Shown in pieces: positions 1-26,888 of a stretch of DNA of 26,888 bases (positions are counted from its first letter, which is position 1; each line of letters opens with the position of its first letter). A program made the position numbers and the translations under genes. The DNA comes from a virus. The stretch spans positions 1 through 26,888 of IMG/VR virus record IMGVR_UViG_3300032223_001323; one strand, 5' to 3'. The notes under the pieces were generated by a model that did not search any database, was not told the DNA's origin, and saw nothing but the letters and a program-made list of their open reading frames with translations.

Positions 1-1
1 C

Positions 2-301
2 CAACTGATGAAGGCCAATCAAAATGCAAAACTTTTACAGCAAAAGCACAATGCTGACATTGACTCTGGTGCTCTCAAGCTGCGGATTCCTGTCAAAACC
101 CCCCTCTGCCCCTTATCAACCTCCACAGATGCCACCGCTACCAGCGGAGCTAACCTCGGAGACTCTACAGCCGAACTTGACGGAGAGACTGCTAAAGCTC
201 TTATCGCCCTCACCGCAGAAGGAGATGCCGCCATCCGCAAATTCAACACCTGCGTCAACCTCTACAACGAAGCCCTCGAAACCTTAAAAACTGGCAAATG
301 A
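2..301 (+). CDS. Rz: Rz-like i-spanin, C-terminal part (cut by window start)
   Basis: This is the periplasmic end of an inner-membrane spanin, which with Rz1 fuses the inner and outer membranes in the last step of lysis. The reading frame is open to the left edge, so the start and N-terminal membrane anchor lie outside the window. The segment DIDSGALKLRIPV, followed by a Cys, a Ser/Thr/Ala-rich stretch and a C-terminal helix with another Cys, resembles the end of lambda-type Rz (DVAAGRRRLHI, then Cys). The strongest support is a lipoprotein ORF nested in the +1 frame. The stop overlaps the next start as ATGA at 298-301. Sequence similarity is modest, so the call rests on motif plus nested Rz1. 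Confidence 0.75.
   Translation, partial: QLMKANQNAKLLQQKHNADIDSGALKLRIPVKTPLCPLSTSTDATATSGANLGDSTAELDGETAKALIALTAEGDAAIRKFNTCVNLYNEALETLKTGK
24..287 (+). CDS. Rz1: Rz1-like o-spanin lipoprotein, nested inside Rz
   Basis: This 87-residue protein is encoded entirely within the Rz frame, shifted by +1. It has a short signal peptide ending in the lipobox LVLSSC, so Cys20 would be lipidated and the mature protein carried to the outer membrane. The mature part is rich in proline (PPSAPYQPPQMPPLP), as is usual for Rz1. Together with Rz it would span the periplasm and fuse the membranes. The ATG at 24 follows GAAGG at a suitable distance. An internal ATG at 51 would remove the charged n-region of the signal, so 24 is preferred. 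Nested Rz1 genes are a known arrangement of lambda-like lysis cassettes. Confidence 0.8.
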   Translation: MQNFYSKSTMLTLTLVLSSCGFLSKPPSAPYQPPQMPPLPAELTSETLQPNLTERLLKLLSPSPQKEMPPSANSTPASTSTTKPSKP

Positions 302-1524
302 CAATCTATTCTTCAACAACAAATAACATCACTGTTTATTCGGGGTTGTCTACTGATGTAAAGCCTACATCAAATGTCATGCCCGGCTCGATGTTTATTG
401 AAACAGATACATTACAGCAGTTTACTTATTCAAAAACCGCAGGATGGGTTGCGTATTACACAAAAACAGGTTTGTTGGATGGGTCAGGATCGCCAATTGG
501 GTCGTCAGGTGGTGCGTTATATACAGCGGCATTTATTTGGCAACCATCATCTTTGTCTTACATCCATGCAAGTGCAGATGCTTCGGGTAATTTAAACGTC
601 ACAGGTGGAGGAGGAGGAAGTATGGTTTATCCCGGCGCAGGTATTGCCAATTCAACAGGAACAGCTTGGGGTACTTCATATACAACAACAGGCAGCGGCA
701 CTGTAGTTGCGTTGGCAACTTCACCAACATTTGTCACTCCATTACTCGGTACACCTACAAGTGGTAATTTGGCAAATTGCACAGGATATACCTATGCAAA
801 TTTAGCAGGAACAGTTCCTACTTGGAATCAAAATACCACTGGCACAGCGGCTGGATTATCTGCCACGCTTGCAATAACAAGTGGTGGCACAGGCCAAACA
901 ACTGCTTCTGCCGCATTTAATGCTTTGTCACCTATTACAACCACTGGGGATTTAATCCTTGGTAACGGTACAAACAGCGCTACAAGGCTCGCTATTGGTG
1001 CAAGCACATATGTGCTGACCTCTAATGGAACAACAGCGTCTTGGGCGGCTCCAAGCGGTGGCGGTTCGGGAACAGTTACGAGTGTGGCGGCTCTTACTTT
1101 GGGAACAACTGGGACTGATTTAAGTTCTAGTGTTGCCAACAGCACAACAACTCCAGTAATTACTTTAAATGTTCCAACCGCATCTGCTACAAATCGTGGT
1201 GCTTTAAGTTCAACTGATTGGACAACTTTTAATAATAAAGGAACAGTTACAAGTGTGGCAGCTACTGTTCCTTCATTTTTAACTGTTACTGGTTCACCAA
1301 TCACATCTTCTGGCACATTGGCTATTAGCCTTGCGTCAACGCCTGCAAATGGTCAACTGCTTATTGGTAATGGAACTGGATTATCATACGCAACACTGAC
1401 AGCGGGAACTGGCATCACCATTACAAACGGTTCAGGATCAATTCAAATTGATTCAACTGGAGGTGGTGGAGGTACATCTTTTGGTTCGGTTATAACAACA
1501 GCCCAAGGCTGGAACATGGTTTAA
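298..1524 (+). CDS. Tail fibre-like repeat protein
   Basis: This 408-residue protein has low charge and is rich in Thr, Ser, Gly and Ala. After a unique N-terminal region (about residues 1-100) it contains degenerate repeats typical of phage tail fibres and tip proteins: SGGTGQTT, GTVTSVAA twice (about residues 258 and 315), RGALSSTDWTTFNNK, and SPITSSGTLAISLAS. It ends in a glycine run and GWNMV. Such repeats usually form trimeric beta-structured shafts that carry receptor-binding tips. The start overlaps the Rz stop as ATGA, without a clear ribosome site, so translation is probably coupled. It lies directly upstream of the small beta-rich protein and the glycine-rich adhesins, which suggests one tail-tip module. 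Exact role, fibre or tip, is inference. Confidence 0.65.
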   Translation: MTIYSSTTNNITVYSGLSTDVKPTSNVMPGSMFIETDTLQQFTYSKTAGWVAYYTKTGLLDGSGSPIGSSGGALYTAAFIWQPSSLSYIHASADASGNLNVTGGGGGSMVYPGAGIANSTGTAWGTSYTTTGSGTVVALATSPTFVTPLLGTPTSGNLANCTGYTYANLAGTVPTWNQNTTGTAAGLSATLAITSGGTGQTTASAAFNALSPITTTGDLILGNGTNSATRLAIGASTYVLTSNGTTASWAAPSGGGSGTVTSVAALTLGTTGTDLSSSVANSTTTPVITLNVPTASATNRGALSSTDWTTFNNKGTVTSVAATVPSFLTVTGSPITSSGTLAISLASTPANGQLLIGNGTGLSYATLTAGTGITITNGSGSIQIDSTGGGGGTSFGSVITTAQGWNMV

Positions 1525-1533
1525 GGAGTTTTC

Positions 1534-1956
1534 ATGGCAGCAAATTCAACACCAATTTTTTCAAAAATAGGCGCTATCGGGGGCATTGGTAGTACCACTA
1601 TTATTACAGCCACTGGTGACTACACCGGTATTGGTGGCAACAACATTTTGATTTTTACATCAGATGCGACCAATGGTGGTTTTGTGCAACGTATTAGGTT
1701 TAAAGCAATTGGTACTAACATTGCCACAGTAATGCGTATATACATTAACAACGGCTCAACCAATGGTACTGCAACCAATAACGTGTTTTATGGTGAGCTT
1801 TCTTTGCCGGCAACTACAGCCTCAAACACGGCGGGTACAGTTGATATTGACTATCCTTTGAACTTTGCATTACCCGCTGGCTATAAACTTTATGCTGGTG
1901 TGGCAACTACCGTAGCTTCTGGATGGGTAGCTTCAGTAATTGCTGGCGCTTATTAA
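1534..1956 (+). CDS. Small beta-rich virion protein, probably tail-tip associated
   Basis: This 140-residue protein has a good ribosome site (AAGGAG) before the ATG. It has no Cys and little charge, is rich in Gly, Thr, Asn and Ile, and alternates hydrophobic and polar residues (VMRIYINNGS, YKLYAGVATT), suggesting a beta-sandwich. I do not recognise a named family. In composition it resembles the protein at 24320-24874, which also has a VRVW-like strand pattern and an aromatic 'asking price' motif near the end, but I cannot show homology by eye. It sits between the fibre-like gene and the adhesin array and is followed after three bases by the first adhesin, so a virion role is likely. Confidence 0.5.
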   Translation: MAANSTPIFSKIGAIGGIGSTTIITATGDYTGIGGNNILIFTSDATNGGFVQRIRFKAIGTNIATVMRIYINNGSTNGTATNNVFYGELSLPATTASNTAGTVDIDYPLNFALPAGYKLYAGVATTVASGWVASVIAGAY

Positions 1957-1959
1957 AAA

Positions 1960-2412
1960 ATGTTAGATTTTAATAATCTTCCGACAAATCAGAAGATTGA
2001 TAAACAAACGTTTTACGCCAATTCTACTAGCAACGGCGCAAACTGGGCAACATGGGCAAAACCTAGAGGTGTCAATTTTATTTCCATCATAGCTATTGCT
2101 GGCGGTGGCGGTGGCGGTGGTGGAAGAGTTGGCGCAACGGGGGTTAGTGGGGGAGGAGGCGGCGGAGGCAGTTCTGCTTATGTTGTTGCTTTATACCCCG
2201 CTTGGATGCTACCTGATGTTTTATATGTCTCAGTTGGCATAGGTGGTGACGGCGGTGGCACTGGCGCGGCTGGAATTGCTGGAGTAAATACATATATTAG
2301 TATATATCCAAGTAGCTCGTATCCAAATAATTTAATTCATTCTATTTCAAGCGGAAGCGGGGGGCGTCTTCAACCGGCGGCGGCGTTGGGGGTGCTGCTG
2401 GCGCTGCTGTAG
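1960..2412 (+). CDS. Glycine-rich tail adhesin, copy 1, N-terminal part (frameshifted)
   Basis: This is the first of three tandem paralogues. The N-terminus LDFNNLPTNQKIDKQTFYAN, then W-x-KPRGVNFISI followed by a polyglycine run, matches copies 2 and 3. The pattern 'W-tkPrGv-f-(hydrophobic)-GGGGGGGG' is that of glycine-rich domains in phage receptor-binding tips. The frame stops at 2410-2412, but homology to the other copies continues in the frame one base back from position 2364. The break lies in a G tract (GGGGGG, 2359-2364). Restoring one G gives 981 bases, exactly the length of copies 2 and 3. It is either a true mutation, a slippage site or a sequence error. It has no Shine-Dalgarno and starts three bases after the previous stop. 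Confidence 0.7.
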   Translation: MLDFNNLPTNQKIDKQTFYANSTSNGANWATWAKPRGVNFISIIAIAGGGGGGGGRVGATGVSGGGGGGGSSAYVVALYPAWMLPDVLYVSVGIGGDGGGTGAAGIAGVNTYISIYPSSSYPNNLIHSISSGSGGRLQPAAALGVLLALL

Positions 2413-2528
2413 CTGTATCTGGAAATTCATGTTTAGCATCTATAGGTAGTTTTTATTCGGGCGCGGCAGGTTCTCAAAGTTCCGCTGGGCAAGTTGGCGG
2501 AAACGGTAACGCTAGTGGAAGCTCAACA

Positions 2529-2939
2529 GTGACTTCAAAAGTAGAAACTAATTCACTTACTTTAGGCGGGCAAGGGGGTGGTGGTTATGCTAATTCAGCA
2601 AATTCTAATGGCGCTGATGGGGGTCAATTAGTTGGCAGCGGCTCTGGAAGTTTGCCGCCATCAATTCCCGGCGGTTCTGGTGGAACATCTGCTGGAACGG
2701 CGGGTGGAAATGGTTCTAATGGGATTCAAATGTTTCCAAATTTACCATTTGGCACGGGCGGTGGTGGTGGTGGCGGCGCAGGTCAAGCGGCTACAGGTAA
2801 CACCAGTTTAACTGGTGGTGTAGGCGGTGCTGGTTACTACGGCTGCGGGGGTGGAGGCGGAGGCGGTGGATTTACTGGCTCTACTGGTAGTCAAGGCGGT
2901 AAAGGTGGTGATGGTATTGTAGTTATTACTTCATGGTGA
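2529..2939 (+). CDS. Glycine-rich tail adhesin, copy 1, C-terminal part (continuation after frameshift)
   Basis: This is the rest of copy 1 in the shifted frame. Matching sequence begins upstream of this ORF, at 2364 (ASSTGGGVGGAA...), so 2529 (a GTG codon) is only the first possible independent start and has no good ribosome site. The C-terminal half has the same order as in copies 2 and 3: NGIQMFPNL, a polyglycine block, GGAGYYGCGGGGGGGGFTG, and the shared end IVVITSW. On its own the fragment would lack the N-terminal attachment segment, so it is probably functional only if joined to the upstream part by frameshifting, or if the frameshift is an assembly error. Confidence 0.65.
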   Translation: MTSKVETNSLTLGGQGGGGYANSANSNGADGGQLVGSGSGSLPPSIPGGSGGTSAGTAGGNGSNGIQMFPNLPFGTGGGGGGGAGQAATGNTSLTGGVGGAGYYGCGGGGGGGGFTGSTGSQGGKGGDGIVVITSW

Positions 2940-2942
2940 AAT

Positions 2943-3923
2943 ATGCTTGACTTTAATAATTTACCCACTAATCAGAAAGTCGATAGGCAAGTTTTTTATG
3001 CCAATACACCATCTTCTGTATCGCAAAATTGGGTTGCGTGGTTAAAACCGCGTGGCGTTAATTTTATAAAAATTCTTTGCCTTGCTGGTGGCGGGGGGGG
3101 AGGCGGCGGATTTGCAAATCCTGCTTTGGTTGGTGCTGGCGGCGGCGCTGGAGGTAATTCTTCTTCACAATCTATTATTATTTTTCCTGCTTGGTTATTG
3201 CCTGATTTGCTTTATGTATCAGTTGGTGTTGGAGGCGCAGGAGGATTAACTTCTACTACAGGTTCTAGTGGAGTAAATTCTTATGTTGCTATTTATGAAA
3301 ACACTACTGCAAATAATTTACTCACTTATGCAACTGCTGGCGCTGGAGGTAATGCTGCATCATTGGGTGGAGGTACTACATCACCTTCTGTTGCTTCAAC
3401 GGCAGCAAATGCATATATATCAATTATGGGGCAGGCTTTTGCATCTACCGTAGGTAACATAGGACTTGCAGGACAAAGTGGTGCTACTGGTGGCAGTGGT
3501 GCTGATGGTACTAATATTACTTTTCCAACTACGGGTTTAATTGTTACTGGAGGAGCGGGGGGTGGGTCTTATTCAGGAGGTGCTGGTTTTTCGGGTTATA
3601 ACGGTGGCGGAATTACTGGAGTAGGTGCGCCATTTCCTGCGACAACAATCGGCGGCTCTGGTGGTGGTATTACTGTAACAACAGGTGGAGATGGCGGGAA
3701 TGGTTATCAAATAATACCTAATTTAACATATTTTATAGGTGGTATGGGTGGTGGTGGCGCAGGAATAGCGGCAGGGGGATCAACATTATCTGATATAGGT
3801 GGAAAAGGCGGAAAAGGTTTTTACGGCTGCGGGGGTGGTGGAGGAGGTGGTGGTTTTACGGGTACAACAGGTGGTTTAGGTGGTGATGGCGGCGATGGTT
3901 TAGTAATAATTACTTCGTGGTGA
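2943..3923 (+). CDS. Glycine-rich tail adhesin, copy 2
   Basis: This intact 326-residue paralogue starts with LDFNNLPTNQKVDRQVFYAN and W-VAWLKPRGVNFIKI, then alternates glycine runs with variable aromatic or polar loops, and ends FYGCGGGGGGGGFTG ... LVIITSW. The glycine runs probably form polyglycine-II-like sheets that display receptor-binding loops, as in the adhesins of T-even-like phages; this is inference from composition. It begins three bases after the stop of copy 1 (TGA-AAT-ATG), with GGTGA as a weak ribosome site that overlaps the stop. It contains a run of eight G (3093-3100), a likely slippage site. The N- and C-termini are conserved among the copies and the middle is divergent. 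Confidence 0.75.
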   Translation: MLDFNNLPTNQKVDRQVFYANTPSSVSQNWVAWLKPRGVNFIKILCLAGGGGGGGGFANPALVGAGGGAGGNSSSQSIIIFPAWLLPDLLYVSVGVGGAGGLTSTTGSSGVNSYVAIYENTTANNLLTYATAGAGGNAASLGGGTTSPSVASTAANAYISIMGQAFASTVGNIGLAGQSGATGGSGADGTNITFPTTGLIVTGGAGGGSYSGGAGFSGYNGGGITGVGAPFPATTIGGSGGGITVTTGGDGGNGYQIIPNLTYFIGGMGGGGAGIAAGGSTLSDIGGKGGKGFYGCGGGGGGGGFTGTTGGLGGDGGDGLVIITSW

Positions 3924-3926
3924 AAT

Positions 3927-4907
3927 ATGCTTGACTTTAACAATTTACCAACTAATCAAAAAGTAAATCAACAGATTTTCAATGCCAATTCAACTTCGAC
4001 TCAAAGATTCCAGTTTTGGACAAAACCTAGAGGTGCAACTTTTATTCATATATTTGCGCTTGGTGCTGGTGGTGGAGGTGGGGGTGGTTTTGCAGGGGCA
4101 ATAGGCGCTGCTGGCGGTGGCGGTGGCGGTGGCAGTGGTGCTTTTGCAAGCTCATTTTTTATAGCCGCTGATTTACCTGACAATTTATATGTCCAAGTTG
4201 GATATGGTGGCGCAGGGGGAGCTGTTGCTGCTGCTGGTTCAGCGGGAGTAGCTTCTTATGTTTCAATTGCAACTGCTACTACAGCTAATTTTGTAATTTG
4301 CTCGGCATTGGGGGGTGGCACGGGAGGAGTGGGCAGCGCCTCTGCTGGCGGCGGTAGCGGAGCAGCAGGCACTAACTCATCAATAACAAGTGCTAGTCTT
4401 GCTTCATTGGGATCATTTTTTGCAACAACCGTAGGGGCTACTAGCAATGTGGGCCAAGCTGGCAGTGCTGGTGGCGGTACTGCTGGAAGTAGCGGGTCAA
4501 GTGTTATTTTCCCAACAACAGGCGCAATTGCATCTGGAGGGGCTGGCGGCGGGGGATATGGATCAGCAAGTTCTGCGGGCGGAACTGGCGGGCAACAAAC
4601 TATCACTTCGCCTCCGCCAAATATATCTAACGGCGTTGCTGCTAGTGGCGGTTCTGCTGGAGGAGGGGCGGGACAAGATGGATCAAATGGTTATCAATTA
4701 ATACCTAAAATGATGTTGTTTAGAGGCGGCTCTGGCGGTGGCGGCGCAGGAGCGGGGGCAACAGGAACATCATCTGATTCAGGCGGTGCAGGCGGTAGAG
4801 GCGCTTATGGTTCTGGCGGCGGCGGTGGCGGTGGCGGATTCACTGGCACAACAGGCGGCAGGGGCGGAAATGGTGGTGATGGCTTAATAATAATTACTTC
4901 GTGGTAA
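3927..4907 (+). CDS. Glycine-rich tail adhesin, copy 3
   Basis: This third copy has the same length as copy 2 (326 residues). It starts LDFNNLPTNQKVNQQIFNAN and has FWTKPRGATFIHIFALGAG before the first polyglycine run. The central part (about residues 110-260) differs strongly from copies 1 and 2, while the end GGGGGGGGFTGTTGG ... LIIITSW is nearly the same. The junction to copy 2 (TGGTGAAATATGCTTGACTT) is almost identical to the junction between copies 1 and 2, which supports tandem duplication. Many synonymous differences in the conserved N-terminal codons show the duplication is not recent. The likely role is receptor binding at the tail tip; alternative or combined use of the three adhesins is possible. 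Confidence 0.75.
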   Translation: MLDFNNLPTNQKVNQQIFNANSTSTQRFQFWTKPRGATFIHIFALGAGGGGGGGFAGAIGAAGGGGGGGSGAFASSFFIAADLPDNLYVQVGYGGAGGAVAAAGSAGVASYVSIATATTANFVICSALGGGTGGVGSASAGGGSGAAGTNSSITSASLASLGSFFATTVGATSNVGQAGSAGGGTAGSSGSSVIFPTTGAIASGGAGGGGYGSASSAGGTGGQQTITSPPPNISNGVAASGGSAGGGAGQDGSNGYQLIPKMMLFRGGSGGGGAGAGATGTSSDSGGAGGRGAYGSGGGGGGGGFTGTTGGRGGNGGDGLIIITSW

Positions 4908-4962
4908 AAGTGGATAATCTTATCTATTGGCAACTTTTTGGCATTTTTCTAAAGGATAAGCA

Positions 4963-4998
4963 ATGAACACCTTAGAGGGGAAATATGGTGGAACTTAA
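4963..4998 (+). CDS. Possible 11-residue leader ORF
   Basis: An ATG preceded by AAAGGATAAGCA opens a frame of 11 codons (MNTLEGKYGGT) that ends within the start of the next gene. The next gene has its own ribosome site (GAGGGG) inside this ORF. It could be a translational-coupling leader or simply chance. The ribosome site is the only support. Confidence 0.25.
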   Translation: MNTLEGKYGGT

Positions 4999-5386
4999 AA
5001 CAGTTGAAGATTACAAATTAGCTTATTCTGAGGCAATGAAAGAGTTAAGAAGTGCCAATAAATCTATTGCCGATTTAGCAATGAAAGTTAATTTTTATGA
5101 AGAACAGTTTGCCAACAAATCAAGGGTAATTGTTTGCAAAAAATGGCATCAGCCAGAGATCACGGTTGAATACAACTATGCTGGCATACGCATACATACC
5201 ACCGCAGAAGATTACATCAAATCTGTTGTTAGGCAAGCTGAAATAGATAACAAGCTAAAAGGCTTGAAAAAGTATGTGAATTGGCATTACCCAGATGCTG
5301 AACAAATTGAGGCCATGCTTTTGCCTGTCTGCAAGAAAATTGAAGAAGAAATGAAGCTCACAACCATTCACTTTGCACCAACTTAG
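4985..5386 (+). CDS. Hypothetical protein with N-terminal coiled coil
   Basis: This 133-residue protein has an ATG preceded by GAGGGGAAAT. Residues 1-45 are a heptad-like helix (EDYKLAYSEAMKELRSANKS). The middle is a beta-like charged segment with KKWHQPEITVEYNYAGIRIH, and the C-terminal helix is rich in Lys and Glu. I do not recognise a family. It lies between the adhesin array and the M15 endolysin, separated from the former by 77 bases and from the latter by 9, so it is likely co-transcribed with lysis functions. The role could be structural (a chaperone for the fibres) or lysis-related; neither is shown by the sequence. Confidence 0.6.
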   Translation: MVELKTVEDYKLAYSEAMKELRSANKSIADLAMKVNFYEEQFANKSRVIVCKKWHQPEITVEYNYAGIRIHTTAEDYIKSVVRQAEIDNKLKGLKKYVNWHYPDAEQIEAMLLPVCKKIEEEMKLTTIHFAPT

Positions 5387-5395
5387 GAGTTAACC

Positions 5396-5824
5396 ATGAA
5401 CTTGTCCGAAAACTTTACTTACGAAGAACTGACACACACTGACCACAGAGAGTTTGACAACACGCCCAATGAAGCTGAAATGGCAAATCTGGTGCGTCTT
5501 GCCAACTTTCTTGAGCAAGTCAGGGATGTCTTGGGTGGACGTGAAATCCACATCAATTCGGCATTCAGATCAGCAGAGGTCAACAAAGCTGTTGGTTCGT
5601 CTGACAAGTCTCAGCACCGTCATGGATGTGCCGCTGACATTCGGGTCAAAGATATGACTCCTGACGAAGTGGTGACTGCCATCATAAATTCTGGTTTGCC
5701 CTATGACCAGTGCATCAGAGAGTTTGACCGTTGGACGCACGTTTCTATCCCCAATGTGGAGGATGCAGAACCCCGTCAGATGGCCTTGATTATTGACAAA
5801 ACAGGAACACGTCAATACGCTTGA
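5396..5824 (+). CDS. M15-family peptidase, probable endolysin
   Basis: This 142-residue protein matches the short M15 peptidases (M15_3 type) that cut peptide cross-links in the cell wall. The zinc-binding set is visible: SQHRHGCAADI gives His74 and Asp81, and WTHVS gives His115 as third ligand. Glu109 in REFDRW is the likely catalytic acid. The substrate-side motif HINSAFRS (residues 52-59) is also typical. There is no signal peptide, so it would need a holin to reach the wall; a two-helix holin candidate lies at 11559-11795. The start has a strong ribosome site (AGGAG). Length and motifs fit single-domain phage endolysins. A virion-associated wall hydrolase is the alternative. Confidence 0.85.
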   Translation: MNLSENFTYEELTHTDHREFDNTPNEAEMANLVRLANFLEQVRDVLGGREIHINSAFRSAEVNKAVGSSDKSQHRHGCAADIRVKDMTPDEVVTAIINSGLPYDQCIREFDRWTHVSIPNVEDAEPRQMALIIDKTGTRQYA

Positions 5825-5835
5825 ATTGCTGTTTA

Positions 5836-5847
5836 ATTGTTAACAAT
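5836..5847. promoter_or_regulatory. 12-base palindrome ATTGTTAACAAT
   Basis: This perfect palindrome lies in the 68-base gap between the endolysin and the gene at 5893. Its core TGTTAACA is the same as in the promoters at 14463-14527 and 16508-16535. Here a -35 box at the same spacing is poor (TTGA two bases off on the plus strand, TTGGAA one base off on the minus strand), so it may be an operator rather than a promoter. Confidence 0.4.
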
Positions 5848-5892
5848 AAACGCAGTTTTCCAAGGCAAGGCATTTCTAAAGGTTTCTTAATC

Positions 5893-6228
5893 GTGAACAT
5901 TTCGCAGTTTACAGACATGGAAGTAGATGATGCTCATGCGTTTGAGGACTTCTCTTTATCCCATGCAATGAGTCATGAACAATACTATGCGTATTTTCTG
6001 ACCATTGGAATTGTGATCAATCACTACCCTTACGTTGATGCAAAGCAGTGGGATAGGGATTGGTTGGCGTATCACCAGATTGAGCATCAAGCCATATACG
6101 ATGCGTTGGGGGCAACGGGTATGCCTGACTTGGCATCGTCAAACTTGAAGGATGAAGGGGAGTTTGCGACATGGATGGACTTACACAGACAAGTTCACGA
6201 GTACATCAACCAAGCCCTGAATCTGTAA
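5893..6228 (+). CDS. Hypothetical phage protein
   Basis: This is a 111-residue protein if it starts at the GTG at 5893 (MNISQFTDMEVDDAHAF), which has AAAGG upstream. The frame stays open further upstream, but that extension covers a palindromic intergenic segment and has no ribosome site. The protein is helical and acidic, with FEDFSLSHAMSHEQYYAYF and a region rich in His, Trp and Tyr (DWLAYHQIEHQAIYDALG). I know similar small proteins, with a SMSHE-like helix and a W-L-x-x-H-x-x-I/L-H pattern, only as unnamed phage proteins. It lies between the endolysin and a GNAT-like gene. No function can be assigned. Confidence 0.65.
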   Translation: MNISQFTDMEVDDAHAFEDFSLSHAMSHEQYYAYFLTIGIVINHYPYVDAKQWDRDWLAYHQIEHQAIYDALGATGMPDLASSNLKDEGEFATWMDLHRQVHEYINQALNL

Positions 6229-6521
6229 GAGAAAAAGTCTATGAGGATGAGAATGGATATGTTTTGGTGGATTATTTGTACAAGGTCAACAAAGTTGCTT
6301 TGCATTTAAAATTCACTGAGGGGGCATGGACGCACAGAAAATATCGAAGATACAGGGAAATTTTTGATGGCATTCTTGCGGATTTAGGTGGAAAATGCTA
6401 TACAGAGGTATATGCCTATCCATTTGAAGAAGACGTAAAAGCGCAGAAATTGATAGCCATGTTTGGGTTTGAGGAATTTGATCGCAAACGTGGTCATGTA
6501 TTGATGAAACGAAAGGTTTGA
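6171..6521 (+). CDS. GNAT-like acetyltransferase-fold protein
   Basis: This 116-residue protein has the layout of a small GNAT-type domain. An N-terminal strand is followed by a Tyr/Arg-rich helix (HRKYRRYREIFDGILADLG), then TEVYAYPFEEDVKAQKLIAMFGFEEFDRKRGHVLMKRKV, which resembles the GNAT end 'v-A-x-kl-x-GF-e--g----m-r'. It lacks an obvious acetyl-CoA pyrophosphate loop (Q/RxxGxG/A), so catalysis is uncertain; similar proteins in podoviruses precede internal virion genes. The start at 6171 has AGGGGAG eight bases upstream and creates a 58-base out-of-frame overlap with the gene before. The stop is one base before the next ATG, so translation is probably coupled. Confidence 0.6.
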   Translation: MDGLTQTSSRVHQPSPESVREKVYEDENGYVLVDYLYKVNKVALHLKFTEGAWTHRKYRRYREIFDGILADLGGKCYTEVYAYPFEEDVKAQKLIAMFGFEEFDRKRGHVLMKRKV

Positions 6522-6522
6522 T

Positions 6523-7590
6523 ATGCCAGAAGAAGCCGCACTGCCAGTTGCTGAAGATTTGTTATTTGGTGGGGGAGGCGAAGCAGTTGCCGCTTCCGCT
6601 GCACCCGCCCTTGCTGAAACCGCCGCAATAGCCGCCCCTGCTGCAATTGAGGCTTCTACCCTCCCTGCGCTTGGCGAAACAACCGCTGGCTTGACCATAG
6701 CAAACGCAGGGCAACCTGCTGAAGCCGCAGCCTCTTTGCCGACAATTGGTGATATTGGCACTATTGGTTCTGTTGAATCAGCAAGCACAATTCCTTTCAG
6801 CCAAGTAAATGCCGCAGCAGCACCAACTTCAACAATTCCTGTAGAAAATGTGCCTGATACAGCTGCCGCTGCACCTACCTCAATTGCGCCAGCAACCGCA
6901 GAAGCGCCCGTTGATTTGTCAACAGAAGAACAGGCAAAAACAGGCACTCTTACAGCAGGGCCGGGCGGTGAGGCAGACCCATATTACAAAACTGCCCCAG
7001 ATACAAGCATTTTTAAGCCCTATACAGGGCCAACAGGTGCTGACATATCAGGCGCATTGAAATCCTTGGGCGTGACACCTTTCCAAGCAGGTGCTTTAGG
7101 ATTGAACGCATACAGTCAGTACAAATCTGCTGAAGCACAAAAAACTCTGCAACAACAACTTGACAAACAAGCTCAGTTGACCAGACCCGCCGCTGAGAAG
7201 CTCATGTCTCAGTATCAATCTGGAACGATTGGTGCAGCGCAAGAAAAGCAGATTACTGATTACACCAATCAACAAAAAGCGGCAATCAAGCAACGGTATG
7301 CCAAGATGGGACGCGACCCCAACTATGACTCTGCCGCCCAACAAGAGATGGCAAACGTTGATGTCCAAGCGGCATCTATGCGTGACACTGCCCTGCAAAA
7401 CGTCTTGTCAAGCGGTTTGAAAGCCGCTGGTGTTACTGGCGGCCCTGCTCAACAAGCAATCATGGCGGGATACCAACAAGACCAAGCCGCGCAGAAAGCT
7501 CAAGCCGACTTTCTCAAAGCACTTGCTGATATGCAAGCAAGATCGGGTACTGGCACACAAACAACACCTTCAGCACCCGCACAAGTCTAA
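6523..7590 (+). CDS. Alanine-rich internal virion (ejection) protein candidate
   Basis: This 355-residue protein has two parts. Residues 1-150 are low-complexity Ala/Pro/Thr/Glu, without predicted structure. Residues 185-355 are helical and coiled-coil-like, with many Gln and Ala (YKSAEAQKTLQQQLDKQAQL, then GAAQEKQITDYTNQQKAAI and AAQQEMANVDVQAASMRDTA). Helical, Ala/Gln-rich proteins followed by two larger coiled-coil proteins are typical of the internal core or pilot proteins that podoviruses eject with DNA. The ribosome site AAAGG lies six bases before the ATG. No enzymatic motif is seen. The family assignment comes from composition and position, not from a conserved motif. Confidence 0.6.
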   Translation: MPEEAALPVAEDLLFGGGGEAVAASAAPALAETAAIAAPAAIEASTLPALGETTAGLTIANAGQPAEAAASLPTIGDIGTIGSVESASTIPFSQVNAAAAPTSTIPVENVPDTAAAAPTSIAPATAEAPVDLSTEEQAKTGTLTAGPGGEADPYYKTAPDTSIFKPYTGPTGADISGALKSLGVTPFQAGALGLNAYSQYKSAEAQKTLQQQLDKQAQLTRPAAEKLMSQYQSGTIGAAQEKQITDYTNQQKAAIKQRYAKMGRDPNYDSAAQQEMANVDVQAASMRDTALQNVLSSGLKAAGVTGGPAQQAIMAGYQQDQAAQKAQADFLKALADMQARSGTGTQTTPSAPAQV

Positions 7591-7592
7591 TC

Positions 7593-9080
7593 ATGGCAAA
7601 AGACGCTATTTCCATACTCAGTGCGGATTTGGGCACACAAGAGGCTTTGTTGCAAAAGCAAAGAAAAGAACTTGCGCCTAAATTGTCTGCTGCACAAGAG
7701 GAACTAACCAAGTCTGGTTCAGAGAAAGAAACAATTCTAAAAAAGGCGGCAGAAGCCAAAGAACCTAAATACAAGGCGTATGAGGCGGCAGAAAAGTCTT
7801 ATGCCGAAGTCAAGCCTCCTGAATTGCAAGAACCGCCTAAAAGCAACATTCAACAAGAACCAACAGCACAAGCAAAAGAAACCTTTTCATCGTTGATGGC
7901 GGTGTCTATGCTATTTGGTGCGTTGACTCGCCAACCCATGCTTGCCGCCTTGAAAAACATGACAGGCGTTATGCAAGGCATGAAAGAGGGTAATGATCAA
8001 CGTATTGAGTTTGAAACCAAAGAGTTTGAACGCAATTACAAACAAGCCATAGAGACAAATAAAATCAATTTGGACAACTACAAAAACATCCTTGAAAAGA
8101 AAAAGGGTGATATTTCTGCTGCCAAGACTGAGTTGGAAATAGAGGCTATGCGTCAGGGTGATCAGGTTTTGCTTGCATCTTTGAAGCACGATAACCTCAA
8201 AGAAACATTTGGCATATTGCAAGCGCAAGAAAAAGCTATTCAAGTTGCTGACGAAAAAGTCCAAGGTCAACGTATCAGACTTGAGGAATTTAGACAAAGG
8301 GAAGCTGATCGTAAACAATTGGCGGCGTTAAAAGCAGGTGCTACCACACCAAAAGACGCTACCCCATCAGCATCTGGTGACACAGACAGTCTTGCCAAGG
8401 CGGTTGCCAACTATTCACTTGCACCACCTGCACCAAGGGCTAAGAACCGTGATGCAATCATGGCAAAGGTTTTGCAAATCAATCCAAATTACCAAGAATC
8501 TGATTACAAGAACAGAGAAGTTGCTTTGCGTAATTGGACAAACCCTAACGGTTCTGGATTCAAGCAGTTGTCAGCATTTGGTCAGTTACCGTTGCACTTG
8601 CAAACATTGCAAGAGTTGGGTGACGCAATGCAAAACAATGATATTAAATTATTGAACAAAGTTGTAAATACTGTTCAAACCCAATTAGGACATCCAGAGG
8701 CAACAAATTACGAAACCGTCAAAACCGCTGTTGGTACTGAATTTACCAAAGCTATTGCAGGAACTGCGGCAACTGGTAAAGAACGTGAAGAAGCGCAAAA
8801 CTTGTTCAGCGCAGCCAAAGGCCCTGACCAACTTAAAGGTGCAATTGAGCAAGCCAAAACTCTGGTAGGCGGTCGTTTGAGTGTGTTGAAACAGCAGTAC
8901 GAAGCTGGTACAGGACGCAAAGATTTTGAAAAATTGTTGCCAGAAGGTGCTCAGGAAACATTCAAGAAGTATGTTCCTACATCACAGAAAAAACAACCTT
9001 CTGAATCTGACAGAAAATTTGCCAGAGAAAATCCACAATACAAGCAAAAGTTTATTGATACATTTGGGGTTGAACCGTGA
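7593..9080 (+). CDS. Coiled-coil internal virion protein candidate
   Basis: This 495-residue protein is mainly alpha-helical. A Lys/Glu/Ala coiled coil (about residues 15-70) is followed by a hydrophobic patch (SLMAVSMLFGALTRQPMLAA, residues about 100-120), then a second long coiled coil (about 125-250) and a C-terminal helical domain. The hydrophobic patch between coiled coils could insert in membranes during DNA ejection. It starts two bases after the previous stop without a clear ribosome site and ends in a GTGA overlap with the next gene, so the three genes are tightly coupled. No named domain was recognised. A role in the ejected core, comparable to T7 gp14-gp16, is inferred from position and structure. 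Confidence 0.6.
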   Translation: MAKDAISILSADLGTQEALLQKQRKELAPKLSAAQEELTKSGSEKETILKKAAEAKEPKYKAYEAAEKSYAEVKPPELQEPPKSNIQQEPTAQAKETFSSLMAVSMLFGALTRQPMLAALKNMTGVMQGMKEGNDQRIEFETKEFERNYKQAIETNKINLDNYKNILEKKKGDISAAKTELEIEAMRQGDQVLLASLKHDNLKETFGILQAQEKAIQVADEKVQGQRIRLEEFRQREADRKQLAALKAGATTPKDATPSASGDTDSLAKAVANYSLAPPAPRAKNRDAIMAKVLQINPNYQESDYKNREVALRNWTNPNGSGFKQLSAFGQLPLHLQTLQELGDAMQNNDIKLLNKVVNTVQTQLGHPEATNYETVKTAVGTEFTKAIAGTAATGKEREEAQNLFSAAKGPDQLKGAIEQAKTLVGGRLSVLKQQYEAGTGRKDFEKLLPEGAQETFKKYVPTSQKKQPSESDRKFARENPQYKQKFIDTFGVEP

Positions 9081-11350
9081 CAGATACCGTACCTGATTGG
9101 GCAAAAACAGAATCATCTGCTGTACCTGATTGGGCAAAAGATGCAACGCCTGTTGCGCCGCCAAAAAAACCTGAGTTAACGTCAAGCGGGGCTGACCTAA
9201 GCCAAATTCCTACAGATGGATACAAAGCACCGCCTGTAACAAAGTTAGCTGGTGAACCAAGTTATTTGGAAAAAGCGGCAATGGCGGCAACTGCTGTACC
9301 TGCTGCTGGATTAGCATCTCAAGCCCTAAAGTACGGCACTCAAGCAACCAGACTTGCACCGTATGCAACACGCCTTGCTGAATTGTTAACCCCCACTACA
9401 GGCACTCAATTGGCCTTGCAAACGGGTGGTGCGGCGGCAAGTGCCATTCCTGCTGAATTTGCACGGTCAGAAGTAGAAAAACGCGGCGGTTCACCGATTG
9501 CACAATTGTTGACAGAATTGGGTGTTGGGTTTGGAACGGCGTTGACAGGTGCTGGTGTTGTTGCTGGTGGCAAAAAAATCTATGACATTACAGCGGGTGC
9601 ATTGAGTTCTGAAGCCAAAAAACTGTCTGAAGTCTTGGCAAGCTACGGCGAAACCAACATCAAACAAATGCTTGAAAAGACGGGCTTGTCAAAGTCTGAG
9701 GCTGAGAAACGATTGACTGATGCCAAAAAGCAATTGTCTGATGCACAAAAGGCTGAACGTCAATTGTCTCAGCGTGAGGTTGTTGCCGGGGAACGTGCAG
9801 AAGCACAGCAATTCTTATTGCCTGAACAACAAATCAAACAACAGGTTGCCAACCGTGCATTGATGGAAAGCAGTGCGGCCAGAAGAAATGCCGAAGCTGC
9901 TGGATTGGATGTCAAAGCCGCCCAAGAACTTGCAACCGAAGCATCTCAGCGTGTACAAGCCGCCGCTGCCGCTGTTGACCAACTTGAACAGCAATTGATT
10001 GCACAACCCCAAATCAGCAAAGAAAAGTTTGGTGGCATGATGCAACAGTTGGTTGACAAATTCACCAAAACTTATACGCAAGCCAGATCAGACAAAAGCG
10101 GTTTCTCTGCCGCTATGCAGTCCTCAGACTTAGTGCCAACAAGCAACATTTTGCAAATTGTCAAAAATGAAATGAAGGATATTCGCAATCCTCCACTTCA
10201 AAAAGAATTGCTTGAAATCAACAAATTGGCAATGACAAATAAAGATGAAGCGTTGTCTTTGCGGTCTGCTCAATCACTCAAGACATACTTGGATTCCAAG
10301 ATTGCTGCAAGAGAAGGAAGTGATCTTGCGGTAGATGCAAACACAAAACGTGTGTTGCAAACCATAAAAAAGCAATTGGTTAAGAATATGACGGATGCGT
10401 CAGAAGCATACAAAACGGCCTTGGGCAAATGGAATACTTTGTCTAGACCGTTGGATATTGTTGAACGCAACGGTGCTTTGACTAAAGTTGCTGACCGCGA
10501 CCCTTTGTCTACTGAATACAAGATGGGTGAAGCCGAGGTTGTGGGACATATCATTAGCAAGGCAAAAGCAGGTCATCCTGTCTTTACTCGCTTGCTGTCC
10601 GAAGACCCAAGCCTGAAAGAACCTGCCAGACTGTATTTCACCAAAGAATTGTTTGGTCAAGAAACTGCACCAACCTTGGCATCTTTTAACACGTTCTTGA
10701 AAAACAACGAATCATCTTTGCGTCAACTGGGTTTGTACGATGAGTTCAAGACCATGCGTAATGCAAAGAATGCTGCTGATCGTGCGGTATATGAAGCAAA
10801 AACTTTAGAGTCTTACGCCAAAAAGGATGTCACAGAGGCATCAAAAGCAGAGACAGAGGCCAAGAAAGAAGCAAGTCGTTTGGCAGGGCGTTCTGAGGAA
10901 GCGGCTAAACGGGCGGCACAAACGGCTGGTGAAATACCTTCTGTTGAACAGTTGCTAAAAGAATCCAAGGCCAGAGCAAAGCCCGGCGAGGTTGCTGTTG
11001 GTCAAAGAATTGAAGCGGCAAAAAGCCAAATTTCTGGTGAAATGAAAACCATTGAGAACCAAGACGCAATAGCAACAGAATTTAGAGATTTACAAAAAGA
11101 AATTGGCCTTGCCAAGCCTAAAGAAATACCAAAGATTGTGGAAAACATGGCAAATAGGTTGCGTGATCTTGGTCACATAACTCAAAAAGAACGTGATTTC
11201 ATTATTACTGAAACCAAACGCAACGCTGATCAATTCATGGAAAAGCGCAGAGCATTGATAATGATGGCAAAAATCGGCGGTGCTATAGGCGTTCCTGCTC
11301 TTGCCGCAGGTATCTACGGTTACGGTTACGGCGGTCAAGGTACAAAATAA
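9077..11350 (+). CDS. Large coiled-coil internal virion protein
   Basis: This 757-residue protein starts at GTG within a GTGA overlap. The N-terminus carries two copies of VPDWAK (residues 5-10 and 16-21), a short-motif repeat like those at the ends of large phage virion proteins. Two apolar segments follow (about residues 64-80 and 140-166, the latter LGVGFGTALTGAGVVAGG). A long coiled coil (about 190-320) has SEAEKRLTDAKKQLSDAQK, a mixed helical part follows, and a second coiled coil lies near 560-620. The end has a membrane-like helix (residues 726-746) and YGYGYGG. I see no transglycosylase catalytic motif. It is the largest protein of the window and most likely a DNA-ejection protein that reaches the membrane. 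Confidence 0.65.
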   Translation: MTDTVPDWAKTESSAVPDWAKDATPVAPPKKPELTSSGADLSQIPTDGYKAPPVTKLAGEPSYLEKAAMAATAVPAAGLASQALKYGTQATRLAPYATRLAELLTPTTGTQLALQTGGAAASAIPAEFARSEVEKRGGSPIAQLLTELGVGFGTALTGAGVVAGGKKIYDITAGALSSEAKKLSEVLASYGETNIKQMLEKTGLSKSEAEKRLTDAKKQLSDAQKAERQLSQREVVAGERAEAQQFLLPEQQIKQQVANRALMESSAARRNAEAAGLDVKAAQELATEASQRVQAAAAAVDQLEQQLIAQPQISKEKFGGMMQQLVDKFTKTYTQARSDKSGFSAAMQSSDLVPTSNILQIVKNEMKDIRNPPLQKELLEINKLAMTNKDEALSLRSAQSLKTYLDSKIAAREGSDLAVDANTKRVLQTIKKQLVKNMTDASEAYKTALGKWNTLSRPLDIVERNGALTKVADRDPLSTEYKMGEAEVVGHIISKAKAGHPVFTRLLSEDPSLKEPARLYFTKELFGQETAPTLASFNTFLKNNESSLRQLGLYDEFKTMRNAKNAADRAVYEAKTLESYAKKDVTEASKAETEAKKEASRLAGRSEEAAKRAAQTAGEIPSVEQLLKESKARAKPGEVAVGQRIEAAKSQISGEMKTIENQDAIATEFRDLQKEIGLAKPKEIPKIVENMANRLRDLGHITQKERDFIITETKRNADQFMEKRRALIMMAKIGGAIGVPALAAGIYGYGYGGQGTK

Positions 11351-11559
11351 TGGTTACTCGTAAAAAACAAGGGGTAGACCCAGAACTTGAGAAGTCGATA
11401 GCAAAACTTCTCAAACAGGTCACTACTGACAAGGAAACGTCATTGACGGATAAACTCAGGGTGATCGACAGAGCACTCAAGTTAGAGCAGGTCAAGCAGA
11501 AGTTTGACGATAGCTCGTTTGGCTTGGGTTTTGAGGATGATGACACAGGGGAAGAATAA
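11350..11559 (+). CDS. Small charged hypothetical protein
   Basis: This 69-residue protein starts within a TAATG overlap after the large coiled-coil gene and ends in another TAATG overlap with the holin candidate. It is helical, with alternating Lys and Asp/Glu (PELEKSIAKLLKQ, TDKLRVIDRALKLEQVKQKF), and ends in a very acidic tail (FEDDDTGEE). No family is recognised. The small helical body with an acidic tail could suit a packaging or chaperone helper, but its position beside a two-helix membrane protein gives no firm clue. Confidence 0.6.
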   Translation: MVTRKKQGVDPELEKSIAKLLKQVTTDKETSLTDKLRVIDRALKLEQVKQKFDDSSFGLGFEDDDTGEE

Positions 11560-11795
11560 TGGACGCAGAGGTTCTTGCCGCGCTGGTGCGGTATGTCAAG
11601 ACGGGTTTGATTGTGATCCAGACTAGGATCATGGTTTTGATTGGGTTGTTAATGTGTGCAGGTGGGACAGCATGGACGCTGTACGAACCGACATGGGAGA
11701 GGGTAGCGGCTTCGGCTTTATTCCCTATTCTGGTGTTCTGGCCTATTATCAGATTGGAGAAAAAAGATGGACAAGTGGCTACAAAAACAGATTAA
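11559..11795 (+). CDS. Two-helix membrane protein, holin candidate
   Basis: This 78-residue protein has two hydrophobic helices, about residues 15-40 (TGLIVIQTRIMVLIGLLMCA...) and 50-66 (VAASALFPILVFWPIIRL), joined by a short loop and ending in a charged tail (LEKKDGQVATKTD). This size and topology are those of class II holins, which permeabilise the inner membrane and release endolysin. The start overlaps the previous stop (TAATG), and the stop region overlaps the next gene by 29 bases. The window has an endolysin and spanins but no other obvious holin. Many small phage membrane proteins look alike, so this remains a candidate. Confidence 0.5.
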   Translation: MDAEVLAALVRYVKTGLIVIQTRIMVLIGLLMCAGGTAWTLYEPTWERVAASALFPILVFWPIIRLEKKDGQVATKTD

Positions 11796-11952
11796 CAGTG
11801 CAGAGGCTAACGTCAAGATGCACAAAGAGGTAACCAAGCTCGTTGAACATGAGAATGGTTACCGTATTGAGACACATAAGAAACCTTATGCTGACACAAG
11901 GTTTACGCTGCACTTCAAGGATGAGAAAAGCAAGATTCTCAAGCCTGAATAA
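11767..11952 (+). CDS. Small basic hypothetical protein
   Basis: This 61-residue protein starts 29 bases inside the holin candidate (ATG after GGAGAAAAAAG). It is rich in Lys, His and Glu, with an N-terminal helix (MDKWLQKQINSAEANVKMHKE) and a beta-like second half (GYRIETHKKPYADTRFTLHF). No family is recognised. It is the last gene of the rightward block and is followed within 25 bases by a hairpin that separates it from the convergent block. Confidence 0.55.
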   Translation: MDKWLQKQINSAEANVKMHKEVTKLVEHENGYRIETHKKPYADTRFTLHFKDEKSKILKPE

Positions 11953-11976
11953 CTCGGTGTAGCTTGTGTAGATTGT

Positions 11977-12000
11977 GCCTACGTCTTAATTGGCGTAGGC
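11977..12000. terminator. Hairpin at convergent gene ends
   Basis: GCCTACG (11977-11983) pairs perfectly with CGTAGGC (11994-12000) over a ten-base loop. It lies exactly between the last rightward gene and the stop codon of the last leftward gene. There is no T tract on either side, so if it terminates transcription it is not a canonical intrinsic terminator; it may protect 3' ends. Confidence 0.5.
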
Positions 12001-12279
12001 TCATGCTTCACCTCTATCTGTAACAGCCAATTTGCAAGCATAGCAAGCATCTACCCATCCATCATCGTAATCCTCATAGTCTTTATGAGGTTCAGTGTTA
12101 TCGCTCAATTCTTCAAACAATTTTTCAATTGCTTCACGTTCTTTAGCGGCTACCAGTTTGGCAAAGCGTTCAAACACAGGCAACAAATCTCTTTCAACCC
12201 ATGTCATGTGGTCAAACATAGCGCCTGCCTGTCTAGCCATCTCAATGATTTCATCTTGTGTCATCTTTGTTCTCGTCAT
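12001..12279 (-). CDS. Hypothetical protein of a common small phage family
   Basis: This 92-residue protein has MTQDEIIEMARQAG at the N-terminus and, in the middle, LPVFERFAKLVAAKEREAIEKLFEE, the 'LerFa-lvaa-ereac' helix found in many unnamed proteins of proteobacterial phages. Two Cys (DACYACKL) and an acidic stretch (EDYDDGW) follow. Function is unknown. It is the last gene of the leftward block and its start lies inside the preceding 39-residue membrane ORF, a 29-base overlap. Confidence 0.65.
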   Translation of the reverse strand: MTRTKMTQDEIIEMARQAGAMFDHMTWVERDLLPVFERFAKLVAAKEREAIEKLFEELSDNTEPHKDYEDYDDGWVDACYACKLAVTDRGEA

Positions 12280-12370
12280 AAATTAAATGCAGAAAGTACA
12301 GAACAATGGCGGCAAAGACAATCAGACCGCCCATGCTCAACAAACCAACCCATAAAATTACGTTATCCAT
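12251..12370 (-). CDS. 39-residue single-helix membrane protein
   Basis: This ORF is below usual gene-finding cutoffs. It reads MDNVILWVGLLSMGGLIVF, then AAIVLYFLHLIYDE and a charged tail. The first 31 residues form one transmembrane helix, with a likely cytoplasmic tail NKDDTR. The start has GGAGAA nine bases upstream. Both ends overlap neighbours, which fits the pattern of the whole block. It could be a small inner-membrane effector or a holin/antiholin-like peptide; nothing in the sequence decides. Confidence 0.55.
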   Translation of the reverse strand: MDNVILWVGLLSMGGLIVFAAIVLYFLHLIYDENKDDTR

Positions 12371-12456
12371 TTGAATTTCTCCATTAGGCTAATCAGCACG
12401 TCAATGACAGTGCCGATTGCCATGATCCACAAAGCTACGTCAGAATGGCGCATCAT
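12358..12456 (-). CDS. Possible 32-residue hydrophobic peptide
   Basis: This short frame bridges the gap between the SSB-like gene and the 39-residue membrane ORF, overlapping both (start inside the former's last codons, stop inside the latter's first codons). It starts MMRHSDVALWIMAIGT and continues with an amphipathic or apolar stretch VIDVLISLMEKF. TAAGG lies about nine bases before the ATG. Without it there would be a 69-base gap in an otherwise overlapping block. The evidence is only ORF fit and ribosome site. Confidence 0.4.
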   Translation of the reverse strand: MMRHSDVALWIMAIGTVIDVLISLMEKFKWIT

Positions 12457-12721
12457 CGTCATAAGCCTTACGCGCTGGCGTGTCCTTACCTCTGTAGGCA
12501 GATTTAGCGGTTTTAGGCTTGAATTTAAAGCTCATGAACGTGCCTTTTTCGCCTTGCTTGATATAGCCATCCATGAAGTATTCTTGACCGTCTATGGTGG
12601 CGTTGCCTTTGTAATCAGCGGGGGTAATATCTTTGCCGGGGAAACGTTCCTGTAACTCCTCCAGATCGCGCTGTTTGTTGGTGTTCTTGAACAGAATGCC
12701 AGAGTTTTCGTATTTAATCAT
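12440..12721 (-). CDS. Single-stranded-DNA-binding-like protein
   Basis: This 93-residue protein has the pattern SGILFKNTNKQ ... YKGNATIDGQEYFMDGYIKQG ... KGTFMSFKFKPK, then a charged linker and the acidic, aromatic tip DDDAPF. That tip resembles the C-terminal tail with which SSB proteins recruit partners. The body alternates strands as in small OB-fold proteins. It follows erf with an ATGA overlap, so both are likely made together: the annealing protein and a partner that coats or hands over single strands. The OB fold is inferred; some similar phage proteins have no assigned function. Confidence 0.5.
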   Translation of the reverse strand: MIKYENSGILFKNTNKQRDLEELQERFPGKDITPADYKGNATIDGQEYFMDGYIKQGEKGTFMSFKFKPKTAKSAYRGKDTPARKAYDDDAPF

Positions 12722-13347
12722 TTGAGACTTTCTCCATGTTTTTTGATTGCTGAACGTACCTTGCTGCCAAGCAGTGACCAGAGGGCAATCTTTTCCTCCT
12801 CGTCAGTAATCTTGATGTACTCGTAATACACGTCCTCTATTGTCCCATTGCTGAACAAATCTTCCATGCCAAGGGCTAGATCGGCGAGTTGTTGCTTACG
12901 GGCATCGCTGACCAACCCTGTCTCAGCAGGACGGTGTTTGGTGCTGTCTTTGCCTGTTGTTGCGTCTAGTGCGTCATGCTCAAGTACCTCCATCGCGGCG
13001 GTATATAAGTACCTCCGTTGATAGGTCTCAACAGCACCGATATTCTGAACTTCGTGGCAACCTTTGAGGGCTGCTGAACCAAACGGGCTGGTAATGACGA
13101 TCTCGCCGCCACCCTCCATGTCAATAATGGACAGCATGGCCTCCTCTTTAGTGAATGACACAATGCTCATCAAGCCCAGTTGGTCAAAGATTTCCAAGGT
13201 TGGATGTAGGAAGTCACCAAGCTCAAAGTAGTTGTAGCCAGCAAACTTGTTGTGGCCTGACTTCTTGAGTTCTGTGCTTCTCAGCATGGTTCTGGCTTGG
13301 GATAGCTTTTTGTACACGCCCATATTGGCTTTGCTTACTTCATTCAT
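12718..13347 (-). CDS. erf: ERF-family single-strand annealing protein
   Basis: This 209-residue protein promotes annealing of complementary single strands in phage recombination. The ERF signature is clear: N-terminal KKSGHNKFAGYNYFELGDF with the following helix (about residues 28-65), and GAVETYQRRYLYTAAMEVLEHDALDA (about 104-130), which matches the 'G-x-x-sYarRY-l---l-i-x-x-DDa' core. The C-terminal region, from about residue 150, is variable and helical. I chose the ATG at 13347 because GAGGT lies five bases upstream; a TTG at 13359 would add four residues. The start overlaps the previous stop by eight bases. Its neighbours, an SSB-like protein here and RusA and NinB across the control region, form one recombination set. 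Confidence 0.85.
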   Translation of the reverse strand: MNEVSKANMGVYKKLSQARTMLRSTELKKSGHNKFAGYNYFELGDFLHPTLEIFDQLGLMSIVSFTKEEAMLSIIDMEGGGEIVITSPFGSAALKGCHEVQNIGAVETYQRRYLYTAAMEVLEHDALDATTGKDSTKHRPAETGLVSDARKQQLADLALGMEDLFSNGTIEDVYYEYIKITDEEEKIALWSLLGSKVRSAIKKHGESLK

Positions 13348-13555
13348 GTTCGACCTCAATATTTAAAACGGGTTGGAGTTGGTGATCCAGATGTATGTCA
13401 ACAATGATGGCCTTGTCCCGTAAAGCGCGGTATTTGGCATATCGAGTGTTGTACAGGCTCATGTCGTTAAGACATAGGTGGTGCATCAGTTCTGCTTGGT
13501 CTTCAAGCAATCCTTTGATGACTTGGTGGGCATCAATCAGGGTTTTGAGTTTCAC
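13340..13555 (-). CDS. Small helical hypothetical protein
   Basis: This 71-residue protein starts at a GTG within a GTGA overlap with the upstream gene and overlaps erf at its end. It is mostly helical (KLKTLIDAHQVIKGLLEDQAE, then YNTRYAKYRALRDKAIIVD) and ends NIEVEHE. No family is recognised. Tight coupling to erf suggests expression with the recombination genes but not a particular role. Confidence 0.6.
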   Translation of the reverse strand: MKLKTLIDAHQVIKGLLEDQAELMHHLCLNDMSLYNTRYAKYRALRDKAIIVDIHLDHQLQPVLNIEVEHE

Positions 13556-13755
13556 AGGTTACCCTCCCATTCGTCCAGTTGTTCCTCAATCAAGGCTTCT
13601 TGCTGGTCTTCGTACAGGTCTTCAAAGGGTACAAAGTGATTTTCTGAGCAGCAACTGATCTTCTCGTCCTTAATGTCTGAGCAATAACAACAATAAAGCT
13701 CACCAGATGATCTCAGGCTTTGCTCAATCTCTTTTCTCAACTCATCTCTAGTCAT
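13552..13755 (-). CDS. Cys-rich small protein, possible zinc-binding
   Basis: This is a 67-residue protein if it starts at 13755, where AAGGAG lies eight bases before the ATG; the frame extends seven codons further upstream without a ribosome site. Five Cys occur in GELYCCYCSDIKDEKISCC (about residues 20-38), a C-C-x-C ... C-C spacing that could bind zinc. The second half is strongly acidic and helical (FEDLYEDQQEALIEEQLDEW). It starts in an ATGA overlap with the 31-residue ORF upstream. No family is recognised. Confidence 0.55.
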   Translation of the reverse strand: MTRDELRKEIEQSLRSSGELYCCYCSDIKDEKISCCSENHFVPFEDLYEDQQEALIEEQLDEWEGNL

Positions 13756-13847
13756 CGAAATACTCCTTGTTTCCATGCTTTGCGGATTGCGTGGTGCAGT
13801 GGTAGACCACTTTTCATGTAAAACCGTATCAAGCGAATGAAAGTCAT
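13752..13847 (-). CDS. 31-residue basic small protein
   Basis: This ORF fills the space between two genes exactly: its ATG overlaps the previous stop (ATGA) and its TGA overlaps the next ATG (ATGA). The protein starts MTFIRLIRFYMKSGLPLHHA and continues IRKAWKQGVFR. It is basic and amphipathic, with regularly spaced Arg/Lys. The R-F-Y-x-x-x-G-x-x-x-x-x-A-x-R-x-A pattern resembles very small unnamed proteins in other phages. The double ATGA coupling is strong evidence that it is translated. Confidence 0.6.
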   Translation of the reverse strand: MTFIRLIRFYMKSGLPLHHAIRKAWKQGVFR

Positions 13848-14080
13848 GCTTGCCTCGCTTTCAGCATTGCGTCTGCCATTTCGTATGATTGAATTGCAAT
13901 GTCACGCTTTGACCAATCATTTAATGAGTAACTCGGATTAGCGACCATTCCTTGCATAGCCTTTGCCGCAAAGTAATCACGCAAAGTCATGCCCGGCACA
14001 TATTTAACGGTTTCCCCGTTATCCATACAACCTGGAAATGCAAATGGGTTTTTACCCGGGCTAAAAATAATTTCAGGCAT
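13844..14080 (-). CDS. Hypothetical protein with MTLRDYFAAKAMQG motif
   Basis: This 78-residue protein has AAGGAG eight bases before its ATG. The second half carries GMTLRDYFAAKAMQGMVA and IAIQSYEMADAMLKARQA. This pair (MTLRDYFAA-A--G ... A---Y--ADAML-ar) marks a very common, unnamed small protein of proteobacterial phages and prophages. The first half (FSPGKNPFAFPGCMDNGETV) is variable. Function is unknown. It lies second in the leftward block. Confidence 0.7.
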   Translation of the reverse strand: MPEIIFSPGKNPFAFPGCMDNGETVKYVPGMTLRDYFAAKAMQGMVANPSYSLNDWSKRDIAIQSYEMADAMLKARQA

Positions 14081-14438
14081 GGTTCAATCTCCTTAAGACA
14101 CTACTTACTAAAAGGTCTTTGTCTTTTTCTGACAACAGGTTAAGAACATTTTTACCGTTGGCGTATACGGCTGTGACCGTAGCAAAAGCCGCAAAAGGAG
14201 GGTCTACAGGCGTTTCTTTTTCTGGTGGGACGTAGGTATAAGCAACGTCTAAAAGAACGCCGTGTAGGTCGATTGCAATGGTATGGGTGGGGGGTTGGTA
14301 TCGGTCAAGCAGGGTGCAAAGCCCTGTGACTTTCTCTCTGAGCAGACGGTTCTCGTATGAGAATCTCTCTGCTTTATCGCTTGGGTGCTTGTTTCTGGCA
14401 AGCTCCTCGATTTGTTTAATGATGTTGATTGCAAACAT
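14073..14438 (-). CDS. Hypothetical protein, first gene of leftward block
   Basis: This 121-residue protein starts at an ATG preceded by AAGGAG eight bases upstream, about 18 bases after the predicted start site of the leftward promoter. The first 45 residues form a charged helix (IIKQIEELARNKHPSDKAER, then LREKVTGLCTLLDRY). The middle has IAIDLHGVLLDVAYTYVPPE, and the end is helical. 'DLHGVLLD' recalls the DxDG(V/T) motif I of HAD phosphatases, but no later HAD motifs are seen, so this is probably chance. As the promoter-proximal gene it should be the most strongly expressed of the block. Confidence 0.6.
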   Translation of the reverse strand: MFAINIIKQIEELARNKHPSDKAERFSYENRLLREKVTGLCTLLDRYQPPTHTIAIDLHGVLLDVAYTYVPPEKETPVDPPFAAFATVTAVYANGKNVLNLLSEKDKDLLVSSVLRRLNHA

Positions 14439-14462
14439 TCGGATATCTCCTTAGGTGAACGG

Positions 14463-14491
14463 ATTGTTAACAGTTGTGCCGAATTTGTCAA
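14463..14491 (-). promoter_or_regulatory. Leftward promoter for the erf block
   Basis: Read on the minus strand: TTGACA (14491-14486), 13 bases, then TGTTAACAAT (14472-14463). This gives a consensus -35 and an extended -10 of the form TGn-TAACAA at a spacing of 16. The expected start is near 14456, shortly before the ribosome site of the first leftward gene. TGTTAACA is a perfect palindrome, so the -10 could also be an operator. Confidence 0.6.
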
Positions 14492-14498
14492 GCCCCTA

Positions 14499-14527
14499 TT
14501 GCCAAGTGTTGTTTGTGTGTTAACATT
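14499..14527 (+). promoter_or_regulatory. Rightward promoter for the replication block
   Basis: TTGCCA (14499-14504), 13 bases, then TGTTAACATT (14518-14527). The architecture is the same as that of the leftward promoter, placed back to back with the -35 boxes seven bases apart. The expected start is near 14533, upstream of the winged-helix gene at 14575. The shared palindrome suggests both directions answer to one regulator or one form of RNA polymerase. Confidence 0.5.
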
Positions 14528-14574
14528 CTGGCATGGTTTCACTACAGGGGTGGCCTACAACAAGGAGTATTTAC

Positions 14575-14880
14575 ATGGCGACATTTACGACAGTGCAGGG
14601 TTTATTGTCTAGTTTCGGTTTGGCAAGGAATGATGATCCAGAGACATCTAAGGCGGCGGCGAAGACGATTCCTGCCAGTTTAGAGGCTCAGGTGCTGGAG
14701 GCTTTCAGGGCATTCCCAGACGGTGCTACTGCTGACCAGATAGTTGAGCATTTGGGCTTGCGTTGGAATAGTGTCACGCCTCGATTCAAACGTTTAATGG
14801 AACAAGGTTTGATAGAAGACACTGGTCGCAAAGCAAAAGGTGCATCAGGTCGTTCACAAAGAATTTTAAAAGCTGTATGA
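14575..14880 (+). CDS. Winged-helix DNA-binding protein
   Basis: This is a 101-residue protein from the ATG at 14575, which has AAGGAG seven bases upstream; an earlier in-frame ATG at 14533 has no ribosome site. The sequence has NDDPETSKAAAKTI (residues 19-32), the 'dpeTS--AA' motif typical of a family of small phage proteins. A winged helix follows: VLEAFRAFPDGATADQIVEH, then RWNSVTPRFKRLMEQGLI and a basic wing GRKAKGASGRSQR. It is the first gene right of the divergent control region and so a candidate regulator of both promoters, though the family also includes proteins with no known regulatory role. Confidence 0.7.
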   Translation: MATFTTVQGLLSSFGLARNDDPETSKAAAKTIPASLEAQVLEAFRAFPDGATADQIVEHLGLRWNSVTPRFKRLMEQGLIEDTGRKAKGASGRSQRILKAV

Positions 14881-14977
14881 TATGTTGAAACACGGCTAGG
14901 GTAGCTCCCGAAAAGACGATTCTTCACCGTCCTGCCGAAGTTTCTCTTGTGAAGATGACCAATGAAGTAAGGTTGTT

Positions 14978-15739
14978 ATGCACTATTACCAATTCCATAT
15001 TGGCGACTATCGTTCAGCCACTGCACACCTATCCAATGACGAAGATTTGGCATACCGCCGACTTTTGGATATGTATTACGACACTGAAAAACCAATTCCC
15101 TTAGATGTAACTTGGGTTGCCAAACGCATTCGCATCAGCAATTCTGTTGTTCAAGACGTATTGAATGATATGTTTGAAAAAAAGGATGATGGTTTTCATC
15201 AGATGAGATGCGACAAAGAACTTGTTGTTTATAAAGGCTTTTCTGATGCTGGAAAGCGTGGGGCGGCTAAGAGGTGGTCAAAGGGAGGTGATAGCCCCCC
15301 TATAACCCCCCCTATGCTAACCAATAACCAAGAACCAGTAACCAATAACCAAAGTAAATATATATGTCCACCTGACGGTGAACCTGACGAACAAATAAAT
15401 AAGAAATTTCCTTTGTGTGATCACAAAAAGATACTCAGCTTGTATCACGAATGCCTACCAACTTTGCGTAAGGTAGAGGTTTGGAACGAAACTCGCGCTG
15501 GTTATTTGCGTCAGCGTTGGAGGGAAGTTTGCGAGGAATTGTCTAAAGAAAAAGACATAACTGCTGATGACGTTTTTAATTGGTGGAATGAATTTTTTCG
15601 CCATGTCTCAAAATCCAAATTTTTGACGGGCAAAGTCAATTCAAGCAATGGAAGGGCTTTTGTTGCCGATCTGGAATGGATTATCAAGCCGAGTAATTTT
15701 GCAAAAATCATAGAGGGTAAGTATCATGGGAATCAGTAA
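14978..15739 (+). CDS. DUF1376-family replication initiation-type protein
   Basis: This 253-residue protein has a clear DUF1376 domain at residues 2-90: HYYQFHIGDYRSATAHLSND, then EDLAYRRLLDMYYDTEKPIP and a winged-helix-like part with VAKRIRIS. A low-complexity linker (about residues 105-135) repeats TNNQEPVTNNQ. The C-terminal part (about 145-253) has LPTLRKVEVWNETRAGYLRQ and FFRHVSKSKFLTGK ... GRAFVADLEWIIKPSNFAKI, a segment frequent at the end of phage replication proteins. Proteins of this make-up sit where lambda has O, so a role in origin binding or helicase loading is likely. The ribosome site AAGG lies five bases before the ATG. I see no helicase-loader ATPase beside it. Confidence 0.75.
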   Translation: MHYYQFHIGDYRSATAHLSNDEDLAYRRLLDMYYDTEKPIPLDVTWVAKRIRISNSVVQDVLNDMFEKKDDGFHQMRCDKELVVYKGFSDAGKRGAAKRWSKGGDSPPITPPMLTNNQEPVTNNQSKYICPPDGEPDEQINKKFPLCDHKKILSLYHECLPTLRKVEVWNETRAGYLRQRWREVCEELSKEKDITADDVFNWWNEFFRHVSKSKFLTGKVNSSNGRAFVADLEWIIKPSNFAKIIEGKYHGNQ

Positions 15740-15929
15740 TTTTCACAGCAACGAACCTGACAAGTTCGATCAAATTCAAGCATTGATGTGTAGTGTTTAT
15801 CAGTGCCAAAACAGGTGGTGTGTAAAGATGGATGGAGACAAGCCAAAATGCAGCGATCACCAGTGGGTTAAGGCAAAACCTAAGATGCAAACACCCGTAC
15901 CGCACTGGCAAGATGAGGTGATGGAATGA
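15726..15929 (+). CDS. Small Cys-rich protein, possible zinc ribbon
   Basis: This 67-residue protein overlaps the DUF1376 gene by 14 bases and has GAGGG upstream. Four Cys and a His lie in MCSVYQCQNRWCVKMDGDK and PKCSDHQW (about residues 21-45), in the arrangement C-x4-C-x4-C ... C-x2-H, which suits a small zinc site. Similar 'C---gC-nrWsv----rlCs-H' proteins are common next to phage replication genes. Function is unknown. The stop overlaps the next start as ATGA. Confidence 0.6.
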   Translation: MGISNFHSNEPDKFDQIQALMCSVYQCQNRWCVKMDGDKPKCSDHQWVKAKPKMQTPVPHWQDEVME

Positions 15930-16105
15930 CTAAAGAAGAAGCAAAACGAATCCTTGACCAACACCGTGAAGGAAAAATATTCTTGCCTCGAAAAATAGAA
16001 CAAGCACTTTTTATGACTGGAGACAAAAATGCCGAGAGAAAAATCAGAGATGACAAAAAACAACAGGCAGATTGGAATACGTTTGATACCAAGGCACAAA
16101 GATGA
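15926..16105 (+). CDS. 59-residue hypothetical protein
   Basis: The start overlaps the previous stop (ATGA). The protein begins MTKEEAKRILDQHREGKIFL and then PRKIEQALFMTGDKNAERKI; it is basic, helical and has no Cys. The combination of a short N-terminal helix and 'i--AL--TGD' occurs in small unnamed phage proteins. It overlaps the following ORF out of frame for 77 bases, so one of the two could be questioned, but both have start signals and conserved-looking motifs. Confidence 0.5.
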   Translation: MTKEEAKRILDQHREGKIFLPRKIEQALFMTGDKNAERKIRDDKKQQADWNTFDTKAQR

Positions 16106-16184
16106 ATGGGTAAGGCTTGGAGGTGTGAAATGGCTGCGGGAAGTGTTGCAAAAAAGCATCGACAAGGCAAAAAATGACGTTTGA
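16029..16184 (+). CDS. 51-residue protein with LGGVKWLRE motif
   Basis: This small ORF starts at 16029 with GGAG six bases upstream (or at an in-frame ATG at 16050). The protein has IGIRLIPRHKDEWVRLGGVK followed by WLREVLQKSIDKAKN. The pattern 'r-p---w-x-lGG--WLRe-i' is that of a common small phage protein that resembles ribbon-helix-helix-type DNA binders. It overlaps the 59-residue gene at its start and rusA by 11 bases at its end. Confidence 0.6.
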   Translation: MPREKSEMTKNNRQIGIRLIPRHKDEWVRLGGVKWLREVLQKSIDKAKNDV

Positions 16185-16602
16185 AGTCTGTTTCTGTGTG
16201 GAGGGAACACCAGTGCCAAAGGGTAGGCCAAGGTTTAGGTCAATGGGAAAGTTTGTCCAGACTTACACTGACAACAAAACCCGTGATTTTGAGGCCAAGG
16301 TAGCAGACGCGGCAAAGATTGCAATGGGTGCGTCAGACCCGCTAAAAACGCCATTGAAGGTGTTTTTGCAGTTCACGCTACCTATTCCTGCATCGGTAAC
16401 AAAAAAGCGGCTTAAATCAATTCTGGACGGGTTAGAGGTGCATACAAAAAAGCCCGATCTGGACAACCTCATAAAAGCAACACTGGACGGCATGAGCCAG
16501 ATAGTGTTTGACAACGACAGCCAAATTGTTAACATATCGGCAACCAAACGGTACGGGACGCAGCCGCAGACTGACATTTTGGTGATGGAGTATTTACCTT
16601 AA
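16174..16602 (+). CDS. rusA: RusA-family Holliday junction resolvase
   Basis: This 142-residue protein cuts Holliday junctions formed in phage recombination and resolves branched DNA before packaging. The RusA signature is clear: N-terminal EGTPVPKGRPRFR (residues 10-22), then KKPDLDNLIKATLDGM with Asp95 and Asp97, and IVFDNDSQIV with Asp113 and Asp115. These match the metal-binding aspartates of E. coli RusA. The length is close to the family norm (about 120-140). The ATG overlaps the preceding small gene. A promoter-like sequence of the TGTTAACA class lies inside this gene. Confidence 0.9.
   Translation: MTFEVCFCVEGTPVPKGRPRFRSMGKFVQTYTDNKTRDFEAKVADAAKIAMGASDPLKTPLKVFLQFTLPIPASVTKKRLKSILDGLEVHTKKPDLDNLIKATLDGMSQIVFDNDSQIVNISATKRYGTQPQTDILVMEYLP
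16508..16535 (+). promoter_or_regulatory. Internal promoter-like site in rusA
   Basis: TTGACA (16508-16513), 13 bases, then TGTTAACAT (16527-16535), the same spacing and box as the two divergent promoters at 14463-14527. It would start transcription near 16542 and serve the three genes after rusA. Because it lies in a coding region, chance is possible; the exact agreement in spacing argues against it. Confidence 0.4.
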
Positions 16603-16613
16603 GGGAGAACCGA

Positions 16614-16871
16614 ATGAACTGGAACGTGCGAGCAAAGGATTGGGACGGGCAATTTGAGGCGTTTGTAGATGACTTTGGTGGGGTCATTTGCGTCTTTGAG
16701 TACATGGAGCCTGATGATTGGGAAAGCGGTTTAGGTGATGTTGATATGTTTGTGTTCGACATCACGGGCGAGATTGACTTGACTTATGACATACCAATGA
16801 AAGATTACAAGCGGTTGCATAAAGAAGCGCGAAGGCTGTATTTTGAAGTGATTAACGTTCGTGATTATTGA
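16614..16871 (+). CDS. Small acidic hypothetical protein
   Basis: This 85-residue protein has AGGGAG seven bases before its ATG. It is strongly acidic, with FEAFVDDFGGVICVFEYMEP and GDVDMFVFDITGEIDLTYDI, then a basic helix KDYKRLHKEARRLYFEVINV. No family is recognised. It overlaps ninB by 11 bases and lies inside a resolvase-NinB-nuclease cluster. The acidic surface could suit a DNA mimic or an inhibitor, but there is no direct support. Confidence 0.6.
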   Translation: MNWNVRAKDWDGQFEAFVDDFGGVICVFEYMEPDDWESGLGDVDMFVFDITGEIDLTYDIPMKDYKRLHKEARRLYFEVINVRDY

Positions 16872-17297
16872 ACTGCACAACAGGCAACAGGCGACTCAGG
16901 CCATGCGCGAGGTGTGGCCTGATGTTGTTGATCAACTACAAAGCGGCAAGAAGTTGGTGGTCGAAATCAGGGAATGGTCGAAGTCGCGCGAGCAAGAGAA
17001 GCACTACCATGCCCTGATAAACCGCATCGCGCGAGAAGCGCAGCACTTAGGTGCTAAATGGTCAACTAAGGACTGGAAGCGGTTTCTGGTCGATCAATTT
17101 TCAAGAGACAACCCGCGCGAGACAGAAACTAGCCGTATTGTGCCAAGTCTTGATGGGTCGGGCATTGTCCAACTTGGTGAGCAAACCAGTGAATTCGGCA
17201 TCGCGCGAGCAAGCGAGTTCATATCGTGGTTAGAAGTGTGGGCAACTGAAAAAGGCATAGAAATTGCATAGCAAGAATAAACCTCCCATCGCGCGAG
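16827..17297 (+). repeat. Interspersed GCGCGAG motif array
   Basis: The heptamer GCGCGAG starts at 16905, 16986, 17029, 17115, 17203 and 17291, with a one-mismatch copy at 16827. Spacings are 81, 43, 86, 88 and 88, so roughly multiples of 43. The motif lies in two different codon phases, so a shared protein motif does not explain it. The context is often 'atc' before and 'a' or 'ca' after. Reverse-complement copies lie at 17672 and 15492. Confidence 0.6.
16861..17271 (+). CDS. ninB: NinB-family recombination protein
   Basis: This 136-residue protein matches NinB (lambda Orf), which binds single-stranded DNA and helps load recombination proteins, acting in place of RecFOR. Recognised features are KLVVEIREWSKSREQEKHYH and ALINRIAREAQHLGAKWSTK, followed by DWKRFLVDQFSRDN and a C-terminal FISWLEVWATEKGIEI. 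The length fits the family (about 140). It starts at GTG and overlaps the previous gene by 11 bases. The gene is richer in CpG than its neighbours and carries most of the GCGCGAG array, which may reflect a different origin or a DNA-level function. Confidence 0.85.
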   Translation: MIIELHNRQQATQAMREVWPDVVDQLQSGKKLVVEIREWSKSREQEKHYHALINRIAREAQHLGAKWSTKDWKRFLVDQFSRDNPRETETSRIVPSLDGSGIVQLGEQTSEFGIARASEFISWLEVWATEKGIEIA

Positions 17298-17542
17298 ACG
17301 CGAGACACCATATTGAGACAATCAAGGGTTTGCCCTGTGCTGTTTGCGATGCACCACCGATCAGTGAATGTCACGAAATTGAGCAGGGACAGTGGTTTAC
17401 CTCAATTCCCCTATGTGCTGATTGTCACCGTGGATCATTCAATGGTTTGCATGGGCAGCGCAGAATCTGGCATACCCTCAAAATCAATGAATTATCGGCT
17501 TTGAATGAGACAATAAAAACCCTGCTCAGTGGCAGGGTCTAA
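17264..17542 (+). CDS. HNH-like nuclease (Ref/NinG-type candidate)
   Basis: This 92-residue protein starts at a TTG (AAGG eight bases upstream) and overlaps ninB. The zinc-finger nuclease pattern is seen: CAVCDAPPISECHE, then SIPLCADCHRGSFNGLHGQ and RRIWH. C-x2-C ... H-E ... L-C-x2-C-H ... N-G-x-H is the layout of small HNH/beta-beta-alpha-metal nucleases associated with phage recombination genes (related to NinG or to the RecA-dependent nuclease Ref). It would act with NinB and RusA. Its last codons contain a terminator for the convergent block. The exact subfamily cannot be decided by eye. Confidence 0.7.
   Translation: MHSKNKPPIARDARHHIETIKGLPCAVCDAPPISECHEIEQGQWFTSIPLCADCHRGSFNGLHGQRRIWHTLKINELSALNETIKTLLSGRV
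17512..17538 (-). terminator. Intrinsic terminator of leftward accessory block
   Basis: Read on the minus strand, ACCCTGC pairs with GCAGGGT (17538-17519) over a six-base loop and is followed by TTTT-A-TT. This is a canonical intrinsic terminator for the block ending at 17552. It lies inside the last codons of the HNH-like gene on the opposite strand. Confidence 0.7.
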
Positions 17543-17551
17543 ATTGGACAA

Positions 17552-17809
17552 TTAAACGTTTCGGTGGTGGTGAATAATGCCAATGCAAGTATCGGGATGG
17601 TATGGATTTGGTGCGATTGTCACGGTGTGGCAAAACCATGCACCATGCCGATCAGTGTCATAGTAGTTTTGCTCGCGCAGCCAATTATGGACGTCATCTA
17701 AATTCAAGTCGTCATCCAGTCGGGTAATTTGCACATACTGATTAACTTCATCGAAATTTTCGATTTTGCCAATTTCTTCAACTTTATATTTTGCTGTTGT
17801 TTCAATCAT
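17552..17809 (-). CDS. Hypothetical protein with Trp/His-rich C-terminus
   Basis: This 85-residue protein has AAGGGG six bases before the ATG at 17809; an upstream extension to 17869 lacks a ribosome site and overlaps the small membrane ORF. It has an N-terminal Lys/Glu strand-helix (TAKYKVEEIGKIENFDEVNQ), then LDDVHNWLREQNYYDTDRHG and a His-rich end (IGIIHHHRNV). The histidines could bind metal. No family is recognised. It is the last gene of the leftward accessory block. Confidence 0.6.
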   Translation of the reverse strand: MIETTAKYKVEEIGKIENFDEVNQYVQITRLDDDLNLDDVHNWLREQNYYDTDRHGAWFCHTVTIAPNPYHPDTCIGIIHHHRNV

Positions 17810-17819
17810 TTTTAACCCC

Positions 17820-17906
17820 TTAAATTGTGAAAAGTACAAACACAAACACCGTAAACAGTGCGAGTGCAAACGTTATGCAGACCTGAATTGCTTGATCGGT
17901 TGTCAT
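17820..17906 (-). CDS. 28-residue single-helix membrane peptide
   Basis: This short ORF is coupled to the upstream gene by an ATGA overlap and has AGGTG before the ATG. The sequence MTTDQAIQVCITFALALFTV continues with further apolar residues to the stop and forms one transmembrane helix with almost no tail. It fills the only gap in the block. Similar tiny membrane peptides are common among early phage genes; its role is unknown. Confidence 0.5.
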   Translation of the reverse strand: MTTDQAIQVCITFALALFTVFVFVLFTI

Positions 17907-18085
17907 ACTGTCACCTGTTTTTCTTTATAAAAATAAGTAATACACTCATAAGATAAAAAAGATTCACCTGCAAACTCTTTATCTATTTTCCAACCTTTTT
18001 TAAGCATTTTATTAGTATGCTTTTCCATTGCTTTATATGCTGATTCTGCTGTCATTCGTTTAATTGTTTTTTTAATCGTTTTCAT
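17903..18085 (-). CDS. Small basic hypothetical protein
   Basis: This is a 60-residue protein from the ATG at 18085, which has AAGGGG six bases upstream, in the same context as the gene at 17809. It is strongly basic: MKTIKKTIKRMTAESAYKAM, then EKHTNKMLKKGWKIDKEF, and a short aromatic C-terminus. The 'm-----kGWki' part looks like a small alpha-beta domain. No family is recognised. Its stop overlaps the start of the membrane peptide. Confidence 0.55.
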   Translation of the reverse strand: MKTIKKTIKRMTAESAYKAMEKHTNKMLKKGWKIDKEFAGESFLSYECITYFYKEKQVTV

Positions 18086-18157
18086 AATTAACCCCTTGAA
18101 ATACAAACCCGCCAAAATCGGCGCATATAGGCACTGTCACTGCCCATAAACTCAGAT

Positions 18158-18340
18158 TTAAGCCGCTTTACAACTATTCCAGTGCTCTACATACCATTCA
18201 TGTATGGCCTTACCTTCTTTAAGCATCTGACAGGCCGCATGAGAGCTTATGCCCTTATGCTCGGCAAATTTATCTACTGTCAAATAATCATTAAAGTACT
18301 CTAAGTACATTGTTTGTAGAAATTTCTGCGTATTAGTCAT
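18158..18340 (-). CDS. Small hypothetical protein with YLTVDKFAEHKG motif
   Basis: This 60-residue protein has FLQTMYLEYFNDYLTVDKFA, then EHKGISSHAACQMLKEGKAI. The second half looks like a helix-turn-helix (YLTVDKFAEHKGISSHAACQ), as in small DNA-binding proteins that choose targets by an excisionase-like fold. Closely similar small proteins are widespread in proteobacterial phages without a name. The start overlaps the upstream stop (ATGA). Confidence 0.65.
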   Translation of the reverse strand: MTNTQKFLQTMYLEYFNDYLTVDKFAEHKGISSHAACQMLKEGKAIHEWYVEHWNSCKAA

Positions 18341-18627
18341 GCTGTCACCTGCATAGTTGCAAATTCAATGCCGTCAGCGTAAGCGTGAATCAGGTTATAC
18401 AGGTCACGCATAGGCATATGGCCTTGTCTGAATATGTCAGATACACCGCCAGATTCGCCTACCATGCGGTGCAGCGCATAACCGCCATAAGCACCGCTGA
18501 TATGAAAGTTGCCGATATTGGCTAACCACTTGTCACCTTCTTTGCGATAGGGTTCAGGATCATAGCCTGTAATGCGATTTAAGCGGTTTGTCGCTGACTC
18601 TAAATCTTTACGAGTGATTCTTTGCAT
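18337..18627 (-). CDS. Conserved hypothetical protein, first gene of accessory block
   Basis: This 96-residue protein starts RITRKDLESATNRLNRITGY and has WLANIGNFHISGAYGGYALH, then RMVGESGGVSDIFRQGHM and RDLYNLIHAYADGIE. The combination 'r-tr-dLe---~RlN~~tg' and 'G~~hl~gAYGG--l' is one I know from many unnamed phage and prophage proteins. AAGGA lies eight bases before the ATG. It is the promoter-proximal gene of the leftward accessory block; I cannot find a convincing promoter for it in the gene-free region upstream. Confidence 0.7.
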   Translation of the reverse strand: MQRITRKDLESATNRLNRITGYDPEPYRKEGDKWLANIGNFHISGAYGGYALHRMVGESGGVSDIFRQGHMPMRDLYNLIHAYADGIEFATMQVTA

Positions 18628-18736
18628 AATAAATCCTTGAAATACGTTGATTGATTGAATGTAAACCCGTTTTTTTCGATGCTTACACTATATATCATGA
18701 AAGAATCGTGCCAGTTGCTGTAAGTGATTGATTTAT

Positions 18737-18851
18737 ATAGTAGGGCAAAAACCCTAATGTGTTTGCATACAGTACAAAAAGCATTAAATCTGCCTTTTTT
18801 GCACATTACAGCCCTTTGTAGGCATTGATCGACAAAGTGCAACCCTACTAT
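18737..18851. repeat. 9-base inverted repeat enclosing about 97 bases
   Basis: ATAGTAGGG (18737-18745) is the exact reverse complement of CCCTACTAT (18843-18851). Inside, TAGGG-CAAAAA-CCCTA (18741-18756) could form a competing small hairpin with the left arm. The arrangement suggests alternative folds of an RNA or a protein-bound DNA loop. Confidence 0.4.
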
Positions 18852-18887
18852 GTACCTGCCTAAGAGAATGCCATGCAGCCCCTATAT

Positions 18888-18916
18888 AGTGTCCTGAGAG
18901 TGCAATCCTCAGCACT
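18888..18916. repeat. Bulged hairpin
   Basis: AGTG-TC-CTGAG pairs with CTCAG-CACT over a nine-base loop (18888-18916). This gives nine base pairs with a two-base bulge. No T tract follows, so it is not a terminator. Confidence 0.4.
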
Positions 18917-19002
18917 GGTCAACCCTAGAATTCGCGCATTTATCTCAGTCCGTCACCTACACCCAATAGGCATATAAGGGGCTTACAGTCCGCATTAGTC
19001 AA

Positions 19003-19107
19003 AATCAACGGGGGAAACGTCACACAGCCCGCGCTTTTAAAAGGACAAAAGGGGCAACACACACCCGCCTGAATACTGCTAACCCGTTGATTCTATTGAC
19101 GTTTTCC
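19003..19107. repeat. Interlocked inverted repeats (A-B ... A'-B')
   Basis: AATCAACGGG (19003-19012) is complementary to CCCGTTGATT (19083-19092). Directly following it, GGAAACGTCA (19013-19022) is complementary to TGACGTTTTCC (19097-19107) with one bulged base. Because the order is A-B then A'-B', the two pairings cross, as in a pseudoknot, or exclude each other. Confidence 0.5.
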
Positions 19108-19152
19108 TGATTCGGCTTTGGACGGCTTGAAAGCGGATCGGCAACTGGTCGG

Positions 19153-19176
19153 CTCGGCGGCTCGGCGGCTCGGCGG
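19153..19176. repeat. Tandem octamer, three copies
   Basis: CTCGGCGG is repeated three times without gaps, with a partial further unit on the left side. It is a GC-rich block in an otherwise AT-balanced non-coding stretch. Confidence 0.6.
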
Positions 19177-19273
19177 TGCGTTGGGTTTCGGGGGCTAGAT
19201 TCTGGGGGACTCCACGCTTTCTTCCCCCAAAAAAAAATCAGGTGTTTCTATATGAATCAACGACTTACGAGAG

Positions 19274-19302
19274 TTGACACTGGGAATTGACTACAATATA
19301 CT
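19274..19302 (+). promoter_or_regulatory. Strong sigma-70 promoter for packaging/head genes
   Basis: TTGACA (19274-19279) and TATACT (19297-19302) are separated by exactly 17 bases. This is a near-consensus host-type promoter, with a start site near 19309, 40 bases before the first gene of the packaging block. Confidence 0.8.
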
Positions 19303-19348
19303 GGTCAAAGGATAACATCTAGCGAACATTTGGAAGGCTTACAGGGAC

Positions 19349-19609
19349 ATGGAACAGGGTAAAAGACCGCCTTTGTGGGCGATAAAGGCGTTGGGTGCGC
19401 CTGATTACAGGTTGTTGTGGTGGATGCTCCAGCACTGTGACCATTCGGCTACTTTGTCTGCGGGGTGGAGGCAGAGGGCTGAGGCTGATTTGGGGTGGAC
19501 GAGGGTTCATTTGTTTAAGACGGTGAGGAAGTTGGTGAGGCAAGAGATTGTGATTCGGGACAGGTATGACCGGGCGGTGAAGTTGAATATGAAGGCGTTT
19601 CAAATTTAG
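19349..19609 (+). CDS. Winged-helix protein, small terminase candidate
   Basis: This 86-residue protein is helical with a winged-helix order: LWAIKALGAPDYRLLWWMLQ, then ATLSAGWRQRAEADLGWTRV with the recognition helix HLFKTVRKLVRQEIVIRD, and a wing ending VKLNMKAFQI. The layout recalls RepL-type plasmid winged helices. Because it lies two genes upstream of the large terminase, directly after the strong promoter, it may be the DNA-recognition (small) subunit of the terminase; a transcription regulator is the other possibility. The start context is AGGG close to the ATG, with GGAAGG further upstream. Base composition is higher in G than in its neighbours. Confidence 0.6.
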   Translation: MEQGKRPPLWAIKALGAPDYRLLWWMLQHCDHSATLSAGWRQRAEADLGWTRVHLFKTVRKLVRQEIVIRDRYDRAVKLNMKAFQI

Positions 19610-19618
19610 GAGGATAGT

Positions 19619-19798
19619 ATGCACACGTTACAAGTACCGATGGAGAAAGAGGAATACCAGACTTGCGCTATCAGGGCGTTGATGGAGATGTTTGCGTCTG
19701 CCAAGCAAGTGGGTAAAGAGGATGTGGCTTTGGTGATGAGTGTGGTGACCTATGACGGTATTCCTATGCTTGAGATTCGACCTGTGGTTGTCCAATGA
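19619..19798 (+). CDS. 59-residue hypothetical protein before terL
   Basis: This ORF has an excellent ribosome site (AGGAGG) and ends in an ATGA overlap with the large terminase gene. The protein begins MHTLQVPMEKEEYQTCAIRA, has a helix LMEMFASAKQVGKEDVA, and ends LEIRPVVVQ. No family is recognised. Translational coupling to terL and the position where a small terminase subunit is often found make a role in packaging plausible. Confidence 0.65.
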   Translation: MHTLQVPMEKEEYQTCAIRALMEMFASAKQVGKEDVALVMSVVTYDGIPMLEIRPVVVQ

Positions 19799-21546
19799 AA
19801 TTTCCTGTTAAGAACTTCTATGATTTTTGTAAGTCTCTGCGGGTTGAGACAAAAGAGGACGGTTTGGTTTATCTGGGTGACCAACTGCTTGGTACGCAGA
19901 CGTATTTGATTGAGGAAATCTCAAAAGGATTGGAAGAAGACGTACACTATTTTGTTATCTTAAAAGGTCGTCAACTTGGAATTACAACAATCTCACTTGC
20001 CCTTGATCTCTACTGGCACTACAAATATGGAGGAGTACAGGGAACGTTGGTTACGGATACTGAGGACAACCGAGATATGTTTCGGTCTACCCTCAGTATG
20101 TACATGGAGGGTTTACCCCCAGAATTCAAAATCCCCGCCGAAAGCCACAACCGAACCCAACTTGTACTGAAAAACCGTTCCCGCATGGTGTACCAAGTTG
20201 CGGGTACACGCAAGAAGGGCGGTCTGGGACGCGGTAAAGCCATCATGTTCATGCACGCTACCGAGACATCCTCTTGGGGCGATGAGGAGGGTATAGCCTC
20301 CCTTGAAGCCTCCCTTGCTGAACATAACCCCAAACGTCTGTATCTTTGGGAATCAACCGCCCGAGGATTCAACGTATTTCACGATATGTGGGAAACCGCC
20401 AAGTCTGCTCGCACGCAACGAGCTATCTTTATCGGCTGGTGGCGTAACCAGTTCTACTCGGTCAAGAAAGAATCCCCCATATTCAAGACGTACTGGGATG
20501 GACGACTGACCACTGAAGAACGGGCTTGGACAAGGGAAGTCAAACAGTTGTATGAATACGACATAACTCCTGAACAGATTGCTTGGTGGCGTTGGAAGAT
20601 GGCAGAGGTCATCAAAGACGAAACCATGATGTACCAAGAGTTCCCGCCGACCGAGCAGTACGCCTTTGTGATGTCAGGTTCTCAGTTCTTCAGTTCTCAG
20701 AATATTACTGATCGCTACAAACTTGCCAGACAGACAACGCCTGATTACTACCGATTCTTGTTGGGTGAGCATTTCAAGGATACTGAGTTGGTGGCAAGCA
20801 AGTCGTCAGTTGCAACCCTTAAGATTTGGGAAACTCCCAAACAAGGTGCTCATTATGTGGTTGGAGCAGACCCTGCCTACGGTTCTTCTGAGTGGGCTGA
20901 TCGCTTTGCTATTGTTGTCCTTCGTTGTTATGCCGACAAAATCGAGCAAGTCGCCGAATTCTGTACGACAGAATGTAATACTTATCAGTATGCTTGGGTG
21001 CTCTGTTACCTTGCTGGTGCTTATGGCCCTAACGTGATGGTCAACCTTGAGATCAACGGGCCGGGTCAAGCCGTGTGGTCTGAGATGCTTAACCTCAAAC
21101 GCACCGCCGCAATGGAAGCCAACATCTCCAAAAACACTGGCTTGTTCAATGTACTGTCCAACATCCAGAACTATCTGTACAAACGTACCGACACCATCAG
21201 CGCAGCACCCGGCGCATACCACTGGAAAACAACCTTTGACACCAAAGAACGTATGTTCAACGGCATGAAAGACTGTTTTGAACGTGGCATTCTGACAATC
21301 AGATCAACTGAATGCTTGGATGAGATGAAGAACGTAGTCAGGGAGAACGGTAGCTTGGGAGTGCCGGGGCGCGGCAAAGATGACCGTGCGGTGGCTATGT
21401 GCTTGGCTACTATTTGCTGGATTGACTTCATCCGCTTGCGCCTTGTACAGCAAGGTGTGGTAAGAAAACCAGACGGTAATGACAATGTGCCTGACGTTTT
21501 AGGCAAATCAGTCAACAATTATTTGCAAGCAATAGGTGTCAAATGA
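19795..21546 (+). CDS. terL: Terminase large subunit
   Basis: This 583-residue protein is the packaging motor and nuclease. The N-terminal ATPase part has a Walker-A-like loop KGRQLGITT (residues 57-65) in the R-x-x-G-x-(T/S) form used by many terminases. RGKAIMFMHATETSSWGDEE (about residues 143-162) holds the Walker-B region and the catalytic Glu. The nuclease domain has VGADPAYGSSEWADR (Asp near 359), VNLEINGPGQAVW and KDDRAVAMCLA (Asp near 528), the acidic cluster of RNase-H-like terminase nucleases. Length is normal for the family. It starts in an ATGA overlap, and the next genes follow in the same way, ending with the portal. Confidence 0.92.
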   Translation: MKFPVKNFYDFCKSLRVETKEDGLVYLGDQLLGTQTYLIEEISKGLEEDVHYFVILKGRQLGITTISLALDLYWHYKYGGVQGTLVTDTEDNRDMFRSTLSMYMEGLPPEFKIPAESHNRTQLVLKNRSRMVYQVAGTRKKGGLGRGKAIMFMHATETSSWGDEEGIASLEASLAEHNPKRLYLWESTARGFNVFHDMWETAKSARTQRAIFIGWWRNQFYSVKKESPIFKTYWDGRLTTEERAWTREVKQLYEYDITPEQIAWWRWKMAEVIKDETMMYQEFPPTEQYAFVMSGSQFFSSQNITDRYKLARQTTPDYYRFLLGEHFKDTELVASKSSVATLKIWETPKQGAHYVVGADPAYGSSEWADRFAIVVLRCYADKIEQVAEFCTTECNTYQYAWVLCYLAGAYGPNVMVNLEINGPGQAVWSEMLNLKRTAAMEANISKNTGLFNVLSNIQNYLYKRTDTISAAPGAYHWKTTFDTKERMFNGMKDCFERGILTIRSTECLDEMKNVVRENGSLGVPGRGKDDRAVAMCLATICWIDFIRLRLVQQGVVRKPDGNDNVPDVLGKSVNNYLQAIGVK

Positions 21547-21938
21547 TGTCGCAAACCAAAATCAGGGAATGGTTAAGCCTGAAAATCATCCCAATCAAGG
21601 GAACATTGGCTGACAGACAGTCGGTAAAGTCCCCAACACGGCTTACAAGCAAGACAATTGCCCGACATTTGGACACTGATCACGGCAATTTATGGAACAT
21701 GATCAGGGGAAACAGGAAGTTTCCCAAAGAATTACACAGGGAACTGAGCAACTTCATCCATGAATGGGAAGCTGGCGAGTGGAGAATTGAGATCAAAGGA
21801 CTGAAAAAAGGTCTTGTGAGGAACGAAATTCCCAAGAAACCAGTGTCTTTTAAGGTGAATTTGGGTACTTTGACCCTGAGTAAACCCGATTTTTACCCTA
21901 AACGGGACGTTATGCCCGCAAAACTCTGGAGAGAATGA
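21543..21938 (+). CDS. Hypothetical basic protein with possible helix-turn-helix
   Basis: This 131-residue protein starts at ATGATG overlapping the terL stop. It is basic. The part TSKTIARHLDTDHGNLWNMI with RGNRKFPKELHRELSNFI (about residues 35-72) resembles a XRE-like helix-turn-helix, where 'g-lw-mirG-rk-p' would hold the recognition helix. The end is rich in Lys and Pro (KKPVSFKVNLGTLTLSKPDF). No family is named. Between terL and portal, a DNA-binding helper of packaging is possible. Confidence 0.55.
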   Translation: MMSQTKIREWLSLKIIPIKGTLADRQSVKSPTRLTSKTIARHLDTDHGNLWNMIRGNRKFPKELHRELSNFIHEWEAGEWRIEIKGLKKGLVRNEIPKKPVSFKVNLGTLTLSKPDFYPKRDVMPAKLWRE

Positions 21939-22399
21939 TGACAATCAAGAAAGAATGGCTCTGTATGGCTCATGGCAAGTTTGAAAGTGCCAAAGCAGTG
22001 TGTCCAAAGGGCTGTACGACCGTAGAAAGACGGTTTTTTACCCCTACAAGCATCAAAACGTCCGGTAGAACCAACAATATTGATAAAACACTACAAATGC
22101 TGGCTGACGACTACAAACTGACCGACATCAACAACCAAAACGGTACTGCTGCTGTAAAACGCCCAGAACCAAGGGCTGTCAACCAGATGGAGCAAATGAA
22201 TCAAGCCATTCAGCAAAGATTTGGCGTAAATGCAGGTGGTGGATGGGGTGCAATGCCAAATCAAGGCGGTGCAAGTGCTGCGGCGCAGAATTTAGGTGCA
22301 TCTGGTGCTGTAGACTTGAACTCTGTCAAACAGGTTTTGCCTGATTGGAAGAAAAATGTTATTGTTCATGCGGCAGACCACAGCAAAATACCAACATGA
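21935..22399 (+). CDS. Head-module protein with N-terminal zinc-finger-like motif
   Basis: This 154-residue protein has WLCMAHGKFESAKAVCPKGC near the start (Cys10, His13, Cys23 and Cys27 in C-x2-H-x9-C-x3-C), then RRFFTPTSIKTSGRTNNIDK and TLQMLADDYKLTDINNQNG. The order 'C--HG-Fe----CP-GC ... ltp--i-s--T--iD--l--la-d--lTD--N' is one I know in unnamed proteins next to phage terminase and portal genes. The C-terminal half is rich in Gly, Ala, Gln and Asn. The stop overlaps the portal start. A packaging or head-assembly accessory role is inferred from position. Confidence 0.65.
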   Translation: MMTIKKEWLCMAHGKFESAKAVCPKGCTTVERRFFTPTSIKTSGRTNNIDKTLQMLADDYKLTDINNQNGTAAVKRPEPRAVNQMEQMNQAIQQRFGVNAGGGWGAMPNQGGASAAAQNLGASGAVDLNSVKQVLPDWKKNVIVHAADHSKIPT

Positions 22400-24021
22400 T
22401 TATTCCAAGCAACCCTGACCAACGTGAACAACTGTACCAAGAGGTATCCGAGAAATGTCTTATTTCTCGCAACGACCGAATTGCTCAGTACAGCACTCTG
22501 CGTTCATATTTTTTGTTTGGTGCTGGCCCTGAAGCCAGACTCGCCAACTACAACAAAATATTTCCACACATCGACACCCTCTCCTCCTTTCTCTTTGCCG
22601 CCGATACCACCAGATTTAGTATCGTTCTGGGAGCAGGTGTTAAAGCCGAAGCCGAGCACAAGAAAACTGGCCCACTGATTCGCAGACTCAACGACAAATG
22701 GTCTGACTCAAACGCCGACATCGTGATGGGTCAGGCAGTCAACTGGGCATTGGTCTACAACTCCATGTTCATCAAGCTGATTCAGCGTGGACGTGACACA
22801 ACACCGTACTTGGTTGACCCGTCATCCTTTGGCGTGTTGAGAGAAGACCAAACTCAACTGGACAAGCAAGAAGCGTTTGTACACACTTACTTCACTACTA
22901 GATCACAACTGGAAAGGGATTTGCATTCGCACCCTAACTTGAAATCCATCATGTCTAGGGTAAACGCTACCCAACAAGAGACGACACAAATGATGGCGGG
23001 TGTACAGCGAATCATTACGTCTCAGTTCTCAGGTGCAGGACTCAACCAAAATATGATTGGTAACGCCACAGCACCCTTGCAAAACACATTGATGTACAAG
23101 CCGAAGGTTGGCGAGGAAGTCATTGAAATGCAAGAGCTTTATGTTTGGAACGATGAGGAAAACGATTACCAGATTGTTACTATGGCATCTGGCGGCGTTT
23201 GCATATACGACAGAGCAAACTTCTTCTATCACGGCGAACACCCGTTCATTCAGATTTGCCCGAATCCTGCGCCTGATTATTTCTGGGGATACTCAGAGGT
23301 AGAGAGGCTGATGCGGTTGCAAGATATGCGGGAACACCGCATGAACCAAGTTTCAAACTTGTTGGACAGAGCAGCCGACCCACCCACCGCTTTGACAGGC
23401 TGGATGGGTTTGGTTGATGAAAAGAATTTTGCTTTGTCCAAGGTTGGCGGCGTGTTGTCCTCAAGTGAAATGGGAGCAAAAGTTGAGCAATTCAGACCCG
23501 TTGTCCCACCAGACACCTTTACCGAAATCAGAGAAATTGACCATATGTTCTCTGAGATGTCAGGAATCTCAAACGTGTTGTCAGGACGTGGAGAAACTGG
23601 TGTGCGGTCAAAAGGCCATGCCTCCGAGCTTGCACGACTCGGGTCGTCTCGCCCGAAGAAAAGAGCATTGGTCATTGAGGATTCTTTGGAAAACCTTGCC
23701 ACTAAGTATTTGAAACTTGACCAGCAACACAACCCTGACCCGCTGAGAACTCCTGATGGACAGGAATTTATTTCCGAGCAGTTCACCAAAGACTTCATGG
23801 TCAAAGTGGATGCTCACTCCTCAAGCCCTGTGTTCATGGAAGATTTGAAACATGACGCAACCGAATTGCTGAAAGCCAAAGCAATTACTCGGTCAATGTA
23901 CGTCAAATTGATTCATCCCCCGATGGAACAAGAAATCTTGCAAGAACTCAAAGAGATTGAGAAAAAAGAGGCAGAGATGGCTAAGTTGCAAGCCGCCCAA
24001 GCCCAACAAAAGGGTGCTTGA
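22396..24021 (+). CDS. Portal protein
   Basis: This 541-residue protein forms the dodecameric ring at the head vertex through which DNA passes. The start at 22396 overlaps the previous stop (ATGA); an upstream extension in this frame lies entirely within the previous gene. Portal-like features are an N-terminal region with LRSYFLFGAGPEARLANYNK, a WALVYNSMFIKLI strand with YLVDPSSFGVL, then GEHPFIQICPNP and FWGYSEVERLMRLQDMREHR (wing or crown helices), and SEMSGISNVLSGRGETG, typical of portals where a helix carries 'sG-p--l-G'. The C-terminus is a charged coiled coil. Length and position after terL fit podovirus portals. Confidence 0.8.
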   Translation: MIIPSNPDQREQLYQEVSEKCLISRNDRIAQYSTLRSYFLFGAGPEARLANYNKIFPHIDTLSSFLFAADTTRFSIVLGAGVKAEAEHKKTGPLIRRLNDKWSDSNADIVMGQAVNWALVYNSMFIKLIQRGRDTTPYLVDPSSFGVLREDQTQLDKQEAFVHTYFTTRSQLERDLHSHPNLKSIMSRVNATQQETTQMMAGVQRIITSQFSGAGLNQNMIGNATAPLQNTLMYKPKVGEEVIEMQELYVWNDEENDYQIVTMASGGVCIYDRANFFYHGEHPFIQICPNPAPDYFWGYSEVERLMRLQDMREHRMNQVSNLLDRAADPPTALTGWMGLVDEKNFALSKVGGVLSSSEMGAKVEQFRPVVPPDTFTEIREIDHMFSEMSGISNVLSGRGETGVRSKGHASELARLGSSRPKKRALVIEDSLENLATKYLKLDQQHNPDPLRTPDGQEFISEQFTKDFMVKVDAHSSSPVFMEDLKHDATELLKAKAITRSMYVKLIHPPMEQEILQELKEIEKKEAEMAKLQAAQAQQKGA

Positions 24022-24045
24022 CAAGGTTTGTAGATTTGATATATT
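24018..24045 (+). promoter_or_regulatory. Strong sigma-70 promoter over the portal stop
   Basis: TTGACA (24018-24023) and TATATT (24040-24045) lie 16 bases apart. The -35 box is consensus and the -10 box has five of six matches. The expected start is near 24052, giving a leader of about 268 bases before the first capsid-associated gene at 24320. Confidence 0.7.
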
Positions 24046-24068
24046 GGAGTTGCTGGGGAGCGGTGAAA

Positions 24069-24092
24069 CAGTTCAGCCGACCAATTGAACTG
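24069..24092 (+). other. Hairpin in the leader RNA
   Basis: CAGTTCA (24069-24075) pairs perfectly with TGAACTG (24086-24092) over a ten-base loop. It begins about 17 bases after the predicted transcript start, and no T tract follows, so it may stabilise the 5' end or form part of a regulated leader. Confidence 0.45.
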
Positions 24093-24120
24093 GTGCATTT
24101 ATGGACAAGGAAAACCTGCC

Positions 24121-24159
24121 ATGCGTAAAGCTAAACGCGGTCGTAAAAGCAAGCGTTAA
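24121..24159 (+). CDS. 12-residue Arg/Lys-rich peptide
   Basis: This very short ORF reads MRKAKRGRKSKR and stops at TAA. AAGGA lies nine bases before the ATG. Eight of twelve residues are Arg or Lys. It lies in the leader downstream of a strong promoter and 57 bases before a second tiny basic ORF. It may be a nucleic-acid-binding peptide (as the very small basic DNA-binding protein of microviruses), or a leader peptide whose translation controls the terminator downstream. Confidence 0.45.
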   Translation: MRKAKRGRKSKR

Positions 24160-24216
24160 TCCGCTTGTGACCATTCACAATTCACCCTTCCTTTCAAATT
24201 AATTTGGAGAACCATC

Positions 24217-24252
24217 ATGGCTCGCAAAATGAAACGTTCAAAGCGCAAGTAA
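24217..24252 (+). CDS. 11-residue Arg/Lys-rich peptide
   Basis: The ORF reads MARKMKRSKRK and stops at TAA, eight bases before the terminator stem begins. GGAG lies eight bases before the ATG. Seven of eleven residues are Arg or Lys. Its similarity in composition to the ORF at 24121 and its own ribosome site make translation likely. Its stop position would place a terminating ribosome on the left arm of the terminator. Confidence 0.5.
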   Translation: MARKMKRSKRK

Positions 24253-24259
24253 TGAGTAG

Positions 24260-24281
24260 GGGCTGAGTAAGCAGCCCTTTT
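24260..24281 (+). terminator. Intrinsic terminator in the leader
   Basis: GGGCTG (24260-24265) pairs with CAGCCC (24272-24277) over a six-base loop, and TTTT follows directly. A fourth G before the stem could extend it. This is a canonical, if short, intrinsic terminator located between the promoter at 24018 and the gene at 24320. Confidence 0.6.
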
Positions 24282-24308
24282 GATTGTTTATAGGGGACAA
24301 TCAAAAGG
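24276..24308 (+). promoter_or_regulatory. 12-base-pair alternative hairpin overlapping terminator and ribosome site
   Basis: CCTTTTGATTGT (24276-24287) and ACAATCAAAAGG (24297-24308) are perfect complements around a nine-base loop. The left arm takes two C of the terminator stem and its whole T tract; the right arm covers AAAAGG of the ribosome site for the gene at 24320. The hairpin therefore could exclude the terminator and at the same time block translation of the next gene. Confidence 0.6.
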
Positions 24309-24319
24309 GACACACAATT

Positions 24320-24874
24320 ATGTTTGAATCATACGGCAGTGCAAGTGTAAATACGGAAGGCAGAAAGCCAACGTATAGTATTATTTTGACAGCATTTACT
24401 CCTGCGGCTACCGCAACGGATTACTTTACTTTGTTAAATCCTGCCGCAAGCAACAAAATCTGTAGAGTAGAGACTGTGCGTGTTTGGGCAACAGCAACTG
24501 CCGCAACATCTGTAGATTTTTATTATTACAAAAGAATTACTGCAAATTCAGGCGGCACAACTACGGCTTTGACAAATAATATTTGTTATCACGATTCAAA
24601 TAATCCAGCACCATCTGGTGTGCCTGTTTCGTATTCAGCAAACCCATCATCAACTGGTACAGGAACGGTCATTCGTGCCAACCATGCGTATGTTGGATCA
24701 ACTGCCGCGCAATTATCTGTTACTGATTATTTTTATGGGGTTAGAAATGGTCAAGCATTGGTGTTGCGTCCCGGCGAATTGTTTGCGGCAAACTTCAATG
24801 GCGCGGCAGTACCAAGTGGCTTGAGTATCTTTTTAGAAGTCGAATGGACTGAAGAAGTATTGAGTTACACTTGA
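24320..24874 (+). CDS. Capsid-associated structural protein candidate
   Basis: This 184-residue protein starts at the ATG at 24320 (AAAAGGGA upstream); an extension to 24284 in the same frame would run through the hairpin. It has no signal peptide or Lys-rich part. The sequence alternates apolar and Thr/Ser/Asn residues in beta strands (YSIILTAFTPAATATDYFTL, CRVETVRVWATATAATSVDF, SIFLEVEWTEEVLSY). The beginning, 'i-l-~~tPaatatDyf-L-np', and the 'R-~V~V-a-a' strand are found in virion proteins of unknown function in freshwater phages. With scaffold and capsid following, a head decoration or head-fibre protein is likely. Confidence 0.55.
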   Translation: MFESYGSASVNTEGRKPTYSIILTAFTPAATATDYFTLLNPAASNKICRVETVRVWATATAATSVDFYYYKRITANSGGTTTALTNNICYHDSNNPAPSGVPVSYSANPSSTGTGTVIRANHAYVGSTAAQLSVTDYFYGVRNGQALVLRPGELFAANFNGAAVPSGLSIFLEVEWTEEVLSYT

Positions 24875-24899
24875 CTTAACAACGATTGTGATGTATTTT
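24871..24899 (+). promoter_or_regulatory. Possible promoter before 24921
   Basis: TTGACT (24871-24876) and TATTTT (24894-24899) are separated by 17 bases. The -35 box has five of six matches and the -10 box four of six. It would give a transcript starting about 15 bases before the next ATG. Confidence 0.4.
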
Positions 24900-24920
24900 T
24901 CGCTTAATTAAGGAAAACAA

Positions 24921-25328
24921 ATGGCTGCAACACCTGCTTCTCCACCGAAAATTGGTTCGTTGACCTTCCCTACGATGGCGGCGAATACAGATACTGGTAT
25001 CACTGCCTATGCTGGTGGTGGTCAAACTAACGCAACTCTTTTGACCGCGCAATTCAACAAAGTAACAGTAGTTGTAACTGCGGCAGATTCTGTAAAGTTG
25101 CCCCAGATTAGCGCAGTGCCAAATACATTGGGTGCAGTTGGTTCATCTGTAATTGTTAGAAACGCCGACAGTGCAGACTCATTACAAGTTTTTGGTTCTG
25201 GTACAGACACCATCAACGATGTGGCTACTGGTACAGGTGTTGCTGTTGCCGCAGGTAAAACAGCAATCTTTATCTGTCATAGCTGGAACGGCACTGTTGG
25301 CAATTGGTACATGGTGTTGTCAGCATGA
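24921..25328 (+). CDS. Small beta-rich virion protein candidate
   Basis: This 135-residue protein has AAGGA before its ATG. It is Ala/Val/Thr/Gly-rich with alternating strands: ATLLTAQFNKVTVVVTAADS, then VKLPQISAVPNTLGAVGSSV and VIVRNADSADSLQVFGSGTD, and ends GKTAIFICHSWNGTVGNWYM. The 'D-v-LP-a--G----V-N-s---l-vfg--~~tin' pattern is that of a small beta-sheet domain common in phage head or tail surface proteins. It lies directly after the decoration candidate and overlaps the next gene (ATGA). Surface decoration is probable but not proven. Confidence 0.6.
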   Translation: MAATPASPPKIGSLTFPTMAANTDTGITAYAGGGQTNATLLTAQFNKVTVVVTAADSVKLPQISAVPNTLGAVGSSVIVRNADSADSLQVFGSGTDTINDVATGTGVAVAAGKTAIFICHSWNGTVGNWYMVLSA

Positions 25329-25759
25329 ACCCCGATTTAATGAAACTTGTTGCTGGTGGTGCAGGACAAGGGTCATCTGCCCCGAATCCTATGGAAGCCG
25401 CTGCATCAAGCAACACGCCACCTGTCACCGCACCGATGGCTACTCCCCAACCCCAAGAAGGCACACAACAAGCCGCTATGGTGAACATCACTATGGCGAT
25501 GGATTTGTTGGAAGCCTCGCTTGCGTCTTTTGGTTCGGAGAGTGAAGAAGGCCAAGCATTGCTGAGTTCATTGTCAAATCTTTCTCGTAAATTTGGCGCA
25601 AGCAAGAAGAAAGCAGAAGGCTTAATTCCTGCTGAAATCATGCAGATGATGCAAACATTACCGCAAGCTGGTGGTGGTTCACCGCAAGCCAAAGCAATGA
25701 ACGCACCTCCTCCAATGCCAATGCCTCCCGGCGGCGGTATGCCTCCTCCACCAATGTAA
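25325..25759 (+). CDS. Proline/Met-rich hypothetical head-module protein
   Basis: This is a 144-residue protein from the ATG at 25325 (ATGA overlap). An N-terminal Ala/Pro/Gln-rich low-complexity part is followed by a helical middle (MVNITMAMDLLEASLASFGS, ALLSSLSNLSRKFGASKKKA) and a C-terminal tail of Pro, Met and Gly (APPPMPMPPGGGMPPPPM). No family is named. Similar small proteins with a helical core and Pro/Met tail lie before the scaffold gene in related-looking phages, so a role in head assembly is inferred. Confidence 0.55.
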   Translation: MNPDLMKLVAGGAGQGSSAPNPMEAAASSNTPPVTAPMATPQPQEGTQQAAMVNITMAMDLLEASLASFGSESEEGQALLSSLSNLSRKFGASKKKAEGLIPAEIMQMMQTLPQAGGGSPQAKAMNAPPPMPMPPGGGMPPPPM

Positions 25760-25768
25760 GGAAACATC

Positions 25769-25954
25769 ATGACTTCAAAGTATCTCGAACCGTCCGCAAA
25801 AGGTATGCGTAATCCCTTGGACAACCGTCAAGACAATGGCCCTGTGGTCAATCCTCCCCGCATGAACCAGTTTGGCGGTTTGGACAAGATCAAAGAACCA
25901 TACGGTGCTTTTAAAAACAAGATGAGCATCGTCAAGCCCGGCAAAGGCCGTTAA
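25769..25954 (+). CDS. Small basic hypothetical protein
   Basis: This 61-residue protein has AAGGA before its ATG. It is polar and basic, with little predicted structure: SKYLEPSAKGMRNPLDNRQD, then PPRMNQFGGLDKIKEPYGAF and a C-terminal KPGKGR. No family is recognised. It lies in the head module 25 bases before the scaffold-like gene, so it may be a minor virion protein. Confidence 0.55.
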   Translation: MTSKYLEPSAKGMRNPLDNRQDNGPVVNPPRMNQFGGLDKIKEPYGAFKNKMSIVKPGKGR

Positions 25955-25979
25955 TTCACAGACATAAGCAGGGGAAACT

Positions 25980-26510
25980 ATGTCACTCGAAAATTATTCA
26001 GTTGATCAAATTCAAGAGCTTGCAGCTTTGGCAGACTCATTGACCAAAAACCCAAAGACTCGGGAATCATTCTTGCGTCTTGCCAAAACCGCATCTCCTG
26101 ACACACCAATTCCAGAAATTGACCTTAAAGACCAAGTGCGTGCAATGGCACAACCTTTGGTTGACAAGGTTGCATCCTTAGAACGTGAGTTGTTGACTCG
26201 AAAAGTTGAGGACAACATCATCAATCATCGTAGCGGTTTGTACGAAAAGGGATTTAAAAAGGATGAGGTTACACAGATTGAAAAACTGATGATTGATAAA
26301 CAAATTCCCTCGCATGAAACAGCGGCTGAGTTTTACAGAATGCAAAAGCAAACCGCTACGCCTACACCGAGCACCATGACTCCAATTACTTTGCCTACAA
26401 ACGTGATGGAATCAATGAAGAACGGTGGACAAACTGGTATGAACCAGTGGGCAAGAGGAGAGGCATACTCAATTATCAGCGACCTAAAAGCAGGACGGAC
26501 GTTGGTATGA
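25980..26510 (+). CDS. Capsid scaffolding-like protein
   Basis: This 176-residue protein is helical and charged and lies directly before the major capsid gene, the usual place of scaffolds. Residues 1-40 are helical (VDQIQELAALADSLTKNPKT). A second helix with coiled-coil character follows (LKDQVRAMAQPLVDKVASLE), then a helical domain with YEKGFKKDEVTQIEKLMIDK, a Pro/Thr linker and a short basic end. The ribosome site AGGGG precedes the ATG. It lacks a protease motif. Function is inferred from position and structure, as scaffolds are poorly conserved. Confidence 0.65.
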   Translation: MSLENYSVDQIQELAALADSLTKNPKTRESFLRLAKTASPDTPIPEIDLKDQVRAMAQPLVDKVASLERELLTRKVEDNIINHRSGLYEKGFKKDEVTQIEKLMIDKQIPSHETAAEFYRMQKQTATPTPSTMTPITLPTNVMESMKNGGQTGMNQWARGEAYSIISDLKAGRTLV

Positions 26511-26518
26511 TTTTTTGG

Positions 26519-26587
26519 AAACCCACTCTTGTAGGCGTTGAGGTGGGTTCTTGCGAACAGGGGCGCAAGGAAAGTAGCTTCAACGCC
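26519..26587 (+). promoter_or_regulatory. Structured leader RNA before the capsid gene
   Basis: Three stems fit between the scaffold stop and the capsid start. Stem 1: AACCCAC (26520-26526) with GTGGGTT (26543-26549). Stem 2: GGCGTTGAGGT (26534-26544) with GCTTCAACGCC (26577-26587), eleven pairs including two G-U. Stem 3, inside stem 2: CTTGCG (26550-26555) with CGCAAG (26564-26569). Stems 1 and 2 share bases and exclude each other, so two alternative folds are possible. The capsid ribosome site (AAAGGAG) begins eight bases after stem 2. Confidence 0.6.
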
Positions 26588-26607
26588 GAATTCAAAGGAG
26601 AATAATC

Positions 26608-26888
26608 ATGGCAGTTTTGGGTGCAGGTATCATCCCCTCAGGCAGTATTGCGAATGAGTTAACGTACGTTACTCGCCGCGCATTCGTGCCTAAACTTGTT
26701 GTTCAACTCTATAACAGCACACCACTGTTGGCAGCGTTGATTGGCAATTCACAAACAGCAGTTGGCGGTGTCTCGTCAGTCTCTGTACCAGTACAAGGAA
26801 CATCCTTTGTAAATGGTCAGTGGTCTGATTACTCAGGCGCATTCAACCAACCCGCAGTTCAGCAAGGTGCTTACCTTTCTGAATTCAA
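26608..26888 (+). CDS. Major capsid protein, N-terminal part (cut by window end)
   Basis: Only the first 93 codons are present. AAAGGAG lies eight bases before the ATG, a strong ribosome site as expected for the most abundant virion protein. The sequence SGSIANELTYVTRRAFVPKL, then VVQLYNSTPLLAALIGNSQT and VSVPVQGTSFVNGQW, has the layout of the N-arm and first strands of HK97-type capsid proteins in podovirus-like phages. The gene order terminase, portal, scaffold and capsid supports this. Whether the capsid has an N-terminal cleaved domain cannot be judged; the short N-terminus suggests not. Confidence 0.8.
   Translation, partial: MAVLGAGIIPSGSIANELTYVTRRAFVPKLVVQLYNSTPLLAALIGNSQTAVGGVSSVSVPVQGTSFVNGQWSDYSGAFNQPAVQQGAYLSEF

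Follow-up and report, generated by a model that had tools for sequence, protein, structure and literature searches.

Between the portal gene and the following 184-aa gene, which has no family match, i.e. at 24018-24320 of the window (the whole 26.9-kb virus record analysed, which carries a phage head cluster), lie two micro-genes whose small basic products are conserved family-wide and under purifying selection, in a conserved gene position and among RNA stems that covary (Table 1). We regard them, with moderate confidence, as translated micro-genes for basic nucleic-acid-binding peptides that serve in head assembly or DNA packaging and are controlled by RNA structure. According to this proposal, a small transcription unit would run from a promoter overlapping the portal stop codon through a structured leader, micro-gene 1 and micro-gene 2 to a terminator. 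By virtue of their charge, the peptides would most likely bind nucleic acid while heads are assembled or DNA is packaged, as helpers of the protamine or protein J kind, and the surrounding RNA (the leader and start-codon hairpins, the pseudoknot found in relatives, and hairpin C) most likely sets the peptide level, possibly with feedback from the peptides onto their own level.

Table 1. Features of the micro-gene unit and its two neighbouring genes (positions in the window)
Feature	Position	Strand	Remarks
Portal protein gene, upstream neighbour	22396..24021	+	Pfam PF23899 SU10_portal, 44.3 bits (cut-off 30)
Sigma-70 promoter TTGACA-16-TATATT	24018..24045	+	Overlaps the portal stop codon; 11/12 consensus, extended -10
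Leader hairpin CAGTTCA/TGAACTG, invariant GCC in loop	24069..24092	+	Ensemble probability 0.995
Hairpin AUGG/CCAU, takes in ribosome site and start codon of micro-gene 1	24101..24122	+	Ensemble probability ~0.9
Micro-gene 1, MRKAKRGRKSKR, 12 aa	24121..24159	+	Counterparts in nearly all relatives; pN/pS 0.35
Pyrimidine-rich TTCACCCTTCC between the micro-genes	24181..24191	+	Similar in several clade members (alignment)
Shine-Dalgarno GGAG of micro-gene 2	24206..24209	+	Read in the sequence
Micro-gene 2, MARKMKRSKRK, 11 aa	24217..24252	+	Counterparts in nearly all relatives; pN/pS 0.31
Intrinsic terminator, end of the micro-gene unit	24258..24281	+	Stem 24258-24279; -12.8 kcal/mol in isolation
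Hairpin C, 12-bp stem CCCTTTTGATTG/CAATCAAAAGGG, 11-nt loop TTTATAGGGGA	24275..24309	+	-20.2 kcal/mol
Next gene, 184 aa	24320..24874	+	No family match; missing at this place in L006, L007, L011 (alignment)

That the tiny ORFs are genuine protein-coding genes is well supported by their enrichment, by the absence of acidic residues and by a pN/pS of about 0.3. In 105 loci, the 700 bases following the portal stop codon were scanned for ORFs starting with ATG, 8-17 aa long, with a Lys+Arg content of 40% or more and preceded by a ribosome site: 192 such micro-ORFs were found in 69,388 bases, versus 6 in 1,566,660 control bases of the same loci. They make up nearly all (192 of 203) of the short ATG ORFs with ribosome sites in the post-portal regions. 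One to three are present in 94 of the 97 relatives for which enough sequence is available; of the three other loci, two (L103 and L108) carry basic ORFs of greater length (21-25 aa), and in the third (L050) a match to the pattern described below lies further downstream. The 83 distinct peptides consist almost purely of Arg, Lys, Gly, Ala and Ser (median Lys+Arg content 62%, median net charge +7), and Asp and Glu are absent from all of their 1,037 residues; typical forms of the micro-gene 2 counterparts are MRRKGRKARR, MARRKGRKGRK and MRKGRKGRKSRK. Most of the nucleotide differences fall at third positions, and the resulting pN/pS values (0.35 for micro-gene 1, 0.31 for micro-gene 2) indicate that purifying selection acts on the amino-acid sequence. 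The two tiny basic ORFs pointed out in an earlier sequence-only reading of this DNA are thus enriched far beyond chance in the relatives. The notion that they are chance ORFs in a structured non-coding leader, to which the mere 11-12 codons of each lend some colour, is very improbable: it is contradicted by the enrichment, by the pN/pS of about 0.3, by the 83 distinct peptides devoid of acidic residues and by the context-free pattern search described below.

A GGAG, AGGA or GAGG sequence precedes 189 of the 192 micro-ORFs of the relatives, and the Lys and Arg codons used are the common ones (CGT/CGC), AGA and AGG contributing only 24 out of 740. Because the ribosome sites are strong and the codons common, the micro-genes would appear to be strongly expressed; that they are translated is an inference. 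One relative, L036, displays four tiny basic ORFs in tandem at 3248-3612 (11, 24, 20 and 24 aa), the last of which overlaps the start of the MSVPPEIL gene.

A search of IMG/VR with the portal gave 43 relatives, and a profile search at least 579. The peptide family was also sought irrespective of its surroundings, by running a degenerate pattern, 24 bases long, for KGRK(G/A/S/T)R(K/R)-stop over all IMG/VR viral contigs. The pattern occurs in 120 stretches, nearly all of which adjoin this type of portal and capsid, so that detection of the family is independent of context; in some of these phages the portals are only 25-29%, and the capsids 32-39%, identical. In the distant phages, the micro-gene lies either 0-9 nt (L252, L240, L249, L282, L263) or 54-75 nt (L221, L239, L251, L289) before a Pro/Gly/Met-rich gene of ~135-145 aa, which itself precedes the scaffold-position and capsid genes. 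In the most distant phages, where the distance is 0-9 nt, no terminator separates the peptide gene from the next one. Even in genomes with the portal gene on the opposite strand, the peptide gene remains grouped with the ~135-145 aa, scaffold-position and capsid genes, which makes the capsid block, and not the portal, the partner of the micro-gene. A portal on the strand opposite to the terminase and/or the capsid block, as found in L244, L221 and L289, is an unusual arrangement for a head cluster.

The gene immediately downstream of the micro-genes differs among relatives, the downstream genes being head-cluster genes. In the window, two genes without family matches (24320-24874 and 24921-25328) stand between the micro-genes and the Pro/Gly/Met-rich gene; they are possible candidates for decoration proteins. 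Elsewhere in the window, at 14889-14955, an int-alpA RNA is matched in Rfam with 38.4 bits, above the gathering score.

Nearly every member of this large and abundant freshwater phage lineage carries two or more micro-genes, which, with 10-14 codons, are too short to be called by ordinary gene finders. The annotation of the two named genomes, MW202825 and MW202753, omits the micro-genes and places hypothetical genes on the strand opposite to them (L045 7779-8039 and L046 4740-5038); these are probably spurious calls. The search of cultured phages by portal returned only two records, both metagenome-assembled, and the collections searched contain no cultivated virus of the lineage. Since no relative of the portal was found in 84,980 prokaryote genomes, no prophage or host link emerged. 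The capsid search extends to Myxococcus phages Mx8 and Mx9, whose capsid proteins are distantly related; comparable tiny genes are absent from both, hence that capsid type can do without the peptides.

Their location bears on what the peptides do. Being small, strongly basic and encoded in the capsid cluster, they have the traits expected of peptides that bind packaged DNA, and they may reside in or on the virion. The position in the head cluster is circumstantial only, because peptides so short and simple can bind many things. They could, for instance, target the host cell, with ribosomes, RNA or polymerase as binding partners, the head-cluster location then serving only to ensure late and strong expression. 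Host machinery is a frequent target of small phage proteins (review PMC11323111), and the strong ribosome sites would suit such a role; the place inside the head module is, however, conserved and retained in distant lineages, and the peptides have no hydrophobic or structured part, which makes this explanation unlikely. Within the packaging proposal, a more specific version can be formulated, which we consider rather doubtful: protamine-like peptides of 10-14 residues would condense DNA or guide it into the head and would titrate onto their own mRNA via the pseudoknot or the leader hairpin, so that their supply follows free DNA. Few protein genes on which selection can be demonstrated would then be shorter than these of 10-14 residues.

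The RNA context of the micro-genes was analysed in the window and its closest relatives (the window clade). The predicted transcript, 24052-24330, folds better than 200 out of 200 shuffled sequences (z = -3.4). The strong sigma-70 promoter, 5' hairpin, intrinsic terminator after the second ORF and 12-bp hairpin listed in the sequence-only reading are all present at the positions of Table 1 and all recur in the closest relatives. The promoter TTGACA-16-(TATATT or AATAAT), including its 16-nt spacer, is kept in the eight clade members checked. A single conserved leader always precedes micro-gene 1 in this clade; its hairpin is shorter or bulged in L007 and L011, and the sequence of the following hairpin, at 24101-24122, is nearly invariant, the exception being ACGG in L002, L003 and L012. 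The covariation that was to be expected of genuine stems was found: in alignments whose register was set by hand and which comprise only four to seven distinct sequences, compensatory changes affect 4 of 7 pairs of the leader hairpin (4 distinct sequences), 5 of 8 pairs of the terminator and 3 of 8 core pairs of hairpin C. The leader pattern was also run against the 84,980 prokaryote genomes: none of the 85 matches had the leader or a comparable basic micro-ORF. A long-range pairing between CAGCC of the leader and GGCTG of the terminator arm was considered and is unsupported, because the arm is altered in L002 while the leader is not. In one sub-clade, a third tiny basic ORF (MM[T/Y]PRKAARSRKSCR) stands between promoter and leader (L002 6651-6698, L003 4392-4439, L012 1104-1151).

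The sequence-only reading had interpreted this arrangement as an attenuator-like leader in which the 12-bp hairpin competes with the terminator; the RNA elements proved to be real and to covary, and the attenuator interpretation itself is unsupported. In a classical transcription attenuator, the supply of Arg- and Lys-tRNA would decide between termination and readthrough into the head genes. The order of the elements, leader ORFs and then a terminator, is the right one, and the terminator is the best terminator-like site in the 7.9 kb scanned. When folding was repeated with ribosome masking, a ribosome placed in silico on the stop codon of the second ORF of the window melted the terminator, in line with the report that translating ribosomes repress terminators located just after stop codons (PMC4824070). 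However, the distance from stop codon to terminator is not conserved: it is 6 nt in the window, L001 and L041 only, and 12-23 nt in the others. The same folding experiments revealed no antiterminator in hairpin C. The overlap with the terminator amounts to a few bases in the window, and to little more than the U tract in several relatives, so that 'competing' was an inaccurate description; in the sampled ensemble, the probabilities are 0.65 for the terminator, 0.95 for hairpin C and 0.61 for both together, which is about the product of the single probabilities. In an RNA ending at 24285, only the terminator can form. Hairpin C, which is formed only 3' of the termination point and coexists with the terminator, can therefore not act as the mutually exclusive antiterminator of an attenuator. 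Nor is tuning by the translation of Arg/Lys codons, as had been suggested, borne out, as these codons are common, i.e. neither regulatory nor rare, and no regulatory-codon or stalling site is apparent. Finally, what is conserved is the peptide sequence and not a run of codons, the peptides persist in distant phages where the terminator is lacking, and the downstream gene varies among relatives. Control by attenuation is, in view of all this, quite improbable. The idea that hairpin C mainly masks the downstream ribosome site was also discarded, since L006, L007 and L011 retain the hairpin although the site lies outside of it there.

In other clades, the position after micro-gene 2 is likewise taken by a hairpin, which usually stands immediately ahead of a TTGAC promoter. 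Two ungapped sets of these hairpins, of 11 and 9 sequences, have 98.7% and 100% of their cells paired; compensatory changes are found in 6 of 7 pairs, and the covariation score was reached by none of 500 shuffles. L013, L017, L045, L046, L086, L089 and about 60 others carry this strongly covarying hairpin 15-50 nt after micro-gene 2, with a stem of 6-10 bp and an A-rich loop of 9-17 nt (ATAAAAT or AAAATA); it usually ends 0-5 nt before the TTGAC box and is the equivalent in place of hairpin C. A second structure, present in many relatives outside the window clade, is an H-type pseudoknot before micro-gene 2, AGGG-TAT-GGCTGCTT-C-CCCT-(5-10 nt)-AAGTGGCC. Both of its stems covary (e.g. GGTTTCTC/GAGAAACC and TCCTGCTC/GAGTAGGG), and 35 of 76 distinct spacers score above the 95% level of shuffled sequences. 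Lying between micro-genes 1 and 2, just 5' of the ribosome site of the latter, it reads GGGTRTGGCTGCTTYCCC...AGTGGCC; carriers include L045 (7872-7908), L046, L051-L059, L073, L079, L222, L085 and L083, and it is also found upstream of a micro-gene in L036, L242, L293 and L316. Rfam gave no match to the micro-gene region of the window up to E = 5 (riboswitches, leaders and the downstream-peptide motif included), and none at gathering scores to the micro-gene loci of 12 relatives. The pseudoknot and hairpin C are thus covarying structures absent from Rfam, and the pseudoknot is undescribed.

These structures form the basis of the main rival to the packaging proposal, which takes up the binding of the peptides to RNA that the sequence-only reading had mentioned as a second option. 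The peptides would be RNA-binding regulators with an arginine-rich motif, acting in trans or in cis in the manner of lambda N: by recognizing hairpin C, the leader hairpin or the pseudoknot they would control termination or translation of the head genes, a virion function being absent or secondary. Short basic peptides commonly recognize RNA hairpins, and suitable targets are at hand, namely a covarying hairpin directly after micro-gene 2 with conserved loop bases (AGGG is kept in the loop of hairpin C throughout the window clade), a covarying pseudoknot directly before micro-gene 2 in relatives, and the single conserved leader before micro-gene 1 in the window clade. On the other hand, the RNA elements change from clade to clade (a leader in one, the pseudoknot in others, neither of them in the L013 type), whereas the peptides are kept, and in distant phages the peptide gene is only 0-9 nt away from the next gene. 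Moreover, N-like antiterminators possess a second part that contacts the polymerase, for which 11 residues leave little room. We therefore hold this explanation to be possible, if on the doubtful side, and keep that of peptides acting in head assembly or packaging.

Several known systems resemble the micro-gene unit in part. The leader-peptide attenuators (of the trp/his type, or the macrolide-inducible one of mef/mel, PMC4335068) likewise combine a promoter, a short ORF, a terminator and other stems; the micro-gene unit differs from them in that it has no exclusive antiterminator, no run of regulatory codons and no fixed downstream gene, and in that its peptide is under selection of its own. 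With lambda N and boxB it shares a short arginine-rich peptide and a nearby RNA hairpin, but the micro-peptides have no transcription-activating part and the hairpin loops are of 11-15 nt instead of the 5-nt GNRA-like type; no boxB-like hairpin with a GNRA loop was found upstream of terminators to be controlled, the hairpins of the window clade coming after the terminator. The downstream-peptide and glnA glutamine riboswitches also feature a structured leader before a short ORF in aquatic phages; here, no Rfam match was obtained even at E = 5. Another parallel is protein J of phiX174 and the small basic DNA-binding proteins of microviruses, which are also very small, very basic and non-enzymatic and are encoded in the capsid cluster. 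Proteins of the J type have about 25-40 aa, belong to ssDNA phages and were shown to enter the capsid with the DNA, whereas the micro-genes code for 10-14 aa, are found in two or more copies per genome in dsDNA tailed phages and have products that are candidate virion components. T4 gene 32 is under autogenous control through an mRNA pseudoknot (PMC535899). This pseudoknot precedes the gene's own ribosome site, as does that of micro-gene 2 in relatives; the differences are that gp32 has ~300 residues, that the window clade has a leader hairpin and no pseudoknot, and that feedback is here only proposed. If the micro-peptides are made, few conserved proteins known from tailed phages would be smaller, and the peptides would point to either a protamine-like step in the assembly of dsDNA phages or a very compact RNA-binding regulator. 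Fremin et al. (2022; cited in PMC11323111) reportedly compiled a catalogue of small unannotated phage genes found by comparative evidence; the micro-genes, which are unannotated short phage genes recognized in the same way, are akin to those of that catalogue.
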